Shown here piece after piece: positions 1 through 64,000 of a stretch of 64,000 bases of DNA. A program made the position numbers and the translations under genes. The notes beneath the pieces are model-generated. The model was not told where the DNA came from. It made no database searches and saw only the letters and a program-made list of their open reading frames with translations. Numbering within the stretch: the stretch's first letter is position 1; every line of letters starts with the position of its first letter. The stretch is taken from the NCBI RefSeq assembly GCF_022014595.1, contig NZ_CP091740.1, forward strand, positions 4,018,200-4,082,199, in the 5' to 3' direction. This DNA comes from Solitalea lacus (GTDB lineage: Bacteria > Bacteroidota > Bacteroidia > Sphingobacteriales > Sphingobacteriaceae).

Positions 1-438
1 TCCCTGAGCTGCAGGTTCCCAAAGCTTTTTAAGCTCAGCAACCGTTAGATGATCAATAAAAGTGTTTTGTTTACTAACTACTACCGCTAAACCGTCAAAC
101 GCAATCGGAATTTCGATAAAGTTAATTCCGGCTTTAGTACAAGCTTCAATTTCTTCTGCAGTAATTGGACGAGATGCATCACTGATGTCAATCTCATTTC
201 TTGAGAATTTCTTAAATCCTCCACCTGTTCCCGATTCTCCCACAGTAACATTCACTTCTGATTGCACTCCTCTAAATTCTTCTGCAACTGCTTCTGAAAT
301 TGGGTAAACAGTACTTGATCCGTCAATTTTAACACTTCCGGTTTGACTGCCAGAATTACTATTTGTGTTCGCTTTTTGTCCGCCGCCACATGATGTTAAA
401 AATGCCGCGGTTGTTAGTAAAAAAAATATCCTTTTCAT
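1..438 (-). CDS. pstS: Phosphate ABC transporter substrate-binding lipoprotein PstS (N-terminal part; runs off left edge)
   Basis: Reading the minus strand from the ATG at 438 gives 146 open codons up to the window edge, so the C-terminal half is missing. The N-terminus is a lipoprotein signal peptide ([20 protein letters not shown], cysteine at residue 17). It is followed by a low-complexity N/S/G linker and the segment [17 protein letters not shown], the classic start of PstS-type phosphate-binding proteins. [12 protein letters not shown] and DASRPI also fit phosphate-binding loops of the family. It should capture inorganic phosphate on the outer face of the inner membrane for a PstCAB transporter, presumably encoded to the left. 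Three Pho-box-like repeats lie 57-85 bases upstream. The family call is strong; the specific pst operon is inferred. Confidence 0.9.
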
Positions 439-494
439 TTTTCCTTGGATGGCTAAGTTTTCGAACACAAAAGAGAAAGAAAAAGATTACTTAA

Positions 495-523
495 ATATTA
501 ATCCAATGTTAAGTAAATGTTAA
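495..523 (-). promoter_or_regulatory. Pho-box-like triple direct repeat upstream of pstS
   Basis: On the minus strand the heptamers TTAACAT (523-517), TTAACAT (512-506) and TTAATAT (501-495) recur with an exact 11-bp period, that is 7-bp repeats separated by 4 bp. This is the geometry of PhoB/PhoP boxes in other phyla (TTAACA-type repeats in Bacillus PhoP boxes). A weak -7-like CTCTTTTG lies at 472-465, so the third repeat sits near the -33 position. Binding by a PhoB-type regulator is inferred from this spacing and the downstream pstS. Confidence 0.55.
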
Positions 524-769
524 ATAACATTTGATTAACAATTTATTCACTTTAACGCTGAATTACAAGCATTTATTAAATAAAAATTTAATAAAATATA
601 TTAACCGAATATTAATTTTCATTCACCATCATCAAACAGCCTAGTCATTTCATCAAATTAATTAACATTAACTTCCGCCATTTAACACCTAATGTTAACA
701 CAAATACCTCAAATTTAAACCTGTGATAAATTAAATAGCAAGGATTGCTACACTTTTTTAACAAAATCG
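524..769. other. AT-rich intergenic region, nothing recognised
   Basis: No open reading frame, tRNA or hairpin with a T-tract was found between the pstS control region and the metH promoter. Several further TTAACA words occur here, for example the two TTAACAC copies at 682 and 695, but in sequence this AT-rich they carry little weight. Confidence 0.5.
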
Positions 770-801
770 TTTGGTTTTCACCAGTTAATTAATGACTTTT
801 G
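770..801 (+). promoter_or_regulatory. Bacteroidota-type promoter for the riboswitch-metH transcript
   Basis: A -33-like TTTG (770-773) is followed after 20 bases by GACTTTTG (794-801), which matches TAnnTTTG except at its first base. Transcription would begin near 806-808, exactly where the P1 helix of the S-box riboswitch starts. That coincidence supports both assignments. Confidence 0.5.
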
Positions 802-805
802 TATC

Positions 806-941
806 GCTTATAAAGAAAGACGGAGGGAATAGACCCAATGAAGTCTTGGCAACCTGTGCTTACAAGGTGCCAAATTCTATCCCAACTATATGGGAGCAGA
901 TGAGCATAGTGGATTTCTCCACTTGATGAACTCTAATAAGC
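806..941 (+). promoter_or_regulatory. SAM-I (S-box) riboswitch
   Basis: The outer P1 helix pairs GCTTAT (806-811) with ATAAGC (936-941). Inside it, the conserved S-box core reads ACGGAGGGAATAGACCCAATGAAG and then TTGGCAACC. A P3-type element ends in GGTGCCAAATTCTATCCC, and a perfect 6-bp P4 hairpin pairs AGTGGA (908-913) with TCCACT (918-923). It lies 108 bases before the metH start, the expected target of an S-adenosylmethionine-sensing OFF switch. Six T residues (946-951) follow P1 almost directly, so P1 itself or an overlapping helix could act as terminator. A second hairpin at 975-990 (GTTGGCC/GGCAAC) lies between the aptamer and metH. Confidence 0.9.
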
Positions 942-1049
942 AAGATTTTTTAAACTAACACTGAGTTATCACGTGTTGGCCTTTAGGCAACAAAAGTAAT
1001 TGTTCAAACATACTTTATTTTGGATTTAACCAAGAATGGATTGAAATTG

Positions 1050-4000
1050 ATGGCAGATATTAAAGAACTACTAAAAAACCGGATTTTGGTGCTCGATGGA
1101 GCCATGGGAACAATGATTCAGCGTTATAAGTTGCAAGAAGAAGATTTCCGAGGCGAAAGATTTAAAAACCATCCTTCCGACCTTAAAGGTAATAATGACC
1201 TATTGAGCATTACACGGCCGGATGTTATTAAAGCTATTCATCGCGAGTACCTAGAGGCTGGAGCAGATATTATTGAAACTAATACATTTAGTGGCACTAG
1301 TATAGCTATGGCTGATTATCACATGGAAGATTTGGTATATGAACTAAATTATGAATCAGCCAAAATTGCAAAGGAAGTAACCACTGAATTCAATACTGTA
1401 AACCCAGAAAATCCGCGTTTTGTAGCCGGCGCCATCGGTCCAACGAACCGTACAGCATCTTTATCTCCAGATGTTAACGACCCTGGATATCGAGCCATAA
1501 CTTTCGACCAGTTGGTTGAAGCCTATACAGAACAAGTAAGAGGGTTGGTTGATGGTGGAGCTGACATTCTTTTGGTAGAAACCATATTTGATACACTTAA
1601 TGCCAAAGCGGCTTTATTTGCGATTGATCAATATTTTGAAACCAATAATATTAAACTACCGATCATGGTTTCGGGAACTATTACCGATGCCAGTGGTAGA
1701 ACCCTCTCAGGGCAAACAGCTGAAGCATTTCTGATATCGCTATCAAATTTTGACTTGCTATCTATCGGTTTTAACTGTGCTTTGGGAGCCAAAGATATGC
1801 GCCCATACCTGGAAGAACTTGCGGAGAAAGCGCCATTTTTTATCGGAGCTTATCCAAATGCCGGCTTGCCCAATCAGTTTGGAGAGTACGACGAAACTCC
1901 TGAACAAATGCTTAGCCAAATTCGCGATTTCTTATCGAGCGGCTTTGTAAACATTATTGGTGGTTGCTGTGGAACTACTCCTGACCATATTCGAGCTATA
2001 GCAGAAGAAGCGAAAAAACACAACCCTCGCCAGCTTAAGCAGCCGTTGTCTTATTTACGCCTAAGTGGTCTGGAGCCAATAGTCATAACTCCTGAAACCA
2101 ATTTTGTAAACATAGGTGAGCGAACCAACATTACAGGCTCTCCCAAGTTTGCTAAGCTGATCTTAGCAGGCGACTATGAAGCAGCCCTGGCTGTTGCCCG
2201 CCAGCAGGTTGAGGGCGGCGCTCAAGTGATTGATGTGAACATGGACGAAGGCATGCTGGATTCAGAAGCGGCTATGGTTAAATTCCTGAATTTATTAGCT
2301 TCTGAACCTGATATTGCCAAATTGCCAATTATGATCGACTCTTCTAAATGGAGTGTGATCGAAGCTGGTTTAAAATGCCTGCAAGGGAAAGGCATTGTCA
2401 ACTCTATTTCACTAAAAGAGGGAGAAGAAAAGTTCAAAGAGTATGCTCGCAAAATAAAACGCTACGGAGCCGCAACTGTGGTAATGGCCTTCGATGAGCA
2501 GGGACAGGCAGACTCTTATAAACGTCGTATAGAAATTTGTGAACGTTCTTACAGAATCTTAGTTGATGAAATTGGTTTTGCACCACAAGACATCATCTTC
2601 GATCCCAATATTTTAACAGTTGCCACAGGGTTAGAAGAGCACAATAACTATGCAGTAGACTTCATTGAAGCTACCCGATGGATAAAACAAAATTTGCCAT
2701 TAGCCAAGGTAAGTGGTGGCGTAAGTAATATTTCGTTTTCTTTCCGCGGAAACAATACCGTTCGCGAAGCAATGCACTCTGCCTTTTTATATCATGCAAT
2801 AAAGGCAGGCTTAGACATGGGGATTGTCAATGCCGGAATGCTGGAGGTTTATCAGGAAATTCCCAAAGACTTGCTTGAACTGGTAGAGGATGTTCTTCTA
2901 AACAGAAGAGATGACGCTACTGAACGATTAGTAAGTTTTGCTGAAACAGTTAAAGCAAAAGGTAAAACTATTGTTAAAGACGAAGAATGGCGTAAAGAGC
3001 CGGTTGAGAAACGCTTAAGCCATGCTTTAGTCAAAGGAATTATTGAATACCTGGATGAGGATGTTGAAGAAGCTCGCCAGCAATACCCCCGCCCACTACA
3101 AGTAATTGAAGGACCATTAATGGATGGAATGAACGTTGTAGGCGACTTGTTTGGATCAGGAAAGATGTTCTTGCCGCAAGTAGTAAAATCAGCCAGAGTA
3201 ATGAAAAAGGCTGTTGCTTATTTACTGCCATATATTGAGGCTGAGAAAATATTACTTCAGGAAAGCGGGAATGCTTCGGAAGAAACACAGCGATCTGGAG
3301 CAGGAAAAATTCTCCTTGCCACTGTAAAAGGCGACGTTCATGATATCGGAAAAAATATTGTGGGAGTGGTATTGGCATGTAATAATTACCAAATCATTGA
3401 TTTAGGTGTTATGGTTTCATGCCAACAGATCTTGGAAACTGCACGCAAAGAGAACGTTGATATTATTGGATTAAGCGGCCTGATCACCCCTTCGCTGGAT
3501 GAAATGGTTTACGTTGCCAAAGAAATGGAACGGGAAGGCTTTAATATTCCATTATTGATCGGTGGTGCCACTACCTCAAGAGTACATACAGCAGTCAAAA
3601 TCTCTCCAAATTATAACGGCCCTGTGGTGCATGTATTAGATGCATCGCGCTCTGTTCCTGTTGCTGGAAGTTTATTGAATGATGAACAGAAAGGAAATTT
3701 CATGGCTGGCATAACCAAAGAATATGATCAGTTAAGAGATTTCCATTTGAATAAAAAGTCAACTAAAACATTTGTGCCAATTGAAGTGGCTCGTGAACGA
3801 AGACTACAACTGAATTGGGACGGCTATCAGCCTAAGAAGCCTTCATTTATTGGAACAAAGGTCTTTAGCGACTTTAACTTAGCTGATCTAGTAAACTATA
3901 TCGACTGGACTCCATTTTTCCATACTTGGGAATTATATGGTAGTTATCCTAAAATTTTGAAGGATGAAGTGGTTGGTATTGAAGCTAAAAAACTTTTTGA

Positions 4001-4748
4001 TGATGCTCAGGTGCTACTGCAGCGCATTGTTAATGAAAAGTTGCTTACTGCTCGCGGCGTAATTGGCTTTTGGCCGGCAAACTCTATTGGGCATGACGAT
4101 ATTGAATTGTATAAAGATGAATCCCGTAAGGAAAAATTAACAACTATACACACATTACGTCAGCAAATAGAAAAGGCTCAGAACATTCCGTATTTCGCAT
4201 TAGCCGACTTTATCGCACCAAAGGAAACCGAAATTGAAGATTATTGGGGTGGATTTGCAGTAACAACGGGAATCGGTTTAGATCAATTGGTAGAGGAATT
4301 TGAAAGCCAATACGACGACTATAACAGCATCATGGCCAAAGCACTTGCGGATCGTTTGGCAGAAGCATTTGCCGAACGAATGCACGAGCTGGTACGTAAA
4401 GAATATTGGGGATACGATGCTAGTGAACAGTTCAACAACGAAGAATTGATTGAAGAACGTTATAAAGGTATTCGTCCGGCTCCAGGGTATCCAGCTTGCC
4501 CAGATCATACAGAGAAAACCACCTTGTTTGATATTTTGGATGCACAAGCCAACACTGGAATTTTTTTAACGGAAAGCTTAGCAATGTATCCGACTGCGGC
4601 TGTAAGTGGATTTTATTTCTCGCACCCTGATTCAAAGTATTTTGGATTAGGTAAAATTCAAAAAGACCAGATTGAAGATTATGCAATCAGGAAAAATATG
4701 AGCATCGAAGAGGCAGAGAAATGGATGGCTCCGAATTTAGCTTATTAG
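1050..4748 (+). CDS. metH: Cobalamin-dependent methionine synthase MetH
   Basis: It transfers a methyl group from methyltetrahydrofolate to homocysteine through a cobalamin cofactor. The 1232-residue product has all four modules in order: homocysteine domain (about 1-320, DGAMGTMIQ at 17-25, zinc ligands C243 and CC306-307 in [10 protein letters not shown]), pterin domain (from about 350, [14 protein letters not shown]), cobalamin domain (about 650-890, D762-x-H764-x-x-G motif with the axial histidine, plus the SGLITPSL motif), and the C-terminal SAM reactivation domain (about 900-1225, [12 protein letters not shown] from about 1142). The frame is open upstream to a TTG at 1020, but homologues begin at MADIKELL, so the ATG at 1050 is chosen. 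metF follows by 61 bases, and the S-box riboswitch lies upstream. Length is full for the family. Confidence 0.98.
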
Positions 4749-4809
4749 TTTGATTAAGATTTGTGAATTCAATAGCAGAATACACAAATGAAAACACACA
4801 AAATTTAAA

Positions 4810-5763
4810 ATGAAAATAACCGAACATATACAAAACGCGAAGAAACCACTCTTCTCTTTTGAGTTGTTGCCACCAATGAAAGGTCAAAGCATCGATCAAA
4901 TTTTTGAGGCGATTGAACCGCTTATGGAATTTGAACCACCTTTTATTGATGTAACCTATCATCGTGAAGATTTCATCTATAAAAAGCAACCAAACGGGCT
5001 ACTAGAAAAGGTATCTACCAGAAAACGTCCCGGAACGGTTAGTATTTGTGCTGCTATTCAATTTAAATATAAGGTTGATGCTGTACCGCATTTAATATGT
5101 GGTGGTTTTACCAAGGAGGACACTGAAAATGCGCTTATTGAGCTTAAGTTTTTAGGCATTGATAACGTTTTGGTACTTCGTGGTGATGCCCGCAAAGAAG
5201 ATGGTGGTTTTATTCCTGAAACAGGAGGGCACTCCTATGCCTCTGAATTAATTGAGCAAGTTATTAACTTAAACAATGGTAAATTCTTGCATGAAGAATA
5301 CAGCGGCCCGAATGGAACAGATTTTTGCATCGGTGTTGCTGGTTACCCGGAAAAACATTTTGAAGCCCCTAACTTGAAAACGGATTTACGTTATCTTAAA
5401 ATGAAAGTTGACATGGGCGCAGAATACATTGTGACACAAATGTTTTTTGACAATGAAAAATATGAGAAATTCGTAACTCTTTGTCGTGAAAACGGAATTA
5501 ATGTTCCAATTATACCTGGATTAAAACCCTTAACGACCAAAAAGCAACTGACTTTACTCCCTAAAGTATTCAGTATCGATATCCCGGAAGAATTAGCCGA
5601 TGCTGTTGCCGACTGCAAAACCGACAAGGAAGTAAGAGAAGTGGGTATTGAATGGTGTATTCAACAATCAAAGGGTTTAATTGATCTGGGGGCCCCATGC
5701 CTGCATTACTATACCATGGGTAAATCAGATACAATAAGAAGAATAGGCAAAGCAGTTTTTTAA
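4810..5763 (+). CDS. metF: 5,10-methylenetetrahydrofolate reductase MetF
   Basis: This 317-residue FAD enzyme makes the methyltetrahydrofolate that MetH uses. FSFELLPP (15-22) carries the catalytic glutamate region, LVLRGDARKE the folate/flavin loop, and YIVTQMFFDNEKY the conserved strand of the TIM barrel. The start ATG at 4810 gives a standard MKITEHI N-terminus. It follows metH on the same strand after 61 bases with no terminator between, so it is probably in the same SAM-controlled transcript. A strong hairpin terminator follows. Confidence 0.97.
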   Translation: MKITEHIQNAKKPLFSFELLPPMKGQSIDQIFEAIEPLMEFEPPFIDVTYHREDFIYKKQPNGLLEKVSTRKRPGTVSICAAIQFKYKVDAVPHLICGGFTKEDTENALIELKFLGIDNVLVLRGDARKEDGGFIPETGGHSYASELIEQVINLNNGKFLHEEYSGPNGTDFCIGVAGYPEKHFEAPNLKTDLRYLKMKVDMGAEYIVTQMFFDNEKYEKFVTLCRENGINVPIIPGLKPLTTKKQLTLLPKVFSIDIPEELADAVADCKTDKEVREVGIEWCIQQSKGLIDLGAPCLHYYTMGKSDTIRRIGKAVF

Positions 5764-5780
5764 TTAGAAACTTACCTTAT

Positions 5781-5825
5781 AAAAGAGGTACTGTTTTAAA
5801 TAACAAATAAAACAGTACCTCTTTT
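5781..5825. terminator. Bidirectional terminator between metF and susD
   Basis: A perfect 18-bp inverted repeat (5781-5798 with 5808-5825, 9-base loop) begins with AAAA and ends with TTTT. It can therefore terminate the convergent metF (+) and susD (-) transcripts. Confidence 0.9.
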
Positions 5826-5837
5826 ATATATCCCTTC

Positions 5838-7136
5838 TTAAAAATCTGGATTTTTTGGAGTATTAGGGTTATTATCTCTTTCTGCATTTGGATAAGGGTA
5901 AAAGTTGCGTCCCCTCTCAGAATTAGGCCTATTGAAGCGACGCATATCTTCTAACTTAAGACCCGACATGTATAGCTCAATACACCTATGCTTATATATC
6001 TGATCTAATAACTCTTGTTGGGAACCCACGCTTACCGGAGGTAATGAAGCGCCTACCCCAAATGGATCAGAAGCCGCTGTTTTGGTCACCACTTTATTTA
6101 ATTCGGCCAAACCGTTCACCAGATCATTTTTACGAGTATATACTTCAGATTTTATCAGAGTTATTTCTCCAGGTAAATAAAGAGGAAAAGGAGTGTCTAA
6201 AGCAACACCAAAGCCTTTTATTCTAAACCGTGGAGGAATTGTTGGATTAATAACCGTATAAAAAGGCACCCGTTGATCAGCCAGATCAGGTTGTAGAGGA
6301 ACTTTCAACCCTAAAGTAGAATCAATTGGCTGATAGACATTGTTGGATGCAGTTGCGGTCTGATAAATCGGGTTTTGTGTTGTTACGTCAAAATTCAATA
6401 CTGATCTTTTAGTTAAGTCAACAGCATTGGCAGCAGATAAAGCTAAGTCATAATTTCCTACAGCAAGAGCATACCTTGCTTTTAAGGCATTAAGTGTATT
6501 CGAAATATCAATGCCAGGTGGAATATTACCGAGGAAAGTAGTGCTAATAGGATTTGTATTGATGATGCTCAATGCCTGATCAATTGCGGAAATTGCCATA
6601 TTGTACCCATCTGTTCTTCCTACAAAGCCAATATTTACTCCAATGCCTTGCGGCACCTGCTCCCAACCTCTTGCCATATTACCCAATGCCAAGGCCTTGA
6701 AAATTGTAGAATAACCAATTAAGCCGCTTACGTAACCTTTGTCGGATTGTAACTGTGATGCTTCAATTATCCTGTTAGCATCGTAAATAATTTTATTACT
6801 ATTGGACCACAACCCTACAAGAATAGTGTTATTCCCGTCAACTGCAATTCCTCCAGTATTTAATTGAGCCTCAGGCAAATTGCCTGGGTTAACAAGGAAA
6901 AACTCTTTAGTGGTAAATCCGTTGCTGGTCACTGAGTTATACAAAGAGCTGGCTCTTCCAAATGTATAATCGCGCTGTAAGCCAATCACTGCACCCGTTA
7001 AACCTTGTAAGGTTCCAAAAACAGCATCTTCAGGCACCCTTGTTGGATCTGAGAAATCTTTCCCGCATCCCACCACCATAAAAAAGCAAGCTGCCAATAT
7101 GATAATGGGAGATCGTTTTATGTTGATTTTTATCAT
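5838..7136 (-). CDS. SusD/RagB family outer-membrane nutrient-binding lipoprotein
   Basis: SusD proteins are surface lids that bind substrate for the partner SusC channel. The N-terminus is a lipoprotein signal (hydrophobic stretch then VVGCGKDF). The body has the family's helical TPR-type arrangement (NRIIEASQLQ, FKALALGNMARGWEQVP), and the C-terminus has the diagnostic segment KHRCIELYMSGLKLEDMRRF followed by NFYPYPNAERDNNPN. At 432 residues it is on the short side for the family. It lies 18 bases downstream of the SusC gene. No glycosidase, sulfatase or peptidase gene adjoins, so the substrate cannot be told. Confidence 0.95.
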   Translation of the reverse strand: MIKINIKRSPIIILAACFFMVVGCGKDFSDPTRVPEDAVFGTLQGLTGAVIGLQRDYTFGRASSLYNSVTSNGFTTKEFFLVNPGNLPEAQLNTGGIAVDGNNTILVGLWSNSNKIIYDANRIIEASQLQSDKGYVSGLIGYSTIFKALALGNMARGWEQVPQGIGVNIGFVGRTDGYNMAISAIDQALSIINTNPISTTFLGNIPPGIDISNTLNALKARYALAVGNYDLALSAANAVDLTKRSVLNFDVTTQNPIYQTATASNNVYQPIDSTLGLKVPLQPDLADQRVPFYTVINPTIPPRFRIKGFGVALDTPFPLYLPGEITLIKSEVYTRKNDLVNGLAELNKVVTKTAASDPFGVGASLPPVSVGSQQELLDQIYKHRCIELYMSGLKLEDMRRFNRPNSERGRNFYPYPNAERDNNPNTPKNPDF

Positions 7137-7154
7137 GATCGTCTTAGTTAAAGG

Positions 7155-10100
7155 TTAAAACTTAGCTTGAATTCCAATACTATAAGTCCGTGGAATAGGA
7201 ACAGCACCAAAGTCAATTCCTCTTAATACCGTGCTTTGCCCACCTGCATTTACCTCAGGATCATAACCTTTATAATCATCCCATGAAACAAGGTTACGTC
7301 CGCTTACATTAACTGTTAAATCTTTAAAAAACTTAAGCTTACCGATATTATAACCCAATGATATTTCCCTTAGTTTAACAAAAGAACCATCATCTATACG
7401 CCATTGTTCAATCGTATAAATTCCTGCTATGTATCCACGAGGTAATAAGCCCAGATGCTCTTGCTCTGCAACTTTACCGTTTCCAACTCCCTGTCGGGTC
7501 CTGAAATCAGCATTAAACACATCTACCCCCTGAACAGCATCAAGTTGAAATCGGAAAGATAACTTCTTATAGATAAAGTCATTTACTAAGGTTGAGGTAT
7601 AGTCGGGATTGGGATCTCCAATCACTCTGCGGAGTTGTGCTCCTGTAGGAAGTCCATTAGCATCTCGTTGAGTCGTGTATGACAGTGTTGAATTTTGCAC
7701 TCCACGCTCGAACTGAGGAATCCCGGCTGTATTAGTTACTAAATTCCCATTTGCATCTGTTGCAAAGAAAGTCCCATAAAACACACCAATTGGCTCGCCT
7801 TCAATAATGGCAATAGGAGCGCCGGAATTAGTACTTAACAATCTCAGAGCTCCAGTTCCGAGGGCTTTGTTTCTGTTTCTGTTAAAGATAAATGAAATAT
7901 TCCAACTAAAATTATCCTTTCGTACTGGAGTACCATTCAACACCATTTCAAATCCCTTATTTTCCATCGACCCAACATTGTCCAATAAACTAGAGTAGCC
8001 TGTTGTTGGCGCTGTTACAACAGGGAAAAGAAGGTCATTAACCTTTTTATTATACCAATTAAACTGAAGGCTAATCCGATTGTTCAAAAAGGCCATATCC
8101 GTCCCTATCTCTAATTCGTTCTGACGTTCAGGTGCGATGTTCTGATTTGCAAGTTGAGTACTCGAATAAAAAGCTGACTTCCCTAATAAAGGAGTGGTGA
8201 GATATGCATTAAATCGTTCAAACGCTCCAATACCTGTTAAGTTTCCGGATTGGCCATAAGCTAACCTCAATTTAAACACGTCCCACCAAGATGAAACACC
8301 AAAGTTTTTCCAATAATCAGCGGACGATAACACATAACTGGCGCTTGCTTTTAAATATACCTGATCCCGATTCTCCGAACCAAATACCGAAGATCCGTCG
8401 AAACGAACTGCACCTGTAACAAAGAAATGTCCTTTATATTTTAAGTTTTCCTGCAAATACGCCCCGGAAACAGATATCTCCCCCCTCACATCTGTACTTG
8501 GAAGTACAGTACTAGCCCCATTTACAGTTTCAACAACAACACCCCTACCCTGAAGTAATGAATAGGAAGTCTTTTCATATTGGCTTGAATAGCCTAGTTG
8601 TGTCGTAGAAGCCCACTCATCGGAGATATTCCATTCATAAGTAGCATTCACTTCATTATTAATTTGAAATACAGTATTACTGGCTTTACCTGTATACCCG
8701 TTTTGTGTGGCATTTAAAGTAGGTCCTCCACCGTAAAAGTCAGGATTAACATTGTAAGGAAACGGAGGAATAAATGTTTGCCCATTTTGAGTGTAATTGT
8801 CAATTCCAAGGGTATAATCAATTGTCAAGTTTTTAACTGGAAAGATCTTAATTCCTGCATTACCTATTATTCGATTTGTTTCTTGCCGCTGTTTAATATC
8901 TTCAATTACCGAAAGTGGATTAACCCGCCCCCTTTCGCCAACCGCTTGTAATGTTCCTGTTAAACTGTTCCTTGTATAAATGTCATGGAAATTACCAATA
9001 ATGGTTACCGAGTTCATTGGAGAAAAAAACGAATTACCATCAGGTTTTTCTTTTGAGGAGCTATTTGTGTAGTTCAACCCGCTGGTAAAACTTACCCATT
9101 TAGCAATTTTCTGATCCAGATTAAACCTCAAACCGTATCGGGTAAATCCTGTATTCCGAATAATTCCTTCATTGGTAAAATAAGATGCCGATGCAAAATA
9201 CTTGGTTGCATCACTTCCTCCACTTACAGATATATTATTATCGGACCCCACCCCTGTCTGAAAAATATCATCCTGATAATCATAACGAGTTACAGGTGTG
9301 GTATTGGTAAGTGTTGGCGTTAAAATATCTTGGGTTTGTACATCCGGAGACCCTCCAAACTTTGTTGGCGCCTGATTGACATCCAACTTGTTCCGAAGTT
9401 CGCTAATAGTTAAAGCAGTTGAAAAATTAACCACTGGCGTTCCCAAACTGCCTCGCTTGGTAAATATTTGGATAACCCCTGCATTAGCTCTTGATCCATA
9501 AATTGCAGCTGCGGCAGCCCCGTTTAATACTTCAATCCGTTCAATATCTGACGGATTAATATCCGCCATCCGATTCTGACCAATATTACCCACAAAGTTT
9601 CCTCCATCATAGTTACTTGATGTATTGGTTACACGGGTAGTTGAGTTGTTTACAATAACGCCGTCAACAATATATAAAGGTTCTGATCCAGAGTAAACTG
9701 AGCTAATCCCTCTAAGTCTAACTGAAATTCCTCCTCCAGGATCTCCTGAGTTTTGAACAATTTGAGCTCCTGCTGTTTTACCTTGCAATGATGTCAAAAT
9801 ATTGCTGGAAGCTCCTTTATTGAGCTGTTCGGCGCTAACAGTACTTACATAGCTACCTAATTGTTTACGTGTTGTACCGGCTGATGCACCTGTAACAATT
9901 ACTTCATCCAATCCTGTTACATCTTGTGAAAGCGATCCATTCATCGTAATGGTCGATTCTGAGCCTAACGTTACTGACTTACGTAAAGTTTTATACCCTA
10001 ATAATGAAAATTCAAGATTGTATGTGCCCTGACTTAGTGTAGCTGTTAATGAATATCGTCCGTCTTCTAAGGTAGTAGTAGCTAGGCTGCTATTTTGAAT

Positions 10101-10271
10101 TTTTACAAGTACCCCCGGCAATGTTTCTCCGGTAACCGCATCTTTCACAACTCCATTAATTATGTACTTGCTCGATTGCCCAATTGCTGCTCTAGGATTT
10201 AGCAGCAAACAAATTAATGATAGTAAAGTTATGGAAAACTTTAACCACCTGCATGAGTGGATTATCTGCAT
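7155..10271 (-). CDS. SusC/RagA family TonB-dependent outer-membrane transporter
   Basis: This 1038-residue receptor imports a large nutrient, using TonB energy, with the adjacent SusD lipoprotein. A signal peptide (about 1-31) is followed by a carboxypeptidase-regulatory-like domain (about 36-110, INGVVKDAVTGETLPGVLVKI). The plug contains VRLRGISSVYSGSEPLYIVDGVIV and IERIEVLNGAAAAAIYGSRANAGVIQIFTKRG. A long beta-barrel ends in the aromatic terminus IGIQAKF. There is no N-terminal signalling (STN) domain and no adjacent anti-sigma factor gene, so regulation by that route is not indicated. The pair stands alone, without a hybrid two-component regulator or degradative enzymes. Confidence 0.97.
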   Translation of the reverse strand: MQIIHSCRWLKFSITLLSLICLLLNPRAAIGQSSKYIINGVVKDAVTGETLPGVLVKIQNSSLATTTLEDGRYSLTATLSQGTYNLEFSLLGYKTLRKSVTLGSESTITMNGSLSQDVTGLDEVIVTGASAGTTRKQLGSYVSTVSAEQLNKGASSNILTSLQGKTAGAQIVQNSGDPGGGISVRLRGISSVYSGSEPLYIVDGVIVNNSTTRVTNTSSNYDGGNFVGNIGQNRMADINPSDIERIEVLNGAAAAAIYGSRANAGVIQIFTKRGSLGTPVVNFSTALTISELRNKLDVNQAPTKFGGSPDVQTQDILTPTLTNTTPVTRYDYQDDIFQTGVGSDNNISVSGGSDATKYFASASYFTNEGIIRNTGFTRYGLRFNLDQKIAKWVSFTSGLNYTNSSSKEKPDGNSFFSPMNSVTIIGNFHDIYTRNSLTGTLQAVGERGRVNPLSVIEDIKQRQETNRIIGNAGIKIFPVKNLTIDYTLGIDNYTQNGQTFIPPFPYNVNPDFYGGGPTLNATQNGYTGKASNTVFQINNEVNATYEWNISDEWASTTQLGYSSQYEKTSYSLLQGRGVVVETVNGASTVLPSTDVRGEISVSGAYLQENLKYKGHFFVTGAVRFDGSSVFGSENRDQVYLKASASYVLSSADYWKNFGVSSWWDVFKLRLAYGQSGNLTGIGAFERFNAYLTTPLLGKSAFYSSTQLANQNIAPERQNELEIGTDMAFLNNRISLQFNWYNKKVNDLLFPVVTAPTTGYSSLLDNVGSMENKGFEMVLNGTPVRKDNFSWNISFIFNRNRNKALGTGALRLLSTNSGAPIAIIEGEPIGVFYGTFFATDANGNLVTNTAGIPQFERGVQNSTLSYTTQRDANGLPTGAQLRRVIGDPNPDYTSTLVNDFIYKKLSFRFQLDAVQGVDVFNADFRTRQGVGNGKVAEQEHLGLLPRGYIAGIYTIEQWRIDDGSFVKLREISLGYNIGKLKFFKDLTVNVSGRNLVSWDDYKGYDPEVNAGGQSTVLRGIDFGAVPIPRTYSIGIQAKF

Positions 10272-10608
10272 ACTTTAGCATTAATAAAGATTAAACAACA
10301 TTGATTAATTTAGATTCCTTGCATGTTTGTGCGCTTTATTTTATCAAACAGTATAATTCAAGATAATAAAATTATCATTCACTTTAAAATATTAAAAATC
10401 AGTCAGATTTAATTAACATCTGGTTAGATTTATTTCAGAAAGAAACTTGATATTAAAATAAAGGTGAGATAATAAGCCAAAAAAAAGCTATGGAATGAAT
10501 TTTTAAGAAAAACCGCATAACGGCTTAACTAAATCGTATTTTCAGTAAAGTATCATTCTCATTTTTGCAATATTTTTATCTTTTTATTAAATATTTTTCA
10601 ATAAAAAT
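10272..10608. other. AT-rich intergenic region upstream of the susC gene
   Basis: No gene was found. It should carry the minus-strand promoter of the SusC/SusD operon, but no clear TAnnTTTG box was identified on that strand close to 10271. Confidence 0.4.
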
Positions 10609-10639
10609 TTGTTTTATATAAACTATAACACTAATATTG
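10609..10639 (+). promoter_or_regulatory. Possible promoter of an orphan small RNA
   Basis: TTG (10609-10611), a 20-base spacer, then TAATATTG (10632-10639), one mismatch from TAnnTTTG. It faces an intrinsic terminator about 95 bases downstream with no reading frame between. Confidence 0.35.
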
Positions 10640-10644
10640 AAGAA

Positions 10645-10740
10645 GATTGAGAAAATCATTAGCAAGTTTCTTTCTTCATATACAACCTATATCATCCATT
10701 ATTTGGATAGCCGACTCAATTAATTTTGGTCGGCTTTTTT
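10645..10740 (+). ncRNA. Candidate small RNA (promoter-to-terminator interval without a coding frame)
   Basis: The interval between the putative promoter at 10609-10639 and a strong plus-strand terminator contains no credible reading frame. Both neighbouring genes lie on the opposite strand, so the terminator has no protein gene to serve. No match to a named RNA family was recognised. An untranslated regulatory RNA of about 95 bases is an inference from the signals. Confidence 0.35.
10709..10740 (+). terminator. Orphan intrinsic terminator
   Basis: AGCCGAC (10709-10715) pairs with GTCGGCT (10729-10735) and is followed by a T-tract (10735-10740). The T-tract is only on the plus strand, so it is not the terminator of the minus-strand SRPBCC gene next to it. 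Confidence 0.75.
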
Positions 10741-10754
10741 GTATTCATTAACCT

Positions 10755-11309
10755 TTATGGATTAACTGTTTTTTGGGATTCTTTCTCTGATATTTCTTTA
10801 AGCATCATCAAACCGTCATCAAAACTTTTTCCTAAGGTTTTATCCATATCCATAAACATCATCATCACATTAAAAGGAAACTCATACTTTGTTTTAAATC
10901 CCCAAGTAGCTTTAGTCCCATCATCTATTGGAAGGGCAATAACCCATCCTTGTGAACGACTTTCAAAAGGTCTAATAAACAGCATGTCGTAGTCCATTCG
11001 GGTATCTGTTACCTTTTTACTCACTATTTCACCTTCCCCAACTTGCTTATTGCCAACCCAATGATAGGTTGCACCCACATTTCCATCCTCTCCATTTACA
11101 ACCTCTTTCATAACAGGATCAAACTTTTTCCATGGTGACCAAAGGGTCCATTTTTTAAAATGCACCATATGATCAAACACTATTTCTTGAGGAGCATTTA
11201 TGACAATTGATCGTTCTAATTGATAATCTTTAGGAGCCCAAATGCCCAAAATAATGAATATAGCAACCAAGGCAATTAGGATAATTGCTAAAAACTTAAG
11301 AACTTTCAT
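10755..11309 (-). CDS. Membrane-anchored SRPBCC (START-like) domain protein
   Basis: This is a 184-residue protein with one N-terminal membrane segment (about 5-24, LAIILIALVAIFIILGIWAP). It is followed by a polyketide-cyclase/START-like fold of the SRPBCC type (YQLERSIVINAPQEIVFDHMVHFKKWTLWSPWKKFDP, then GATYHWVGNKQVGEGEI). Members bind hydrophobic ligands, and their role is usually unknown. The C-terminus ends in a short charged tail. No operon partner is evident. The family call is firm; no ligand can be proposed. Confidence 0.8.
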   Translation of the reverse strand: MKVLKFLAIILIALVAIFIILGIWAPKDYQLERSIVINAPQEIVFDHMVHFKKWTLWSPWKKFDPVMKEVVNGEDGNVGATYHWVGNKQVGEGEIVSKKVTDTRMDYDMLFIRPFESRSQGWVIALPIDDGTKATWGFKTKYEFPFNVMMMFMDMDKTLGKSFDDGLMMLKEISEKESQKTVNP

Positions 11310-11438
11310 AACAGAAATTGTTTATCGACAACGGTACTATTACTATTAAATTTATAGTTTAATTTCCTAATATCAAATTAAGAGGATTAAATACTTGCGA
11401 TATTATTACGAAAGTTTCTTAAAGCTAATTAATTGACT

Positions 11439-12389
11439 TTAAAGCTCTTCATCAATGTGATAGCGAGGACGAGCTTTGGTTTCAAGGTAGATTTTGCCTA
11501 GATATTCCCCTATAATACCGAGGGCAAGTAGTTGAACTCCTCCTAAGAAATACATAGGTAAAGTAATAGATGCCCAGCCAGGAACCGTAAGACCAAAGAA
11601 ACGCTGAAACAACACCCATAAACTTATTATAAATGAACCAACAAACACAGCAAAGCCAATGTATGTGATCATTTTTAAAGGAAGATTGGAAAAGGATGTT
11701 ATACCATTGATCGCAAGCTGAATCATCTTCCTGAAAGGGTATTTAGTTATTCCAGCCTTTCTTTCTCTGCGCTCGTAGTAAACCTGGGATGATTTAAAAC
11801 CCATCAATGGAAATAACCCGCGCAAGAACAAATTTACTTCACGATAGTGCTGAAGCTCCTTAAGTACTTTATTAGAAAGCAATCGAAAATCAGCATGATC
11901 ATAAATCATGTCCACACCAAGGCGGTGCATAAGTTTATAAAACATTCGTGCCGCACCACGTTTCAACGCCTTATCGGTAGCTCGGCTACTACGAACTCCA
12001 TAAACGATTTGAGAGCCTTCCTTATATTCAAGCAGCATTTGCTCCAATACAGAAACGTCATCTTGTAAATCGGCATCTAATGATACGCAACAATCAACCT
12101 TATTAGTTACGAATGTTAATCCGGCTAAAAGTGCATATTGCTGCCCTACATTATTACTAAGTTTTATGGCGTTAATGAATTCTGTTGAATTGCTCACTAA
12201 TACGTTCCATGTATTATCTCGACTACCGTCATCTACAAACAATAGGAAGCTTTGAGCGTCAATAATCCCCTTCAATTTGTACTCATTTAGAAGTTGAGAC
12301 AACTCATTGATAGTAGTTTCTAGAACTGCTTCTTCATTATAACATGGTACTACCAAAGCCAACTTTGGCAGAATTTTCTTATATGCCAT
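11439..12389 (-). CDS. Family 2 glycosyltransferase, polyprenyl-phosphate sugar synthase type
   Basis: The 316-residue protein has a GT-A domain (LALVVPCYNEEAVLETTINEL, LLFVDDGSRDNTW, CCVSLDADLQDD carrying the DxD) and two C-terminal membrane helices (about 232-262 and 270-300). This is the architecture of DPM1/GtrB/ArnC enzymes, which load a sugar onto undecaprenyl phosphate at the inner membrane. The divergently transcribed neighbour is an ArnT-like enzyme that uses such lipid-linked sugars, so the two probably form a donor-transferase pair. The sugar is not known. Confidence 0.9.
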   Translation of the reverse strand: MAYKKILPKLALVVPCYNEEAVLETTINELSQLLNEYKLKGIIDAQSFLLFVDDGSRDNTWNVLVSNSTEFINAIKLSNNVGQQYALLAGLTFVTNKVDCCVSLDADLQDDVSVLEQMLLEYKEGSQIVYGVRSSRATDKALKRGAARMFYKLMHRLGVDMIYDHADFRLLSNKVLKELQHYREVNLFLRGLFPLMGFKSSQVYYERRERKAGITKYPFRKMIQLAINGITSFSNLPLKMITYIGFAVFVGSFIISLWVLFQRFFGLTVPGWASITLPMYFLGGVQLLALGIIGEYLGKIYLETKARPRYHIDEEL

Positions 12390-12482
12390 TGAACCTATTC
12401 TTGCGCAGATAAAGATAGAAAGATTTTAATGTCACTATTGTTCTCTGGGATGCCTGCAGTCCCATTCTTCAATTCGAATTCC

Positions 12483-12490
12483 TATTTTTG
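12483..12490 (+). promoter_or_regulatory. -7 box (TATTTTTG) of the ArnT-like gene
   Basis: Exact match to TAnnTTTG, ending 17 bases before the ATG at 12508. No convincing -33 TTG at the right distance. Confidence 0.5.
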
Positions 12491-12507
12491 AATGCAACTT
12501 GTATTTT

Positions 12508-14208
12508 ATGGATCAGTTTATAAGCAAACGCACCTATCTTCTTCTCTTTTTATTTTGTGGCTTCGTATACTTTTTAGGCTTTTTTTTCCCACTTTTTGAT
12601 CCAGATCCCAATAAATACGCCGGCATAGCTATGCGTATTTGTCAAAACAATGATTTTGTAAACCTTATTTCCCGTCACGAGGATAATGGGGCAATGTATG
12701 AATACCTCGATAAACCACATTTGCTTTTTTGGCTAGCAGCCTTTTCGTTCAAGCTGTTCGGTTTTTATGACTGGGCTTACCGTCTGCCATCAGTTTTATT
12801 TACTGTATTGGCAGCATATTCAACTTTTGGCTTAGGGCGAGCCTTATACAATAAGGAAGTGGGTCGGATGGCTGCTCTAATTTTTGCAACCTCTTATGCT
12901 ATTATTTTAGCTAATCATGATGTAAGAACTGACTCATTATTAACATCAACTGTTATTTTCGGAATATGGCAATTGATTGAGTTTATTAAGCAAAATAAAT
13001 TGATCAATATAATTCTGGGAGCAGTAGGAATTGCACTTGGGGTTTCAACCAAGGGCATGATTGCATTATTTGTAGCCGGAATAGCAATTTTCTGTTATCT
13101 TTTGTACTCTCGTCAGTGGAAATCATTTTTTAACTGGAAATTATTGATCGGCATTGCAGCATTTTTTGCTACTCTATTCCCTGTATTGTATTGCTATTAC
13201 TTACAATTTGATCTGCATCCGGAAAAACTGGTTAATGGACAATTCAAACAATCTGGAGTGAGTTTTTTGTTTTGGACACAAAGCTTTGAGCGCCTGGCAG
13301 GCGAAAGAGCACTAGTGACCAGTCCTGAGTATAGTTTCTTCTTCCACACCCTCTTATGGGCAATATTACCCTGGAGTCTGCTGGCATACATATCTGTATT
13401 TGGTCGCGCAAAGGAAATTTGGAAAACTCACTTTAAGCCTGTAAAAGGTGTTGAGTTTCTTACTTTAGGAGGAGTTGTGATCGTTTTTATTGTTATTTCA
13501 TATTCAAAATTTAAACTGCCACACTATCTGAACATACTTTTTCCACTATTTGCTATTCTAATGGCATCGTATCTTTATAATTTGGTTCAAAAAACCAATA
13601 GCAAACTCCTAAACGTGCTGGAAAAAATTCAGCTATTCATTATTGGTTTACTTATCATCATAGCCCTTGTTGTTAATTATTGGATGTTTCCTGTGCAGCA
13701 GTTGTGGATTAGTATCGTAGCGTTCATAGCCGTAACTGTTTTGTTTTTCATTGTCATGAGAGGAAGCTCCGAAGGGCATTTATATCGAATAATTATTCCT
13801 TCTGCCTTCTCCATTTTAGGACTAGCTTTTTTACTTAATGCAAATTTTTACCCCCAAGTATTACATTATCAGGCGGGTAGCACATTAGCGCATATAGCTA
13901 AAGAAAATAATATTTCACCTAATAAAACTTTCATTTTCGGCCGGCTATATTATTCATTTGATTTTTATTCTAACAAAACCATTCCTGAATTAACACCAGA
14001 AGACATTAAGGCAAAAAATGCCGAGGGAACTAGGTTTTACTTATTTGTAACAGAAAAAAACTTTACTGAGCTACAGCACTTACGGCTTAAGGTTAAGCGT
14101 AAATTTGAAGCCTATCAATATCCGGTTACTCGTTTAAGATTTGATTTTTTAAATCCTTCAACAAGAACTAAAACACTCAATAAGGTTTTTCTAGTTGAAA
14201 TCAACTAA
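12508..14208 (+). CDS. ArnT-like (GT39/GT83) membrane glycosyltransferase
   Basis: This 566-residue integral membrane protein has about ten or more hydrophobic helices. The N-terminal part has the ArnT/PMT signature: an acidic pair after helix 1 (FDPDPNKYAG), then YEYLDKPHLLFWLAAFSFKLFG, YRLPSVLFTVLA, and NHDVRTDSLLTS. Such enzymes move a sugar from a polyprenyl-phosphate carrier to lipid A or another envelope acceptor on the periplasmic side. The soluble C-terminal portion (about 450-566) is as in the family. ATG 12508 is preferred to the in-frame TTG at 12499. Its end overlaps the maximal upstream reading frame of rsgA. Confidence 0.85.
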   Translation: MDQFISKRTYLLLFLFCGFVYFLGFFFPLFDPDPNKYAGIAMRICQNNDFVNLISRHEDNGAMYEYLDKPHLLFWLAAFSFKLFGFYDWAYRLPSVLFTVLAAYSTFGLGRALYNKEVGRMAALIFATSYAIILANHDVRTDSLLTSTVIFGIWQLIEFIKQNKLINIILGAVGIALGVSTKGMIALFVAGIAIFCYLLYSRQWKSFFNWKLLIGIAAFFATLFPVLYCYYLQFDLHPEKLVNGQFKQSGVSFLFWTQSFERLAGERALVTSPEYSFFFHTLLWAILPWSLLAYISVFGRAKEIWKTHFKPVKGVEFLTLGGVVIVFIVISYSKFKLPHYLNILFPLFAILMASYLYNLVQKTNSKLLNVLEKIQLFIIGLLIIIALVVNYWMFPVQQLWISIVAFIAVTVLFFIVMRGSSEGHLYRIIIPSAFSILGLAFLLNANFYPQVLHYQAGSTLAHIAKENNISPNKTFIFGRLYYSFDFYSNKTIPELTPEDIKAKNAEGTRFYLFVTEKNFTELQHLRLKVKRKFEAYQYPVTRLRFDFLNPSTRTKTLNKVFLVEIN

Positions 14209-14213
14209 TTTTG
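14206..14213 (+). promoter_or_regulatory. -7 box (TAATTTTG) at the rsgA start
   Basis: Exact TAnnTTTG match overlapping the stop codon of the upstream gene and ending 5 bases before the TTG at 14219, so a transcript from it would be leaderless. Confidence 0.45.
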
Positions 14214-14218
14214 CACAC

Positions 14219-15139
14219 TTGAAAGGAAAAGTAATAAAATCAACAGGAAGCTGGTACAGCGTTTTAGGTAATGACGGACAAAACTACGATTGCCGCATTA
14301 AAGGAAAGTTTCGTATTAAAGGCATTAAGAGCACGAACCCTGTAGCAGTAGGCGACATGGTTGACTTTGAAATGGAGCCAGGTGAACCAACCGCTGTAAT
14401 TACACATCTTCATGAAAGAGATAATTATATCATCCGTAAATCGGTTAACCTTTCACGGCAAACGCAAATCATTGCAGCCAATATGGACCAAGCCATTTTG
14501 GTGGTAACACTGGCAGCCCCACGAACTTCATTGGGTTTTATCGATCGTTTTTTAGTAACTGCCGAGGCTTACCATATTCCAACTATTTTGGTATTCAATA
14601 AATTTGACATTTACGATGATATAGACAAGCAGATGCTTGCTGATGTTGAAGCAATCTATGAAAGCATTGGCTATAAATGCTACGAAATATCGGCCCTAAA
14701 TGGGTACCATATTGAGCAGATTAAGGATCTCATTAAAGATAAAACCACTCTATTTTCCGGTCATTCCGGCGTAGGGAAGTCATCCTTAATTAATGCCATA
14801 TTCCCTGAAAAAAATCTTAAAACCGCAGCCATATCAGAGGTTCATCAAAAAGGCATGCATACTACTACTTTTGCCGAGATGTTCGAACTTCCTTTTGGCG
14901 GTTTTGTAATTGATACTCCTGGAATTCGCGAATTAGGAGTTGTTGAAATTGAGCCGCAAGAATTAGCCGGATACTTTCCAGAAATGAGGGGGTACAGCAG
15001 TCAATGTAAATTTAACAACTGCACCCATATACATGAGCCAGGCTGCGCGGTGCTAAAAGCGGTTGAGGAAGGCCATATCGCACCCACCCGTTACGATAGT
15101 TATTTCAGCATTTTTCATAATTTCGATTCAAGGGCTTAG
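14219..15139 (+). CDS. rsgA: Ribosome small-subunit biogenesis GTPase RsgA
   Basis: RsgA tests 30S subunits late in assembly, with GTP hydrolysis triggered by the ribosome. Order of motifs shows the circular permutation: OB-fold (about 1-65), NKFD (G4), SAL (G5), GHSGVGKSS (G1), TTTFAEMF (G2 region), DTPG (G3), then a zinc knuckle CKFNNCTHIHEPGC. The frame is open back to a TTG at 14195, but homologues begin at the KGKVIKSTGSW segment, so the TTG at 14219 is chosen (306 residues). The longer start would overlap the upstream gene by 14 bases. A -7 promoter box sits 5 bases before 14219. Confidence 0.95.
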   Translation: MKGKVIKSTGSWYSVLGNDGQNYDCRIKGKFRIKGIKSTNPVAVGDMVDFEMEPGEPTAVITHLHERDNYIIRKSVNLSRQTQIIAANMDQAILVVTLAAPRTSLGFIDRFLVTAEAYHIPTILVFNKFDIYDDIDKQMLADVEAIYESIGYKCYEISALNGYHIEQIKDLIKDKTTLFSGHSGVGKSSLINAIFPEKNLKTAAISEVHQKGMHTTTFAEMFELPFGGFVIDTPGIRELGVVEIEPQELAGYFPEMRGYSSQCKFNNCTHIHEPGCAVLKAVEEGHIAPTRYDSYFSIFHNFDSRA

Positions 15140-15196
15140 ATTGACTATAATCATCTGGGACATATAAATGCTGATTCAAAAGTGGGAGAATAGGAA

Positions 15197-15351
15197 ATGG
15201 GAATTAAACTTTTGAAAGAGTTAGATGCTTCTACTAAAATTGAGTAGGTAGAACTGCACTACGTGATCTTGAAGAGTTGGTAGAATTAAACATTCTCATT
15301 AAAAGTGGTCAGAAAAAAGGTACGGTGTATAAAATTAGCTCTGGCGGATAA
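15197..15351 (+). pseudogene. Frameshifted C-terminal remnant of a winged-helix protein
   Basis: Frame one reads MGIKLLKELDASTKIE then stops at 15245. Two bases out of register, from 15250, the reading RTALRDLEELVELNILIKSG continues to QKKGTVYKISSGG and a stop at 15349. Joined, they form a typical winged-helix end as found at the C-terminus of AlbA_2/RecG-like ATP-binding regulators and some Fic proteins. Everything upstream of the fragment is missing. The relationship to a named family is a judgement from pattern only. Confidence 0.5.
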
Positions 15352-15391
15352 ATGGCGGATATCTGGCGGTTATGGCGGATATCTGGCGGTT
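15352..15391 (+). repeat. Two perfect 20-bp tandem repeats
   Basis: The unit beginning ATGGCGGATATC occurs at 15352-15371 and again at 15372-15391, directly after the stop of the winged-helix remnant. The last bases of that remnant (GGCGGATAA) resemble part of the unit. Looks like a local slippage duplication. Confidence 0.85.
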
Positions 15392-15447
15392 ATGTATAAG
15401 CAGTATTAACCATACAAAGTAGAAACTTTTCTCTTTTCATTATTTCA

Positions 15448-15472
15448 CAATGTTCACGTACTGTGAACATTG
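15448..15472. promoter_or_regulatory. 10-bp perfect palindrome resembling the abiE operator
   Basis: CAATGTTCAC (15448-15457) is mirrored by GTGAACATTG (15463-15472) around GTACT. Its core GTTCACG...GTGAAC agrees at 13 of 17 positions with the palindrome at 25845-25861 in the AbiE promoter, read on the minus strand. It may be the orphan operator of a lost regulator gene. Confidence 0.45.
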
Positions 15473-15534
15473 ATTTTTAGAACAAAAAGTTACCAAGGAT
15501 ATTGTCATCAGATATGTGGGTGATTTCCCACCCA

Positions 15535-15700
15535 CCGGCAGGTAAGTAAGCCGAAGAAATCACTCTCTTCGGCTCTCAGAAGAACCGTACGTGCAAGTTT
15601 CCCCGTATACGGCTCAGGCACTCGAACAATCTTTGCCTTCCGTCAAGAATCGGGCATTCTGTTGGTCTTGATATTCTTACAAAAATATCCCAAGTGCTTG
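15535..15700 (-). mobile_element. Group II intron fragment (no reverse transcriptase)
   Basis: Read on the minus strand, this contains GAGTGCCTGAGCCGTATACG, then GGGGAAACTTGCACGTACGG and TTCTTCTGAGAGC. This is the strongly conserved RNA segment that precedes the reverse-transcriptase frame in many bacterial group II introns. A further hairpin (GCCGAAGA with TTCTTCGGC) follows. No maturase/reverse transcriptase coding sequence and no domain V were found nearby, so this is a dead relic. Its limits are approximate. Confidence 0.65.
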
Positions 15701-15793
15701 GCGTAAAAGCAGATTTTAGTTTGATACTAATATAAATTTGTAGAATATATCATCCATAAGATTACGTAAGCAACTTCATGAGGCGGGGTTTAA

Positions 15794-15967
15794 ATAACCC
15801 TGTTAGGTGTACTTTTTTTCTACGTACCTCAACTAAAAATAAAAGGTACATCAAAGCCATGGGATGATCTGGTGATTCATAATGGCAAGGATGCCAAATC
15901 AAGCGTAGGTGTATCGATTGAGGCCAAGAGTACAACCAATAAGGCCGAAATGCTGAAGGTAAATTAA
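15794..15967 (+). pseudogene. Remnant of a type II restriction-modification enzyme (N-terminal nuclease-like domain)
   Basis: After a stop at 15791 the frame reads on to VPQLKIKGTSKPWDDLVIHNG, KDAKSSVGVSIEAKS and TTNKAEML, ending at TAA 15965-15967. DLVIHNG...VGVSIEAKS matches the D-x(n)-ExK nuclease core at the N-terminus of Eco57I-like/type IIG enzymes that combine cleavage and methylation. The rest of what is normally a protein of about 1000 residues is gone. Family assignment is from memory of this motif and needs a search. Confidence 0.45.
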
Positions 15968-16071
15968 CTTTTAAAAACGCTTTATTTAATGATACATCTA
16001 ATTTAACAGAGAATTTGAATCAAAATTAAATCAAAGCATGTTTAAACTTCTTAAAATTCAATTTATATTAA

Positions 16072-17013
16072 CTATTTTTTTGCTTCAGAAGTGTTGAATT
16101 TGTAGGTTAAACCAGCTCCAAAAACCTGCTTAAACTGAAACTGAGGTCGATAAGCTGTTTCTCCTGCATCATTTATGTAAGGAAATGTTGTATCATCATC
16201 ATAAATGCACTGTATGCCAAAATTTGCCGAGATATAACTATTTACCTTCATAAATAAGCTCAAGGTATAGTTAACATCAATATTCTGAGGCTTTTCAAGA
16301 TAATTGGAATAAAGCAAAAGGGTATGTTCAAGGTTAATGTTCTTCATGATCTCGTCCTTTCGGTAAGCCTCTATACTGACCCCTAGCTCGTACCGGGATT
16401 TCTTTCCAGGATCAACACCAAAAGCACCAATCGAAGAAAGGTAGTCATCATTAACAAAAGTAATACGTGAAGCAATAGGCGAGATATTCACCTTCCAGTT
16501 ATCAGATTTCTTATAACTAATGCCTGGACCAAAACCCAAATAAGCGGGAGCAAACGGCCCTGAAATTAATGTACGTGTATTATCCGCGTTATATTCATAA
16601 CCATTTGCAAACTGACTTTGAAGATTGAGAAAAAACGATGCAAACCAATACTTTTTAAGATGATACCCTATTATTGAACTCAACATATATCGGTCATCAG
16701 TTTTCCGTACTCCAATATCTTTTTGTTTGTTTAGTCCATAATTTAATAACACACGGTTATCCCAATTCCATCTGTTTTTTTTATAGTTAAAATTATAATC
16801 TAGCAATAACGATCCGGCAAAAGAGTTAACACCACCTGCTGCCCAATTTGAAAAAGAACTCTGATTGAACAGTAATGAACTCTGACCTATAACAGTCCAT
16901 ATCTTTAAGGAATCAGGATGATTTGGGTTTTCAGGGGCTTTTTGAACATTTTGTGCTTTAGACGACAAAACTAAAAGAAACAACAGGAGTAACAGAGAGA
17001 GATTTTTATTCAT
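16072..17013 (-). CDS. DUF3078 outer-membrane protein
   Basis: This 313-residue protein has a signal peptide (1-20, ending SSKAQ) and alternating aromatic beta strands typical of a small outer-membrane barrel. WTVIGQSSLLFNQSSFSNWAAGGVNS is the signature of DUF3078 proteins, widespread in Bacteroidota and of unknown function. It sits downstream of the fused E1 gene but is separated from it by a terminator. Its distal end abuts the 15-kb scar. Confidence 0.85.
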   Translation of the reverse strand: MNKNLSLLLLLFLLVLSSKAQNVQKAPENPNHPDSLKIWTVIGQSSLLFNQSSFSNWAAGGVNSFAGSLLLDYNFNYKKNRWNWDNRVLLNYGLNKQKDIGVRKTDDRYMLSSIIGYHLKKYWFASFFLNLQSQFANGYEYNADNTRTLISGPFAPAYLGFGPGISYKKSDNWKVNISPIASRITFVNDDYLSSIGAFGVDPGKKSRYELGVSIEAYRKDEIMKNINLEHTLLLYSNYLEKPQNIDVNYTLSLFMKVNSYISANFGIQCIYDDDTTFPYINDAGETAYRPQFQFKQVFGAGLTYKFNTSEAKK

Positions 17014-17091
17014 AAGAGTAGCGTATTGTAAATATCAAGATAAATATTTTCCGCTACATTGCTGTAATTCCGTCGGTAAATTTCTTAAACA

Positions 17092-17121
17092 AAACGGCTC
17101 TGATTTAAATCAAAGCCGTTT
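17092..17121 (-). terminator. Terminator of the E1 gene
   Basis: Fifteen-base arms (17092-17106 with 17107-17121) with one mismatch, followed on the minus strand by TTTTGTTT. It lies 25 bases past the E1 stop codon. Confidence 0.8.
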
Positions 17122-17145
17122 ACATATGCGAAATTTTTAAACTTA

Positions 17146-19164
17146 CTAGTATTGTAATATTTTTTGAATTGCTTCATCTAATCTTGATTTGGCTAAAAAA
17201 TTATCCTCGAGTGATTTACTCATTGGTATGGCTGTATCTATACTCGCACAACGAACTACCGGTCCATCCAAATAATTGAACAAGTGCTCTGCTATAAAGG
17301 CAGCAATCTCTGCTCCCACGCCACAACATAAGGTATCCTCATGCAAAATCAGCACTTTACCATTTTTCTTAACCGTTTCCGTAACAGCCTCAATATCCCA
17401 AGGCAAAAGCGTTCGTAAATCAAGCAAATCGGCAGAAACTTCAAGATGCTCATTCAAATAATCAAGAGCCCAGTGAACACCTAAACCATACGTAATTATT
17501 GATAGTTGTTCTCCTTCTTTTACCAATCTAGCTTTTCCGATAGGTGTAGTGTAATATTCATCTGCAATTTCCTCCGAAATCCCTCTATACAAATATTTAT
17601 GTTCAAAGAACATCACTGGATTAGGATCTTCGATTGCTGCAGTTAAAAGACCTTTGGCATCACTAGGAAATGCAGGATAAACCACTTTTAATCCCGGGGT
17701 TTTTACAAACCAAGCTTCATTACTTTGTGAATGAAAAGGTCCTGCACCTGTTCCGGCTCCTGTTGGCATGCGCACAACCACATCTGCATTTTGTCCCCAG
17801 CGGTAATGACTTTTAGCCAGATTATTCACAATCTGGTTAAATCCGCAGGTAACAAAATCAGCAAACTGCATCTCCATGATAGCTTTATATCCATTTATCG
17901 AAAGCCCAAAAGCTGCCCCTACAATTGCAGACTCACAAATAGGCGTATTCCTTACCCTTCCTTTACCAAACTCCTCCACAAAACCTTGAGTAATTTTAAA
18001 TGCCCCACCGTACTCAGCTATATCTTGTCCCATTATCACAAGATTACTATGGCGACGCATTGCTTGTCGCATGGCATCTGAAATTGCATCTAAATAACGT
18101 TTATCAGTTTTAGCAGAGTTTTCAGGCTCCATATTTATATCCCCTACTGGAGCATACATATCTGCAAGTTCAATATTAATATCAGCATTAATATCAGGTT
18201 CAGAAAAGGCCATATCTACAGCATTATCAATCTCAATTTTTATCCTGATTTTTAGCTCATCGACATAATCCTTATCAATAACTCCCTGCAGCAGTAAATA
18301 ATTCTCAAAATTTTGCACCGGATCCTTAAGCGCCCACTCCTCAAACAATTCCTGAGGAACATACTTGGTACCTGAGGCTTCTTCATGCCCTCTCATACGA
18401 AAAGTCATACATTCTACTAATACCGGGCGAGGATTATGCCGTATATCAGTTGCAATTCGACGAATAGTATCGTAAACCTCCAACACATTATTCCCATCAA
18501 TTTTTTTTCCTTCAATTCCGTAACCCATTGCCCGGTCTACCAAACTTTCACATTTATATTGCTCATTAGTTGGCGTTGAAAGTCCGTAACCATTGTTTTC
18601 GATAAGAAATATTACCGGCAATTTCCACACAGAGGCGACATTTAAAGCTTCGTGAAAATCACCTTCACTCGTTGCACCTTCACCTGTAAAAACTAAAGTG
18701 GCCTTATTTCTTTGTTCAAGCACGTCTGCCAAAGCAATGCCATCAGCTAAAGCCATCTGAGGCCCCAGGTGAGAGATCATCCCAATAATTTTATATTCTT
18801 GAGTACCAAAATGGAAAGAACGATCTCGTCCTTTTGTAAAGCCACTCATTTTCCCCTGCCATTGTCCAATAAGTCGATTTAAAGGAATATTTCTACTGGT
18901 AAACACACCTAAGTTCCGGTGCATTGGAAGAATGTATTCATCGGAATTCATGCCCATGGTTGCTCCTATTGCAATGGCCTCCTGACCAATTCCTGAGAAC
19001 CATTTACCTACCTTTCCCTGCCGTAAGAGGATAAGCATCTTTTCCTCAATCATCCGAGGGCGCAGCAGGTTTTTATATAAATCAACTAAAGTTTCATTAG
19101 CATATTGCTTACGATCATACTGCATATACACAGTGTTGTTTAGGGTTTCGATTGATGTTTCCAT
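17146..19164 (-). CDS. Fused alpha-beta E1 component of a 2-oxoacid (branched-chain type) dehydrogenase
   Basis: E1 decarboxylates a 2-oxoacid with thiamine diphosphate and passes the acyl group to a lipoyl E2. Residues about 20-330 are the alpha subunit (GQEAIAIGATMGM, MHRNLGVF, FHFGTQEYKIIGMISHLGPQ, ThDP motif GEGATSEGDFHEALN...NNGYG). Residues about 350-672 are the beta subunit (MGQDIAEYGGAFKITQGF, PICESAIVGAAFG, MPTGAGTGAGPFHSQSNEAWF, DLRTLLPWD, LILHEDT). The ThDP motif begins GEG where GDG is usual. A -7 box ends only 2 bases before ATG 19164, so the second in-frame ATG at 19125 (MQYDRKQY, where homologues tend to start) may be the true start. No E2/E3 genes adjoin. Confidence 0.93.
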   Translation of the reverse strand: METSIETLNNTVYMQYDRKQYANETLVDLYKNLLRPRMIEEKMLILLRQGKVGKWFSGIGQEAIAIGATMGMNSDEYILPMHRNLGVFTSRNIPLNRLIGQWQGKMSGFTKGRDRSFHFGTQEYKIIGMISHLGPQMALADGIALADVLEQRNKATLVFTGEGATSEGDFHEALNVASVWKLPVIFLIENNGYGLSTPTNEQYKCESLVDRAMGYGIEGKKIDGNNVLEVYDTIRRIATDIRHNPRPVLVECMTFRMRGHEEASGTKYVPQELFEEWALKDPVQNFENYLLLQGVIDKDYVDELKIRIKIEIDNAVDMAFSEPDINADINIELADMYAPVGDINMEPENSAKTDKRYLDAISDAMRQAMRRHSNLVIMGQDIAEYGGAFKITQGFVEEFGKGRVRNTPICESAIVGAAFGLSINGYKAIMEMQFADFVTCGFNQIVNNLAKSHYRWGQNADVVVRMPTGAGTGAGPFHSQSNEAWFVKTPGLKVVYPAFPSDAKGLLTAAIEDPNPVMFFEHKYLYRGISEEIADEYYTTPIGKARLVKEGEQLSIITYGLGVHWALDYLNEHLEVSADLLDLRTLLPWDIEAVTETVKKNGKVLILHEDTLCCGVGAEIAAFIAEHLFNYLDGPVVRCASIDTAIPMSKSLEDNFLAKSRLDEAIQKILQY

Positions 19165-19166
19165 GG

Positions 19167-19174
19167 CAAACCTA
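19167..19174 (-). promoter_or_regulatory. -7 box (TAGGTTTG) of the E1 gene
   Basis: Exact TAnnTTTG on the minus strand, ending two bases before the first ATG. It implies a leaderless message or translation from the ATG at 19125. Confidence 0.5.
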
Positions 19175-19302
19175 AGATGGAGAATATTTTTTGATTTTTC
19201 ATAACAAGTGTGAGCTGGCTGGGGATAAAATTCAGCCTGATCATTTCAACTACTCAACTGATTATTATACTTTAGTACTTAAATTCAAACTAACTACTTA
19301 AT

Positions 19303-21714
19303 ATGAAATTAAAACATCTCCTAATTCTTCTTTCCCTATTTACCTTTATCAATGCTTATGCCGATGATCCTATACTAGAATTACTAAAGAAAAAGTTGAT
19401 TGACCCCTACAGCAACTATTTTGCTCAAGAGCGGGAGCGCGTTTATTTGGATATTAATCGCTCTGAGTTTTTAGCCGGTGATAACATTTGGTTTAAGGCC
19501 TATGTTTATAATGCCAAAAACCGTTTACCATTTAAAGAAACCAATAAATTATACGCCGAACTATTTGATCCAAGCGGCAAATTGATAGAAAGAAAAACGC
19601 TTTATGTTCATGAAGGAACAGCGAACAGTCTTTTCCAGCTAAAAACCAATGCTCAATCCGGAGATTATACAGTAAGAGCCTATACTAACTGGATGCGCAA
19701 CTTTACAGATCAAGCCTTTTACAGTGAAACTATTCATGTGCGAGCAATTGGTGAACCGATGGCCACAACCCCAAACCCACAGCCTTCTGAAGATATAGAT
19801 GTTCAGCTTTTTGCTGAGGGAGGAACCTTTACGAAGGATGTTGATTGTCATTTTGGGATAAAAGTTACCCTTCCCAACGGGCATGGCGCAGAAACAAAGG
19901 GATGGCTGATTAATTCAAAAGAAGACACCTTACAAACCTTTCAAACCAATCAGTTAGGCATTGGTGAGTTTATGTTATTCAATGCAGGTAAAGATTATAA
20001 AATCAAGATTAACTACAAAGGAATAGTTAAAGAATTGCCCCTTCCCGAACCTAATCCTAAAGGCTTATCGCTTTTAGTGAACAATATGCTTCCAAACAAA
20101 GTGATTGCATCTGTAAAAACTAATGATCAAACACTTGCAGAATTTAATCAGCAACAGTTTTTTGTTCTTGTTCATAACAATGGAAACATTTACTCATCCA
20201 TGTATTTTAAACTAGATGCTAATGAAAAGATATTTTCTGTTGAAAAAAAATTACTTGGCCCGGGCGTAAATTACATTACACTTTTCAGCCATGATTTTAA
20301 ACCAATTGCTGAGCGCCTGATCTTCAATTCAACAATAAACATCAGAGGAAGCCTCTCTCTTTCTCATCAGATGATGAACGATTCATTAACGGTTACTGTT
20401 AACACTGCTGACACAAGTGGCCTAGGATCTACAGCCAATCTTAGCTTCTCAATTTTGCCCAAACAAACCGTCGGCAACAATTTTCAATCATCACTTTTGG
20501 CAGATTTACTGTTAAGCTCTTCACTTAAAGGGGCTATTGAATCAACTTATTACTATTTTGAAAGTAATGATTATCAGCGTCAGAAAGATCTTGATAATTT
20601 ACTGCTCACCCAAGGCTGGAGAAAATATGAATGGTCAGATATTTTATTCGATAAGGTTCCCGGCATTAAACATGAATTTGAAAGTGGCTTTACCATAAAT
20701 GCAACTGCAGAGAATCGTTTGAAAAGCAAGCCTGAGAAAGAATCAAATATTACACTCTTCTCTAGGGAAAACGACTTAATGCTATCACAGAATGCAGATG
20801 AACATGGAAACGTTTCATTTAAGAACTTATACCTGGCTGATTCAAGCAAAGTGCTCCTTTCAGCATCAACATTAAAAGGCAGTTCTTGGAACAGGACCTT
20901 AAAAGCAAACATTATTTATCCTCGCTTGGATAGCACCATTGCTGTTAAACAATTTAAAAGGTTTACCAAAAGCACAATAACCGACAAGGAAATTATCAAA
21001 CCCCTTACCGAACGCTTATTCGAACTGAAAGAAGTTGTAATAAGGGCTGAAAAAAAGAAGGACCCATTTGAAGGAAATCTTTATCGGTCAATGAATGACA
21101 GGGTATTTGAAATTAATAAAGAGAACTATTACAGATACAACTCTATCGAGCAAATTCTGATGAACGAATTTTTCCTGCAGGTTACACGTAGCCCAATGGG
21201 GGAACTAAAAGTAAATATGGGCCGAGGAGTTAGCAGTTTTCAAGGAGGCGCAGACCCTACTCTTATTGTGGATGGCATGGTAATGAATGATTTAAGTTAC
21301 TTATCAATTTTACAAGTTCAGGATATTGAAGCCATTGCAATTAACAAATCAGCCAATGCCATGTTAGGCTTTAAAGGGGGCAACGGTTCGATTAACATTG
21401 TAACTCGAAGAGCACCGATTGACTGGGGACCTGAAGGGATAAGCAGCAGTAGAAACTTTCAAGTAAAGGGCTATGCAAAGCCTGTGGCATTTTATACGCC
21501 AAAGTATTCTTTGCCACCGCAATCAGAAACATTTCAAAAGTATGCCACGCTTTTCTGGAAACCAGATGTACAAACGGATTCAACAGGAAAGGCTCAGTTT
21601 AGGTTTTCTTTACCCAAAGAAATAAAGGAAATTATTGTTCGGACAGAAGGAATTTCAGCCAATGGAACTATTTACTTTGAAAACAAGATGCTTACTGTTA
21701 CACCGGGGTTATAA
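19303..21714 (+). CDS. Exported MG2-like protein with TonB-receptor plug-like C-terminus
   Basis: This 803-residue protein has a signal peptide (1-20, FINAYA). RERVYLDINRSEFLAGDNIWFKAYVYNA is like the MG2 domain of alpha-2-macroglobulins, which also function as exported carriers in Bacteroidota. Several beta-sandwich segments follow (about 160-600). Near the C-terminus, PTLIVDGMVMNDLSYLSILQVQDIEAIAINKSANAMLGFKGGNGSINIVTRR copies the plug motif of SusC proteins but without a barrel. Such proteins occur widely in this phylum with no known function. It stands alone, with a good terminator behind it. Family level only. Confidence 0.75.
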   Translation: MKLKHLLILLSLFTFINAYADDPILELLKKKLIDPYSNYFAQERERVYLDINRSEFLAGDNIWFKAYVYNAKNRLPFKETNKLYAELFDPSGKLIERKTLYVHEGTANSLFQLKTNAQSGDYTVRAYTNWMRNFTDQAFYSETIHVRAIGEPMATTPNPQPSEDIDVQLFAEGGTFTKDVDCHFGIKVTLPNGHGAETKGWLINSKEDTLQTFQTNQLGIGEFMLFNAGKDYKIKINYKGIVKELPLPEPNPKGLSLLVNNMLPNKVIASVKTNDQTLAEFNQQQFFVLVHNNGNIYSSMYFKLDANEKIFSVEKKLLGPGVNYITLFSHDFKPIAERLIFNSTINIRGSLSLSHQMMNDSLTVTVNTADTSGLGSTANLSFSILPKQTVGNNFQSSLLADLLLSSSLKGAIESTYYYFESNDYQRQKDLDNLLLTQGWRKYEWSDILFDKVPGIKHEFESGFTINATAENRLKSKPEKESNITLFSRENDLMLSQNADEHGNVSFKNLYLADSSKVLLSASTLKGSSWNRTLKANIIYPRLDSTIAVKQFKRFTKSTITDKEIIKPLTERLFELKEVVIRAEKKKDPFEGNLYRSMNDRVFEINKENYYRYNSIEQILMNEFFLQVTRSPMGELKVNMGRGVSSFQGGADPTLIVDGMVMNDLSYLSILQVQDIEAIAINKSANAMLGFKGGNGSINIVTRRAPIDWGPEGISSSRNFQVKGYAKPVAFYTPKYSLPPQSETFQKYATLFWKPDVQTDSTGKAQFRFSLPKEIKEIIVRTEGISANGTIYFENKMLTVTPGL

Positions 21715-21750
21715 GAGATAGAGCATTTCATAGATTTTATGAATTATAGA

Positions 21751-21778
21751 GGCTGGGAATATATTTCCAGCCTTTTTT
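21751..21778 (+). terminator. Intrinsic terminator
   Basis: GGCTGGGAA...TTCCAGCC stem (21751-21772) followed by TTTTTT; serves the MG2-like gene. Confidence 0.85.
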
Positions 21779-21830
21779 CACTTTCCCTTTTAATGAAACG
21801 ATACAGCTCGAAACCTCCTGTCTAAAGTTT

Positions 21831-21838
21831 TATCTTTG
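21831..21838 (+). promoter_or_regulatory. -7 box (TATCTTTG) of aat
   Basis: Exact TAnnTTTG ending 3 bases before ATG 21842. A transcript from it would be leaderless or nearly so. Confidence 0.5.
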
Positions 21839-21841
21839 CAC

Positions 21842-22498
21842 ATGCCCGTTTATGAACTGTCTGAAGATCTGATTTTCCCTCATCCTCTTTTAGCTGATGA
21901 TAGCGGTCTTTTAGCCATCGGAGGAGACTTATCCCCCGAACGTCTTTTGTTAGCTTATCGCCATGGTATTTTCCCTTGGTTTTCTGAAGAGGATCCTATT
22001 CTTTGGCACGCTCCTAACCCACGTTTTGTGTTATGGCCTCAAAACCTCAAGGTATCCAAAAGCATGAAACAATTATTACGTTCAAATAAATATAAAATCA
22101 CAATTAATAAAGATTTTAAGAGTGTAATTGCCAACTGTAAACACATTGCCAGAAAAGATCAACCTGAAACATGGATTACCTCTGAAATGCAACAGGCTTA
22201 TATCCGCCTACATAATCTTGGCTATGCACACTCAGTAGAGGTCTGGATTAATGACGAACTAGTAGGCGGATTATATGGCATTAATTTAGGAACCGTATTC
22301 TTTGGAGAATCCATGTTCCATAAAGTAAGTAATGCTTCAAAAATTGCCTTCATTTATTTAGCCCAATCAATACCTTTCTCAATCATCGATTGTCAAATGG
22401 AAACTGAACATTTGAAAAGCTTGGGAGCTGAAAGTATTTCTATGGAACTTTTCTTGGAAACTCTGGACCAGCAAGCCGACATGCCATCCCTTTTGTAA
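21842..22498 (+). CDS. aat: Leucyl/phenylalanyl-tRNA-protein transferase Aat
   Basis: It adds Leu or Phe from tRNA to the N-terminus of proteins, marking them for ClpS/ClpAP degradation (N-degron pathway). The 218-residue product is almost entirely family consensus: GLLAIGGDLSPERLLLAYRHGIFPWF, DPILWHAPNPRFVL, ETWITSEMQQAYIRLHNLGYAHSVEVW, LVGGLYGINLGTVFFGESMFHKVSNASK. ATG 21842 is taken; an upstream TTG (21836) lies inside the promoter box. No partner genes adjoin. Confidence 0.97.
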   Translation: MPVYELSEDLIFPHPLLADDSGLLAIGGDLSPERLLLAYRHGIFPWFSEEDPILWHAPNPRFVLWPQNLKVSKSMKQLLRSNKYKITINKDFKSVIANCKHIARKDQPETWITSEMQQAYIRLHNLGYAHSVEVWINDELVGGLYGINLGTVFFGESMFHKVSNASKIAFIYLAQSIPFSIIDCQMETEHLKSLGAESISMELFLETLDQQADMPSLL

Positions 22499-22560
22499 AA
22501 TCAAATCATTATTCATCTCACTAATTGCCTTGCAATTATCTTATTTTTTTCATATTATTA

Positions 22561-22579
22561 TGATATCAAAATGATATCA
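22561..22579. promoter_or_regulatory. Paired palindromic boxes (TGATATCA) before the SPFH operon
   Basis: TGATATCA at 22561-22568 and again at 22572-22579, each an 8-bp palindrome, are 11 bp apart (one helical turn) and end 13 bases before the ATG. Tandem palindromes on one face of DNA are the usual target of ribbon-helix-helix repressors, and one is encoded by the third gene of this operon. Autoregulation is inferred. Confidence 0.5.
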
Positions 22580-22592
22580 AATATTTACCACA

Positions 22593-23444
22593 ATGATCGA
22601 AAAAATCAAGACCCCACTTTCGGGTTTCGCCATGCTTGGCTTTGCTATAGTATGTTTGGCAGGAACTGCTTATTCATTCTTTTCTCAACAGATCGTTTTA
22701 GGCATATTACTTCTGTTTACTTCTCTTATCACCTTTGCGGGTATCATAATCATCAATCCAAATGAATCAAGGGTATTAACCTTTTTTGGAACCTACTCAG
22801 GCACAGTTAAAGCAAACGGATTATTCTTTGTAAACCCGCTTTACAAAAAACAATCGGTTTCATTAAGGGCTCGCAACCTCAATGGACAATCATTAAAGGT
22901 TAATGATAAAATGGGCAATCCAATTGAAATTGCAGCTGTTATCGTTTGGCAGGTTCAAGACACTGCCAAAGCTACCTTCGCTGTGGACAATTACACGCAA
23001 TACGTAAACATTCAGAGTGAGGCCGCCGTACGTCATTTAGCTGGAAGTTGTCCTTATGACAATTTAGAAGATGAATCTGCTACGTTAACCTTACGTGATG
23101 GAGCCGAAAAAGTGAATGAGATGCTTGAGAATGAGCTAAACGAACGACTAAGCCCTGCAGGTATTATTGTATTGGAAGCTCGAATAAGCCATTTAGCCTA
23201 TGCACCGGAAATAGCCGGAGCAATGCTCCAACGCCAACAAGCAACTGCCGTTGTAGCTGCCCGAAAACAAATTGTTGAAGGAGCTGTAAGCATGGTAGAA
23301 ATGGCCTTATCCCGACTTTCTGAAAGGGAAATCATTCAGCTTGATGAAGAACGAAAAGCTGCCATGGTCAGCAATCTGTTGGTCGTTCTTTGCGCAGAAA
23401 AGGCTGTAAGCCCTGTATTAAACACCGGAACACTTTATAACTAG
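22593..23444 (+). CDS. SPFH domain (stomatin/prohibitin/slipin-type) membrane protein
   Basis: This 283-residue protein has two N-terminal membrane helices (about 11-31 and 34-54) and then an SPFH/Band 7 domain ([41 protein letters not shown]). It continues with [36 protein letters not shown] and a C-terminal heptad-rich region that ends at an alanine/glutamate helix. SPFH proteins form ring scaffolds in membranes and often organise membrane proteases or lipid microdomains. Three bases separate it from the next gene, so it is the first gene of a three-gene operon with a PH-like membrane protein and a ribbon-helix-helix protein. Confidence 0.9.
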
Positions 23445-23447
23445 GTT

Positions 23448-23960
23448 ATGCAATTTGAAGAGAAGCAAAAGTTTAATCAGCTGTGGATAGCCTTGTTGAT
23501 TTTTAGTTCTGTTGCTATGACACTTGGCTTATTCCTGTACCAGTGGAAAGTAATGAAAAACTATCAACCAGCACTGTTGGCTGTAATCGGCTTTGAACTA
23601 TTTATGGTATTTCTTCTTCATCAGCTTTTTACTCTTAAAACATTGATTGACTTAGAAGGCATCCATTTCCAGTTTAAACCTTTTCATCTACGAATGAAAA
23701 CAATAAACTGGTATGACATTGATCAAGCCTACATTCGTAAATATGAGCCGATTACTGAATACGGCGGTTGGGGCATTAAGGGCTTATGGCCTTTCAAAAG
23801 CGGTAGGGCCTACAATGTTTCTGGAGATATCGGCTTGCAAATTAAATTAACCAATGGCAAAAGAATTTTGATCGGAACTAACCAAGCCGTTGAGATGCAG
23901 AAAGTGTTAAACTCAATTGCCAAATTCAAAAAGTTAACCAACATTATTGTAGTTGCCTAA
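23448..23960 (+). CDS. Two-helix membrane protein with PH-like cytoplasmic domain
   Basis: This 170-residue protein has membrane segments at about 12-30 and 42-60. It is followed by a beta-rich domain (IDLEGIHFQFKPFHLRMKTINWYDIDQAYIRKYEPITEYGGWGIKG, then GDIGLQIKLTNGKRILIGTNQAVEMQKVL) that reads like a bacterial PH-type fold. It is translated 3 bases after the SPFH gene, so probably works with it at the membrane. No enzymatic motif is visible. Another protein of the same general plan is encoded at 48203-48685. Confidence 0.7.
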   Translation: MQFEEKQKFNQLWIALLIFSSVAMTLGLFLYQWKVMKNYQPALLAVIGFELFMVFLLHQLFTLKTLIDLEGIHFQFKPFHLRMKTINWYDIDQAYIRKYEPITEYGGWGIKGLWPFKSGRAYNVSGDIGLQIKLTNGKRILIGTNQAVEMQKVLNSIAKFKKLTNIIVVA

Positions 23961-23986
23961 AGTTCACTAAAATTACCCACGTTGCA

Positions 23987-24178
23987 ATGGCTGCAAAAAA
24001 AGCATTTGTACTTCGTTTGGATCCTGAAATGCTGAAAGAATTAGAGCGTTGGGCTGCGGCTGAGTTCCGTAGCGTTAACGGACAAATAGAGTATATTTTG
24101 TTTGACGCACTAAAAAAACGGAATAAAAACTTTAAACTTAAAGGAGATAACGATTCTGACACACAAGAAAAGCAATAA
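23987..24178 (+). CDS. Arc-like ribbon-helix-helix DNA-binding protein
   Basis: The 63-residue protein matches the Arc/MetJ fold: a short strand AFVLRLDPEMLKELERWAAAEF, then RSVNGQIEYILFDALKKR, then a charged tail. These dimeric repressors bind short repeated palindromes. It is the third gene of the SPFH operon (26 bases after the membrane gene), and two TGATATCA boxes lie at the operon start. The same module (SPFH gene followed by an Arc-like gene) is seen in relatives from general knowledge. The role as autorepressor is a proposal. Confidence 0.8.
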   Translation: MAAKKAFVLRLDPEMLKELERWAAAEFRSVNGQIEYILFDALKKRNKNFKLKGDNDSDTQEKQ

Positions 24179-24195
24179 CTTAAAACGATAAAAGA

Positions 24196-24239
24196 CAAGC
24201 ACCGAAGTATAATAAAACATATTCCGGTGCTTGGTTTTT
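24196..24239 (+). terminator. Terminator of the SPFH operon
   Basis: CAAGCACCG (24196-24204) pairs with CGGTGCTTG (24225-24233) and is followed by GTTTTTT. Confidence 0.85.
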
Positions 24240-24258
24240 TATTGACAGCTCAAAGAGT

Positions 24259-25644
24259 TTATTTTACATTTTTATGCATCTCTCTCCACTGCTCATTGAA
24301 CGACTTATGAGCTATTGGAGGCAGCTCTCGACGTTTACCCCAGGTATTCCCGGCAAAACGTTTTAAGAAAAAGCTTTTCCAACGCCCTCCTAACATATTC
24401 ATAAGGTTGCGTTTCAGCATTCCTTTTTTCCAAAAATACCAGGTCCACATTTCTGATTTAGGAGCCAGGTTTTCATTCACAGCATCTCTCCTATTCAGCA
24501 AAAGCATTTTATGAATATCTATATGGACAGGGCAAACTTCTGAACATTTCCCGCATAGACTTGAAGCATAGCTTAAATGTTTAAACTCTTCCATCCCTTG
24601 CAAATGCGGCGTAATGATAGACCCAATTGGGCCACTATAGGTAGTTTCATAAGTATGTCCGCCAATATTTTTATAAACAGGGCAACCGTTTAAACAGGCT
24701 CCGCATCGAATACAATACAATCCTTGGCGCTGTTCTTTTTGTGCCAGCAAATTGGTCCTGCCATTATCAAGCAACACAACATACATTTCATCCGGACCGT
24801 CCATCTCTTCTGGTTGGCGCGGACCACTTATAATGGAATTATAAACCGTTAAATTTTGACCTGTCCCATGGGTAGCCAACAAGGGCCAAAACAAGTCAAG
24901 ATCATAAACACTAGGAACGATTTTCTCAATGCCTACTATAGCTATATGAACCTTGGGAAAGGTAGTAGATAACCTTGCATTACCTTCGTTTTCAGTTAAA
25001 CAAACACTTCCTGTATCAGCAATCAGAAAGTTACCTCCGGTAATACCAATATCTGCGGTAACATATTTATTTCTTAAAAGTTCACGTGCTTTTTGAGTGA
25101 GCTGTTCGGGAGTAGAATCAATTGGGGTACCAAATTTTTCATGAAACAACTTGGCAATATCCTCCTTTGACAAGTGCATCGCTGGCGTAACAATATGATA
25201 AGGCTTTTGCCCTAGCAATTGAACAATGTATTCACCCAGGTCCGTCTCCAGCGCCTCAATCCCATTATGTTCAAGGTACTCATTCAGCTCAATCTCCTCT
25301 GTAGTCATTGACTTTGACTTCACCATGGTTTTGGCGTTGTATTTCTTAAAGATTGCCAACACCTCTTTACGGGCCTCTTCAGCATCATTGGCCCAAATCA
25401 CTTTTCCTCCTCTGCGGGTAAAGTTAGCTTCAAATTCAACCAGGTATTTTTCCAGATTCTCCATTGTTCGCCACTTAACAATATTGGCTTTCTTTTTGGA
25501 GTTTTCAAGATCAAAAAAGCGGGAAACACCTCGTGCAACAGCAGTATCGTATTTATTTATATTGAAATTGATCTTACGGCGGTGATCGAGATCAAATGCC
25601 TTTGCTTCGGCATCATTGAGAAATTGCGCGGAATGCTGACTCAT
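24259..25644 (-). CDS. lutB: LutB-like iron-sulfur protein (LUD domain plus ferredoxin domain)
   Basis: LutB is the iron-sulfur subunit of the LutABC L-lactate oxidation complex. The 461-residue product has a LUD fold (about 60-290; KSKSMTTEEIELNEYLEHNGIEALETDLGEYIVQL, GITGGNFLIADTGSVCLTENEGNARLSTTFPKVHI). Two [4Fe-4S] clusters follow: CIRCGACLNGCPVY at about 310-323 and CGKCSEVCPVHID near 363. The ATG at 25644 (MSQHSAQFL) is preferred to the upstream one at 25671, because a -7 box occupies 25657-25650. lutA and lutC are not beside it; they may be elsewhere. Confidence 0.85.
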   Translation of the reverse strand: MSQHSAQFLNDAEAKAFDLDHRRKINFNINKYDTAVARGVSRFFDLENSKKKANIVKWRTMENLEKYLVEFEANFTRRGGKVIWANDAEEARKEVLAIFKKYNAKTMVKSKSMTTEEIELNEYLEHNGIEALETDLGEYIVQLLGQKPYHIVTPAMHLSKEDIAKLFHEKFGTPIDSTPEQLTQKARELLRNKYVTADIGITGGNFLIADTGSVCLTENEGNARLSTTFPKVHIAIVGIEKIVPSVYDLDLFWPLLATHGTGQNLTVYNSIISGPRQPEEMDGPDEMYVVLLDNGRTNLLAQKEQRQGLYCIRCGACLNGCPVYKNIGGHTYETTYSGPIGSIITPHLQGMEEFKHLSYASSLCGKCSEVCPVHIDIHKMLLLNRRDAVNENLAPKSEMWTWYFWKKGMLKRNLMNMLGGRWKSFFLKRFAGNTWGKRRELPPIAHKSFNEQWREMHKNVK

Positions 25645-25649
25645 GCAAT

Positions 25650-25657
25650 CAAAAATA
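25650..25657 (-). promoter_or_regulatory. -7 box (TATTTTTG) of the lutB-like gene
   Basis: Exact TAnnTTTG on the minus strand, ending 5 bases before ATG 25644; TTGG occurs about 24 bases further upstream. The message would be leaderless. Confidence 0.5.
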
Positions 25658-25810
25658 GAGAAAATGATCAAAATTTTAATCCAATAAACTGTTCATTTTA
25701 TTAACAAAAAATCAACGTTGACTAAAATGCTTTTATCCCAAAAAAGTCATTAGGGAATAGCAGCCATCAAACTGTTTCAACTAGTAGTGAGAAGTTTGTT
25801 CATATTTAAC

Positions 25811-25841
25811 TTGATATTTCAAGAAGTGTTCATTATTTTTG
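25811..25841 (+). promoter_or_regulatory. Promoter of the AbiE operon
   Basis: TTG (25811-25813), a 20-base spacer and an exact TATTTTTG (25834-25841). This is among the best matches to the Bacteroidota consensus in the window. Predicted start of transcription is near 25847. Confidence 0.7.
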
Positions 25842-25861
25842 AATGTACACGTTTCGTGAAC
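25826..25861. promoter_or_regulatory. AbiEi operator: two overlapping inverted repeats
   Basis: GTGTTCAT (25826-25833) and ATGTACAC (25843-25850) flank the -7 box with one mismatch. GTACACG (25845-25851) and CGTGAAC (25855-25861) form a second repeat with one mismatch that shares the middle half-site. Two inverted repeats at the promoter are the known mode of AbiEi autorepression in Streptococcus, so this is a likely equivalent. Confidence 0.55.
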
Positions 25862-25872
25862 TCTTAAAATAA

Positions 25873-26892
25873 ATGAACAAAAAAATTGCATTACTAGAAG
25901 ATGTAATTGTGGAGCGAGCCCTTAGCCATCTTGAGGATCTAGCTGGAATTAAAGGGATGTGGAAGCCTATGCGACAACCTCAGGATAAAGGTATCGATGG
26001 TGAAATTACTATGAATTTGGGTATGGATACACTCATATTCCATGCAGAAGTGAGGAGAGAGTTACGTGAATATCAACTTAGTCAAATTTTGAATCTGGCT
26101 AATCAATATGCTCCATTTATGCTGGTGGCTAACCATATCTTTCCGACAATTAAGGAACAACTAAGAAAGAATGGAATAGCTTATTTGGATGGCGGAGGAA
26201 ATCTGTTCTTACGTCATCATACCCATTTTGTGTGGCTTGAGGGTAATAAACCTCCCAAAGAAGAAAAGCCAACACCCAACCGAGCATTTACCAAAACTGG
26301 ACTTAAAGTAATATATGTGCTACTGACACAAGAGGATGCAATTCAATTGCCTTTCAGAGAAATCGCAGAAAGAGCAAATGTAGCCCTTGGTAATATTCCC
26401 TTGGTGCTAGCCGGATTAAAGGAGGCAGGGCATTTGCTTCAGATGGATAAGAAAAAGGTAATACTTCAGAATAAAAAGGAATTACTTGAGCGGTGGATAG
26501 CCGGCTATCGAGAAACTTTACGTCCAACTTTGCACTTAGGTAATTATCAGTTATTGGATAAAAAAGCGAACTGGCAAAATCTACACTTTGATGGGGCTGA
26601 ATGGGGAGGGGAGCCGGCTGCAAATTTATTGACTTCTTATCTTAATCCAGAAATACTGATCATATACACAAAAGAACAGAAGAATAAATTGATGAAGAGC
26701 TGGAAATTGATACCCCATTCAAAGGGTAATGTGCAGCTCTATCAGAAGTTTTGGAACGAAGAAAAAGCGAGCAATCTTCCAATAGCACCTCAATTAATCA
26801 TATATGCAGATCTCTTGCTTACCGATGATCCTAGATGCATAGAGGTTGCTGAAATAATCTACAATAAATACTTAAAGCAACTATTTGAATAA
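25873..26892 (+). CDS. abiEi: AbiEi-type antitoxin/repressor of a type IV toxin-antitoxin system
   Basis: AbiEi neutralises the nucleotidyltransferase toxin indirectly and represses its own promoter. This 339-residue protein has the long AbiEi-type layout found in Bacteroidota. The N-terminal domain has a restriction-nuclease-like look (KGIDGEITMNL, LIFHAEVRRELREYQLSQILNLANQYAPFMLVANHIFP). A winged helix follows (TKTGLKVIYVLLTQEDAIQLPFREIAERANVALGNIPLVLAGLKEAGHL, about 138-190). The C-terminal AbiEi_4-like domain (LLDKKANWQNLHFDGAEWGGEPAANLL) comes last. The toxin gene begins one base after its stop. Palindromes in the promoter support autoregulation. Confidence 0.85.
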   Translation: MNKKIALLEDVIVERALSHLEDLAGIKGMWKPMRQPQDKGIDGEITMNLGMDTLIFHAEVRRELREYQLSQILNLANQYAPFMLVANHIFPTIKEQLRKNGIAYLDGGGNLFLRHHTHFVWLEGNKPPKEEKPTPNRAFTKTGLKVIYVLLTQEDAIQLPFREIAERANVALGNIPLVLAGLKEAGHLLQMDKKKVILQNKKELLERWIAGYRETLRPTLHLGNYQLLDKKANWQNLHFDGAEWGGEPAANLLTSYLNPEILIIYTKEQKNKLMKSWKLIPHSKGNVQLYQKFWNEEKASNLPIAPQLIIYADLLLTDDPRCIEVAEIIYNKYLKQLFE

Positions 26893-26893
26893 T

Positions 26894-27730
26894 ATGCGAC
26901 ATAATGAACTGAAACATATATTTGATATTCTAGAAAAGGCATTTGAAAGCCTGGGAATAGACTATTATCTTATTGGTGCGTTGGCTAGGCAGGTATGGTA
27001 TGAAAAAGCTGATGTGAATTTCAGAACAACGAAAGATGTTGATTACGCTGCATTGATAGGAAGTCATGAAGAATATGATAGAGTGAAAGAATATCTTATC
27101 ACTAATGAAGGATTTACTGAACATCGAGGAAATGCTTTTGTATTAATTTCTCCAGATGGTATACAAGTGGATATCCTGCCTTTTGGGGAAATTGAAAATG
27201 GAGGTAGCGTAGATATAAGAGGTACAGGGATGACTAGTATTCGTGTAGATGGCATGAAGGAAGTTTACAAGGCCGGAACTGAAATAGTAGAGTTTGAAAC
27301 AGGAAATGTTTTTAAAGTCGCAACACTTCCGTCTATTGCCTTGTTAAAGTTCATTGCTTATGATGACCGTCCTGAACAAAGGCAAAAAGATGTATTGGAT
27401 ATCACTAACCTGCTGAAGCATTTTTTTAATTTAAATTCCGAGCTTATTTACAATGATCATAATGATCTGTTTGATGAAGAGAAGGATCGCAGTCTTGAGA
27501 ACATTTCGGCAATAGTGATTGGGAGAGAAATGAGAAAAATAGCAACAAGCAATGAAAGTTTGATAAAAAGATTGGAATCGATAATGAATAAGCATATTGA
27601 GTTGAATGAAAAAAGCCCTTTCATCAGATTAATGATCCAAGGTACAGGTAGTAATGTAGAAGAAATGACAGACCGGCTTAGGGATATCCAATGGGGATTT
27701 AATAATAAGTCCCAGGTGTTTGAAGATTAA
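26894..27730 (+). CDS. abiEii: AbiEii/AbiGii family nucleotidyltransferase toxin
   Basis: The 278-residue toxin belongs to the DNA polymerase beta-like nucleotidyltransferases (DUF1814). MenT and AbiEii relatives add nucleotides to tRNA or bind GTP and stop growth during phage infection. The active-site region reads YYLIGALARQVW...RTTKDVDYA, where the family has G-G/S and D-x-D; GA replaces the usual GG. IQVDILPFG carries the third carboxylate, and IALLKFIAYDDRPEQRQKDVLDI is the conserved later motif. ATG 26894 is chosen; an in-frame TTG at 26885 overlaps the antitoxin end. Gene pairing makes the assignment firm. Confidence 0.88.
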   Translation: MRHNELKHIFDILEKAFESLGIDYYLIGALARQVWYEKADVNFRTTKDVDYAALIGSHEEYDRVKEYLITNEGFTEHRGNAFVLISPDGIQVDILPFGEIENGGSVDIRGTGMTSIRVDGMKEVYKAGTEIVEFETGNVFKVATLPSIALLKFIAYDDRPEQRQKDVLDITNLLKHFFNLNSELIYNDHNDLFDEEKDRSLENISAIVIGREMRKIATSNESLIKRLESIMNKHIELNEKSPFIRLMIQGTGSNVEEMTDRLRDIQWGFNNKSQVFED

Positions 27731-27802
27731 AGTTTTTTGTATCTTGAAAAATAATTTCGAACGTGTATTAAGGACACCCTTATGCATCCACTATAACGCA
27801 GT

Positions 27803-27841
27803 AAAAAAGAAGGTATTCACCGTTTAAATGAATACCTTCTT
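27803..27841 (-). terminator. Terminator downstream of the M28 peptidase gene
   Basis: AAGAAGGTATTCA (27807-27819) pairs perfectly with TGAATACCTTCTT (27829-27841). The A-run at 27803-27808 becomes a T-run on the minus strand. It may also stop the AbiE transcript coming the other way. Confidence 0.8.
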
Positions 27842-27865
27842 AACAAGAATGAAATTATTCTATTA

Positions 27866-29443
27866 TTACCTGCTGGTTGGAAAATCGTTTTTCACATTAA
27901 CAACTGGTCGTTTCTCTCTATTGGCCAAATCCCAAGCCGTATTAAACACCAATTGAACCCTCTTTGCCATCAGCTCAAACCTGATTTTCTCAACATCATC
28001 ACCTGGTTGATGATAATCGGCATGCACCCCATTAAAGTAGAAAATTACAGGAACACCATGCTTCGCAAAGTTGTAATGATCTGAACGGTAGTAAAACCGA
28101 TTAGGATCTTTAGGATCATTGTATTTATAATCAAGTTTAAGGTTTACACTGTTTTTATTAGCGTCCTCACTGATTTTGTGTAAATCAGTGCTCAACTTAT
28201 CAGAACCAATCAAGTAGATATAATTAGTATCGGCTAAGTGGGCATCATCAATTCTTCCCACCATGTCGATGTTTAAATCCGTTATTGTGCTATTCATTGG
28301 AAAAACTGGATTTTCAGAATACCATTGAGATCCAAGCAATCCTTTTTCTTCACCGGTAAATGTTAAAAACAATATACTTCTGCGAGGCTTTTTTCCAGAT
28401 TTTTGAGCATCGGTAAATGCTTTAGCCATTGCAAGTACTGAGGTAGTACCCGAACCGTCATCATCTGCTCCATTATTAATTACCCCGTTCACAATTCCAA
28501 TATGATCGTAATGAGACGAAATCACCAATAACTCATCCTTTAAATCTGTTCCCGGCAGGTAACCCAATACATTCATTGCTTTTACCGGAGTTTCATTCAC
28601 TTTAAACTCAAGCTCAAAAGCCTGATTAACAGAGGATGATTGAGGCTTGCCTGTCGAGAGCATTTGACCTGTTAAATCAGCCAATGACTTTCCAGTTGAT
28701 TTTAGTAAAACATTGGCGAGCTCTTCAGAAACAAAAACCACAGGAATATCCTTACCCTCAGCCTTTTGAGGAAAATCGATACTTTTTGCTTTCAGCTGCC
28801 CTGAATACTTAGACATAGAACTTCTGAACTGCGGGTAAACAGTCAGAATTGCTTTGGGTTGCATTGCTTGTAGTTCACGAAGTTTCTTACGTGCAACAAG
28901 CGTATAATCGGAATAACCTTGCTCACCAGTAACCATGCTTTTGCCGTCCTGAGTCATCGGTTCTCCACTCAATATCAAAACCACTTTATCCTTAATGTCG
29001 ATACCCTCAAGATCATTCCATTTAGGAGAATTAATTCCATAACCGACAAACAAAAACTGACTTTCTTTAAGACTTAATGGATTAGTGGCCCCAGGACCAA
29101 TCATCAAAAAATCATCTCCAAAATGAAAGGCTTGATCGTTTACCGCGATTTTCGCTTCACCAATAGAGCGTTCAACTAATGGCACATTCTGAAAATATGA
29201 ACCATCAACAGGTGCTTGCAAGCCTAGCTTTTTAAAGTAAGCAGAAATATAGTCAGCGGCCATCAATGACCCCTTTTGACCTGTTTCGCGGCCTTCGTAA
29301 GCATCTGAAGCCAAGATTGACAAATGTTGCTTTAGCAAAGGTGCATTAATGTTATCAGCATATTTTTTAGCTCCTGATTGAGCAAAAGCTGCCCCAGAAA
29401 AAGCTAATAACATCGTTGCGCTTAATAAGAACTTTCTATTCAT
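27866..29443 (-). CDS. Secreted M28 family metallopeptidase (aminopeptidase type)
   Basis: This 525-residue zinc exopeptidase has a signal peptide (1-21, SGAAFAQ) and probably acts in the periplasm. A PA-type insert (about 130-240) carries GEPMTQDGKSM. The zinc site is readable: SHYDHIG (about 308-314), NGADDDGSG (metal-bridging aspartate), FLTFTGEEKGLLGSQWY (catalytic Glu-Glu), LNIDMVGR, and SDHYNFAKHGVPVIFYFNG. All expected ligands are present. It is a single gene followed by a good terminator. Confidence 0.95.
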   Translation of the reverse strand: MNRKFLLSATMLLAFSGAAFAQSGAKKYADNINAPLLKQHLSILASDAYEGRETGQKGSLMAADYISAYFKKLGLQAPVDGSYFQNVPLVERSIGEAKIAVNDQAFHFGDDFLMIGPGATNPLSLKESQFLFVGYGINSPKWNDLEGIDIKDKVVLILSGEPMTQDGKSMVTGEQGYSDYTLVARKKLRELQAMQPKAILTVYPQFRSSMSKYSGQLKAKSIDFPQKAEGKDIPVVFVSEELANVLLKSTGKSLADLTGQMLSTGKPQSSSVNQAFELEFKVNETPVKAMNVLGYLPGTDLKDELLVISSHYDHIGIVNGVINNGADDDGSGTTSVLAMAKAFTDAQKSGKKPRRSILFLTFTGEEKGLLGSQWYSENPVFPMNSTITDLNIDMVGRIDDAHLADTNYIYLIGSDKLSTDLHKISEDANKNSVNLKLDYKYNDPKDPNRFYYRSDHYNFAKHGVPVIFYFNGVHADYHQPGDDVEKIRFELMAKRVQLVFNTAWDLANREKRPVVNVKNDFPTSR

Positions 29444-29470
29444 TAGTTTAATTTGAATTCCTAAAGTAAT

Positions 29471-29508
29471 ATAAAAAAGCAGGATCGCACAAATTTGTAC
29501 GATCCTGC
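29471..29508 (-). terminator. Terminator of rpiB
   Basis: GCAGGATCG...CGATCCTGC with an inner ACAAATTTGT (29479-29508), followed on the minus strand by TTTTTTAT (29478-29471). Confidence 0.85.
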
Positions 29509-29541
29509 CCTGTAAACTTTTTATATCAATTCAATGAAATG

Positions 29542-29973
29542 CTATATGCAGTCAATTTTGTTCACACGATTTGCATGTCTGCCTCCTTCAAAAGGTGAAG
29601 AAATGAACTTCTTAGCAATTTCCTTCGCCTCATCCAAAGAAACAAAACGAGCCGGTATGCATACCACATTTGCATCATTGTGTCCTCTTGCCAATTCTGC
29701 TAATTCAGGATTCCAGCAAATAGCAGCTCTAATACCTGCATGTTTGTTAGCTGTAATAGCTACCCCATTGGCACTGCCACAAATTAAAATACCTAAATCA
29801 GCTTCTTTAGCCAAAACTGATTTAGCTAAAGGATGAACATAATCAGGGTAATCAACAGAATCGGTAGAATAAGGACCAAAATCTTTCGTTTCAACTCCCT
29901 GTGCTTCCAACACTTCAATTAAGGCTTTCTTGTATTCGAAACCAGCGTGATCGCCACCTAATGCAATTTTCAT
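29542..29973 (-). CDS. rpiB: Ribose 5-phosphate isomerase B
   Basis: It interconverts ribose 5-phosphate and ribulose 5-phosphate in the pentose phosphate pathway. The 143-residue sequence is near consensus for the family: MKIALGGDHAGFEYKKAL (phosphate loop), DYPDYVHPLAKSV, ILICGSANGVAITANKHAGIRAAICW (active-site cysteine and oxyanion region), GHNDANVVCIPARFVS. It follows tatC on the same strand after 93 bases and ends in its own terminator. Confidence 0.96.
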   Translation of the reverse strand: MKIALGGDHAGFEYKKALIEVLEAQGVETKDFGPYSTDSVDYPDYVHPLAKSVLAKEADLGILICGSANGVAITANKHAGIRAAICWNPELAELARGHNDANVVCIPARFVSLDEAKEIAKKFISSPFEGGRHANRVNKIDCI

Positions 29974-30066
29974 TTTCTTTTAATTATTAAAATCTTCCGC
30001 TTAAGCCTACGACTTCCAAGCGATACTTTGTTACTATACATTACAAACCCCATAAGGTTTGCTTAA

Positions 30067-30948
30067 TTAACTATTGTAAAATTCTGCTTCTTTTTTTGCT
30101 CTATTACGCGCTACAGAAGCCGACACTAAAATACTGATTTCAAACAAGATAAATAACGGAATAGCTACAATAGTTTGCGTCATCATATCCGGACTTGGCG
30201 TAATAAACGCTGAAATAAGTAAAATCAAAACAATGGCAAAACGTCTGTTACCACGCAATAATTTGGGCGTAACAATACCCACTTTAGAAAGAAAGTAGAT
30301 AATAATTGGTAATTCAAACGTAACACCGCATCCCAAAGAAAGTGTCCCCACCGTTGAAAGATATGAATCAAGAGATACCTGATTAATAATTTCGGCACTT
30401 ACAGTATAGGAGCCTAAAAAGTTTATTGTAAGCGGAACAATGATATAATAACCAAATAAGACACCTATTCCAAAGAGTAAGGATGCAAAAAAGATTAATC
30501 CATTGGCATATCTCCGTTCACTAGTTTGAAGAGCAGGCTTAATAAACCTCCATAATTCCCAAATAAAGTAGGGGAAGGCTAAAGCCAAACCTACTAAAAT
30601 GGAACTTGTAAGGTGAATAACAAATTGTCCGGACAATTCCGTATTCATAATCACGAAATTGATCTTTGATACACAGAAATCAGGTATATTGTATTTGGCC
30701 GCAATTTCGCACATCTTTCTATATGTCCAGAAATTTGGATTTTTAGGCCCTAAAATTATTTGATCAAAGATGATTTCTTTATAGCTAAAAGCCAATCCGG
30801 TAAAAACTGAGATAGCGATAATAGAACGAATCAAATGCCACCTTAATTCTTCCAAGTGGTCGAAAAATGACATCTCTGACTCAATGGTGTGTTTTTCTTT
30901 AAGAACGTATTTGGTTATCAGGTTATTTCTACGACTGTTATCGGACAT
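30067..30948 (-). CDS. tatC: Twin-arginine translocase subunit TatC
   Basis: TatC is the receptor that binds twin-arginine signal peptides and passes folded proteins across the inner membrane. The 293-residue product has six predicted membrane helices. The N-terminal motif EMSFFDHLEELRWHLIRSI carries the conserved glutamate for signal-peptide binding. A family-typical Bacteroidota insertion in the first periplasmic loop (about 50-90) contains two cysteines. FELPIIIYFLSKVGIVTP is the conserved later loop. No tatA is adjacent. rpiB follows. Confidence 0.94.
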   Translation of the reverse strand: MSDNSRRNNLITKYVLKEKHTIESEMSFFDHLEELRWHLIRSIIAISVFTGLAFSYKEIIFDQIILGPKNPNFWTYRKMCEIAAKYNIPDFCVSKINFVIMNTELSGQFVIHLTSSILVGLALAFPYFIWELWRFIKPALQTSERRYANGLIFFASLLFGIGVLFGYYIIVPLTINFLGSYTVSAEIINQVSLDSYLSTVGTLSLGCGVTFELPIIIYFLSKVGIVTPKLLRGNRRFAIVLILLISAFITPSPDMMTQTIVAIPLFILFEISILVSASVARNRAKKEAEFYNS

Positions 30949-30967
30949 CTGAAGTTAAAATGAGCTG

Positions 30968-30975
30968 CAAAAATA
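30968..30975 (-). promoter_or_regulatory. -7 box (TATTTTTG) of tatC
   Basis: Exact TAnnTTTG on the minus strand, 19 bases before the ATG at 30948. Confidence 0.5.
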
Positions 30976-31042
30976 GGGAAAACAATGAACTTTTAAAGCC
31001 ATAAGCGAACAAGCAATCCTAAAAACTATTATTCGCTAAAAC

Positions 31043-31079
31043 ACAGACAGCCGCATGAGTTCATCATACGGCTGTCTGT
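31043..31079 (-). terminator. Terminator at the end of the acc operon
   Basis: ACAGACAGCCG (31043-31053) pairs with CGGCTGTCTGT (31069-31079), extended by ATGA/TCAT. The minus-strand tail is only GTTTTAG, so termination may be moderate. Confidence 0.65.
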
Positions 31080-31109
31080 TATTTTCATTATTGATTTTTC
31101 TCAATATGA

Positions 31110-32450
31110 TTATTTATCCATCTCAAAGGTTTCCATAAACTTAGTGGTAAAGTTACCAGCTCTAAAGTTTGGATCCTGCATCAATTTTATATGGAATGGA
31201 ATTGTAGTTTTAATTCCTTCAATTACGAATTCGCTAAGAGCCCTTTCCATTGTAGAAATAGCTTCCTCACGTGTTTGCGCCACGGTGATTAGCTTGGCAA
31301 TCATTGAGTCGTAATTAGGTGGAATAACATAGCCTGAGTAAACGTGAGTATCAACACGCACTCCATGACCACCCGGAGAGTGGAAATTGGTAATCTTACC
31401 TGGAGACGGACGGAAACCGTTCAAAGGATCTTCCGCATTAATACGGCACTCGATAGCATGCATTGTTGGCAGATAAGAACGGCCAGAAATTGGCACACCA
31501 GCGGCTACTTTAATCTGCTCTTTAATCAAGTCGTAATTGATAACTTCTTCAGTTACCGGATGCTCTACCTGGATACGAGTGTTCATCTCCATGAAGTAGA
31601 AGTTACGGTGTTTATCAACCAAAAACTCAATTGTTCCTGCACCTTCGTAGTTTACAGCTGCTGCTCCTGAGATAGCTGCGTCACCCATTTTCTGACGTAG
31701 TTCATCAGTCATAAACGGAGAAGGAGACTCTTCTACCAACTTCTGGTGACGACGCTGAATTGAACAATCACGCTCAGAAAGGTGGCAAACTTTTCCATAC
31801 TGGTCACCTACAATCTGAATTTCGATGTGACGAGGATCTTCTACAAATTTCTCAAGATAGATACCATCGTTACCGAAAGCTGCACCGGCTTCCTGACGAG
31901 CTGAATCCCAAGCGTTCTCAAAGTCTTCGTCTTTCCAAACGATACGCATACCACGACCACCACCACCGGCAGTCGCTTTCAAAATTACCGGATAACCTAT
32001 TTGGTTTGCAACTTTAATCCCTTCACTAACATCGCTCAACAAGCCATCAGAACCAGGAATTGTAGGTACTCCTGCTTTTTTCATAGTTTCTTTCGCAGAT
32101 GATTTATCGCCCATGGCATTAATCATCTCCGGACTGGCTCCAATGAATTTAATCCCATTTTCACGGCAAATTCCTGAAAACTTAGCATTTTCAGACAAGA
32201 AGCCATAACCTGGGTGAATCGCATCGGCATTGGTGATCTCCGCCGCAGCAATAATATTAGGGATATTTAAGTATGAGTCTTTACTTGGAGCAGGACCAAT
32301 ACATACCGCTTCATCTGCAAAACGTACGTGCAAACTATCACGGTCAGCAGTTGAGTATACTGCAACTGTTTTTATGCCCATCTCTTTACACGTGCGAATA
32401 ATACGCAACGCAATCTCTCCACGATTGGCAATAAGTATTTTTTTAAACAT
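31110..32450 (-). CDS. accC: Acetyl-CoA carboxylase, biotin carboxylase subunit
   Basis: AccC carboxylates the biotin on AccB using ATP and bicarbonate, the first step of fatty acid synthesis. This 446-residue ATP-grasp enzyme is full length, with [23 protein letters not shown] at the N-terminus, the glycine-rich loop [31 protein letters not shown], and a biotin carboxylase C-terminal domain (ECRINAEDP). It lies 92 bases after accB in the same operon. It should not be confused with the related N-terminal domain of pyruvate carboxylase at 54304-57744. Confidence 0.96.
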
Positions 32451-32458
32451 GTTTTACT

Positions 32459-32538
32459 AATTTGAAAATTTGAAAATGTGTGAGTTTGAGAATGTCCTCA
32501 TTTCAAAGAGTTGGGTTCCACTCTCTAATTTTCAAATT
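32459..32538. repeat. Palindromic element between accB and accC
   Basis: AATTTGAAAATT (32459-32470) is perfectly mirrored by AATTTTCAAATT (32527-32538), and the interior holds smaller inverted repeats (TGAG/CTCA, GAGT/ACTC). It fills the gap between two operon genes. Its composition recalls dispersed TTTGAAAA-type intergenic repeats seen in other Bacteroidota; whether it is repeated in this genome cannot be seen here. Confidence 0.6.
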
Positions 32539-32542
32539 GAAA

Positions 32543-33037
32543 TTACATTGGCTCAACCAAGAACAAAGGTTGATCGTACTCAACCGGACTTGCGTTTTCA
32601 ACCAAAACTTTAACAATACGACCTGAAATTTCAGACTCGATTTCGTTAAACAATTTCATAGCTTCAATGATACATAATACTTGTCCTGGACGAATTTCGT
32701 CACCTACATTTACAAAAGAAGGTTTTTCAGGGCTTGCCTGACGGTAGAAAGTACCAATCATAGGCGATTTGATAGTGATCAGGTTTTCTTCACTTGCAGC
32801 TGGAGCAACTGGTGCTACAGGAGCGGCAGCTGGAGCTGCTGCAGGAATTGCAGGAGCTGTTACATGCGGAATTGCCGCTACAGGGGCCGCAGCCGGAACT
32901 GCCTGAACAACCGCTTGTACAGTTTGTTGTGAAGTAGTTTTTATAGTAATTTTAAAATCTTTTCGTTCAATTGAAACTTCATTAACGCCTGACTTAGAGA
33001 CGAATTTAATAAGTTCCTGAATTTCCTTGATTTCCAT
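32543..33037 (-). CDS. accB: Acetyl-CoA carboxylase biotin carboxyl carrier protein
   Basis: The 164-residue carrier shuttles carboxybiotin between AccC and the carboxyltransferase. It has an N-terminal domain (1-40), an Ala/Pro-rich linker (about 45-85), and a biotinyl domain with the thumb and the EAMKLFNEIESE motif, whose lysine is biotinylated. It starts with MEIKEIQELIKFV. It lies between fabH and accC on the same strand, a common Bacteroidota arrangement. Confidence 0.96.
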   Translation of the reverse strand: MEIKEIQELIKFVSKSGVNEVSIERKDFKITIKTTSQQTVQAVVQAVPAAAPVAAIPHVTAPAIPAAAPAAAPVAPVAPAASEENLITIKSPMIGTFYRQASPEKPSFVNVGDEIRPGQVLCIIEAMKLFNEIESEISGRIVKVLVENASPVEYDQPLFLVEPM

Positions 33038-33153
33038 TAGTTTGCGTGTTTGTTTAAGTAGTTTTATTAAAGTTAGTTATTTTAATGTAAGTTCATGAGT
33101 AAGTTTTCAACACATTCAACTACACTATATCACATACTTTAGGTTAGATTTAA

Positions 33154-34137
33154 TTAATAGGCCCATTTTATATAAACAGCTCCCCAGGTAAAGCCTCCAC
33201 CAAATGCTGCTAAAATAAGATTGTCGCCTTTCTTCAGCTGGCTTTCCCATTCCCATAAACATAAAGGAATAGTTCCATTGGTAGTGTTACCATAGCGTTC
33301 AATGTTCACCATCACTTTTTCCGCAGGCACTCCACAGCGATCAGCTGTTGCGTCAATAATGCGTTTGTTAGCTTGGTGTGGTACCAACCATGCAATATCA
33401 TCGGCCGTAAGGTTATTACGCTCCATTACTTCAGCAGCTGTTTCGGCCATATTGGTAACCGCAAATTTGAATACGGTTTTACCTTCCTGATAAACAAAGT
33501 GTTCACGATTTTCAACTGTTTCACGAGATGCAGGTTTAGCAGAACCTCCGGCTTTCATCAGTAAATACTGACGACCAGCGCCATCGCTTCTTAAAATCGC
33601 ATCCTGGAAGCCTAAGCCTTCTTCATTTGGCTCTAGCAAAACAGCTCCTCCACCATCTCCAAAAATGATACAGGTAGCACGGTCCTGGTAATCAATAATC
33701 GATGACATTTTGTCGATACCAATTATCACTACTTTTTTGTACATACCCGTTTGGATAAACTGAGCTCCGGTAGTTAAACCATAAATAAAGCCCGAGCAAG
33801 CAGCGCTGAGGTCATATCCCCAGGCATTCTTGGCACCTATTTTATCACAAATAACATTGGCAGTGGCTGGAAAAACATAATCAGGGGTCGCAGTGGTACA
33901 AATCACCAGGTCAATTTCCTCAGGAGTAATACCGCGTTTAGCAAGTAATCCTTCCATGATTTTAACGCCCATGTCTGATGTTGCGCCCTCTTTTTGAATT
34001 CTTCGTTCTTTGATACCTGTGCGTGAAAGGATCCACTCATCATTAGTATCAACCATTTTTTCAAGGTCTTGGTTAGTCAGCTTGTCTTCTGGAGCATAAC
34101 CAAAAACCGAAGTTATTGCAGCACTAATTTTTGACAT
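33154..34137 (-). CDS. fabH: 3-oxoacyl-ACP synthase III FabH
   Basis: FabH condenses acetyl-CoA (or a branched starter) with malonyl-ACP to start fatty acid synthesis. The Cys-His-Asn triad is readable in the 327-residue protein: [13 protein letters not shown] (about 105-117), [12 protein letters not shown] (about 244-255), and [13 protein letters not shown] (about 273-285). [17 protein letters not shown] and [13 protein letters not shown] complete the signature. It sits 116 bases before accB, and 149 bases after plsX with a possible terminator between. Confidence 0.97.
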
Positions 34138-34225
34138 ACGTTTGGAAAATAATTATCGCAATTCTTTAGAAGAGCGCGGCAATAATAGGAAATTATTATG
34201 AAAATACGAGATTTTCAAGAAAAGA

Positions 34226-34273
34226 GAAACCCAACAGCCTGATTAATTGCGGGAAATCAAGTTGTTGGGTTTC
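34226..34273 (-). terminator. Possible intra-operon terminator between plsX and fabH
   Basis: GAAACCCAACA (34226-34236) pairs perfectly with TGTTGGGTTTC (34263-34273) across a 26-base loop. On the minus strand TCTTTTCTTG follows. The long loop and imperfect T-tract suggest partial termination or mRNA processing. Confidence 0.5.
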
Positions 34274-34286
34274 AGTAAATAATTTC

Positions 34287-35225
34287 TTATTTAAATGCTT
34301 GTTTGATCTTATCAATAAGACCTGAAGTTATCAGATCGCGTGAAAGCAGCAACATATGCTTAATTGCTTTCGGGCTCGATATTCCATGTCCTATTACTAC
34401 AGGAGCATTAACTCCTAAAATTGGACTTCCTCCATACTGCTCATAGTTAAAGCGGTCAAAGAATTCATCTTTCATACCCTTTTTACGGGTAAGAACATAA
34501 AACGATTCTGCCAGTTTCAACACAATATTACCAGTGAAGCCATCACAAACAATAACATCGGCCTTGTCATTGAACAAATCTCGTCCTTCAACATTTCCAA
34601 TGAAATTGAATAGTTCGGTATCCTTCATTAAAGGATAGGTAGCTAAACTTAGTAAGTTACCTTTTTCCTCTTCTTCACCGATATTTAACAAGCCAATTTT
34701 CGGATTGTCCACTTCGTAGATATTCTCGGCCAATAATTTACCAAGAACACCAAATTGGAGCAATACATCAGGTTTACAGTCGGCATTTGCACCTACATCC
34801 AGTATCACACCTACACCGCCATGTAACTTAGGTACAATGGTTGGCATACAAGGGCGGATTACTCCAGGAATTGCTTTTACCGAGAACATAGCACCTACCA
34901 GCATTGCACCGGTATTACCTGCACTCGAAAAAGTATCTATCTTTCCTTCTTTAAGCAATCCGAAACCTACGGTAATACTCGAGTTAGGCTTTTTAACGAT
35001 GGCCTTGGTGGGGTGTTCCCCCATACCAATTACATCATCGGTGTGAACTAATTCAAAATTTTTCACATCGAAGCCCACTTCGGCACAGATTTCTTTCACC
35101 TGATTGCTGTCGCCAATTAAAACCAGATGTTGGTCGGCAGGCAGCGTTTTAAAGGTTTCAATAGCACCTAAAACAGCAGCTTTAGGAGCAAAATCTCCAC
35201 CCATCACATCTAAACCAATACGCAT
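34287..35225 (-). CDS. plsX: Phosphate acyltransferase PlsX
   Basis: PlsX makes acyl-phosphate from acyl-ACP, feeding PlsY in phospholipid synthesis. This 312-residue product starts MRIGLDVMGGDFAPKAAVLGA and has the conserved SSAGNTGAMLVGAMF, IVPKLHGGVGVILDVGANADCKP, GNVEGRDLF...DGFTGNIVLKLAE and the C-terminal GVNAPVVIGHGISSPKAIKHML. It is placed 20 bases after rpmF in the DUF177-rpmF-plsX-fabH order, as in many bacteria. Confidence 0.97.
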   Translation of the reverse strand: MRIGLDVMGGDFAPKAAVLGAIETFKTLPADQHLVLIGDSNQVKEICAEVGFDVKNFELVHTDDVIGMGEHPTKAIVKKPNSSITVGFGLLKEGKIDTFSSAGNTGAMLVGAMFSVKAIPGVIRPCMPTIVPKLHGGVGVILDVGANADCKPDVLLQFGVLGKLLAENIYEVDNPKIGLLNIGEEEEKGNLLSLATYPLMKDTELFNFIGNVEGRDLFNDKADVIVCDGFTGNIVLKLAESFYVLTRKKGMKDEFFDRFNYEQYGGSPILGVNAPVVIGHGISSPKAIKHMLLLSRDLITSGLIDKIKQAFK

Positions 35226-35245
35226 GGTAAGATAGTGTTAGAGTA

Positions 35246-35437
35246 TTAAGCTTGTGCAGTATTCTCAACAATCAGTTTACCACGGTAGTATAAGTTACCG
35301 TCAACTGTGTAAGCGCGGTGAGGCAAGTGTACAGCACCGGTAGTTTTACATACGAACAACGGAGTAGCCGATGCTTTGTAGTGAGTTCTACGCTTATCTC
35401 TTCTCGACTTCGAAAATTTACGCTTAGGATTTGGCAT
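35246..35437 (-). CDS. rpmF: 50S ribosomal protein L32
   Basis: This 63-residue ribosomal protein begins MPNPKRKFSKSRRDKRRTHYK and ends with HLPHRAYTVDGNLYYRGKLIV. Only one cysteine (C29) is present, so it is the zinc-independent form. It lies between the DUF177 gene and plsX, the usual place. Confidence 0.97.
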   Translation of the reverse strand: MPNPKRKFSKSRRDKRRTHYKASATPLFVCKTTGAVHLPHRAYTVDGNLYYRGKLIVENTAQA

Positions 35438-35473
35438 TTTATTACAATTTTATATATCCAAAAATATTATTTC

Positions 35474-36001
35474 TTAATTATCTCCGAAGTTTTTCAAAGC
35501 ATCCCAACGAGGGTCAGTAGGCTTATCTTCACTTCTTTCTTCGTCAGTGCGAAGCTTATTTAATTTATCAAGCATTGTTTGGTCACAGAAGCTCTGCTTT
35601 CCATCACATGCTGTGATAATTGGCACTTGCAAATTAATGTACTCATAAATTAACGGAGCAACGTCGAACTCATACGAGCTTCTACCAATCACTATCACCT
35701 CTCCGCTATCATCAAAATCCGAATCAGACAATTTCACAATTTGCTGCTCGCGTACATTCACATTTTGAGGATATGGCGCCAGGCAACGATCACACATAAC
35801 CTCAATGGTACCTTCAAGATGAAAGTCAAGAACAAACAAATTTTCTTGTTTATTGAATGTTAAATACACTTTAACATCTCCTTCTTTCACCAAAGAATAC
35901 TCATACTCATCGAAAAACTTTTTGTTGATAACATATTCAAATTGGTTATCACCAAAATTTAAGCCAACAAAAGGAATAATATACTCTTTATCCGGTTTCA
36001 A
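35474..36001 (-). CDS. DUF177 (YceD-like) protein
   Basis: YceD-like proteins are linked to 23S rRNA accumulation and nearly always precede rpmF. The 175-residue product contains FVLDFHLEGTIEVMCDRCLAPYP, with the paired cysteines of the family, and a C-terminal DPRWDALKNF. The frame stays open to a TTG at 36028, but that codon is part of a -7 box. The TTG at 36001 (MKPDKEYIIPFVGL) agrees with homologues and leaves a leader of about 20 bases. It is the first gene of the fatty-acid operon. Confidence 0.88.
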   Translation of the reverse strand: MKPDKEYIIPFVGLNFGDNQFEYVINKKFFDEYEYSLVKEGDVKVYLTFNKQENLFVLDFHLEGTIEVMCDRCLAPYPQNVNVREQQIVKLSDSDFDDSGEVIVIGRSSYEFDVAPLIYEYINLQVPIITACDGKQSFCDQTMLDKLNKLRTDEERSEDKPTDPRWDALKNFGDN

Positions 36002-36025
36002 TGTACGTACCTGTAAATTAGCCCG

Positions 36026-36033
36026 CAAAAGTA
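36026..36033 (-). promoter_or_regulatory. -7 box (TACTTTTG) of the DUF177-rpmF-plsX operon
   Basis: Exact TAnnTTTG on the minus strand, 24 bases before the TTG start at 36001. It argues against the longer upstream start. Confidence 0.55.
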
Positions 36034-36175
36034 GGTATTATAAATTAAATATGAAAGAAGAATTTAGAAATGAAATTGGAAACTTCAACACAACCAGCTC
36101 AATAGCCTTTTTTGGGCTTTAAATGAACTGAATCACTAATCTTCTCAATTTAACCAATTAAATTCAAACACGAGA

Positions 36176-37255
36176 TTATTTATAAATTTCAACTACAATT
36201 TGTCCATCCTTCTTTACATACCCCCTGTACATGCCGGCAGTATTAAATGGCATAGCAATGTTGCCTTTTCTGTCAATAGCAATTAATCCCCCATCGCCTC
36301 CAAGGGCCGGCACCTTTTTCATCACTACTTCTTCGGCAGCATCTTTTAAATTTAGCCCCTTATACTCCACCAAAGCGGCAACATCATGTGCTACTACATT
36401 ACGGATAAAAAACTCTCCCCATCCGGTGCATGAGACTGCGCAGCTATTATTATTGGCGTAGGTACCTGCTCCAATGATCGGAGCATCTCCTACCCTGCCA
36501 AAACGTTTATTGGTCATCCCTCCTGTTGAAGTAGCTGCTGCCAAATTACCATGAATATCAAGCGCACATGCCCCAACCGTTCCGTATTTATAATCATGAT
36601 TTTCAGGCTGTTTCAGGAATGAATGACTTTTAATTGAATCAGTATGATCTAGCTGAATTTTATCTTTCTCCTTAGCATTTTGTAACTGCTCCCAACGTTC
36701 TTTCGTGTAAAAATAAGATGGATCAACAATATTAAGTCCCTGTTCTTTGGCGAATTTCTCTGCTCCGGCCCCTATCATCATTACGTGAGGCGATTTTAAC
36801 ATAACAGTTTTTGCTGCTATAATAGGATTTTTAATAGTTGTTACCGAAGCAACTGAACCTGCCATCAGGCTTTTACCGTCCATAATAGCTGCATCCATTT
36901 CATTTTTTCCTTCATTGGTAAATACCGACCCTTTTCCGGCATTAAACAAGGGAGAATCTTCCATTACTATAACTGCTGCCTCTACAGCATCCAAACTATT
37001 ACCGCCTTTTTTTAAAATATCATAACCGGCTTGTAAGGCCTGTGTAAGCGCAGCTTTATATGCAGCCTCCTTTTTGGACGTCATCCTTTCCTTTAAAATA
37101 GTACCGGCTCCGCCATGAATTACCAAAGCGTAATTTCCTGTATCGATAGTTGTTTCGGAGGATCTCATTTCTTTATTGTAACCTTTGTTGGTACAAGAAA
37201 AAATAACAATAAAAACGAACGCAAACAAAAGAGTGGAAAGCAATATACTCCGCAT
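36176..37255 (-). CDS. Isoaspartyl peptidase / plant-type L-asparaginase (lipoprotein)
   Basis: This 359-residue Ntn hydrolase hydrolyses isoaspartyl peptides and asparagine after self-cleavage. An N-terminal lipoprotein signal ends VIFSC (Cys21), so it is membrane-anchored, probably facing the periplasm. LVIHGGAGTI and NSLDAVEAAVIVMEDSPLFNAGKGSVF form the alpha-chain core. The autocleavage site lies before Thr226 in YGTVGACALD, followed by STGGMTNKRFGRVGDAPIIGAGTYAN. All expected catalytic elements are seen. It stands upstream of the DUF177 operon. Confidence 0.95.
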   Translation of the reverse strand: MRSILLSTLLFAFVFIVIFSCTNKGYNKEMRSSETTIDTGNYALVIHGGAGTILKERMTSKKEAAYKAALTQALQAGYDILKKGGNSLDAVEAAVIVMEDSPLFNAGKGSVFTNEGKNEMDAAIMDGKSLMAGSVASVTTIKNPIIAAKTVMLKSPHVMMIGAGAEKFAKEQGLNIVDPSYFYTKERWEQLQNAKEKDKIQLDHTDSIKSHSFLKQPENHDYKYGTVGACALDIHGNLAAATSTGGMTNKRFGRVGDAPIIGAGTYANNNSCAVSCTGWGEFFIRNVVAHDVAALVEYKGLNLKDAAEEVVMKKVPALGGDGGLIAIDRKGNIAMPFNTAGMYRGYVKKDGQIVVEIYK

Positions 37256-37312
37256 AAATTATTGATCTATTTCAGCGTTACCAAAGTAGCAGAATTTTCG
37301 GCAAAATCATTG

Positions 37313-37320
37313 TATGTTTG
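37313..37320 (+). promoter_or_regulatory. -7 box (TATGTTTG) of the Nudix-chromate operon
   Basis: Exact TAnnTTTG, 26 bases before the ATG at 37347; no clear -33 TTG. Confidence 0.45.
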
Positions 37321-37346
37321 ATAACATTTAACTCCTTATTTAAATT

Positions 37347-37901
37347 ATGTCAACAGACTTACATTGGCAGAAAGTGTCATCCGAATACATATTAAATGAT
37401 CAATGGGCTACCCTACGAGTGGATTCATGTCGTATGCCCAATGGGAAAATTATTGAACCTTATTATGTTTTGGAATATTCAGATTGGGTAAATGCCGTTG
37501 CTCTAACTGAGGACAATGAGGTGATAATGGTACATCAATACAGGCATGGCGCCGAACAGACCATGCTAGAAATTGTTGGTGGTGTTATTGATCCGACCGA
37601 CAACTCACCGGAGGATACAATCAAAAGAGAATTATTGGAGGAAACCGGTTATGAATTTGATAAAGTGGAGCAGGTTGCTGTTTTATACCCCAATCCATCA
37701 ACGTCCTCCAATAAGGTTTATAGTTTCTTAGCCACTGGTGGCAGAAAAGTGAGCGAACAACAGCTGGATCATTCTGAAGATATTTTGGTGGAATTAATTT
37801 CTATCAATGAGTTAAAAACACTGGTTATGGAAAACAAAATTCCTCAAGCCATGCACACTTCATCCATATTTTATTCCCTGATTAAAATGGGAATGTTATA
37901 G
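37347..37901 (+). CDS. Nudix hydrolase, ADP-ribose pyrophosphatase-like
   Basis: This 184-residue protein has the ADPRase layout: EYSDWVNAVALTEDNEVIMVHQYRHGAEQTMLEIVGGVID, then the Nudix helix RELLEETGYEF, then VAVLYPNPSTSSNKVYSFLATGG. The Nudix box (G-x5-E-x7-REUxEExGU) keeps RELLEETG, but the earlier glutamate position reads asparagine (DNSPEDTIKREL), which may shift metal binding. Eighteen bases separate it from the ChrB-AraC gene, so the two are probably co-transcribed. The substrate is inferred only from family. Confidence 0.85.
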   Translation: MSTDLHWQKVSSEYILNDQWATLRVDSCRMPNGKIIEPYYVLEYSDWVNAVALTEDNEVIMVHQYRHGAEQTMLEIVGGVIDPTDNSPEDTIKRELLEETGYEFDKVEQVAVLYPNPSTSSNKVYSFLATGGRKVSEQQLDHSEDILVELISINELKTLVMENKIPQAMHTSSIFYSLIKMGML

Positions 37902-37919
37902 TAGAATGTTGAATAAAGA

Positions 37920-38765
37920 ATGAAATGGATCACCCGTGAACGACCCAAAATTGATCGATTAGCCTGTCCTTGGTTAATTAAACGCTTTATTGATAAAGAA
38001 GCGGAAATTATTTACGTACCCTTTGACCAAGTAAAGAAACAGGCGGAATTACAGAAAGCCATTCCCTTCGACGTTCCAGAAGTTGAATTTACACATTACG
38101 GAGAAAACTGTAGCTTCGATTATTTCGTAGAAAAATACGAAATCGACGATCCAGCCATCCATACCATGGCATTAATTATCCGGGGAGCTGACACCGACCG
38201 GCATAACCTATCTCAACAATCAGCCGGACTCTGGGCCATTTCAGCAGGCTTGGCCCATAATATTTCTAATGATCAGGAGCTGCTTCAACAAGGACTGATA
38301 ATTTACGATGCATTGTACAGCTGGGCAAGTTACCTTCAGAAAGAGAAACATACTCAAAATCCTTTTGAACAGCTTCTTCTGCAAGCATTGAATGCCTACC
38401 TTAATGAAAAGAAAGAGACAAAGAAACGTACTCCAAAATGGGCAAAAGAATTAAAAAACATCATTCAGGATCAAATTGACACTCAACTAAGCCTTAGTCT
38501 AAAAGGCTTATCTAAAGATCTAAATGTAAACCCATCATACCTATCGCGCGAATTCTCGAAGTATTTTGATGATCTATCATTTGGTGAATACATTCGTAAG
38601 CTTCGCATCGAAAAAGCGATTCAATTGTTGCAATCACCTGTTTACTCGTTAACAGAAATTGCATATCTAACGGGCTTTTCAGACCAAAGTCACTTTACAC
38701 GCATCTTTAAGAAACACATAGGACAAAGCCCCTCAGCGTTCAGAAAAAATTTGTTCAAAAAGTAA
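37920..38765 (+). CDS. Fusion of ChrB chromate-resistance domain with AraC-type HTH
   Basis: The 281-residue protein joins two modules. Residues 1 to about 140 are a ChrB C-terminal-type domain (MKWITRERPKIDRLACPWLI, DYFVEKYEI, LIIRGADTDRHNLSQQSAGLWAISAGLAH). Residues about 180-281 are an AraC DNA-binding domain with two helix-turn-helix units (SLKGLSKDLNVNPSYLSREFSKYF, SLTEIAYLTGFSDQSHFTRIFKKHIGQSPSAFR). The ChrB part is paralogous to the stand-alone chrB gene just downstream. It is likely a chromate-responsive activator of the chrB-chrA genes. ChrB in Proteobacteria is itself a chromate sensor; the AraC fusion is the unusual point. Confidence 0.88.
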   Translation: MKWITRERPKIDRLACPWLIKRFIDKEAEIIYVPFDQVKKQAELQKAIPFDVPEVEFTHYGENCSFDYFVEKYEIDDPAIHTMALIIRGADTDRHNLSQQSAGLWAISAGLAHNISNDQELLQQGLIIYDALYSWASYLQKEKHTQNPFEQLLLQALNAYLNEKKETKKRTPKWAKELKNIIQDQIDTQLSLSLKGLSKDLNVNPSYLSREFSKYFDDLSFGEYIRKLRIEKAIQLLQSPVYSLTEIAYLTGFSDQSHFTRIFKKHIGQSPSAFRKNLFKK

Positions 38766-38771
38766 TTTATG

Positions 38772-38827
38772 TACAAATAGGTCATTTCTATTCTATTTCA
38801 AAAGCATCAACTCTACCAAATTTGTAG
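38772..38827. promoter_or_regulatory. Possible regulator binding sites before chrB
   Basis: TACAAAT (38772-38778) is inverted as ATTTGTA (38820-38826), and the second copy sits in a near-palindrome, CTACCAAATTTGTAG (38813-38827). They lie in the 78-base gap between the ChrB-AraC gene and chrB. Binding by that regulator is a guess. Confidence 0.3.
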
Positions 38828-38843
38828 TCTAAGTTTTAATAAA

Positions 38844-39296
38844 ATGAAATGGATAACGCGTGAACGACCCAAAATTGACCGAATTGCTTGCCCATGGCTA
38901 ATTAGGAACTTTGTTGATATGGATGCGGAATTTATTTACGTACCGAAAGAGCAAGTTTTTGAGAAGGCAAAAGAGCTTCAGGCTATTCCATATGACATTC
39001 CCGGTGCTGAATACTCACACGAAGGCGAATTCTGCACATTCGACTACATTATCAAAAAACATCAATTAACCGATCCGTCCTTACTCCAATTGGCTATAAT
39101 TGTCAGAGGGGCAGATACTGACCGGTTTGATATAGCCCCACAAGCTGCCGGGTTATGGGCAATCTCTGCAGGGCTCTCCTATAATTTTCAGGACGACCAT
39201 CAGATGCTTCAGATTGGCTTAAAAATTTACGACGCTCTTTACGCCTGGGCAAAATTTGCACAAGGAGAAAAACACATATGGAACCCTCTGTTATAA
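38844..39296 (+). CDS. chrB: ChrB-domain chromate resistance protein
   Basis: This 150-residue protein is the free-standing version of the N-terminal domain of the upstream fusion: MKWITRERPKIDRIACPWLI, then CTFDYIIKKHQL, then IVRGADTDRFDIAPQAAGLWAISAGLSYNF. The two share most residues over this span and must be duplicates. It lacks any DNA-binding part. ChrB-domain proteins support chromate resistance as sensors or by an ill-defined enzymatic role. Its 3' end overlaps chrA by 19 bases, so the two are translationally linked. Confidence 0.85.
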   Translation: MKWITRERPKIDRIACPWLIRNFVDMDAEFIYVPKEQVFEKAKELQAIPYDIPGAEYSHEGEFCTFDYIIKKHQLTDPSLLQLAIIVRGADTDRFDIAPQAAGLWAISAGLSYNFQDDHQMLQIGLKIYDALYAWAKFAQGEKHIWNPLL

Positions 39297-40456
39297 CAAA
39301 ACAACCCGCCTACTCATTATTTGACCTCGTTCGCTATTTCTTAAGATTAGGCACTACCGGATTTGGAGGCCCCATTGCTTTGGTTGGCTACATGCACCGT
39401 GATTTGGTAGAAAAACGGCAATGGATCACCGAAGATGACTACAAAGAGGGGCTGGCATTAGCTCAACTGGCTCCCGGTCCTTTGGCAGCTCAATTAGGAA
39501 TCTATATTGGGTTTGTGCATTACGGCGTTTTAGGGGCCACCATTGCCGGACTAGCTTTTGTAATCCCTTCTTTCATTATGGTTGTGTTATTAGGCATAGC
39601 TTACAAACTTTACGGTGGACTGGCATGGATGCAAGCGGTTTTCTATGGAGTAGGCTCAGCAGTTATAGGCATCATAGCCATCAGCGCTTATAAATTAACT
39701 AAAAAATCAGTTGGTAAAGCCGCTTCGGCAAAAAAGAACTGGCTTTTATGGTTTTTTTATCTTTCAACAGCATTAATTACTATCCTGACTGAAAGAGAAG
39801 AAGTATTGCTTTTCATATCGGCAGGAATGATTTACATGATTGTTAAAGCGCCTCCACTTTGGCTCCGAAAACCGGGAACAGCTTCTTCTTTTTTATTGAT
39901 CAGCAGTACACTAGGCCAACCTGAATCAAGTATACTGATCAAAATTGCATGGTTTTTCACAAAGGCAGGGGCATTCGTATTCGGAAGCGGATTGGCTATT
40001 GTTCCTTTTTTACACAGCGGTGTGGTTAATGAGTATGGCTGGCTTACTGAGCAACAATTTATTGATGCTGTGGCCGTTGCAATGATTACCCCTGGGCCGG
40101 TGGTAATTACGGTTGGATTTATTGGTTATTTAGTTGCGGGCCTTCAAGGGGCATGCATAGCAGCTTTAGCCACATTTTTGCCTTGTTATTTGTTTACCAT
40201 TATCCCTGCACCTTATTTTAAAAAGATAGCCGCCAATAAAAGCATTAAAGCTTTTGTTGATGGAATCACAGCCGCCGTAGTTGGAGCTTTAGCTGGCGCT
40301 GTTGTGGTAATTGCATTGAGAACTCTTATCGATATTCCTACCGTTTTAATAGCAGGGATATCTATTCTAACCTTATTATATATTAAGAAAATTCAAGAAC
40401 CGATGATCATTGCTGCTGCCGCTGCAGTTGGGCTTATCTTAAAACTCTTAATTTAA
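39278..40456 (+). CDS. chrA: Chromate transporter ChrA (two-domain CHR family)
   Basis: ChrA exports chromate from the cytoplasm, giving resistance. The 392-residue protein is the long form, with two homologous CHR halves. The first has FLRLGTTGFGGPIALVGYMHRDLVEKRQWI and APGPLAAQLGIYIGFV. The second has FTKAGAFVFGSGLAIVPFLHSGVVNEYGWL and ITPGPVVITVGFIGYLVAG. About 10-12 membrane helices are expected. An AAGGAG sequence about 10 bases before ATG 39278, inside the chrB gene, is an unusually good ribosome-binding site for this phylum. It converges with rdgB, only 12 bases away. Confidence 0.93.
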   Translation: MEPSVITKQPAYSLFDLVRYFLRLGTTGFGGPIALVGYMHRDLVEKRQWITEDDYKEGLALAQLAPGPLAAQLGIYIGFVHYGVLGATIAGLAFVIPSFIMVVLLGIAYKLYGGLAWMQAVFYGVGSAVIGIIAISAYKLTKKSVGKAASAKKNWLLWFFYLSTALITILTEREEVLLFISAGMIYMIVKAPPLWLRKPGTASSFLLISSTLGQPESSILIKIAWFFTKAGAFVFGSGLAIVPFLHSGVVNEYGWLTEQQFIDAVAVAMITPGPVVITVGFIGYLVAGLQGACIAALATFLPCYLFTIIPAPYFKKIAANKSIKAFVDGITAAVVGALAGAVVVIALRTLIDIPTVLIAGISILTLLYIKKIQEPMIIAAAAAVGLILKLLI

Positions 40457-40468
40457 AAATGGATGACC

Positions 40469-41047
40469 TTACAAATTATTTAAGAACTCCACTAATTTAG
40501 CAACAGCCCGCCCACGGTGACTGATGGCATTTTTTTCTTCCATGGTCATCTCAGCAAAGGTAACATCATATCCATCGGGTTGAAAAATGGGGTCATAACC
40601 AAAACCATCTGTTCCAGAGCGGGCATTTCTAATTGTACCTTCTACTGTTCCTTCAAAAAGATGTTCTTTACCATTTATCACTAATGAAATAACTGCTTTA
40701 AAGCGCGCAGTACGGTTGGCGGCATTCCCAAGCTTTTCTAACACTATATCGATATTCTTATCATGGTCGCGTGAACCCGAGTAACGTGCTGAATACACTC
40801 CAGGTTCGCCGTTTAGCGCATCTACTTCCAGTCCGCTGTCATCTCCAAAACAATTCAATTGAAAATTATCATATACATACCACGACTTTTGTCCGGCATT
40901 CTCAGCAAAGGTATTGCCTGTTTCAGGAATATCTGCATCGCAGCCAATTTGATCAAGTGTAAATAATTCAAAAGCGCCATCGAGCATAGCACTTACTTCT
41001 TCTACCTTATGAGCATTATTGGTAGCAAAAACCAGTTTATTTAACAT
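40469..41047 (-). CDS. rdgB: XTP/dITP diphosphatase (RdgB/HAM1 family)
   Basis: This house-cleaning enzyme hydrolyses non-canonical purine triphosphates to stop their use in DNA. The 192-residue product has KLVFATNNAHKVEEVSAML, DDSGLEVDALNGEPGVYSARYSG and FGYDPIFQPDGYDVTFAEM...NAISHRGRA, all family hallmarks. Its start overlaps the end of the upstream gene of unknown function by 11 bases, so the two share an operon. Confidence 0.96.
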   Translation of the reverse strand: MLNKLVFATNNAHKVEEVSAMLDGAFELFTLDQIGCDADIPETGNTFAENAGQKSWYVYDNFQLNCFGDDSGLEVDALNGEPGVYSARYSGSRDHDKNIDIVLEKLGNAANRTARFKAVISLVINGKEHLFEGTVEGTIRNARSGTDGFGYDPIFQPDGYDVTFAEMTMEEKNAISHRGRAVAKLVEFLNNL

Positions 41048-41618
41048 TAAAAAGCAATTTTAAGGCATTCCACAACACCATCTTCTTATTCTTATCAGCT
41101 TCAATTATAGCTAAAGAATCTGGAGTTCTCATAATTGAAACTCCATTAAAAGCAGTGGTTGCAAAATCTTGAATATTTAAATTTTTGAAGATTGGAGCAG
41201 TTGGTGCTAAATCAAAAGCTATGATCTTATTACAGCTGAAGTAATCTTTCAGCATCTGCAGATCAGCCGAGGCAAAATGAGCATAGTTTAATATGGCAAC
41301 ATCCTCTAATCCCAATTTTAAAGCACCAATTATTTTGAGCAAAAACTCTTTGTCTTTATCTGGAATATGTTTTGAATTAGGATATTTTACCAATACCAAA
41401 ATATATTTATTGTTTTCACCTAAGTAATCAAATGCTCCGGAACTATTTAGACTTGCTGTAGGCAAAGCATCTGCACTACCCTCCTGCAAAACCGACACAA
41501 CCTCCTGATTACCAGAAAACAAAACCTTTTCAGCCCCCCATTCATCAACTTTATAAATTGTTTCAGTAAGCAACGTTGCCAGCATTATTGCATCCTGGTG
41601 AGTTTGCAGATTTTCCAT
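41037..41618 (-). CDS. Protein of unknown function (rdgB operon)
   Basis: The 193-residue soluble protein was not recognised. It begins MENLQTHQDAIMLATLLTETIYKVDEW and contains a hydrophobic stretch KYILVLVKYP. No signal peptide, membrane helix, metal motif or nucleotide-binding loop is seen. A mix of alpha and beta segments suggests a small alpha/beta domain. It overlaps rdgB by 11 bases, so it is co-translated with it. A -7 box ends 4 bases before its ATG. Possibly a Bacteroidota-specific protein with a DNA or nucleotide role through its neighbour, but that is only inference by position. Confidence 0.75.
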   Translation of the reverse strand: MENLQTHQDAIMLATLLTETIYKVDEWGAEKVLFSGNQEVVSVLQEGSADALPTASLNSSGAFDYLGENNKYILVLVKYPNSKHIPDKDKEFLLKIIGALKLGLEDVAILNYAHFASADLQMLKDYFSCNKIIAFDLAPTAPIFKNLNIQDFATTAFNGVSIMRTPDSLAIIEADKNKKMVLWNALKLLFNVK

Positions 41619-41622
41619 GGTT

Positions 41623-41630
41623 CAAAAATA
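41623..41630 (-). promoter_or_regulatory. -7 box (TATTTTTG) of the 41037-41618 / rdgB operon
   Basis: Exact TAnnTTTG on the minus strand, ending 4 bases before ATG 41618, so a leaderless mRNA is likely. Confidence 0.5.
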
Positions 41631-41690
41631 CATTTAAAATAAACCTTAAGTACTCTCAAAAACAATTTATTCACAACTAAAATAAAAATG

Positions 41691-41698
41691 TATTTTTG
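41691..41698 (+). promoter_or_regulatory. -7 box (TATTTTTG) of the SurA-like gene
   Basis: Exact TAnnTTTG, 53 bases before the ATG at 41752; divergent from the previous promoter. Confidence 0.45.
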
Positions 41699-41751
41699 GC
41701 AGTTATCTAAAAAAGTTAAAACCCGCCCCTTAACTGGGTCGAAGATTACAG

Positions 41752-43137
41752 ATGAAGAAACTTTTAATATTTGGCTTATTGATAGCCGGCGCATTCGGGG
41801 CATTTGCTCAAAAAAAGTCAATTGATAAAGTTGTTGGTGTTGTAGGCGACAAAATCATTCTACAGTCAGACGTAGAATCACAATACTTGGAGTATTTGCG
41901 CCAACAAAATCCGCCTAATGAAAAAGTAAAGTGCACTATTTTAAATGAACTTTTACTTCAAAAGCTTTTATTAAACCAAGCTCAGCTTGACAGTTTAATA
42001 GTTGACGAGGCACAGGTTGAACAAACTATAGACCAGCGTATACAATATTTTACCCAACAAGTGGGAGGTTCTATAGAAAAACTGGAAAAAGAATTATTAG
42101 GCAAATCCATTCTTCAGTTTAAAGAAGACATTCGCCCTTTGATTCGTGAACAGTTACTGGCACGTCAGATGCAAGGAAAGGTTGCTGAAGGAACAACAAT
42201 TTCTCCCGCTGAAGTAAAAGCTTTTTACGATAGAATTCCATTGGACAGCTTACCACTGTATGGTACCGAAATTGAAATCGGTCAATTAGTAAAGTACCCC
42301 TCTTACAGTAAAGAGCAAAAAGATTTAGCTCGGGCTAAACTGGAAGCTTTACGTGCCCGTGTACGTGCAGGAGAAGACTTTGGAACATTAGCTGCATTGT
42401 ATTCACAAGATCCAGGTTCTGCCAGCCAAAATGGAGAAATCGGCTATTTTAGTCGCGGTATGATGGTGACGCCTTTTGAGGCTGTTGCCTTTAAGTTAAA
42501 ACCGGGTGAAGTTTCGCCAATTGTAGAAACTAAATTTGGCTATCATATTTTGCAATCTATAGATCGCAGAGGAGATCAAGTGAATGTTCGTCACATCTTA
42601 ATTAAGCCGGAGTTTGGTTCAAAAGAACTTACAAAGGCACGTACAGATCTGGATAGTGCCGTTTATAACATTAAAAATAACAAAATCAATTTTGCCGAGG
42701 CAGCGGTTATTTATTCGGATGATGTGGAAACCCGCTCTAATGGAGGTATGCTACGCAATCCAGAAAGTCAGCGTTCTAATTCAATTCCACTTGAACTATT
42801 AGGACAAATGGACAGCGCTCTACCTGCAATGCTGGATAGCATGAAGGTTGGAGATTTTAGTAAGGTAGCGGCTTATGCTAATCCAAGAGAAGGTAAACAA
42901 GGCTTTAGAGTAATCTACTTTAAATCGCAATCTGAACCTCATCGCGCCAACTTAAATTTGGATTATTCAAGAATACAAGATGCGGCCTTGCAGGAAAAAC
43001 AGCGTAAGAAATTTGAGCAATGGGTTGCCAAAAAACGTGCTGAGAAATACATACGCATCGCTACTGAGTATTCTAGTTGTCCGGAAATACAACCATGGAT
43101 CAAAAAAGACGCTCCAAAGCCAAAGGCCTCTAAATAA
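41752..43137 (+). CDS. SurA-like periplasmic peptidyl-prolyl isomerase/chaperone
   Basis: This 461-residue exported chaperone probably helps fold outer-membrane proteins. The signal peptide is 1-20 (AFGAFAQ). It has a SurA N-terminal domain (VVGVVGDKIILQSDVESQYLEYL, LLQKLLLNQAQLDSLIVDEAQVEQTIDQRIQYF) and two parvulin domains (about 180-280: ARVRAGEDFGTLAALYSQDPGSASQNGEIGYFSRG; and about 285-400: VRHILIKPEFGSKE). Gene context (OstA-like protein downstream at 44.8 kb) fits envelope biogenesis. It has its own -7 box and a strong terminator. Confidence 0.9.
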   Translation: MKKLLIFGLLIAGAFGAFAQKKSIDKVVGVVGDKIILQSDVESQYLEYLRQQNPPNEKVKCTILNELLLQKLLLNQAQLDSLIVDEAQVEQTIDQRIQYFTQQVGGSIEKLEKELLGKSILQFKEDIRPLIREQLLARQMQGKVAEGTTISPAEVKAFYDRIPLDSLPLYGTEIEIGQLVKYPSYSKEQKDLARAKLEALRARVRAGEDFGTLAALYSQDPGSASQNGEIGYFSRGMMVTPFEAVAFKLKPGEVSPIVETKFGYHILQSIDRRGDQVNVRHILIKPEFGSKELTKARTDLDSAVYNIKNNKINFAEAAVIYSDDVETRSNGGMLRNPESQRSNSIPLELLGQMDSALPAMLDSMKVGDFSKVAAYANPREGKQGFRVIYFKSQSEPHRANLNLDYSRIQDAALQEKQRKKFEQWVAKKRAEKYIRIATEYSSCPEIQPWIKKDAPKPKASK

Positions 43138-43165
43138 AAAGACCAACAATTTTGTGGAACAATAG

Positions 43166-43200
43166 AAAATCCCGGTTGACCTATCAGCCGGGATTTTTTT
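43166..43200 (+). terminator. Intrinsic terminator after the SurA-like gene
   Basis: AAAATCCCGG (43166-43175) pairs with CCGGGATTTT (43188-43197) and continues into a T-tract. Confidence 0.9.
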
Positions 43201-43294
43201 ATACTGCAAAATAATTATTACTCATCAGTTTGATTTTGTTGTATTCATTGGTATTTGTACATTCAGGGCATAGTAATTTAACAGCACCAAAAGT

Positions 43295-44260
43295 ATGTCA
43301 TTATACAGTTCAGAAGTAGAAGCCGTTGAAGCCCTTACCGCATCTTACAAAGAAATACAAGCGGAAGTTTCTAAAGTTATTGTCGGACAGGAAGATGTGA
43401 TTAAATCAGTATTAATTGCCATTTTTAGTAATGGCCATTGCCTGTTGGTTGGAGTGCCTGGTCTGGCTAAAACCTTACTGGTACAAACGGTTTCTAAGGT
43501 TCTTGATCTGAGTAATAACCGTATTCAGTTTACTCCCGATCTGATGCCTTCTGACATTACAGGTTCGGAGATATTAGGAGAGGATCGCAGCTTTAAATTT
43601 ATAAAAGGTCCATTATTTTCAAACATCATTCTGGCTGACGAAATTAACCGTACTCCTCCTAAAACACAGGCTGCCTTACTAGAGGCAATGCAAGAAAGAG
43701 CCGTTACCACCAGTGGCGTAAACCATAAATTGCCAAAGCCTTTTTTTGTATTAGCTACCCAAAACCCCATCGAACAAGAGGGCACCTACCCCCTACCGGA
43801 AGCTCAATTAGATCGCTTTATGTTCAATATTAAACTGGACTATCCAAGTTTTGAGGAAGAGTTGGAAGTGGTAAGAAACACCACATCAAATGTAAAGCCT
43901 GAACTTGAAACGATTCTATCAGCCGAACAGATAGAATATTTTCAACACTTGGTGCGTAACATACCGGTAACAGACAATGTTTTAAGCTATGCAGTAAAAT
44001 TAGCCAACAAAACTCGCCCTGGAACTGTTCACGCTACAGATAAAGTTAACCAATACCTAACCTGGGGAGCAGGACCGCGTGCCTCGCAATTCTTGGTATT
44101 AGGAGCAAAATGTCATGCAGCTATTATGGGCAAATACTCACCCGACATTGAAGATGTACAGGCGATTGCCATTGAAGTGCTGCGTCACCGTATTATTCGC
44201 AATTACAAGGCCGAGGCTGAAGGAGTAAGTGTAGAAACTATTATTAAAAGCTTATTCTAA
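43295..44260 (+). CDS. MoxR-type AAA ATPase
   Basis: This 321-residue AAA ATPase acts as a chaperone, often with a VWA-domain partner. NGHCLLVGVPGLAKTLLVQTVSKVL is Walker A. FSNIILADEINRTPPKTQAALLEAMQERAVTT is Walker B with sensor region. FVLATQNPIEQEGTYPLPEAQLDRFMF is sensor 1 plus arginine finger. The usual partners (DUF58 and VWA genes) are not next to it; the downstream gene is a cold-shock protein. Confidence 0.93.
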   Translation: MSLYSSEVEAVEALTASYKEIQAEVSKVIVGQEDVIKSVLIAIFSNGHCLLVGVPGLAKTLLVQTVSKVLDLSNNRIQFTPDLMPSDITGSEILGEDRSFKFIKGPLFSNIILADEINRTPPKTQAALLEAMQERAVTTSGVNHKLPKPFFVLATQNPIEQEGTYPLPEAQLDRFMFNIKLDYPSFEEELEVVRNTTSNVKPELETILSAEQIEYFQHLVRNIPVTDNVLSYAVKLANKTRPGTVHATDKVNQYLTWGAGPRASQFLVLGAKCHAAIMGKYSPDIEDVQAIAIEVLRHRIIRNYKAEAEGVSVETIIKSLF

Positions 44261-44304
44261 TCTGATATATAAATCATCAAATTCGAATTTTAATTTAAAT
44301 AAAA

Positions 44305-44335
44305 TTGGTTTTGTAAATAATTAACCTAATCTTTG
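44305..44335 (+). promoter_or_regulatory. Possible promoter of the cold-shock gene with a long 5' leader
   Basis: TTG (44305-44307) and AATCTTTG (44328-44335) with 20 bases between. A start near 44341 would give an untranslated leader of about 155 bases, as is usual for cold-shock mRNAs whose leader folding sets translation. Confidence 0.4.
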
Positions 44336-44496
44336 CAAAGCTTTGATACAGAGTAGTAGGCTGTTAAGTAAAAGATTTTATCTTCCTTATCATCAAACTT
44401 CCTAATCAGATCTTTAAAAAAATAACTGTATTGCCTGCTAAGTAAATGGTAAGCAAATACATTTGTCATTAATTTTTAATTTAATATCAAAATAAA

Positions 44497-44688
44497 ATGC
44501 AAACAGGAGTAGTAAAATTCTTTAATTCAACCAAAGGTTTTGGTTTCATTAAGCACGATGATTCAAACAATGAAACATTCGTTCACGTGACCGGCCTTAT
44601 CGACGAAATTAAAGAAAACGACCGTGTTCAATTTGAACTGGAAAGAGGTAAAAAAGGCATGAATGCAGTTAACGTAAAAGTTATCTAA
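44497..44688 (+). CDS. Cold-shock domain protein (CspA family)
   Basis: The 63-residue RNA chaperone has RNP1 (KGFGFI) and RNP2 (TFVHVTGL) in an OB fold. MQTGVVKFFNSTKGFGFIKHDD is near consensus. It binds single-stranded RNA/DNA and melts secondary structure in the cold. It stands as a single gene between a possible promoter and a strong terminator. Several copies usually exist per genome, so no specific number is given. Confidence 0.95.
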   Translation: MQTGVVKFFNSTKGFGFIKHDDSNNETFVHVTGLIDEIKENDRVQFELERGKKGMNAVNVKVI

Positions 44689-44710
44689 TTCATACACGAT
44701 ATTTATTTCG

Positions 44711-44746
44711 AAAGCCCGTAATGCAAATTACGGGCTTTTTATTTTT
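44711..44746 (+). terminator. Terminator of the cold-shock gene
   Basis: AAAGCCCGTAA (44711-44721) pairs perfectly with TTACGGGCTTT (44728-44738), followed by TTATTTTT. Confidence 0.9.
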
Positions 44747-44840
44747 GGGGCAGAATAATATTTATGGTCAAAAAAAAATGCACGCTAAATAATGAAATTA
44801 TTCAATGTGCACTTTCTTAACTATCCAAATCATTTGTTTT

Positions 44841-46739
44841 TTATCGCTCCTTTCGAGGAGTAAATGATTCCTTTTTAGCAGGGGCTATGGTTGCTTTTTT
44901 AGGAGCTGCAGGAAGTACTGATGTTTTCTTTTCTCCTTGCTGAATCTGACGGCCATTCTTCTTTTCTGTTGAATCAACAACCGTCTTAACCGCTACCTTA
45001 CGATAAATATCCTCTTTAGAAACCGGACGCTCTTCAACTCGCCAAATAAACCCTTTAAGCTTGTCTTCCCCCTCAGGTATTTTGTCCAAAGGGTGCAATT
45101 TGCCTTCAATATCTTTTTCCATTTTCACCCTGGCAACTTTATTATTCTTAAATGTTAAGGTCATGTTACTACAAAGGGCTCTATTCATTCCGGTATAAGT
45201 AACAGAGTCCTCCTTTGGGTAATAGATACTTTCGCCATTGCCAATAACATTTAAGCGAGTAAGTTTATTGTCATTGAAGAATCCCACCATGTTTTTACCA
45301 CTTATTTGGTTAAACAAAGTAGAATCTCCTTCCGTACCCACCAGAAAAGCTGAAGCATTCATCTTCATCCGGTCAATCTTTTTATTCTTCAGCTCGATAT
45401 CAATTTGATTGGCTGTTATTTGCGAGCCTTGCGTCCACACAGCCGGCGATTTATAACATCGCATAATTGAATCAGAGTAAGTATAAACCAGCGAATCGGC
45501 TACTGCCTGTAAATCTGATTTATACATGCGAACGTTTTTATAGGCATATAATATCCTATAACGGGTAGTATCTTCTTTAACAACCTTTGTTGTATCTGTT
45601 TTCTTCAGCAAGCTATCCGCTACATTCTTTGCCTCATTCGCCCTTTTCAACGTATCAGTTGTTTTACTAACAGGCTTCATAGGCTCCGTGATCCCTGGTC
45701 CCATCGGAGGCATATCATCATCGGCATTAACTTGCTCCTTTTTCTGAATTTTAGTAACAACAGTGGTATCCTTTGAAATTTCACCATTTTTATTAGACTT
45801 TTGCTTCGGATCAGAAAGTGTTGTTTTCAATGTATCAGCCGTTAAAAAGATGGTATCTTTTTCCTGCACAATGGAGAGCAGTGCCCTTTTAGTTACATAA
45901 GCTATTTCAGATGGCTTGTTATACTGACCATATCCTCCGGTTAAGATCACCTTGTCGGCAGTATCAATAAAGTAAACGTTCTTGACGGCTCTTCCATACC
46001 CAGCTCTCCTGTCGTAATACAACGTATCGCCTTTTAAGGTTTTTGATCCTGATTGATAGAAAGAACGTTCGTTAAACTTTGCCTGATCAGTAGAGGTATT
46101 ATACCAGCCATTTTCGGTATATAAATAATCGTCTTTACCTTTAATATGCGTTGGCCCAAAGAAATTGGCAATACGGTTTTGGGTATTGTACTTTATTGTG
46201 TCACTGGTAATTTCGGTCTGAGGTGTATTAATTTTTACATTGTGTCTAAAAAATGCATCTTTTGAACCGACAAAATAATAACCGGTATTGCTCGTCAATA
46301 CATTTTGCTGGTTGGTAATTTTGCCTGAATTCGGATAGGTTCCTATCCTCGTCGCCATATCGTATTGCAGATATTCAGTGGTAAGCACAGCCTTTCCGTC
46401 CGTCAGCGTTACATTTTCAAAAAGTTCGGCTCTACGGGTATTACCATCGTAAATCAGTCGCTTGGCTGTAACGTTGATAGTATCAGCTTGTAAAATGCGT
46501 ACGTTTCCGAAAGCATTTAACCTGTTTTCCTTTTCAAAGTAATCTGCACTATCACAATACATTAATGCATTTTCGTGTCTAAATCGGCAGTTACCTACAA
46601 AGTGAGAAACTCCTTCCTTAATTCTGAATTCAGCATCATCAGAGTTTTCAATTTGAACGCGTGTAGTTTTCTTTTGTGCAAAATTGTTCGTTGCACAAAA
46701 CAAGAATATAATCAGTAGAAATAATATGCGGAATTTCAT
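44841..46739 (-). CDS. OstA-like (LptA/LptD N-terminal type) protein
   Basis: OstA domains form beta-jellyroll bridges that carry lipopolysaccharide across the periplasm. The 632-residue product has a signal peptide (ending NNFAQ) and repeating OstA-type strands: ALMYCDSADYFEKENRLNAFGNVRILQADTINVTAKRLIYDGNTRRAEL and so on over about 20-330, with more repeats at about 400-560. A charged, low-complexity T/K-rich linker divides them (about 330-390) and another ends the protein. ATG 46739 (MKFRILFLL) is preferred, because a -7 box overlaps the longer start at 46763. It lies divergently from tilS. Confidence 0.82.
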   Translation of the reverse strand: MKFRILFLLIIFLFCATNNFAQKKTTRVQIENSDDAEFRIKEGVSHFVGNCRFRHENALMYCDSADYFEKENRLNAFGNVRILQADTINVTAKRLIYDGNTRRAELFENVTLTDGKAVLTTEYLQYDMATRIGTYPNSGKITNQQNVLTSNTGYYFVGSKDAFFRHNVKINTPQTEITSDTIKYNTQNRIANFFGPTHIKGKDDYLYTENGWYNTSTDQAKFNERSFYQSGSKTLKGDTLYYDRRAGYGRAVKNVYFIDTADKVILTGGYGQYNKPSEIAYVTKRALLSIVQEKDTIFLTADTLKTTLSDPKQKSNKNGEISKDTTVVTKIQKKEQVNADDDMPPMGPGITEPMKPVSKTTDTLKRANEAKNVADSLLKKTDTTKVVKEDTTRYRILYAYKNVRMYKSDLQAVADSLVYTYSDSIMRCYKSPAVWTQGSQITANQIDIELKNKKIDRMKMNASAFLVGTEGDSTLFNQISGKNMVGFFNDNKLTRLNVIGNGESIYYPKEDSVTYTGMNRALCSNMTLTFKNNKVARVKMEKDIEGKLHPLDKIPEGEDKLKGFIWRVEERPVSKEDIYRKVAVKTVVDSTEKKNGRQIQQGEKKTSVLPAAPKKATIAPAKKESFTPRKER

Positions 46740-46744
46740 TAGCA

Positions 46745-46752
46745 CAAAAATA
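46745..46752 (-). promoter_or_regulatory. -7 box (TATTTTTG) of the OstA-like gene
   Basis: Exact TAnnTTTG, ending 5 bases before ATG 46739. It lies inside the longer reading frame, which argues for the shorter start and a leaderless mRNA. Confidence 0.5.
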
Positions 46753-46766
46753 GCTTTTTTCACTTA

Positions 46767-46796
46767 TTTGAACGGACCGAGTTTTTCCTATCCTTG
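46767..46796 (+). promoter_or_regulatory. Promoter of tilS
   Basis: TTTG (46767-46770), an 18-base spacer, and TATCCTTG (46789-46796). It is back-to-back with the OstA-like gene promoter. Confidence 0.5.
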
Positions 46797-46879
46797 CTGA
46801 CCAGGCCAAGCAAAAAAAATTGTTCAAACATTTAAGGGAATATTGCTATTGTTTAAATAATCATGTAGGTTTAGCGCCC

Positions 46880-48190
46880 ATGTATAGGTTGTCTGATTAT
46901 TTACTTCCATTTAAAAACTTTATAAGCACCCAAGGCTTATTTGGTCCTTCCGACAGAGTATTACTTGCCGTTAGTGGTGGCGTAGACTCCGTTGTGATGG
47001 CACGCTTATTTGCAGCGGCGCATTTTAATTTCGGGATTGCACACTGCAATTTTCAGTTGCGTGGAGAAGATGCGGAAGCAGATGCAGCATTCGTTTCAGA
47101 ACTTGCGGCTGAACTGGGTGTTGCTTACCACCAGGTTCGACTCAATACTACTGCTTATGCCGAAGAGAAAAAGGTTTCTGTACAGATGGCAGCCCGTGAT
47201 TTGCGTTATAGCTGGTTGCGTAATATTAAAGAAGAATACGGATATAACTGTATTGCTGTAGGACATCATAAAAATGACACAATTGAAACTGTGTTAATTA
47301 ACCTTTTACGCGGCACCGGACTTGCCGGTTTACATGGAATTTTACCCAAAAGAGATGACATTATTCGCCCTTTGCTATTTCTAACCCGTGAAGAAATTGA
47401 AAAAGTAGCCAATCAAAGTGATGTTCATTTCCGTGAAGATGTCACCAACCGCTCTTCCAAATACTTGCGAAACAAATTACGTAATGAGGTTATTCCCATT
47501 TTAAAAGAAATTAACCCGGATTTAGAACACACCTTTTCACAAACAATTGAATATTTAAAGGAGAGCGAAGATTTAGTCAATCTTTACTTGGAAGAAAAGA
47601 AGGATGAATTATTTCAACATCGTAATAACGAAATATTAATCGGTATTGAAAAACTTAAGCAACAAAAGCACTTAAAAGCTTTATTATTTGGCTTACTAAA
47701 ACCATTTGGCTTTGTGGCCAGCACTGTAACCGAAATAATTGATGCTTTAAATGCTCAACCCGGCAAGCAATTTTATTCTTCAACACATAAAGTATTAAAG
47801 GATAGAACCGAACTAATCCTATCAAAAATAACTACGGAGAGTCAAAAGTATACAATTGATGACTTGTTTACTGCACGAGTTGAGAAGAATAAATCATTTG
47901 GGATACCGTTTAGCAGTGCTATTGGCTGCTTTGATTATGATAAATTAACGCTTCCGCTTGAAGTTCGTAACTGGCAGCATGGCGACAGCTTTGTGCCTCT
48001 TGGCATGAAAACCCACAAAAAACTCAGTGACTTCCTTATTGATTTAAAAATACCCTTAAGTGAGAAAGAAAAAGTGAAGGTCGTTTTATCAGGGCGGGAA
48101 ATTATCTGGGTGGCAGGCTACCGGATTAACGACCGCTATAAAATCACCCCTGAGACTAAAAAAATTTATATTTTGGAGTTCAAAAAATAG
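46880..48190 (+). CDS. tilS: tRNA(Ile)-lysidine synthase TilS
   Basis: TilS modifies C34 of the AUA-reading tRNA-Ile to lysidine, an essential step. The PP-loop SGGVDSVVMARLF is near residues 30-42. Further motifs are HCNFQLRGEDAEADAAFV and CIAVGHHKNDTIETVLINLLRGTGLAGL. The C-terminal TilS domains (about 240-436) end in REIIWVAGYRINDRYKIT. The reading frame is open to a TTG at 46820, but MYRLSDYLL at ATG 46880 is the more likely start (436 residues). The gene has its own promoter and is followed directly by a small membrane-protein gene. Confidence 0.95.
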   Translation: MYRLSDYLLPFKNFISTQGLFGPSDRVLLAVSGGVDSVVMARLFAAAHFNFGIAHCNFQLRGEDAEADAAFVSELAAELGVAYHQVRLNTTAYAEEKKVSVQMAARDLRYSWLRNIKEEYGYNCIAVGHHKNDTIETVLINLLRGTGLAGLHGILPKRDDIIRPLLFLTREEIEKVANQSDVHFREDVTNRSSKYLRNKLRNEVIPILKEINPDLEHTFSQTIEYLKESEDLVNLYLEEKKDELFQHRNNEILIGIEKLKQQKHLKALLFGLLKPFGFVASTVTEIIDALNAQPGKQFYSSTHKVLKDRTELILSKITTESQKYTIDDLFTARVEKNKSFGIPFSSAIGCFDYDKLTLPLEVRNWQHGDSFVPLGMKTHKKLSDFLIDLKIPLSEKEKVKVVLSGREIIWVAGYRINDRYKITPETKKIYILEFKK

Positions 48191-48202
48191 GTGTTTATTG
48201 GC

Positions 48203-48685
48203 ATGAAAGAAAAACCAATCTTCGTAGAAAAACAATATTTGGGACTAAATCGTAATTGGCTGCTTACCAGACTTGTACTTGCCATTTTCTGCTTCATTAT
48301 TTACTCCATTGAAGAAAACCGAGACAGAAACGCTGATTTATTATTAGTAGTAGGAGTTTCAATTTTAGTAATTTCCAGCTTGCTAACTTTTATCATTCAT
48401 TATAAAACATCTATTTACGATAAATCACTTGTACTGGATGGCTTTTGGACGACCAGTAGGGTTAAAATTGACTTTGGCAGTATTAAAACTGTTGAAAAAA
48501 CACCTTACAGTAATTTTTTAATGAACAACCCGGTTTACAATCTGCATAAAAAAGGCACCATTCGTTTTTATACACGTGGTAAATATGCCATTAAATTAAC
48601 TGACAACGATGGCCTTATCTATGTAATTGGAAGCCAGCATCCTGATGAAATAGTTCGGCTGATTGCAGAAAGAATAAGATTATAG
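48203..48685 (+). CDS. Two-helix membrane protein with PH-like domain
   Basis: This 160-residue protein has two membrane helices (about 18-36 and 45-65), then a beta-rich segment (VLDGFWTTSRVKIDFGSIKTVEKTPYSNFLMN...GTIRFYTRGKYAIKLTDNDGLIYVIGSQHPDEIVRLI) that looks like a bacterial PH fold. ATG 48203 is chosen over the GTG at 48191 that touches the tilS stop. Function unknown. It resembles in plan, not closely in sequence, the protein at 23448-23960. Confidence 0.7.
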   Translation: MKEKPIFVEKQYLGLNRNWLLTRLVLAIFCFIIYSIEENRDRNADLLLVVGVSILVISSLLTFIIHYKTSIYDKSLVLDGFWTTSRVKIDFGSIKTVEKTPYSNFLMNNPVYNLHKKGTIRFYTRGKYAIKLTDNDGLIYVIGSQHPDEIVRLIAERIRL

Positions 48686-48694
48686 GCACTGACT

Positions 48695-48740
48695 ATGATC
48701 CATTTCCACATCAGTTAACTGTGGATCATTAAATCTTTTT
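48695..48740 (+). terminator. Possible terminator after the tilS operon
   Basis: ATGATCCA (48695-48702) pairs with TGGATCAT (48722-48729), with an alternative inner CCACA/TGTGG pairing, then a short T-run (48736-48740) just before the UbiA gene. Confidence 0.5.
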
Positions 48741-48745
48741 ACCCT

Positions 48746-49618
48746 ATGTCCCTTAAAAACACTATTAAGCTCCTTCGCTTTCCTTTCTCATTCTTTTTAA
48801 TGCCTGTCTTTTTACTTGCATTAAGCCAAGCAAAGCTTATTAATTGGAAAGGGACTATTTTATCCTTCTTAATACTTCATCTATTTATCTACCCTGCAAG
48901 CAATGGATACAACAGCTTTATGGATAAGGATGAAGGAAGCATTGGCGGCCTGAAACATCCTCCCAAGCCAACCCAACAACTTTTTTATGGTTCACTGATC
49001 CTTGATAGTACAGGCCTTCTGCTTTCATTTCTTATTTCTCCTGTGTTCTCTGTTTGTGTTTTACTCTACATTCTGGCTTCACGAGCGTACAGTTACAAAG
49101 GCATTCGGTTAAAGAAATATCCTTACCTGGGCTTTTTGACAGTTGTTATCTTTCAAGGTGGATTTTCTTATCTAATGGCCTATATTGCAGTTACTCATAT
49201 TGAAATTTCGCATATAATAACCACTGAACTTGTGGCTTTAATTGCCTGCAGCACATTAATTGCAGGAGTATATCCCCTTACACAAGTGTATCAGCACGAA
49301 GAGGACATTAAACATGGCGACATCACCATCAGTTATAAACTAGGCTTTAGAGGAACCTTTATTTTTAGCGCTATCCAATTTATTATTACAAATATTCTGT
49401 TTTTCATTTACTTCAACTCGGCACAAAAATTAAATAACTTCATAATCCTGCAATTATTTTTTATTCCGGTTGCAATTTATTTCGTAAGTTGGATAGTGAA
49501 GGTTTGGAACAACCCTTGCAAGGCAGACTTTGAGCATACCATGAAAATGAACCTGACTGCCTCAGTGTGTATGAATGGCTGCTTTATTATTTTAAGCATA
49601 CTAAATCACTTCTTATGA
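48746..49618 (+). CDS. UbiA-family prenyltransferase
   Basis: These membrane enzymes attach an isoprenoid chain to an aromatic acceptor. The 290-residue protein has about eight or nine membrane helices. The first Asp-rich motif reads NGYNSFMDKDEGSIGG (about 53-68), and the second YQHEEDIKHGDITISYKLG (about 188-206), as the family requires. The stop codon overlaps the start of the type III PKS gene (ATGA), so the two are translationally coupled. It is the first gene of a four-gene cluster. Prenylation of the polyketide product is a reasonable inference, not shown. Confidence 0.85.
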   Translation: MSLKNTIKLLRFPFSFFLMPVFLLALSQAKLINWKGTILSFLILHLFIYPASNGYNSFMDKDEGSIGGLKHPPKPTQQLFYGSLILDSTGLLLSFLISPVFSVCVLLYILASRAYSYKGIRLKKYPYLGFLTVVIFQGGFSYLMAYIAVTHIEISHIITTELVALIACSTLIAGVYPLTQVYQHEEDIKHGDITISYKLGFRGTFIFSAIQFIITNILFFIYFNSAQKLNNFIILQLFFIPVAIYFVSWIVKVWNNPCKADFEHTMKMNLTASVCMNGCFIILSILNHFL

Positions 49619-50715
49619 GCATTGTAATTTCAATTGGCACATCAAATCCGGCTTTTAAACACAAACAAGAAGACATTTTGCAGTACATGGTTGATTTACT
49701 GCAACCATCAATGGACGAGCGAAAACTGCTCAGCATCTTATACCAACGGAGTGGAATAAAGCATCGATATTCTGTTTTACCTGAATTTTCAGAACGATAT
49801 GCCAGTCACCATACTTCATTTTTCGATAATGTAGAAGAAGATGCTTCACTGGAGTCTCGAATGAAAATTTACCATAAACATGCCGGTAAATTAGGCCTCG
49901 AATCTGCAACAAAATGCCTGAACGGACGGATAAGTCCACAAGAAATTACACACCTAATAACAGTTAGCTGTACGGGATTATCTGCACCGGGCTTAGACAT
50001 TGAGTTAATGGAACAATTTGGCTTAAACCCAACGATTTATCGTACCTCTGTCAATTTTATGGGCTGCTATGCAGCTTTACATGCATTAAAACAAGCTGAT
50101 TTAATTTGTAAAGCCGACAAGAATGCAAAAGTATTAATTGTTTCAGTTGAAGTTTGCACCATCCATTTTCAACCCAAAATCGACATGGATAATTTAACCG
50201 CCAATCTGTTATTTGCCGATGGGGCAGCCTCTGCGTTGGTTTGTTCGGATGAAATTGCAAATGAGAAAAACTGGAAGGGAATGAAAATAAAAAACAGTTA
50301 TTCTGAGGTTCATTACAACGGAAAAAAAGACATGGCTTGGCAATTGTCTTCTAATGGTTTTTTAATGACCCTTAGCAACTATATCCCGGACTTGGTTGAA
50401 AAAGGCATAAAGAACTTGGTTAACCAAACCTTAAATCTAAGTAACAAAGCAGCCTCAGAAATAAAACATTGGGCCATTCATCCAGGCGGCAAGCGTATTC
50501 TTGAAGTAATTCAAAAGGAACTTGCTCTTGCAACCAGCGACCTTTCATCTGCATTCTCAGTGTTGGAAAATTATGGCAACATGTCCTCTCCCACTGTTCT
50601 GTATGTTTTAAAGGATATTTTAGACAACAAACTTGATATCACCAATGAAGAACTGGTTTTTGCAGCAGGTTTCGGACCAGGCTTAACAATGGAAAGCATG
50701 TTGTTATCTAGTTAG
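49615..50715 (+). CDS. Type III polyketide synthase (chalcone/stilbene synthase family)
   Basis: This 366-residue homodimeric enzyme extends an acyl starter with malonyl-CoA. The triad is complete: C151 in NFMGCYAALHAL, H289 in HWAIHPGGKRILEVI, N322 in LENYGNMSSPTVLYVL; GFGPGLTMESM is the C-terminal loop. The true ATG is at 49615 (MSIVISIGTSNPAF), overlapping the UbiA stop; the frame is open further upstream. Bacterial relatives make alkylresorcinols or alkylpyrones from fatty acyl-CoA, which would fit the methyltransferase and flavin genes that follow. Confidence 0.92.
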   Translation: MSIVISIGTSNPAFKHKQEDILQYMVDLLQPSMDERKLLSILYQRSGIKHRYSVLPEFSERYASHHTSFFDNVEEDASLESRMKIYHKHAGKLGLESATKCLNGRISPQEITHLITVSCTGLSAPGLDIELMEQFGLNPTIYRTSVNFMGCYAALHALKQADLICKADKNAKVLIVSVEVCTIHFQPKIDMDNLTANLLFADGAASALVCSDEIANEKNWKGMKIKNSYSEVHYNGKKDMAWQLSSNGFLMTLSNYIPDLVEKGIKNLVNQTLNLSNKAASEIKHWAIHPGGKRILEVIQKELALATSDLSSAFSVLENYGNMSSPTVLYVLKDILDNKLDITNEELVFAAGFGPGLTMESMLLSS

Positions 50716-50728
50716 CTTACACAAATAA

Positions 50729-51436
50729 ATGCAATTAAACGTACGTTCATACCGTAAGGAATTGCTTGACAGCGGTAATATTCCGTACCATGACCTTGCT
50801 AAAAATTTAAATGAACTTGAAACCATCAACCGTTTTTTAGGAGGGCATTCTATTACCATAAAAGGCCTAAAAAAACTTATTACCAGTAAGGAACCAATAA
50901 CAATTCTTGACCTTGGAAGCGGTGGAGGCGATACGTTACGGGCTATAGCACTTTGGGCTCGCAGCAACAAAGTCGCTGTAAAACTTATCGGCGTTGATCT
51001 AAAAAATGAATGTATTCATTTTGCAGAAAAAAGAAGCATACAGTACCCGGAGATCTCCTTTATACAGTCTGATTTCCGGGATATTGAACTTTTCAATATT
51101 CAACCTGATATTATAATTTCATCATTATTTTGCCATCACCTTACTAATGAGGAAATTATTGATCTTCTAAAATGGATGCTCAAAACTGCCCGTATAGGAT
51201 TTGTCATTAATGACCTTCATCGGCATTACATGGCATATAAAAGTATAGCGTTGATAACTGCATTATTTTCAAAATCATATTTGGTAAAAAATGATGCTAA
51301 ACTATCTGTAGCCCGTGGTTTTTTGAAAAATGAATGGAAGCAATTATTGGCATTGGCCGGAGTTGGAAAACGGCATTTATCATGGAGATGGGCTTTTAGG
51401 CATTTAATTGTGGTAAAAAACAATGATAAAAACTGA
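50729..51436 (+). CDS. SAM-dependent methyltransferase (type III PKS cluster)
   Basis: This 235-residue class I methyltransferase has motif I ILDLGSGGGDTLRAIALWA (about 53-71) and the acidic motif II LIGVDLKNECIHFA. IISSLFCHHLTNEEI matches post-motif segments of O-methyltransferases acting on phenols and quinones. It begins 13 bases after the PKS stop and overlaps the next gene by 14 bases. By position it should methylate the PKS product; the srsB gene of the Streptomyces phenolic-lipid cluster is a parallel from general knowledge. Confidence 0.85.
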   Translation: MQLNVRSYRKELLDSGNIPYHDLAKNLNELETINRFLGGHSITIKGLKKLITSKEPITILDLGSGGGDTLRAIALWARSNKVAVKLIGVDLKNECIHFAEKRSIQYPEISFIQSDFRDIELFNIQPDIIISSLFCHHLTNEEIIDLLKWMLKTARIGFVINDLHRHYMAYKSIALITALFSKSYLVKNDAKLSVARGFLKNEWKQLLALAGVGKRHLSWRWAFRHLIVVKNNDKN

Positions 51437-52559
51437 TTTTGACCTTGCTATTATTGGTGGGGGATTGGCCGGTTTAAGCACCGCAATTCAAATGAACAAA
51501 CTTGGTTATGAAGTTATTTTGTTTGAGAAAGAAACATTTCCATTCCACAAGGTTTGCGGTGAATATATTGCAATGGAATCCTGGGACTTTCTTCAAGGTT
51601 TGGGAGTTCCATTAGAAAACATGCAACTACCTAAAATTACCAGGTTGCATATTTCTGACTGCAGAGGTAAACTCCTGGCACATAAACTTAACCCAGGCGG
51701 ATTTGGAATCAGCAGATATAGCCTTGATAATGAACTTCATCAACTCGCAAAGCAAAGCGGCGTTGTCGTCTACGATAACACAAAAGTTTTAGCCATTGAT
51801 TTTTACCAAGGTAAAAGCGTAATTAAAACTAACTCCGCTACTTTCAATGCTAAAGTCGCCTGTGGATCATGGGGAAAAAGAGCCAATATTGATATAAAGT
51901 TGCGGCGAGAGTTCATTCATCAGCCCCCTAAAAAAAATCAGCATTTTATTGCAGTTAAATATCATGTTAAAACTGATTTTCCAGATGACCTAATAGAGTT
52001 ACACAATTTTGAAAACGGATATTGTGGCATTTCTACAGTTGAGAACAACATGCAATGTTTATGCTACCTTACAACAGCCTACAATTTGCAGCAATGTAAT
52101 AATGATATTAAAAAACTTGAAAAAACTTACCTGGCAAAAAATCCCCACTTGAATCAATACTTCCAGTTCTCCAAATTCATTTTTAATGAGCCATTAGTAA
52201 TTTCACAAATTAGTTTTGCCTCGAAAGAAGCCATTAACGACCACATTTTCATGGTAGGAGATGCTGCTGGAATGATTGCCCCACTTTGTGGCAATGGCAT
52301 GAGCATGGCCTTGCATGGATCAAAACTAGTAGTTCCTATTTTGGATAATTTACTCAAAGGGAATTTGAATCGATTGGATGCAGAGCGACAATACGCTTCG
52401 ATTTGGAAGGCTCAGTTTAATTCCCGTTTACGTACAGGTCGTTGGTTTCAACAATTATTTGGTCGTCCTCTGGTAACAAATACAGCACTTAGAGCATTAA
52501 ATAGTTTTCCTTCATTAACTTCATCCTTAATTGGCCTAACTCATGGAAAACCATTTTAA
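51423..52559 (+). CDS. FAD-dependent oxidoreductase (geranylgeranyl-reductase/hydroxylase type)
   Basis: This 378-residue flavoprotein has the dinucleotide loop AIIGGGLAGLSTAIQMNKLGYEVILFEKE at the N-terminus and FPFHKVCGEYIAMESWDFL typical of the geranylgeranyl-reductase subgroup. FMVGDAAGMIAPLCGNGMSMALHGSKL contains the GD motif that contacts FAD ribitol. It might hydroxylate the phenolic ring (as SrsC does) or reduce a prenyl chain. It overlaps the methyltransferase gene and is the last gene of the cluster. Confidence 0.85.
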   Translation: MIKTDFDLAIIGGGLAGLSTAIQMNKLGYEVILFEKETFPFHKVCGEYIAMESWDFLQGLGVPLENMQLPKITRLHISDCRGKLLAHKLNPGGFGISRYSLDNELHQLAKQSGVVVYDNTKVLAIDFYQGKSVIKTNSATFNAKVACGSWGKRANIDIKLRREFIHQPPKKNQHFIAVKYHVKTDFPDDLIELHNFENGYCGISTVENNMQCLCYLTTAYNLQQCNNDIKKLEKTYLAKNPHLNQYFQFSKFIFNEPLVISQISFASKEAINDHIFMVGDAAGMIAPLCGNGMSMALHGSKLVVPILDNLLKGNLNRLDAERQYASIWKAQFNSRLRTGRWFQQLFGRPLVTNTALRALNSFPSLTSSLIGLTHGKPF

Positions 52560-52562
52560 AAG

Positions 52563-52591
52563 TACAACCCGGAATAATATTCCAGGTTGTA
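52563..52591. terminator. Bidirectional hairpin after the PKS cluster
   Basis: TACAACC (52563-52569) pairs with GGTTGTA (52585-52591) around the inner palindrome GGAATAATATTCC, with one unpaired base each side. It separates convergent genes. Confidence 0.65.
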
Positions 52592-52603
52592 TTAAATTAA
52601 ATT

Positions 52604-54142
52604 TTATACCGTTTCACTCATTACATTCTCTTTAACGTTTGCCTCTATTCCGTTTTTTTCTTTAATGAACAAACAGCCAACTGTAAAACATATTAAAGCA
52701 ACAGTTATCGGATAAATTAAGCCCGCAAAATGGTTTCCGGTTGAATACACCAGCAAAGTAGCAATGGTAGGCAAAATGCCTCCAACTATACCATTACCAA
52801 CGTGATATGGCAAAGACATAGAAGTGTAACGAATACGAGTTGGAAACAGTTCCACCAAAAATGCCGCAATCGGACCGTAAACCATTGTCACAAAAATCAC
52901 CTGAATCAACACCAAAAAAATAAGCCTGATGATATTACCAATACCTAAGGTTACTTCTTTTTTTAACTCCAGATCGGTAGCTGCAGCCGAACCGGGTAAA
53001 GTAATACGAGTTTCTTTTATAACAGTTTCATCATCATAAAACCGGGTTTCAATTGCCTGTCGACCCGACTGTCCATCAGCGCGTTGAACTGTACTGTATT
53101 GAACCTTACGCTTAAAGGCTAACTCTGTTTTTAAATCTGGGTTTACGGTATTATCCATTGTTTTGTAAATAGGATAATAAGCGATGGCTGCTATCAGCAT
53201 ACCTGCCATCATTATCTTTTTACGCCCCAATTTATCGGATAATTTACCGAAGTATATAAAAAAGGGTGTCCCTAATAATAACGCTATTGCAATAATGAGG
53301 TTCGACTGCACGAACTCAACGTTCATGGTTTTTTGCAAGAAAGAAAGAGCATAAAACTGGCCTGTGTACCATACCACTCCCTGTCCCATTGTAGCTCCAA
53401 ACAAAGCCAACATCACCATTTTAAGGTTTTCCTTTTCTCCAAAACTTTCTTTCAATGGATTTTTAGATACCTTGCCTTCAGTTTTAAGTTGAGTAAACAA
53501 TGGTGATTCTTGTAAGCGGATGCGAATATAATAGGACATAATCACCAAAAACACCGACAATAAAAACGGAACTCGCCAACCCCAAGCATTAAAGGATTCT
53601 GGAGATAAGCTCAAACGTGTTAAAAGAATTACACCAAGAGAGAGGAATAAACCTAATGTTGCCGTAGTTTGAATAAAACTGGTATAATATCCCTGTTGAT
53701 TTTGGGGAGAATGCTCTGCTACATAAGTTGCTGCCCCACCATACTCCCCGCCCAGAGCAAGCCCTTGCACCAAACGTAATAACAAAACAATTATTGGTGC
53801 GAAAATTCCTATTTGCTGATAAGAAGGAACCAAACCTATTGCAAAGGTGGATCCTCCCATTAACAGTAGTGTTAGCAAAAAAGTATATTTTCTTCCTACC
53901 AAATCACCAAGGCGACCGAATACTAAAGCTCCAAACGGACGAACAACAAACCCTACAGCAAAAGTGGCGAGGGTAGAAATGTAAGCAAGCGTAGGATTAG
54001 ATGCAGGGAAAAATTTTTCAGCAATGATTAATGATAAACTGCCGAAAATGTAAAAGTCGTACCACTCTATGAGTGTTCCGGCGGAGGAAGCGAAAATAAC
54101 TTCCCAAATTTTGGTTTTTGGTTGATTTGTTTGCATACACAT
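52604..54142 (-). CDS. MHS-family (MFS) metabolite:H+ symporter
   Basis: A 12-helix major-facilitator transporter of the proline/alpha-ketoglutarate/shikimate class. Motifs: SSAGTLIEWYDFYIFGSLSLIIAEKFFP, VRPFGALVFGRLGDLVGRKYTFL, RLVQGLALGGEYGGAATYVAEHSP, and a C-terminal FPTRIRYTSMSLPYHVGNGIVGG. A polar insertion of about 70 residues (DNTVNPDLKTELAFKRKVQYS to LPGSAAATDLELKKEV) sits between helices of the second half. The ATG at 54142 (MCMQTNQPKTKIW) is chosen over 54178. Substrate not known. Confidence 0.88.
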   Translation of the reverse strand: MCMQTNQPKTKIWEVIFASSAGTLIEWYDFYIFGSLSLIIAEKFFPASNPTLAYISTLATFAVGFVVRPFGALVFGRLGDLVGRKYTFLLTLLLMGGSTFAIGLVPSYQQIGIFAPIIVLLLRLVQGLALGGEYGGAATYVAEHSPQNQQGYYTSFIQTTATLGLFLSLGVILLTRLSLSPESFNAWGWRVPFLLSVFLVIMSYYIRIRLQESPLFTQLKTEGKVSKNPLKESFGEKENLKMVMLALFGATMGQGVVWYTGQFYALSFLQKTMNVEFVQSNLIIAIALLLGTPFFIYFGKLSDKLGRKKIMMAGMLIAAIAYYPIYKTMDNTVNPDLKTELAFKRKVQYSTVQRADGQSGRQAIETRFYDDETVIKETRITLPGSAAATDLELKKEVTLGIGNIIRLIFLVLIQVIFVTMVYGPIAAFLVELFPTRIRYTSMSLPYHVGNGIVGGILPTIATLLVYSTGNHFAGLIYPITVALICFTVGCLFIKEKNGIEANVKENVMSETV

Positions 54143-54243
54143 AAAATTGAAAGTCAAAAAGATAGAGAAAATTCCCAAACATAACCTACACTAGCAAAAC
54201 TTTCTTATTTATTAACTCCCAATCCTGTATGCATATCTTTTTA

Positions 54244-54270
54244 CAAAAAAAGCGGCCCTACGACCGCCTT
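54244..54270 (-). terminator. Terminator of the pyruvate carboxylase gene
   Basis: A short G/C stem (GCGG 54252-54255 with CCGC 54264-54267) followed on the minus strand by seven Ts. Confidence 0.6.
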
Positions 54271-54303
54271 TCCCAAACTATTGATAAAAATTAAAAAGCT
54301 ATT

Positions 54304-57300
54304 CTAAGCAATTTCTAACACCAAGTCATCGGTATTGACCAATGTTCCGGAAGTTAAAATAAGATCGCCTACCGTAAAATCATGTGAAGCTGTAATGTTA
54401 GTTTCCATTTTCATGGCTTCAACTACAAACAATGGCTGGTTCTTTTTCACTTTATCTCCTGATTTTACAAATATTTTCGAAAGCATGCCTTGTAATGGTG
54501 CCCCAATATGATTGCCGTTTGATTTATCGATCTTCCTGTTTTCTTGTTTCAGTACTTTAATCGATTTATCCAGCACCTCTATATTACGGGTTTGCCCATT
54601 CAATTTGAAGAACACAGTACGCATACCATTTTCATCAGCAGGACTGATACTTAGCAATCGAACCAGCAAAGTCTTGCCAGGGGCAATTTCAATGGTGGTT
54701 TCTTCACCCAGTTTCATTCCGTACAAGAAATATTTGGTAGGGATAGTTGAAACATCCCCATATTCTTTCCAGAATTTCACCCCGTCTTCAAAAACTTTAG
54801 GGTAGAATTTATATGATAAGAAATCTGTGAACTGTAATTCTGCACCAAACTCTTTCTTAAATTCTTCAAATTCGTTAGTGAAGTTGATTGACGGCAAATG
54901 CTTATTCGGACGATCATTATAAGGTTCCTTATCTTTCAGCACAATTTTCTGCAGTTGAAGCGGAAATCCTCCTGCCGGCTGACCAATTTCCCCTTGGAAG
55001 AATTGAATTACTGACTCAGGGAATGAAATGGTTTCACCTTTAGTAAGCACATCCTCTTTGGTAAGATTATTAGAAACCATGAACTGTGCCATGTCGCCCA
55101 CCACCTTAGAACTTGGCGTTACCTTCACAATATCACCAAACAACTCATTCACTTCTGCATAGCGTTCCTTAATCAATTCAAAACGCTCGCCAAGACCCAG
55201 CGCAATGGCCTGGCCTTTTAGGTTCGAATACTGTCCTCCTGGAATTTCGTGTTGAAACACCTCTGCAGAACTAGCTTTCATCCCCGATTCGAATGGATAG
55301 TAATACTCCCGAACAGCTTCCCAGTATGTTGAATGCTGATTCAACGATTTGATATCATAAGGGTTTTCACGCTCGTGGAAACGCATCATCTCCACCACAG
55401 CGTTAAAGTTAGGTTGAGAAGTTAAGCCTGATAATGCTCCTAAAGCACAGTCCACAACATCAACCCCGGCTTCAATAGCTTTCAAATAAGTAGCAGGTTG
55501 CAGCGAAGAAGTATCATGCGTATGCAAGTGAATTGGAATTTTAACGGTTTCCTTCAACGCACCAACCAACTCTGAAGCGGCATACGGCTTCAACAAGCCT
55601 GACATATCTTTAATTGCCAAAATATGTGCTCCGGCATTTTCAAGATCTTTGGCTAATTGAAGATAATAATTAAGTGTGTATTTGGTTTTCTTCGGATCGA
55701 GGATATCACCTGTGTAACATAATGCTCCTTCGGCAATACCTCCGGTACGCTTACGAACCATTTCAATACATGGAGCAATATTTTCCATCCAGTTCAACGA
55801 ATCGAAAATGCGGAAGATATCAACACCTTTTTCCCAAGATTTTTCTACAAAGCTTTCAATTAAATTGTCAGGATATGCCGAATATCCAACTCCGTTACAA
55901 CCACGGATAAGCATTTGTAACAAGATATTGGGAACTGCGGCACGTAACAATTCAAGGCGTTTCCATGGATCTTCGCGTAGAAAACGGATACAAACATCGA
56001 AAGTTGCACCTCCCCACACTTCCATTGAAAATGTTTGTGGATGCGTTTTGGCAAATGCTTCAGCAACTCTTAGCATATCATAGGTACGCATGCGCGTAGC
56101 CAATAACGACTGGTGACCGTCACGAAACGTAGTATCCGTATATTGAATTTTCTTCTCGTTCTTTAACCATTCTGCAAACTTTTCAGGTCCCAGTTCGGTC
56201 AATAAGTCTTTGGTCCCCTTTGGATAGGGAACAGCTGGATCGAAAGTCGGAATAATCGGCTTATCAAAACGAGCATTAGGATTCACCTTAGTCACGTCAG
56301 GATTTCCATTTATAGCCACATCAGCCAAAAACTTTAATATCCTTGTACCCCTGTCGAGGCGGGTTTTAAAGTTGAACAGTTCAGGATGTTCCTGAATAAA
56401 ACCAACGGTAGCTTTTCCCTGAACGAATTCAGGAACCGAAATCAAATTCTCAAGGAACTGAATATTATTTTTCACCCCACGAATACGGAACTCGCGAAGT
56501 GCACGATGCATCTTTTTAGAAGCATCATTTAAATCATTACCCCAGGTACTCACCTTAACCAGCATCGAATCAAAAAACGGACTGATTTTCATCCCCGGAT
56601 AAGTAGACCCCTCATCCAAACGAACACCAAAACCAGTTGCGTTTCGGTAGGTAATTAACGTACCATAATCCGGCTTGAAGCCATTTGCAGGATCTTCTGT
56701 GGTAATACGGCATTGCATTGCCACTCCGTTGCACTTGATTTTACTTTGATCACCCAAGCCAATCTCAGGGTCGGTAAGTTTATAACCATCAGCAACATAT
56801 AACTGCGTTTTAATAATATCAACTCCCGTAACCATTTCGGTAACGGTGTGCTCTACCTGTACGCGTGGATTTACTTCAATGAAATAGATGTTTTCTTGTC
56901 CATCAACCAAAAACTCAACTGTACCAACATTATTGTAATTTACTGTTGAGCATATACGGATAGCGTATTCATATAGCTTATCACGAGTTTCCTTCTTTAA
57001 TCCCACTGAAGGAGCAACCTCTACTACCTTTTGAAAACGGCGTTGTACTGAACAATCACGTTCAAACAAATGACGGATGTTTCCAAAGCTATCTGCAACA
57101 ATCTGAATCTCTATATGTTTCGGATTCTCAATAAACTTCTCAAGAAAGACAGTATCATCGCCGAAAGCATTTTTTGCTTCACTTTTTGCTTCGCGAAAAC
57201 CTTTTTCCAATTCCTCATCATTGCGAATTACACGCATACCACGACCACCACCTCCGGCAGCAGCTTTTAACATCAACGGATAACCAATTCGGTTTGCTTC

Positions 57301-57744
57301 TTCCAAAGCAACTCCAAAGTCGATCAAATCACGTTCATTATCCTCAATAATTGGAATTTGTGCTTTTTTCGCATTTTCTTTGGCAATAACCTTATCTCCC
57401 AAAGCTTCCATTACATCAGGTCGCGGACCAACGAAAATGATTCCGCTGTCGGCACATCTTTGAGCCAAATCTTTGTTCTCCGAAAGAAATCCGTAACCGG
57501 GATGAATAGCATCGGCCTTGCATTGTTTGGCAATGCGAATAATTTCATCAATATTAAGGTAAGGCTTTAGGGGATCATTATCTTCACCAATTTGGTAGGC
57601 TTCATCAGCCTTGTAGCGGTGTAAAGAATAACGGTCTTCGTAGGTGTAAACAGCAACTGTAGCAATGTTTAGCTCGTTACATGCGCGGGCAATACGGATG
57701 GCGATCTCGCCTCTGTTGGCAATGAGTACTTTCCTGATCTTCAT
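54304..57744 (-). CDS. pyc: Pyruvate carboxylase
   Basis: It carboxylates pyruvate to oxaloacetate, refilling the citric acid cycle. The single 1146-residue chain has biotin carboxylase (about 1-450; [48 protein letters not shown]), carboxyltransferase (about 530-800; TTFRDGHQSLLATRMRTYDM, with metal ligands in HLHTHDTSSLQPATYL), a tetramerisation region, and a biotinyl domain (GNHIGAPLQGMLSKI, EAMKMETNI). All expected parts are intact. A -7 box far upstream suggests a leader of about 220 bases. Confidence 0.97.
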   Translation of the reverse strand: MKIRKVLIANRGEIAIRIARACNELNIATVAVYTYEDRYSLHRYKADEAYQIGEDNDPLKPYLNIDEIIRIAKQCKADAIHPGYGFLSENKDLAQRCADSGIIFVGPRPDVMEALGDKVIAKENAKKAQIPIIEDNERDLIDFGVALEEANRIGYPLMLKAAAGGGGRGMRVIRNDEELEKGFREAKSEAKNAFGDDTVFLEKFIENPKHIEIQIVADSFGNIRHLFERDCSVQRRFQKVVEVAPSVGLKKETRDKLYEYAIRICSTVNYNNVGTVEFLVDGQENIYFIEVNPRVQVEHTVTEMVTGVDIIKTQLYVADGYKLTDPEIGLGDQSKIKCNGVAMQCRITTEDPANGFKPDYGTLITYRNATGFGVRLDEGSTYPGMKISPFFDSMLVKVSTWGNDLNDASKKMHRALREFRIRGVKNNIQFLENLISVPEFVQGKATVGFIQEHPELFNFKTRLDRGTRILKFLADVAINGNPDVTKVNPNARFDKPIIPTFDPAVPYPKGTKDLLTELGPEKFAEWLKNEKKIQYTDTTFRDGHQSLLATRMRTYDMLRVAEAFAKTHPQTFSMEVWGGATFDVCIRFLREDPWKRLELLRAAVPNILLQMLIRGCNGVGYSAYPDNLIESFVEKSWEKGVDIFRIFDSLNWMENIAPCIEMVRKRTGGIAEGALCYTGDILDPKKTKYTLNYYLQLAKDLENAGAHILAIKDMSGLLKPYAASELVGALKETVKIPIHLHTHDTSSLQPATYLKAIEAGVDVVDCALGALSGLTSQPNFNAVVEMMRFHERENPYDIKSLNQHSTYWEAVREYYYPFESGMKASSAEVFQHEIPGGQYSNLKGQAIALGLGERFELIKERYAEVNELFGDIVKVTPSSKVVGDMAQFMVSNNLTKEDVLTKGETISFPESVIQFFQGEIGQPAGGFPLQLQKIVLKDKEPYNDRPNKHLPSINFTNEFEEFKKEFGAELQFTDFLSYKFYPKVFEDGVKFWKEYGDVSTIPTKYFLYGMKLGEETTIEIAPGKTLLVRLLSISPADENGMRTVFFKLNGQTRNIEVLDKSIKVLKQENRKIDKSNGNHIGAPLQGMLSKIFVKSGDKVKKNQPLFVVEAMKMETNITASHDFTVGDLILTSGTLVNTDDLVLEIA

Positions 57745-57974
57745 TATTTAGGTTAGGTTGAATTTTTATCCTCTGCGTCCAGTCATTCTATAAGAATGCC
57801 AATTAAGCAGTTAATACCTATAAGTGAAAATTAATAAATGTTTTATTGAGAATTAAATCTTTTATTGAAAAAAATTCAAATTAAATGACGTTTCTATAAA
57901 ACTACTTTATATTTTTCGACTTAACAATACGAATTCATTAAATCAGGAGCTCATAGTCGACAGGCTCGCGAAAG
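57745..57974 (-). other. Probable long 5' leader of pyc
   Basis: This region of about 220 bases lies between the predicted transcription start near 57968 and the ATG at 57744, and has no reading frame. It is AT-rich; no named riboswitch or clear leader-peptide hairpin was recognised. Confidence 0.35.
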
Positions 57975-57982
57975 CAAAGGTA
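57975..57982 (-). promoter_or_regulatory. -7 box (TACCTTTG) upstream of pyc
   Basis: Exact TAnnTTTG on the minus strand, followed by C, as in strong promoters of the phylum; TTG lies about 24 bases further upstream. Confidence 0.5.
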
Positions 57983-58155
57983 GAAAAATAAAAGAGATTT
58001 TAATTTCAACAGTCGAACTTTGTAATATTCACACTTTTATTCTATTCTAACAAAAACAAACAAAATAATAATGCCTCCAAAACCTCCATTCTAAATATAA
58101 AATTCTAACTATTGAGCCGATTTCCCCAAAAAGCACAGCAGCTTACCCTAAGTAC

Positions 58156-58184
58156 AAAAAAAAGAGCCGCATTTTCAGCAGCTC
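58156..58184 (-). terminator. Terminator of serS
   Basis: GAGCCGC (58164-58170) pairs with GCAGCTC (58178-58184) with one mismatch, and eight Ts follow on the minus strand. Confidence 0.8.
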
Positions 58185-58212
58185 CCCATAAATAACATTT
58201 TAACTTTTATCC

Positions 58213-59484
58213 TTAGTTGATATACTCAAACTTTGTATATGGCACCAAAGCAGCCGGAATTTTAATTCCGTTTTCAGTTTGGTTGTTTTCTAATAAAGAA
58301 GCAACAATGCGTGGTAGTGCCAAAGCACTTCCATTTAAGGTATGAGCCAACTGCGCTTTGCCTTCTTTCCCTTTAAAACGCAATTTTAGTCGGTTTGCCT
58401 GGAACGCTTCAAAGTTTGAAACTGAACTTACCTCTAACCAACGTTGCTGAGCTGTTGAGTAAACCTCCATATCGTAAGTTAATGCAGCGGCGAAACTCAT
58501 ATCTCCGCCACATAAACGCAATACACGATATGGCAATTCAAGTTTTTGCAACAAACTTTGTACATAAGTGCTCATATCCTCTAAGATCTCATATGATTTA
58601 TCAGGATGTGCAATCTGCACAATCTCTACCTTATCAAACTGATGCAAACGGTTTAAGCCCCGCACATGCGCACCATATGAACCTGCCTCGCGACGGAAAC
58701 ACGGAGTATAGGCTGTATTTTTAATTGGCAGCTGTTCCTCTTTTACAATCTCATCACGGTAAAGGTTCGTTACAGGAACTTCAGCAGTGGGAATCAGGTA
58801 TAAATTATCTTCACCGATAAAATACATTTGCCCTTCTTTATCTGGTAACTGACCAGTTCCAAAACCTGAAGCTTCATTAATAACAGTTGGCGGCTGCACC
58901 TCAAAATACCCCGCTTTTTCCGCTTCATCTAAAAAGAAATTGATTAAAGCACGTTGTAGTTTAGCCCCTTTACCTTTGTAAACCGGGAAACCTGCACCAG
59001 TAATTTTATTACCTAATTCAAAATCTATAATATCGTATTTGGCAGCCAATTCCCAATGAGGAAGTGCCCCTTCAGGTAATGTAGGAATATTGCCGTGCGT
59101 TAATACCACTTCATTTTCTTCAGGAGTATTACCATCCGGAACTGAATTATGTGGCAAGTTAGGCACCTGAACCAATTTATTATGCAGTTGTTGCTCAATT
59201 TCAGTCAGTTCTTCACCTAAAACTTTAATATCTTCTTTTAATAATGAAGTGGTTTCTTTTATCTTTTCAATTTCTTCTTTACGACCGGACTTAACCAATT
59301 CTCCGATGCTTTTTGCCATTGTATTGGATTGTGAAAGCACATTATCCAGCTGCGCTTGTGTTGCGCGACGCTTTTGGTCCAATTCTAAAATTTCATCTAC
59401 CAGTTCGAGCTGTTTAAAGTTTTTTTTGCTCAAACGGGCTAAAACATCCTCTTTATTCTCTCTGATGTAGTTAATTTGCAGCAT
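58213..59484 (-). CDS. serS: Seryl-tRNA synthetase
   Basis: This 423-residue class II synthetase charges tRNA-Ser. It has an N-terminal coiled-coil arm (about 25-105) and a catalytic core with motif 2 (TPCFRREAGSYGAHVRGLNRLHQFDKVEIV) and motif 3 (LNGSALALPRIVASLLENNQ). LKVSSVSNFEAFQANRLKLR-like segments (VSSVSNFEAFQANRLKLRFK) match the serine site. ATG 59484 fits the consensus MLQINYIRENKEDV. Confidence 0.97.
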   Translation of the reverse strand: MLQINYIRENKEDVLARLSKKNFKQLELVDEILELDQKRRATQAQLDNVLSQSNTMAKSIGELVKSGRKEEIEKIKETTSLLKEDIKVLGEELTEIEQQLHNKLVQVPNLPHNSVPDGNTPEENEVVLTHGNIPTLPEGALPHWELAAKYDIIDFELGNKITGAGFPVYKGKGAKLQRALINFFLDEAEKAGYFEVQPPTVINEASGFGTGQLPDKEGQMYFIGEDNLYLIPTAEVPVTNLYRDEIVKEEQLPIKNTAYTPCFRREAGSYGAHVRGLNRLHQFDKVEIVQIAHPDKSYEILEDMSTYVQSLLQKLELPYRVLRLCGGDMSFAAALTYDMEVYSTAQQRWLEVSSVSNFEAFQANRLKLRFKGKEGKAQLAHTLNGSALALPRIVASLLENNQTENGIKIPAALVPYTKFEYIN

Positions 59485-59503
59485 CGTTTCTCAAATTTGT
59501 GCG

Positions 59504-59511
59504 TAAAGATA
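59504..59511 (-). promoter_or_regulatory. Probable -7 box (TATCTTTA) of serS
   Basis: One mismatch to TAnnTTTG on the minus strand, 19 bases before ATG 59484. Confidence 0.4.
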
Positions 59512-59635
59512 GAAATTTTTGATTACGAGTTGTGGATTACGGATTTGAAGATTGCACATAATAAGTGTTTAAACCCTTATTAAGAGTGTTCATTTAAATC
59601 TCATAAGCCACAACCCAAACCCACAATTACTAATT

Positions 59636-60370
59636 ATGACTGGAAAGCTGTACCTGGTTCCAACCCCTGTTGGAAATCTGGAAGATATTACCTTGAGAGC
59701 GCTTCGTATTTTAAAAGAAGCAGATCTTGTTTTAGCTGAAGACACACGCAATGGCGGACAATTATTAAAACATTTCGGTATTGATAAAAAGATGTTTTCT
59801 CATCATCAGCATAATGAACACAAGGCTGTTGCTGAGGTAATTAAATTTTTAAAGGCCGGGCAAAACATTGCCTTGATTAGTGATGCGGGTACCCCCGGAA
59901 TTTCTGATCCGGGTTTTTTATTGGTACGCGAATGTATTAAAGAAGAGATCCCATTAGAAACCCTGCCAGGCCCCACAGCATTTGTTCCGGCACTGGTTAA
60001 CTCAGGCTTACCTTGCGACCGCTTTTGTTTTGAAGGGTTTCTGCCGGTAAAAAAAGGAAGACAAACCCGTTTAAAAGAGCTGGTTAATGAAGACCGGACC
60101 ATGATCTTCTATGAATCACCACACAGGCTACTCAAAACTATTGAAGAGTTTATTCAGTTTTTTGGCAAAGACAGACAGGCCTGTGCCTCTCGTGAAATCA
60201 GCAAAGTGTTTGAAGAAAATGTACGAGGTTCATTAAAAGAAATAAAATCACATTTTGAAAACAATGTATTAAAAGGTGAATTTGTAGTTTGCGTAGCTGG
60301 AAATGAAGGCAAGGATAAAAAACAAAAAAATAAAAGCAAATACGATAGCTCTGATAACGACGAAGAGTAA
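59636..60370 (+). CDS. rsmI: 16S rRNA (cytidine-1402 2'-O) methyltransferase RsmI
   Basis: RsmI methylates the ribose of C1402 in the ribosomal decoding centre. The 244-residue product starts GKLYLVPTPVGNLEDITLRALRILKEADLVLAEDTR, with the family's GNL motif. It continues with ALISDAGTPGISDPGFLLVREC and PGPTAFVPALVNSGLPCDRFCFEGFLP. The last 20 residues are a lysine-rich, acidic tail (KDKKQKNKSKYDSS) that is longer than in enteric homologues. It precedes lnt by 32 bases. Confidence 0.95.
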   Translation: MTGKLYLVPTPVGNLEDITLRALRILKEADLVLAEDTRNGGQLLKHFGIDKKMFSHHQHNEHKAVAEVIKFLKAGQNIALISDAGTPGISDPGFLLVRECIKEEIPLETLPGPTAFVPALVNSGLPCDRFCFEGFLPVKKGRQTRLKELVNEDRTMIFYESPHRLLKTIEEFIQFFGKDRQACASREISKVFEENVRGSLKEIKSHFENNVLKGEFVVCVAGNEGKDKKQKNKSKYDSSDNDEE

Positions 60371-60402
60371 GTTAAACATAAAGTAAATCCTAAATAAATT
60401 AA

Positions 60403-62028
60403 ATGTCTAAACTAAAGAACTTGCTTCTAGCCGCATTAACAGGCATATTATTGTGGTTAGCTTGGCCTCCTCTCCCCTATGCCCCTTTATTATTTTTTGC
60501 ATTTGTTCCTTTATTAATTCTTGCTGATCAACTTAAGCATGCTCATAAGGCAGGCCGAAAGATATTTGCCAATAGCTATATCGGCTTTTTCATCTGGAAT
60601 ACACTTTGTCTTTATTGGATTTATAATGCCGGACAAGAATTAGGTGTTGCCGGAGCACTTGGTATTGTTAGTGTTCCTCTTTTATTGGGCTCGCTCTTAA
60701 TGAGCTTACCGTTTTTACTTTACCATCGAATAAGAAGGAACTTTGGAGAAAACATTGGCCTTGCAGCGCTGGTTTGCGCCTGGCTGGGCTATGAATATCT
60801 TCACCAGGAATGGCAACTGGCTTTTCCCTGGATGACATTAGGAAATGGCCTGGCCGAATATCACCAATTAGTACAATGGTATGAATATACAGGTGTATTT
60901 GGCGGTTCGTTATGGATATTGCTTAGCAATATTTTTATCTACAAAATTTACAAAATCATTGTTAAAGAGTCTGATTCAAAGCTAATCGTAAGAATTGGAC
61001 AGTTAACGCTACTATTAATTATTCCCATTGCAATTTCATTAAAAATCTATTTCGGATATAAAGAAGCCGGCAATCCGGCCAATATAGTAATCGTGCAACC
61101 CAATGTTGATCCTTTTTCCGAGAAATTTGACAGCATGCCTGCTGAAATGCAAATGGAACGTTTGATTCATCTTTCTGACTCCCTTGGGCAACCGAATACT
61201 GAGTTTTTTATCTGGCCTGAAACAGCCATAATTCCATTAGTTAGAGAGGATGATCTCTCCTATGATCCAAGCATTGAGTTAATACAGAAATTCCTGTCAA
61301 AATACAAAAACGGAAATGTTCTCACGGGTGCTGTTACGGTAAAATGGTACAACGATAAGAAAACGCAAACGGCCCGATACAATAAAGAAAGTAGCAGGTA
61401 TTATGATGTTTACAATGCCGGCTTATTGATTGAAAACACCTCAAAAGTACAGGTTTACCATAAAAGCAAGCTGGTTCCAGGTGTTGAATCTTATCCCTAC
61501 TCCAACGTGTTAGGCTTTCTGGGAAACATAGTGATTGATCTTGGGGGAACTTCCGGCGGATATGGCAAAGACAATCCCAACCCGGTTGTTTATACTCAAA
61601 GCGGCATTGGTGTGGCTCCGGCGATTTGTTACGAATCTATCTTTGGGTCATTCATGGCTGATCATATTCAAAAAGATGCACAATTGTTAGCTATTATTAC
61701 TAACGACGGCTGGTGGAAAAACACATCCGGATATAAGCAACATTTGCAATATGCCAAACTGCGTGCTATTGAAACCCGCAGGAGTATAGCTCGGTCGGCC
61801 AATACCGGCATTTCTGCATTTATTAATCAAAGAGGTGATATTATTCAGCAAACCGAATGGTGGAAACAAGCTGCCATTAAAGCTGACCTGAATCTGAACA
61901 CCGAAATCACCTTTTACAGCAAGCGTGGAGACATTATTGCCATGCTCGCCTGCATTGGTGCAGGAGGATTTATTGCACTGTCTTTCTTGTGGCGATTTAT
62001 CAGTAAAGGACCAAAGTTTAAGAGTTAA
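60403..62028 (+). CDS. lnt: Apolipoprotein N-acyltransferase Lnt
   Basis: Lnt adds the third acyl chain to lipoproteins in the inner membrane. The 541-residue protein has about six N-terminal membrane helices followed by a nitrilase-type domain, and a last helix (about 512-532). The triad is readable: E273 in FIWPETAII, K356 in KSKLVPGVESYPY, C409 in PAICYESIFG. RAIETRRSIARSANTGISAFI matches the conserved loop. Its length is as in other family members. This ties with the many lipoproteins (PstS, SusD) in the window. Confidence 0.95.
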   Translation: MSKLKNLLLAALTGILLWLAWPPLPYAPLLFFAFVPLLILADQLKHAHKAGRKIFANSYIGFFIWNTLCLYWIYNAGQELGVAGALGIVSVPLLLGSLLMSLPFLLYHRIRRNFGENIGLAALVCAWLGYEYLHQEWQLAFPWMTLGNGLAEYHQLVQWYEYTGVFGGSLWILLSNIFIYKIYKIIVKESDSKLIVRIGQLTLLLIIPIAISLKIYFGYKEAGNPANIVIVQPNVDPFSEKFDSMPAEMQMERLIHLSDSLGQPNTEFFIWPETAIIPLVREDDLSYDPSIELIQKFLSKYKNGNVLTGAVTVKWYNDKKTQTARYNKESSRYYDVYNAGLLIENTSKVQVYHKSKLVPGVESYPYSNVLGFLGNIVIDLGGTSGGYGKDNPNPVVYTQSGIGVAPAICYESIFGSFMADHIQKDAQLLAIITNDGWWKNTSGYKQHLQYAKLRAIETRRSIARSANTGISAFINQRGDIIQQTEWWKQAAIKADLNLNTEITFYSKRGDIIAMLACIGAGGFIALSFLWRFISKGPKFKS

Positions 62029-62030
62029 TA

Positions 62031-62062
62031 AAAAAGGTCGGAAGATACTTCCGACCCTTTTT
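62031..62062. terminator. Bidirectional terminator between lnt and the ROK gene
   Basis: GGTCGGAAG (62036-62044) pairs with CTTCCGACC (62048-62056), preceded by an A-run and followed by a T-run, serving both convergent genes. Confidence 0.85.
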
Positions 62063-62086
62063 ATTAACCTATACTACTTATGAAAT

Positions 62087-62992
62087 TTAATCAAAACAAA
62101 GTGATGCTGCTCCCAACAACCCAGCATCATTACCCAAAGATGCTAAACGCAAATCAAGGTCTTTGAGGTAATAAGGAGTTAAAAAATATTCCAGTTGCTT
62201 TTTTATACCAGGCTCAATAAATTCATAAGCTGCAGATAAGCCTCCGCCGATAATTATAGTTTTAATATCCATAATTCGGATAAATGCAACCAATCCCTCA
62301 CCTAAAACTTCACCCACTTCAAAGAACACCTGACGGGCAAACTCATCACCCTCGTTTGCAGCAATAACTGTTTTAGTAGCTGAGGCCGGCTCTTCTCTTG
62401 ACACCTTAGTATGTCCTGAATATTCTCTCAAACGGGTTTCAATCAAATTCAAGATCCCTTTTTTACCGATATTCTCTTCAAGGGTCTTATTATTGCGTGA
62501 TGGGATATGCCCTAATTCCAAACCATTTCCATCTCCACCAGTAAAAACTTTTCGATCGATTACCGCAGCACTTCCAATACCGGTACCTAAAGTAATGAAG
62601 CCATAGGTGTCAGGCGCCTTTTTTTTAGCAAAATGTAATTCACCTAAAGCAGCAGCATTGGCATCATTTTCAAGAAAAATATCCATATCAGGAAACCTAT
62701 CTTCAAATGCCTTTAACAGCTTTACCCCATTAAGCTCAGGAATGGCTGTAATTTCAATCATAGCTGAGCGATCTTTAGTTATTGTACCCGGAAGACCAAT
62801 ACCGATTCTTTTTACGTCTTTATGGTTGATAAGTCTATAAACCATTCGATCAAGCAGGTTTTCAACAAATTGACCGTTCTTTCTTAATTCGGCAGTCTCA
62901 TAACTTTTAAAATCCTGAATCTCTCCTATATTATCAACGATTCCGGTTTTAACATGATTCCCACCCACATCTATTCCTAGGTATCTTTCCAT
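62087..62992 (-). CDS. ROK-family sugar kinase (glucokinase-like)
   Basis: This 301-residue protein has the ROK fold: LGIDVGGNHVKTGIVD (phosphate 1), RIGIGLPGTI, FLENDANAAALGE, GFITLGTGIGSAAVI, and GGDGNGLELGHI. The ROK zinc motif (C-x-C-G-x-x-G-C) is absent; the region after ELGH reads IPSRNNKTLEENIGKKG with no cysteines. It thus resembles the polyphosphate/ATP glucokinase branch of ROK proteins. The phosphoryl donor cannot be told. It is transcribed apart from nadE, which ends 121 bases upstream. Confidence 0.88.
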   Translation of the reverse strand: MERYLGIDVGGNHVKTGIVDNIGEIQDFKSYETAELRKNGQFVENLLDRMVYRLINHKDVKRIGIGLPGTITKDRSAMIEITAIPELNGVKLLKAFEDRFPDMDIFLENDANAAALGELHFAKKKAPDTYGFITLGTGIGSAAVIDRKVFTGGDGNGLELGHIPSRNNKTLEENIGKKGILNLIETRLREYSGHTKVSREEPASATKTVIAANEGDEFARQVFFEVGEVLGEGLVAFIRIMDIKTIIIGGGLSAAYEFIEPGIKKQLEYFLTPYYLKDLDLRLASLGNDAGLLGAASLCFD

Positions 62993-63112
62993 GTTTTAAT
63001 TTTTGTGAGGTAAATTTAATTATTCTTATGCTTTTTAAAAGCACTTCTTGTAAAGATTACACCTACCAATCATATCGGGTAACCAATTATAAGAAAGCAC
63101 ATTAAAATACAA

Positions 63113-64000
63113 TTAAGAAAGATACTTACCTACTATTGGCATTCTTCTTCCAATACCGAATGCTTTTGGCGACACTCTCAATATAGGTGGTGTTTGATGG
63201 CGTTTATATTCGTTAGTATTCACCAGCTTTAAAATTCGTTTTACCAAGACTTCGTCAACACCCTGAGCAATAATTTCTCGCGAACTTTTCCTTAACTCAA
63301 CGTATTGATAAAGTACTTTATCTAAAGCTTCATATTCAGGCAATGAGTCACTGTCCTTTTGGTCTGGACGAAGCTCTGCTGATGGCTCTTTAGTAATGAT
63401 GTTTTCAGGAATGATGATTCCGTTTCTGTTAATGTAACGAGCTAAGGCAAACACCTGTGTTTTGTACACATCTCCAATGACTGAAAGTCCGCCGCACATG
63501 TCGCCGTAAAGGGTTCCATAACCCACTGCATTTTCACTTTTATTTGATGTGTTAAGCAAAATATAGCCAAACTTATTGGATATTGCCATTAACAGCACCC
63601 CACGGATACGCGCCTGCATATTCTCTTCGGTAAGATTAAACGGCAAATCTTTAAACTGAGGTTTAAGAGCAGTTTGAAATGAATCAAAGATATCTTTAAT
63701 GGCAATCGTCTCATGCTTACAGCCAATGAGATTTATCATATCCATTGAGTCATCAACTGAATGATTTGTTGAATACTGCGAAGGCATTAAGACCGGCAAC
63801 ACATTATCCTTACCCAATGCCTCAGCAGCCAAAGCCAGCACTACTGCAGAGTCAATTCCGCCAGACATTCCTAAGGTAGCTTTGCTGAAACCAGACTTTT
63901 GGAAATAATCGCGAATGCCTAACACTAAGGCATTGTATATACGCTCAATGGTTTCAAGACCCGAAACATCAAGTGGTTTATCATTATCTTCATTTTGCCA
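63113..64000 (-). CDS. nadE: NAD+ synthase, glutamine-dependent (C-terminal part; runs off right edge)
   Basis: NadE amidates nicotinic acid adenine dinucleotide to NAD. The frame is open from the edge (first visible residues WQNEDNDKPLDVSGLETIER) to a stop at 63113. LGMSGGIDSAVVLALAAEALG is the PP-loop, NTSNKSENAVGYGTLYGDMCGGLSVIGDVYKTQV the ATP/NaAD region, and EPSAELRPDQKDSDSLPEYEALD the conserved late motif. A glutaminase domain is expected beyond the window because the sequence preceding the synthase domain is linker-like, but it cannot be seen. The call is firm; the symbol fits either form. Confidence 0.95.
   Translation of the reverse strand, partial: WQNEDNDKPLDVSGLETIERIYNALVLGIRDYFQKSGFSKATLGMSGGIDSAVVLALAAEALGKDNVLPVLMPSQYSTNHSVDDSMDMINLIGCKHETIAIKDIFDSFQTALKPQFKDLPFNLTEENMQARIRGVLLMAISNKFGYILLNTSNKSENAVGYGTLYGDMCGGLSVIGDVYKTQVFALARYINRNGIIIPENIITKEPSAELRPDQKDSDSLPEYEALDKVLYQYVELRKSSREIIAQGVDEVLVKRILKLVNTNEYKRHQTPPILRVSPKAFGIGRRMPIVGKYLS

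Follow-up and report, generated by a model that had tools for sequence, protein, structure and literature searches.

A conserved operon of Solitalea lacus with a type III polyketide synthase and a UbiA-fold protein, predicted to make a prenylated phenolic lipid

A four-gene operon in the Bacteroidota species Solitalea lacus, encoding a UbiA-fold protein, a type III polyketide synthase (PKS), a class I methyltransferase and an FAD enzyme, appears to direct the synthesis of a prenylated, methylated phenolic lipid, a reading that we hold with moderate confidence. The operon lies in the window, the 64,000-nucleotide stretch of contig NZ_CP091740.1 (positions 4,018,200 to 4,082,199) that was analysed. 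In the pathway that we propose, the PKS would extend a long fatty acyl starter with about three malonyl units and cyclise the chain into an alkylresorcinol or alkylresorcylic acid; its fold, catalytic triad and acyl-tunnel residues suggest this step. The methyltransferase would then methylate the ring at carbon or oxygen, the FAD enzyme would hydroxylate it to a hydroquinone that could be oxidised to a benzoquinone, and the UbiA-type membrane enzyme would use a prenyl diphosphate to attach an isoprenyl group to a ring carbon or oxygen. The product, a phenolic lipid or redox quinone, probably resides in the membrane.

Results

The open reading frames (ORFs) of the UbiA-fold protein (48746..49618, 290 aa), the PKS (49615..50715, 366 aa), the methyltransferase (50729..51436, 235 aa) and the FAD enzyme (51423..52559, 378 aa) all lie on the forward strand, and their coordinates agree with the four-gene set at 48746-52559 described in an earlier note on this DNA. 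As that note had also said, the first two ORFs share four bases at an ATGA junction, a 13-base gap separates the PKS from the methyltransferase, and the methyltransferase and FAD enzyme ORFs overlap by 14 bases. Its view of the four genes as one unit is upheld by this spacing and by the survey of gene order that it had suggested, in which 67 of the 80 related named loci had the genes on a single strand in the order UbiA-PKS-methyltransferase-FAD enzyme; given this recurrence of both gene set and order, the arrangement is not due to chance.

Upstream, an inverted repeat able to form a hairpin and followed by a T-rich stretch (48695..48729, forward strand; RNA fold -10.2 kcal/mol, z -1.95) sits between the operon and the preceding gene, which ends at 48685, and is possibly the terminator of that gene. 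A strong inverted repeat downstream (52561..52593, assigned to neither strand; fold energies of the two strands -15.8 and -17.4 kcal/mol, with z of -5.6 and -6.1) separates the operon from a convergent MFS-type gene (52604-54178) and is likely to be a two-way terminator. A consensus terminator scan reported neither repeat, and consensus promoter and terminator matches at the locus were fewer than the shuffle means.

The three partner genes all lay within 5 kb at 69 of the 80 loci. Among the other 11, the methyltransferase alone was within reach at four, one had no partner and one lacked the methyltransferase; the remaining incomplete loci are partly cut by contig ends. Across 295 genomes of the class, each a sampled species, the window-type PKS was present in 54, about one in five to six, and its co-occurrence with UbiA was almost complete (53 with both, one with PKS only, two with UbiA only and 239 with neither; Fisher p 6e-55, not corrected for phylogeny). 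Both UbiA-only genomes, G228 and G283, are incomplete and were retained in the count. The two genes can be present yet unlinked: the distance between PKS and UbiA is ~336, 720 and 575 kb in G158, G188 and G638, and in G058 and G242 UbiA is on a different contig. A partial control for phylogeny is given by families f1, f2, f5 and f68, within which genomes with the window-type PKS have UbiA and those with only a distant PKS do not; the one exception is in family f45, where G283, 61% complete, has UbiA with a distant PKS match alone. In five genomes (G010, G038, G063, G112 and G144) UbiA-like sequences matched more weakly and no PKS match accompanied them. For a divergent UbiA of this subfamily in family f84 the counts were 67 with both, two with UbiA only, 15 with PKS only and three with neither, an association that was not significant (p 0.058, treating G649, whose single PKS match is weak, as having none).

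The YceI family is known for binding isoprenoids. A YceI-like gene lay within 2 kb of the operon at 11 of 94 loci (93 distinct), whereas the seven copies of the S. lacus genome lead one to expect ~1.2, the loci with such neighbours being phylogenetically non-independent; none of the YceI genes of S. lacus itself lies beside the operon. Other recurrent flanking genes, which from their sequences we take to encode a CoA-binding protein and YkuK-like, EngB-like and MenG-like proteins, seem to reflect synteny local to Chitinophagaceae and were not considered further.

The PKS matches PF00195 (100.9 bits) and PF02797 (81.2 bits; gathering cut-offs 27 each) and is the sole PF00195 match at E 0.001 in the 4.40-Mb genome. 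Its thiolase fold and Cys-His-Asn triad place it among the type III PKSs: all 50 fold matches listed for its model (pLDDT 90.3) are enzymes of this type (Z 45.9-49.0), and the triad, rightly called complete in the earlier note, consists of Cys151, His289 and Asn322, invariant in 18/18 and 21/21 aligned orthologues. Residues T120, A124 and C181 (positions counted by hand) align with identical residues at Pks18 positions 144, 148 and 205, and are invariant in the same two sets. From these tunnel residues, and by analogy with homologous operons elsewhere, we take the PKS to be a candidate alkylresorcinol synthase.

A soluble SAM-dependent enzyme of class I (PF13649, 42.6 bits, gathering cut-off 27), the methyltransferase has a conserved G63-x-G65-x-G67 motif. 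It is NF004851/PRK06202-like, although its 134.3 bits against PRK06202 fall under the cut-off of 243, and it has homologues in hid- and Planctomycetota-type operons. The FAD enzyme matches PF01266 (45.0 bits, cut-off 27.9) and PF01494 (35.5 bits, cut-off 22), conserves the GxGxxG and GD motifs, belongs to the geranylgeranyl-reductase/hydroxylase superfamily and is predicted to be a ring hydroxylase. Among the best 25 of its 103 NCBIfam matches it falls under every cut-off, which weighs against our reading of the operon. A flavin-dependent halogenase was considered and rejected: WxWxI, the motif of such halogenases, was found in 0/88 FAD proteins, despite matches to halogenases in the PDB (best 45.2 bits).

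Membership of the UbiA superfamily is indicated by a Pfam match to PF01040 (65.2 bits, gathering cut-off 34.2) and by a predicted structure (pLDDT 94.4) whose best solved matches are UbiA homologues with Mg2+ and either DMAPP or GPP bound (Z 24.3 and 23.8; rmsd 3.2 over 272 aligned residues for the first). Both Asp-rich motifs, however, are altered in all 85 orthologues, the first reading N56-S57-x-x-D60-x-D62 and the second Q183-x-x-x-D187, its first Asp being replaced by Q183. The canonical NDxxDxxxD occurs in 0/85 of the UbiA ORFs, and at position 64, which corresponds to the final Asp of the first motif, Asp is present in only 3/85. A canonical UbiA would carry NDxxDxxxD and DxxxD, and we class the window protein as UbiA-fold only. 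Its N56, D60, D62 and D187 are nevertheless invariant (85/85), as are R121 and K123 (27/27). We predict a prenyltransferase with altered Asp-rich motifs, the alterations placing its prenyl donor, and even its activity, in doubt.

Elsewhere in the S. lacus genome, a separate UbiA-like polyprenyltransferase scores above the TIGR01475 cut-off (286 versus 180.8), so the operon protein need not be the housekeeping one; with a haem O synthase also present above cut-off, a housekeeping menaquinone or haem prenyltransferase was rejected as its identity. MqnP models match the TIGR01475 protein too, under their cut-offs. The genome has two prenyl diphosphate synthase homologues. An EboC/UbiA-297 identity was likewise rejected, with no EboC model match to the window protein at E 0.01 and a different gene cluster. 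A plasmid search with the window UbiA gave zero matches, and one with the UbiA of a Streptomyces locus (L140) recovered only itself.

More distant PKSs of the class have methyltransferase and FAD neighbours at three of the four loci examined (L048, L050 and L051, not L049), with FAD homologues scoring 288, 282 and 210 bits respectively, and the window-type UbiA is absent from 21 of the 22 class genomes with such PKSs. Because these PKSs keep the methyltransferase and FAD genes without UbiA, we take the flavoenzyme to belong to the polyketide core and UbiA to be the later arrival. Neighbouring PKS, methyltransferase and FAD genes without UbiA are also found in other phyla, where FAD profile matches beside the PKS are weaker (31-92 bits). 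Homologues of all three lie on one strand at L138 and L139 and, with a weak FAD match, at L137; at L136 the FAD and methyltransferase genes are adjacent, on the opposite strand. In Bacteroidia, the UbiA step is an addition to a PKS-methyltransferase-FAD core found in several phyla. In a PKS tree made by a quick method (LG+G4, without bootstrap, nine rows of odd composition), L049 stands apart from L048, L050 and L051, giving the distant class PKSs at least two lineages. Two rows of that tree labelled UbiA-linked, L095 and L114, had no UbiA in the DNA examined.

Comparison with known systems

The combined functions are already known in actinobacteria. As other papers describe it, the agq cluster of Actinoplanes missouriensis (Awakawa et al. 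2011) yields 6-alkyl-4-O-dihydrogeranyl-2-methoxyhydroquinones, the type III PKS product (of AgqA) being prenylated and hydroxylated as we propose here. In the S. lacus operon the PKS, methyltransferase, FAD and UbiA functions are all present at family level. Unlike the window operon, agq is actinobacterial, and sequence comparisons were made with the Streptomyces stand-in L140, where a UbiA, a PKS, an ICMT-type methyltransferase and an FAD enzyme occur together. Part of the four-function set that we ascribe to agq is presumed. An AU test rejected grouping of the L140 PKS with the Bacteroidota PKS (p 2.5e-126), and with it common descent with the actinobacterial UbiA-linked PKS as this stand-in represents it; the Bacteroidota UbiA profile did not report the L140 UbiA at E up to 10. 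With the PKS separate, the methyltransferase of a different family and the UbiA motifs altered in 85/85, the Bacteroidota set is probably not orthologous to agq, and its version of the combined functions is probably a separate variant. The PKS of a Nonomuraea locus, L141, resembles that of L140. The 11 kb of L141 gave no matches to the UbiA, FAD and methyltransferase profiles, a null result that is uninformative on UbiA linkage since the UbiA profile also fails to detect the UbiA of L140.

The earlier note had likened the operon to the srs logic of Streptomyces. In the srs-type clusters of Streptomyces griseus, a PKS, a methyltransferase and a hydroxylase give alkylquinones. The likeness stands for function, with PKS core, methyltransferase and flavoenzyme present alongside the prenyltransferase candidate. 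Compared with L140, the core is nearer the hid/Planctomycetota type than an actinobacterial one, its methyltransferase being class I and that of L140 ICMT, the kind to which SrsB presumably belongs. Homologues of PKS, methyltransferase and FAD enzyme within one operon, as in hid- and PkQ-type systems, are all present in the window; the PkQ operon is reportedly the subject of Anand 2015. Plasmid locus L139, from Planctomycetota, has homologues of the same three window genes and no UbiA annotated beside them.

Among the systems described in the portions of the literature available to us, hidABC (hierridin, Cyanobium) and the Planctomycetota operon likewise join a PKS, a methyltransferase and an oxidoreductase in a single operon (PMC10896814, PMC8086630). 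PKSs from the Planctomycetota operons gave penta- and heptadecylresorcinols in C. glutamicum, and the product gained one methyl when the methyltransferase and oxidoreductase of Gimesia were included (PMC10896814). For Raphidiopsis, a cyanobacterial survey lists a single hierridin-like cluster that includes a prenyltransferase (PMC8086630). The PkQ operon of Mycobacterium smegmatis and Streptomyces sp. MNU77 has the same three functions and makes alkyl benzoquinones, which are reported to serve as alternate carriers in respiration; unlike the window operon, it has no UbiA in the sections available (PMC9927152). The loseolamycin cluster of Micromonospora endolithica, as excerpted, has genes for a UbiA family prenyltransferase, a methyltransferase and a type III PKS close together, but it is actinobacterial and the gene adjoining its PKS is annotated as an acyl-CoA dehydrogenase (PMC7587189). 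UbiA-297/EboC of Flavobacteria, which according to the part available farnesylates quinolines, resembles the window protein in being a UbiA-fold protein that Bacteroidota encode within a conserved cluster, but belongs to the ebo cluster and has a DXXDXXXD motif (PMC9235831). The earlier statement that such a compound was not known to have been assigned to this gene set in this phylum is consistent with the literature, no product assignment being recognised among the literature matches listed (with most subscription journals outside their coverage); in another phylum, the agq product is described for the same functions.

Discussion

Other products could be drawn from the same genes. The polyketide lipid or quinone might be prenyl-free, with the UbiA-fold protein serving in some other role such as non-prenyl transfer or lipid binding, which we consider unlikely. 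The degenerate metal-binding motifs would fit such a role, but the invariant Asn, Asp, Arg and Lys residues point to a polar catalytic pocket under selection, and the top fold matches are UbiAs with prenyl diphosphate bound. A different assignment of the FAD enzyme, as a prenyl-chain reductase of geranylgeranyl-reductase type, would give a saturated prenyl chain in place of ring hydroxylation. The geranylgeranyl reductase family TIGR02032 is its best NCBIfam match, and the agq product, as far as its description was available, bears a dihydrogeranyl group; yet the score of 100.8 bits is under the cut-off of 158.8, and homologues of the FAD enzyme adjoin UbiA-less PKSs in the same class and, more weakly, in other phyla, so that we rate this assignment rather improbable.

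We give similarly little weight to the idea that the tailoring enzymes act on an alkylpyrone or other non-resorcinol ring formed by the PKS. Cyclisation is not readable from the PKS sequence, and close solved relatives include the mycobacterial pyrone enzymes Pks18 (by sequence) and Pks11 (by fold, with Z 49.0 and a structure title that names alkylpyrone synthesis); however, the alkylresorcinols made by PKSs of the Planctomycetota methyltransferase-FAD operons, as excerpted (PMC10896814), argue for resorcinols, and a flavin hydroxylase and a UbiA would be better suited to a phenol. An operon for DpgA-like 3,5-dihydroxyphenylacetyl-CoA synthesis is very improbable: DpgA does top the NCBIfam matches of the PKS, but at 145.2 bits, far below its cut-off of 425, and inspection of the ORFs at 46000-56000 recognised no dpgB-D type genes.

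The Bacteroidota are taken to respire with menaquinone. Building on the prenylated phenolic lipid that we favour, one could suppose, as a doubtful but consequential extension, that many Bacteroidota make a second membrane quinone, a fatty-acid-derived polyketide benzoquinone with an isoprenoid chain, by way of a UbiA-fold enzyme whose metal-binding motif is peculiar to it, and that the pathway arose apart from actinobacterial agq. One quinone survey annotates the ubiquinone, rhodoquinone, plastoquinone and menaquinone pathways, with polyketides unmentioned in the part available (PMC13386864). If a prenylated quinone is made, it would be a redox or envelope lipid of Bacteroidota that might escape quinone surveys based on genes. 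Such a pathway would also point to a second origin for prenylated type III polyketides, and to a subfamily of UbiA proteins whose active site is unusual.

A conserved four-gene operon

The genes for a UbiA-family protein, a type III polyketide synthase (PKS), a class I methyltransferase and an FAD oxidoreductase occupy 48746-52559 on the plus strand as a single tight four-gene unit, and an ORF check returned the overlaps and gap between them (an ATGA overlap, a 13-base gap and a 14-base overlap) exactly as an earlier note on this DNA gave them. Upstream of the operon lies a candidate terminator hairpin, weak by shuffle test (z -1.95); the hairpin separating the operon from the convergent next gene is strong (z -5.6 and -6.1). 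Immediately upstream, with a hairpin in between, the gene at 48191-48685 encodes a small, probably membrane-bound protein; it is absent from the recurrent neighbours of the operon. The PKS is the sole PF00195 match in its 4.40-Mb single-contig genome, and its closest named relatives, among those listed, are from Solitalea longa (77% identity) and Solitalea agri (75%), which points to a probable host of Sphingobacteriaceae type within Bacteroidota.

A profile scan of named genomes with the PKS gave at least 585 relatives, of which we used the best 80, a set that is therefore skewed to close relatives. All three partners lie within 5 kb of the PKS at 69 of these 80 loci, and the survey of gene order suggested in the earlier note found identical order on one strand at 67 of the 80. 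The full partner set is missing from the other 11, several of which end at a contig edge. The methyltransferase is the only partner near the PKS at four loci (L069, L081, L092 and L114), no partner is near it at L095, and the methyltransferase is missing at L072. The available portions of antiSMASH surveys count type III PKS clusters in Bacteroidota and name no product (PMC7440613, PMC10752948, PMC7477175), and our literature search, partial in coverage, recognised no product assignment for the four-gene set in this phylum. The operon exists, is conserved and, as far as our searches reach, is uncharacterised; its chemistry is inferred throughout.

Co-occurrence of PKS and UbiA

A draw of 295 Bacteroidia genomes provides a less biased sample than the 80 named loci. 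A PKS match was present in 76 of these genomes, 54 of them with a PKS of the Solitalea type (at least 199 bits) and 22 with a more distant one (26-33% identity), and UbiA of the Solitalea type (at least 190 bits) was found in 55. Both proteins occur together in 53 genomes and neither in 239 (n=295; Fisher p 6e-55, uncorrected for phylogeny). The sole genome with the PKS only, G052, has a split UbiA gene, and the two with UbiA but no PKS of this type, G228 and G283, are both incomplete. Within one family, f84, the association of a related UbiA with the PKS was not significant (67 genomes with both, 2 with UbiA only, 15 with PKS only, 3 with neither; p 0.058). The two genes lie about 336 kb apart in G158, about 720 kb in G188 and about 575 kb in G638, and are on separate contigs in G058 and G242. 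Since such unlinked pairs persist, the pattern argues for PKS and UbiA belonging to one pathway rather than to one transferred block.

A UbiA-fold protein with an altered metal site

The structural model of UbiA is confident (pLDDT 94.4), and among solved structures it most resembles UbiA homologues bound to DMAPP or GPP together with Mg2+ (Z 24.3 and 23.8, 16-17% identity). The first motif reads N-S-x-x-D-x-D, as against the canonical NDxxDxxxD, which occurs in 0 of 85 ORFs; in the second, aligned to 4od4, D187 is kept and Q183 takes the place of the first Asp. In an alignment of 85 UbiA ORFs (84 distinct), residues N56, S57, D60, D62, Q183 and D187 are each present in 85/85, H184 in 79/85, and position 64 is variable, with R121 and K123 found in 27/27 aligned sequences. 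This is a UbiA-fold protein with an altered but strongly constrained metal site, and its predicted activity is most likely prenyl transfer. The Solitalea genome encodes two prenyl diphosphate synthase homologues and one further, separate UbiA-like polyprenyltransferase.

Family f84 also yielded three related UbiA sequences (loci L179, L180 and L181) with the same N-S-x-x-D-x-D signature, unlinked to the PKS; at L179 and L181 a lycopene-cyclase-like gene is nearby.

The polyketide core and its predicted product

Cys151, His289 and Asn322 of the PKS are invariant in both alignments, and T120, A124 and C181 are likewise invariant across the orthologue alignments. The latter three correspond, by hand count from the alignment, to positions 144, 148 and 205 of Pks18, where the residues are identical and which we take to line its long acyl tunnel; a Pks18 C205F mutant exists as a solved structure entry. 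These shared tunnel residues favour a long acyl starter as the predicted substrate. The sequence is compatible with either a resorcinol or a pyrone ring.

UbiA of the Solitalea type is absent from 21 of the 22 genomes having only a more distant PKS (the exception is G283). These distant PKSs form at least two lineages in the PKS tree, and at three of the four loci examined (L048, L050 and L051) homologues of the operon flavoenzyme and methyltransferase adjoin the PKS with no UbiA there; at the fourth, L049, phmmer found neither beside the PKS. The L050 PKS has mycobacterial Pks11 as its nearest solved relative. We regard L048, L050 and L051 as candidate polyketide-quinone operons of Bacteroidota. 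Outside the phylum, plasmid-borne PKSs of Psychrobacter, Methylobacterium, Paludisphaera and Deinococcus have methyltransferase (profile score 124-168 bits) and FAD protein (31-92 bits) neighbours and no annotated UbiA. As both enzymes stand beside PKSs that lack UbiA, we assign them to the polyketide core; for the flavoenzyme, oxidation of the ring is then a likelier role than reduction of a prenyl chain.

Known systems, as described in the available portions of their sources, include a Planctomycetota methyltransferase-oxidoreductase-PKS operon giving pentadecyl- and heptadecylresorcinols, where adding the Gimesia methyltransferase and oxidoreductase gave one more methyl, probably on carbon (PMC10896814), and PkQ operons giving alkyl benzoquinones, which are alternate electron carriers (PMC9927152). 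A prenyltransferase gene is included in a hierridin-like cluster of Raphidiopsis (PMC8086630), and a UbiA is among the loseolamycin cluster genes (PMC7587189).

At 11 of 94 loci (93 distinct) the operon has a YceI-like gene no more than 2 kb away, against about 1.2 expected from the seven matches in the Solitalea genome; the loci are not independent. The 11 are L032, L042, L047, L054, L055, L056, L094, L099, L123, L129 and L131. The product of such a neighbour might carry or bind the predicted lipid; no YceI-like gene lies beside the operon in the window.

Probable transfer and origins

PKSs of the Solitalea type form one group in the PKS tree, save that a PKS from Psychrobacter urativorans plasmid 5 nests within it. 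That locus (L136, 5995-8818) has flavoenzyme and methyltransferase genes on the other strand from the PKS and no UbiA. The nesting suggests inter-phylum transfer of the PKS out of Bacteroidota onto this plasmid, which does not carry UbiA. A Nonomuraea record of 11.85 Mb (NZ_LT559118.1) is filed as a plasmid, and its size is chromosome-like.

Alkyl-O-dihydrogeranyl-methoxyhydroquinones are the reported products of the agq cluster of Actinoplanes (2011 study, known through citing papers). We compared the operon with agq through a stand-in on a 1.6-Mb Streptomyces sp. NBC_01237 plasmid (L140, 5013-8606), unannotated in our table, with an agq-like set of UbiA, PKS, ICMT-family methyltransferase and FAD genes. 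Forcing the stand-in PKS to group with the UbiA-linked PKSs of Bacteroidota lowered the log-likelihood by 285 (AU p 2.5e-126; quick tree, LG+G4). Its methyltransferase is of a different family from that of the Bacteroidota operon, and its UbiA escapes the Bacteroidota UbiA profile. With a separate PKS, another methyltransferase family and a UbiA missed by the profile, a type III PKS and UbiA were most likely combined on at least two separate occasions, as judged from this stand-in for agq.
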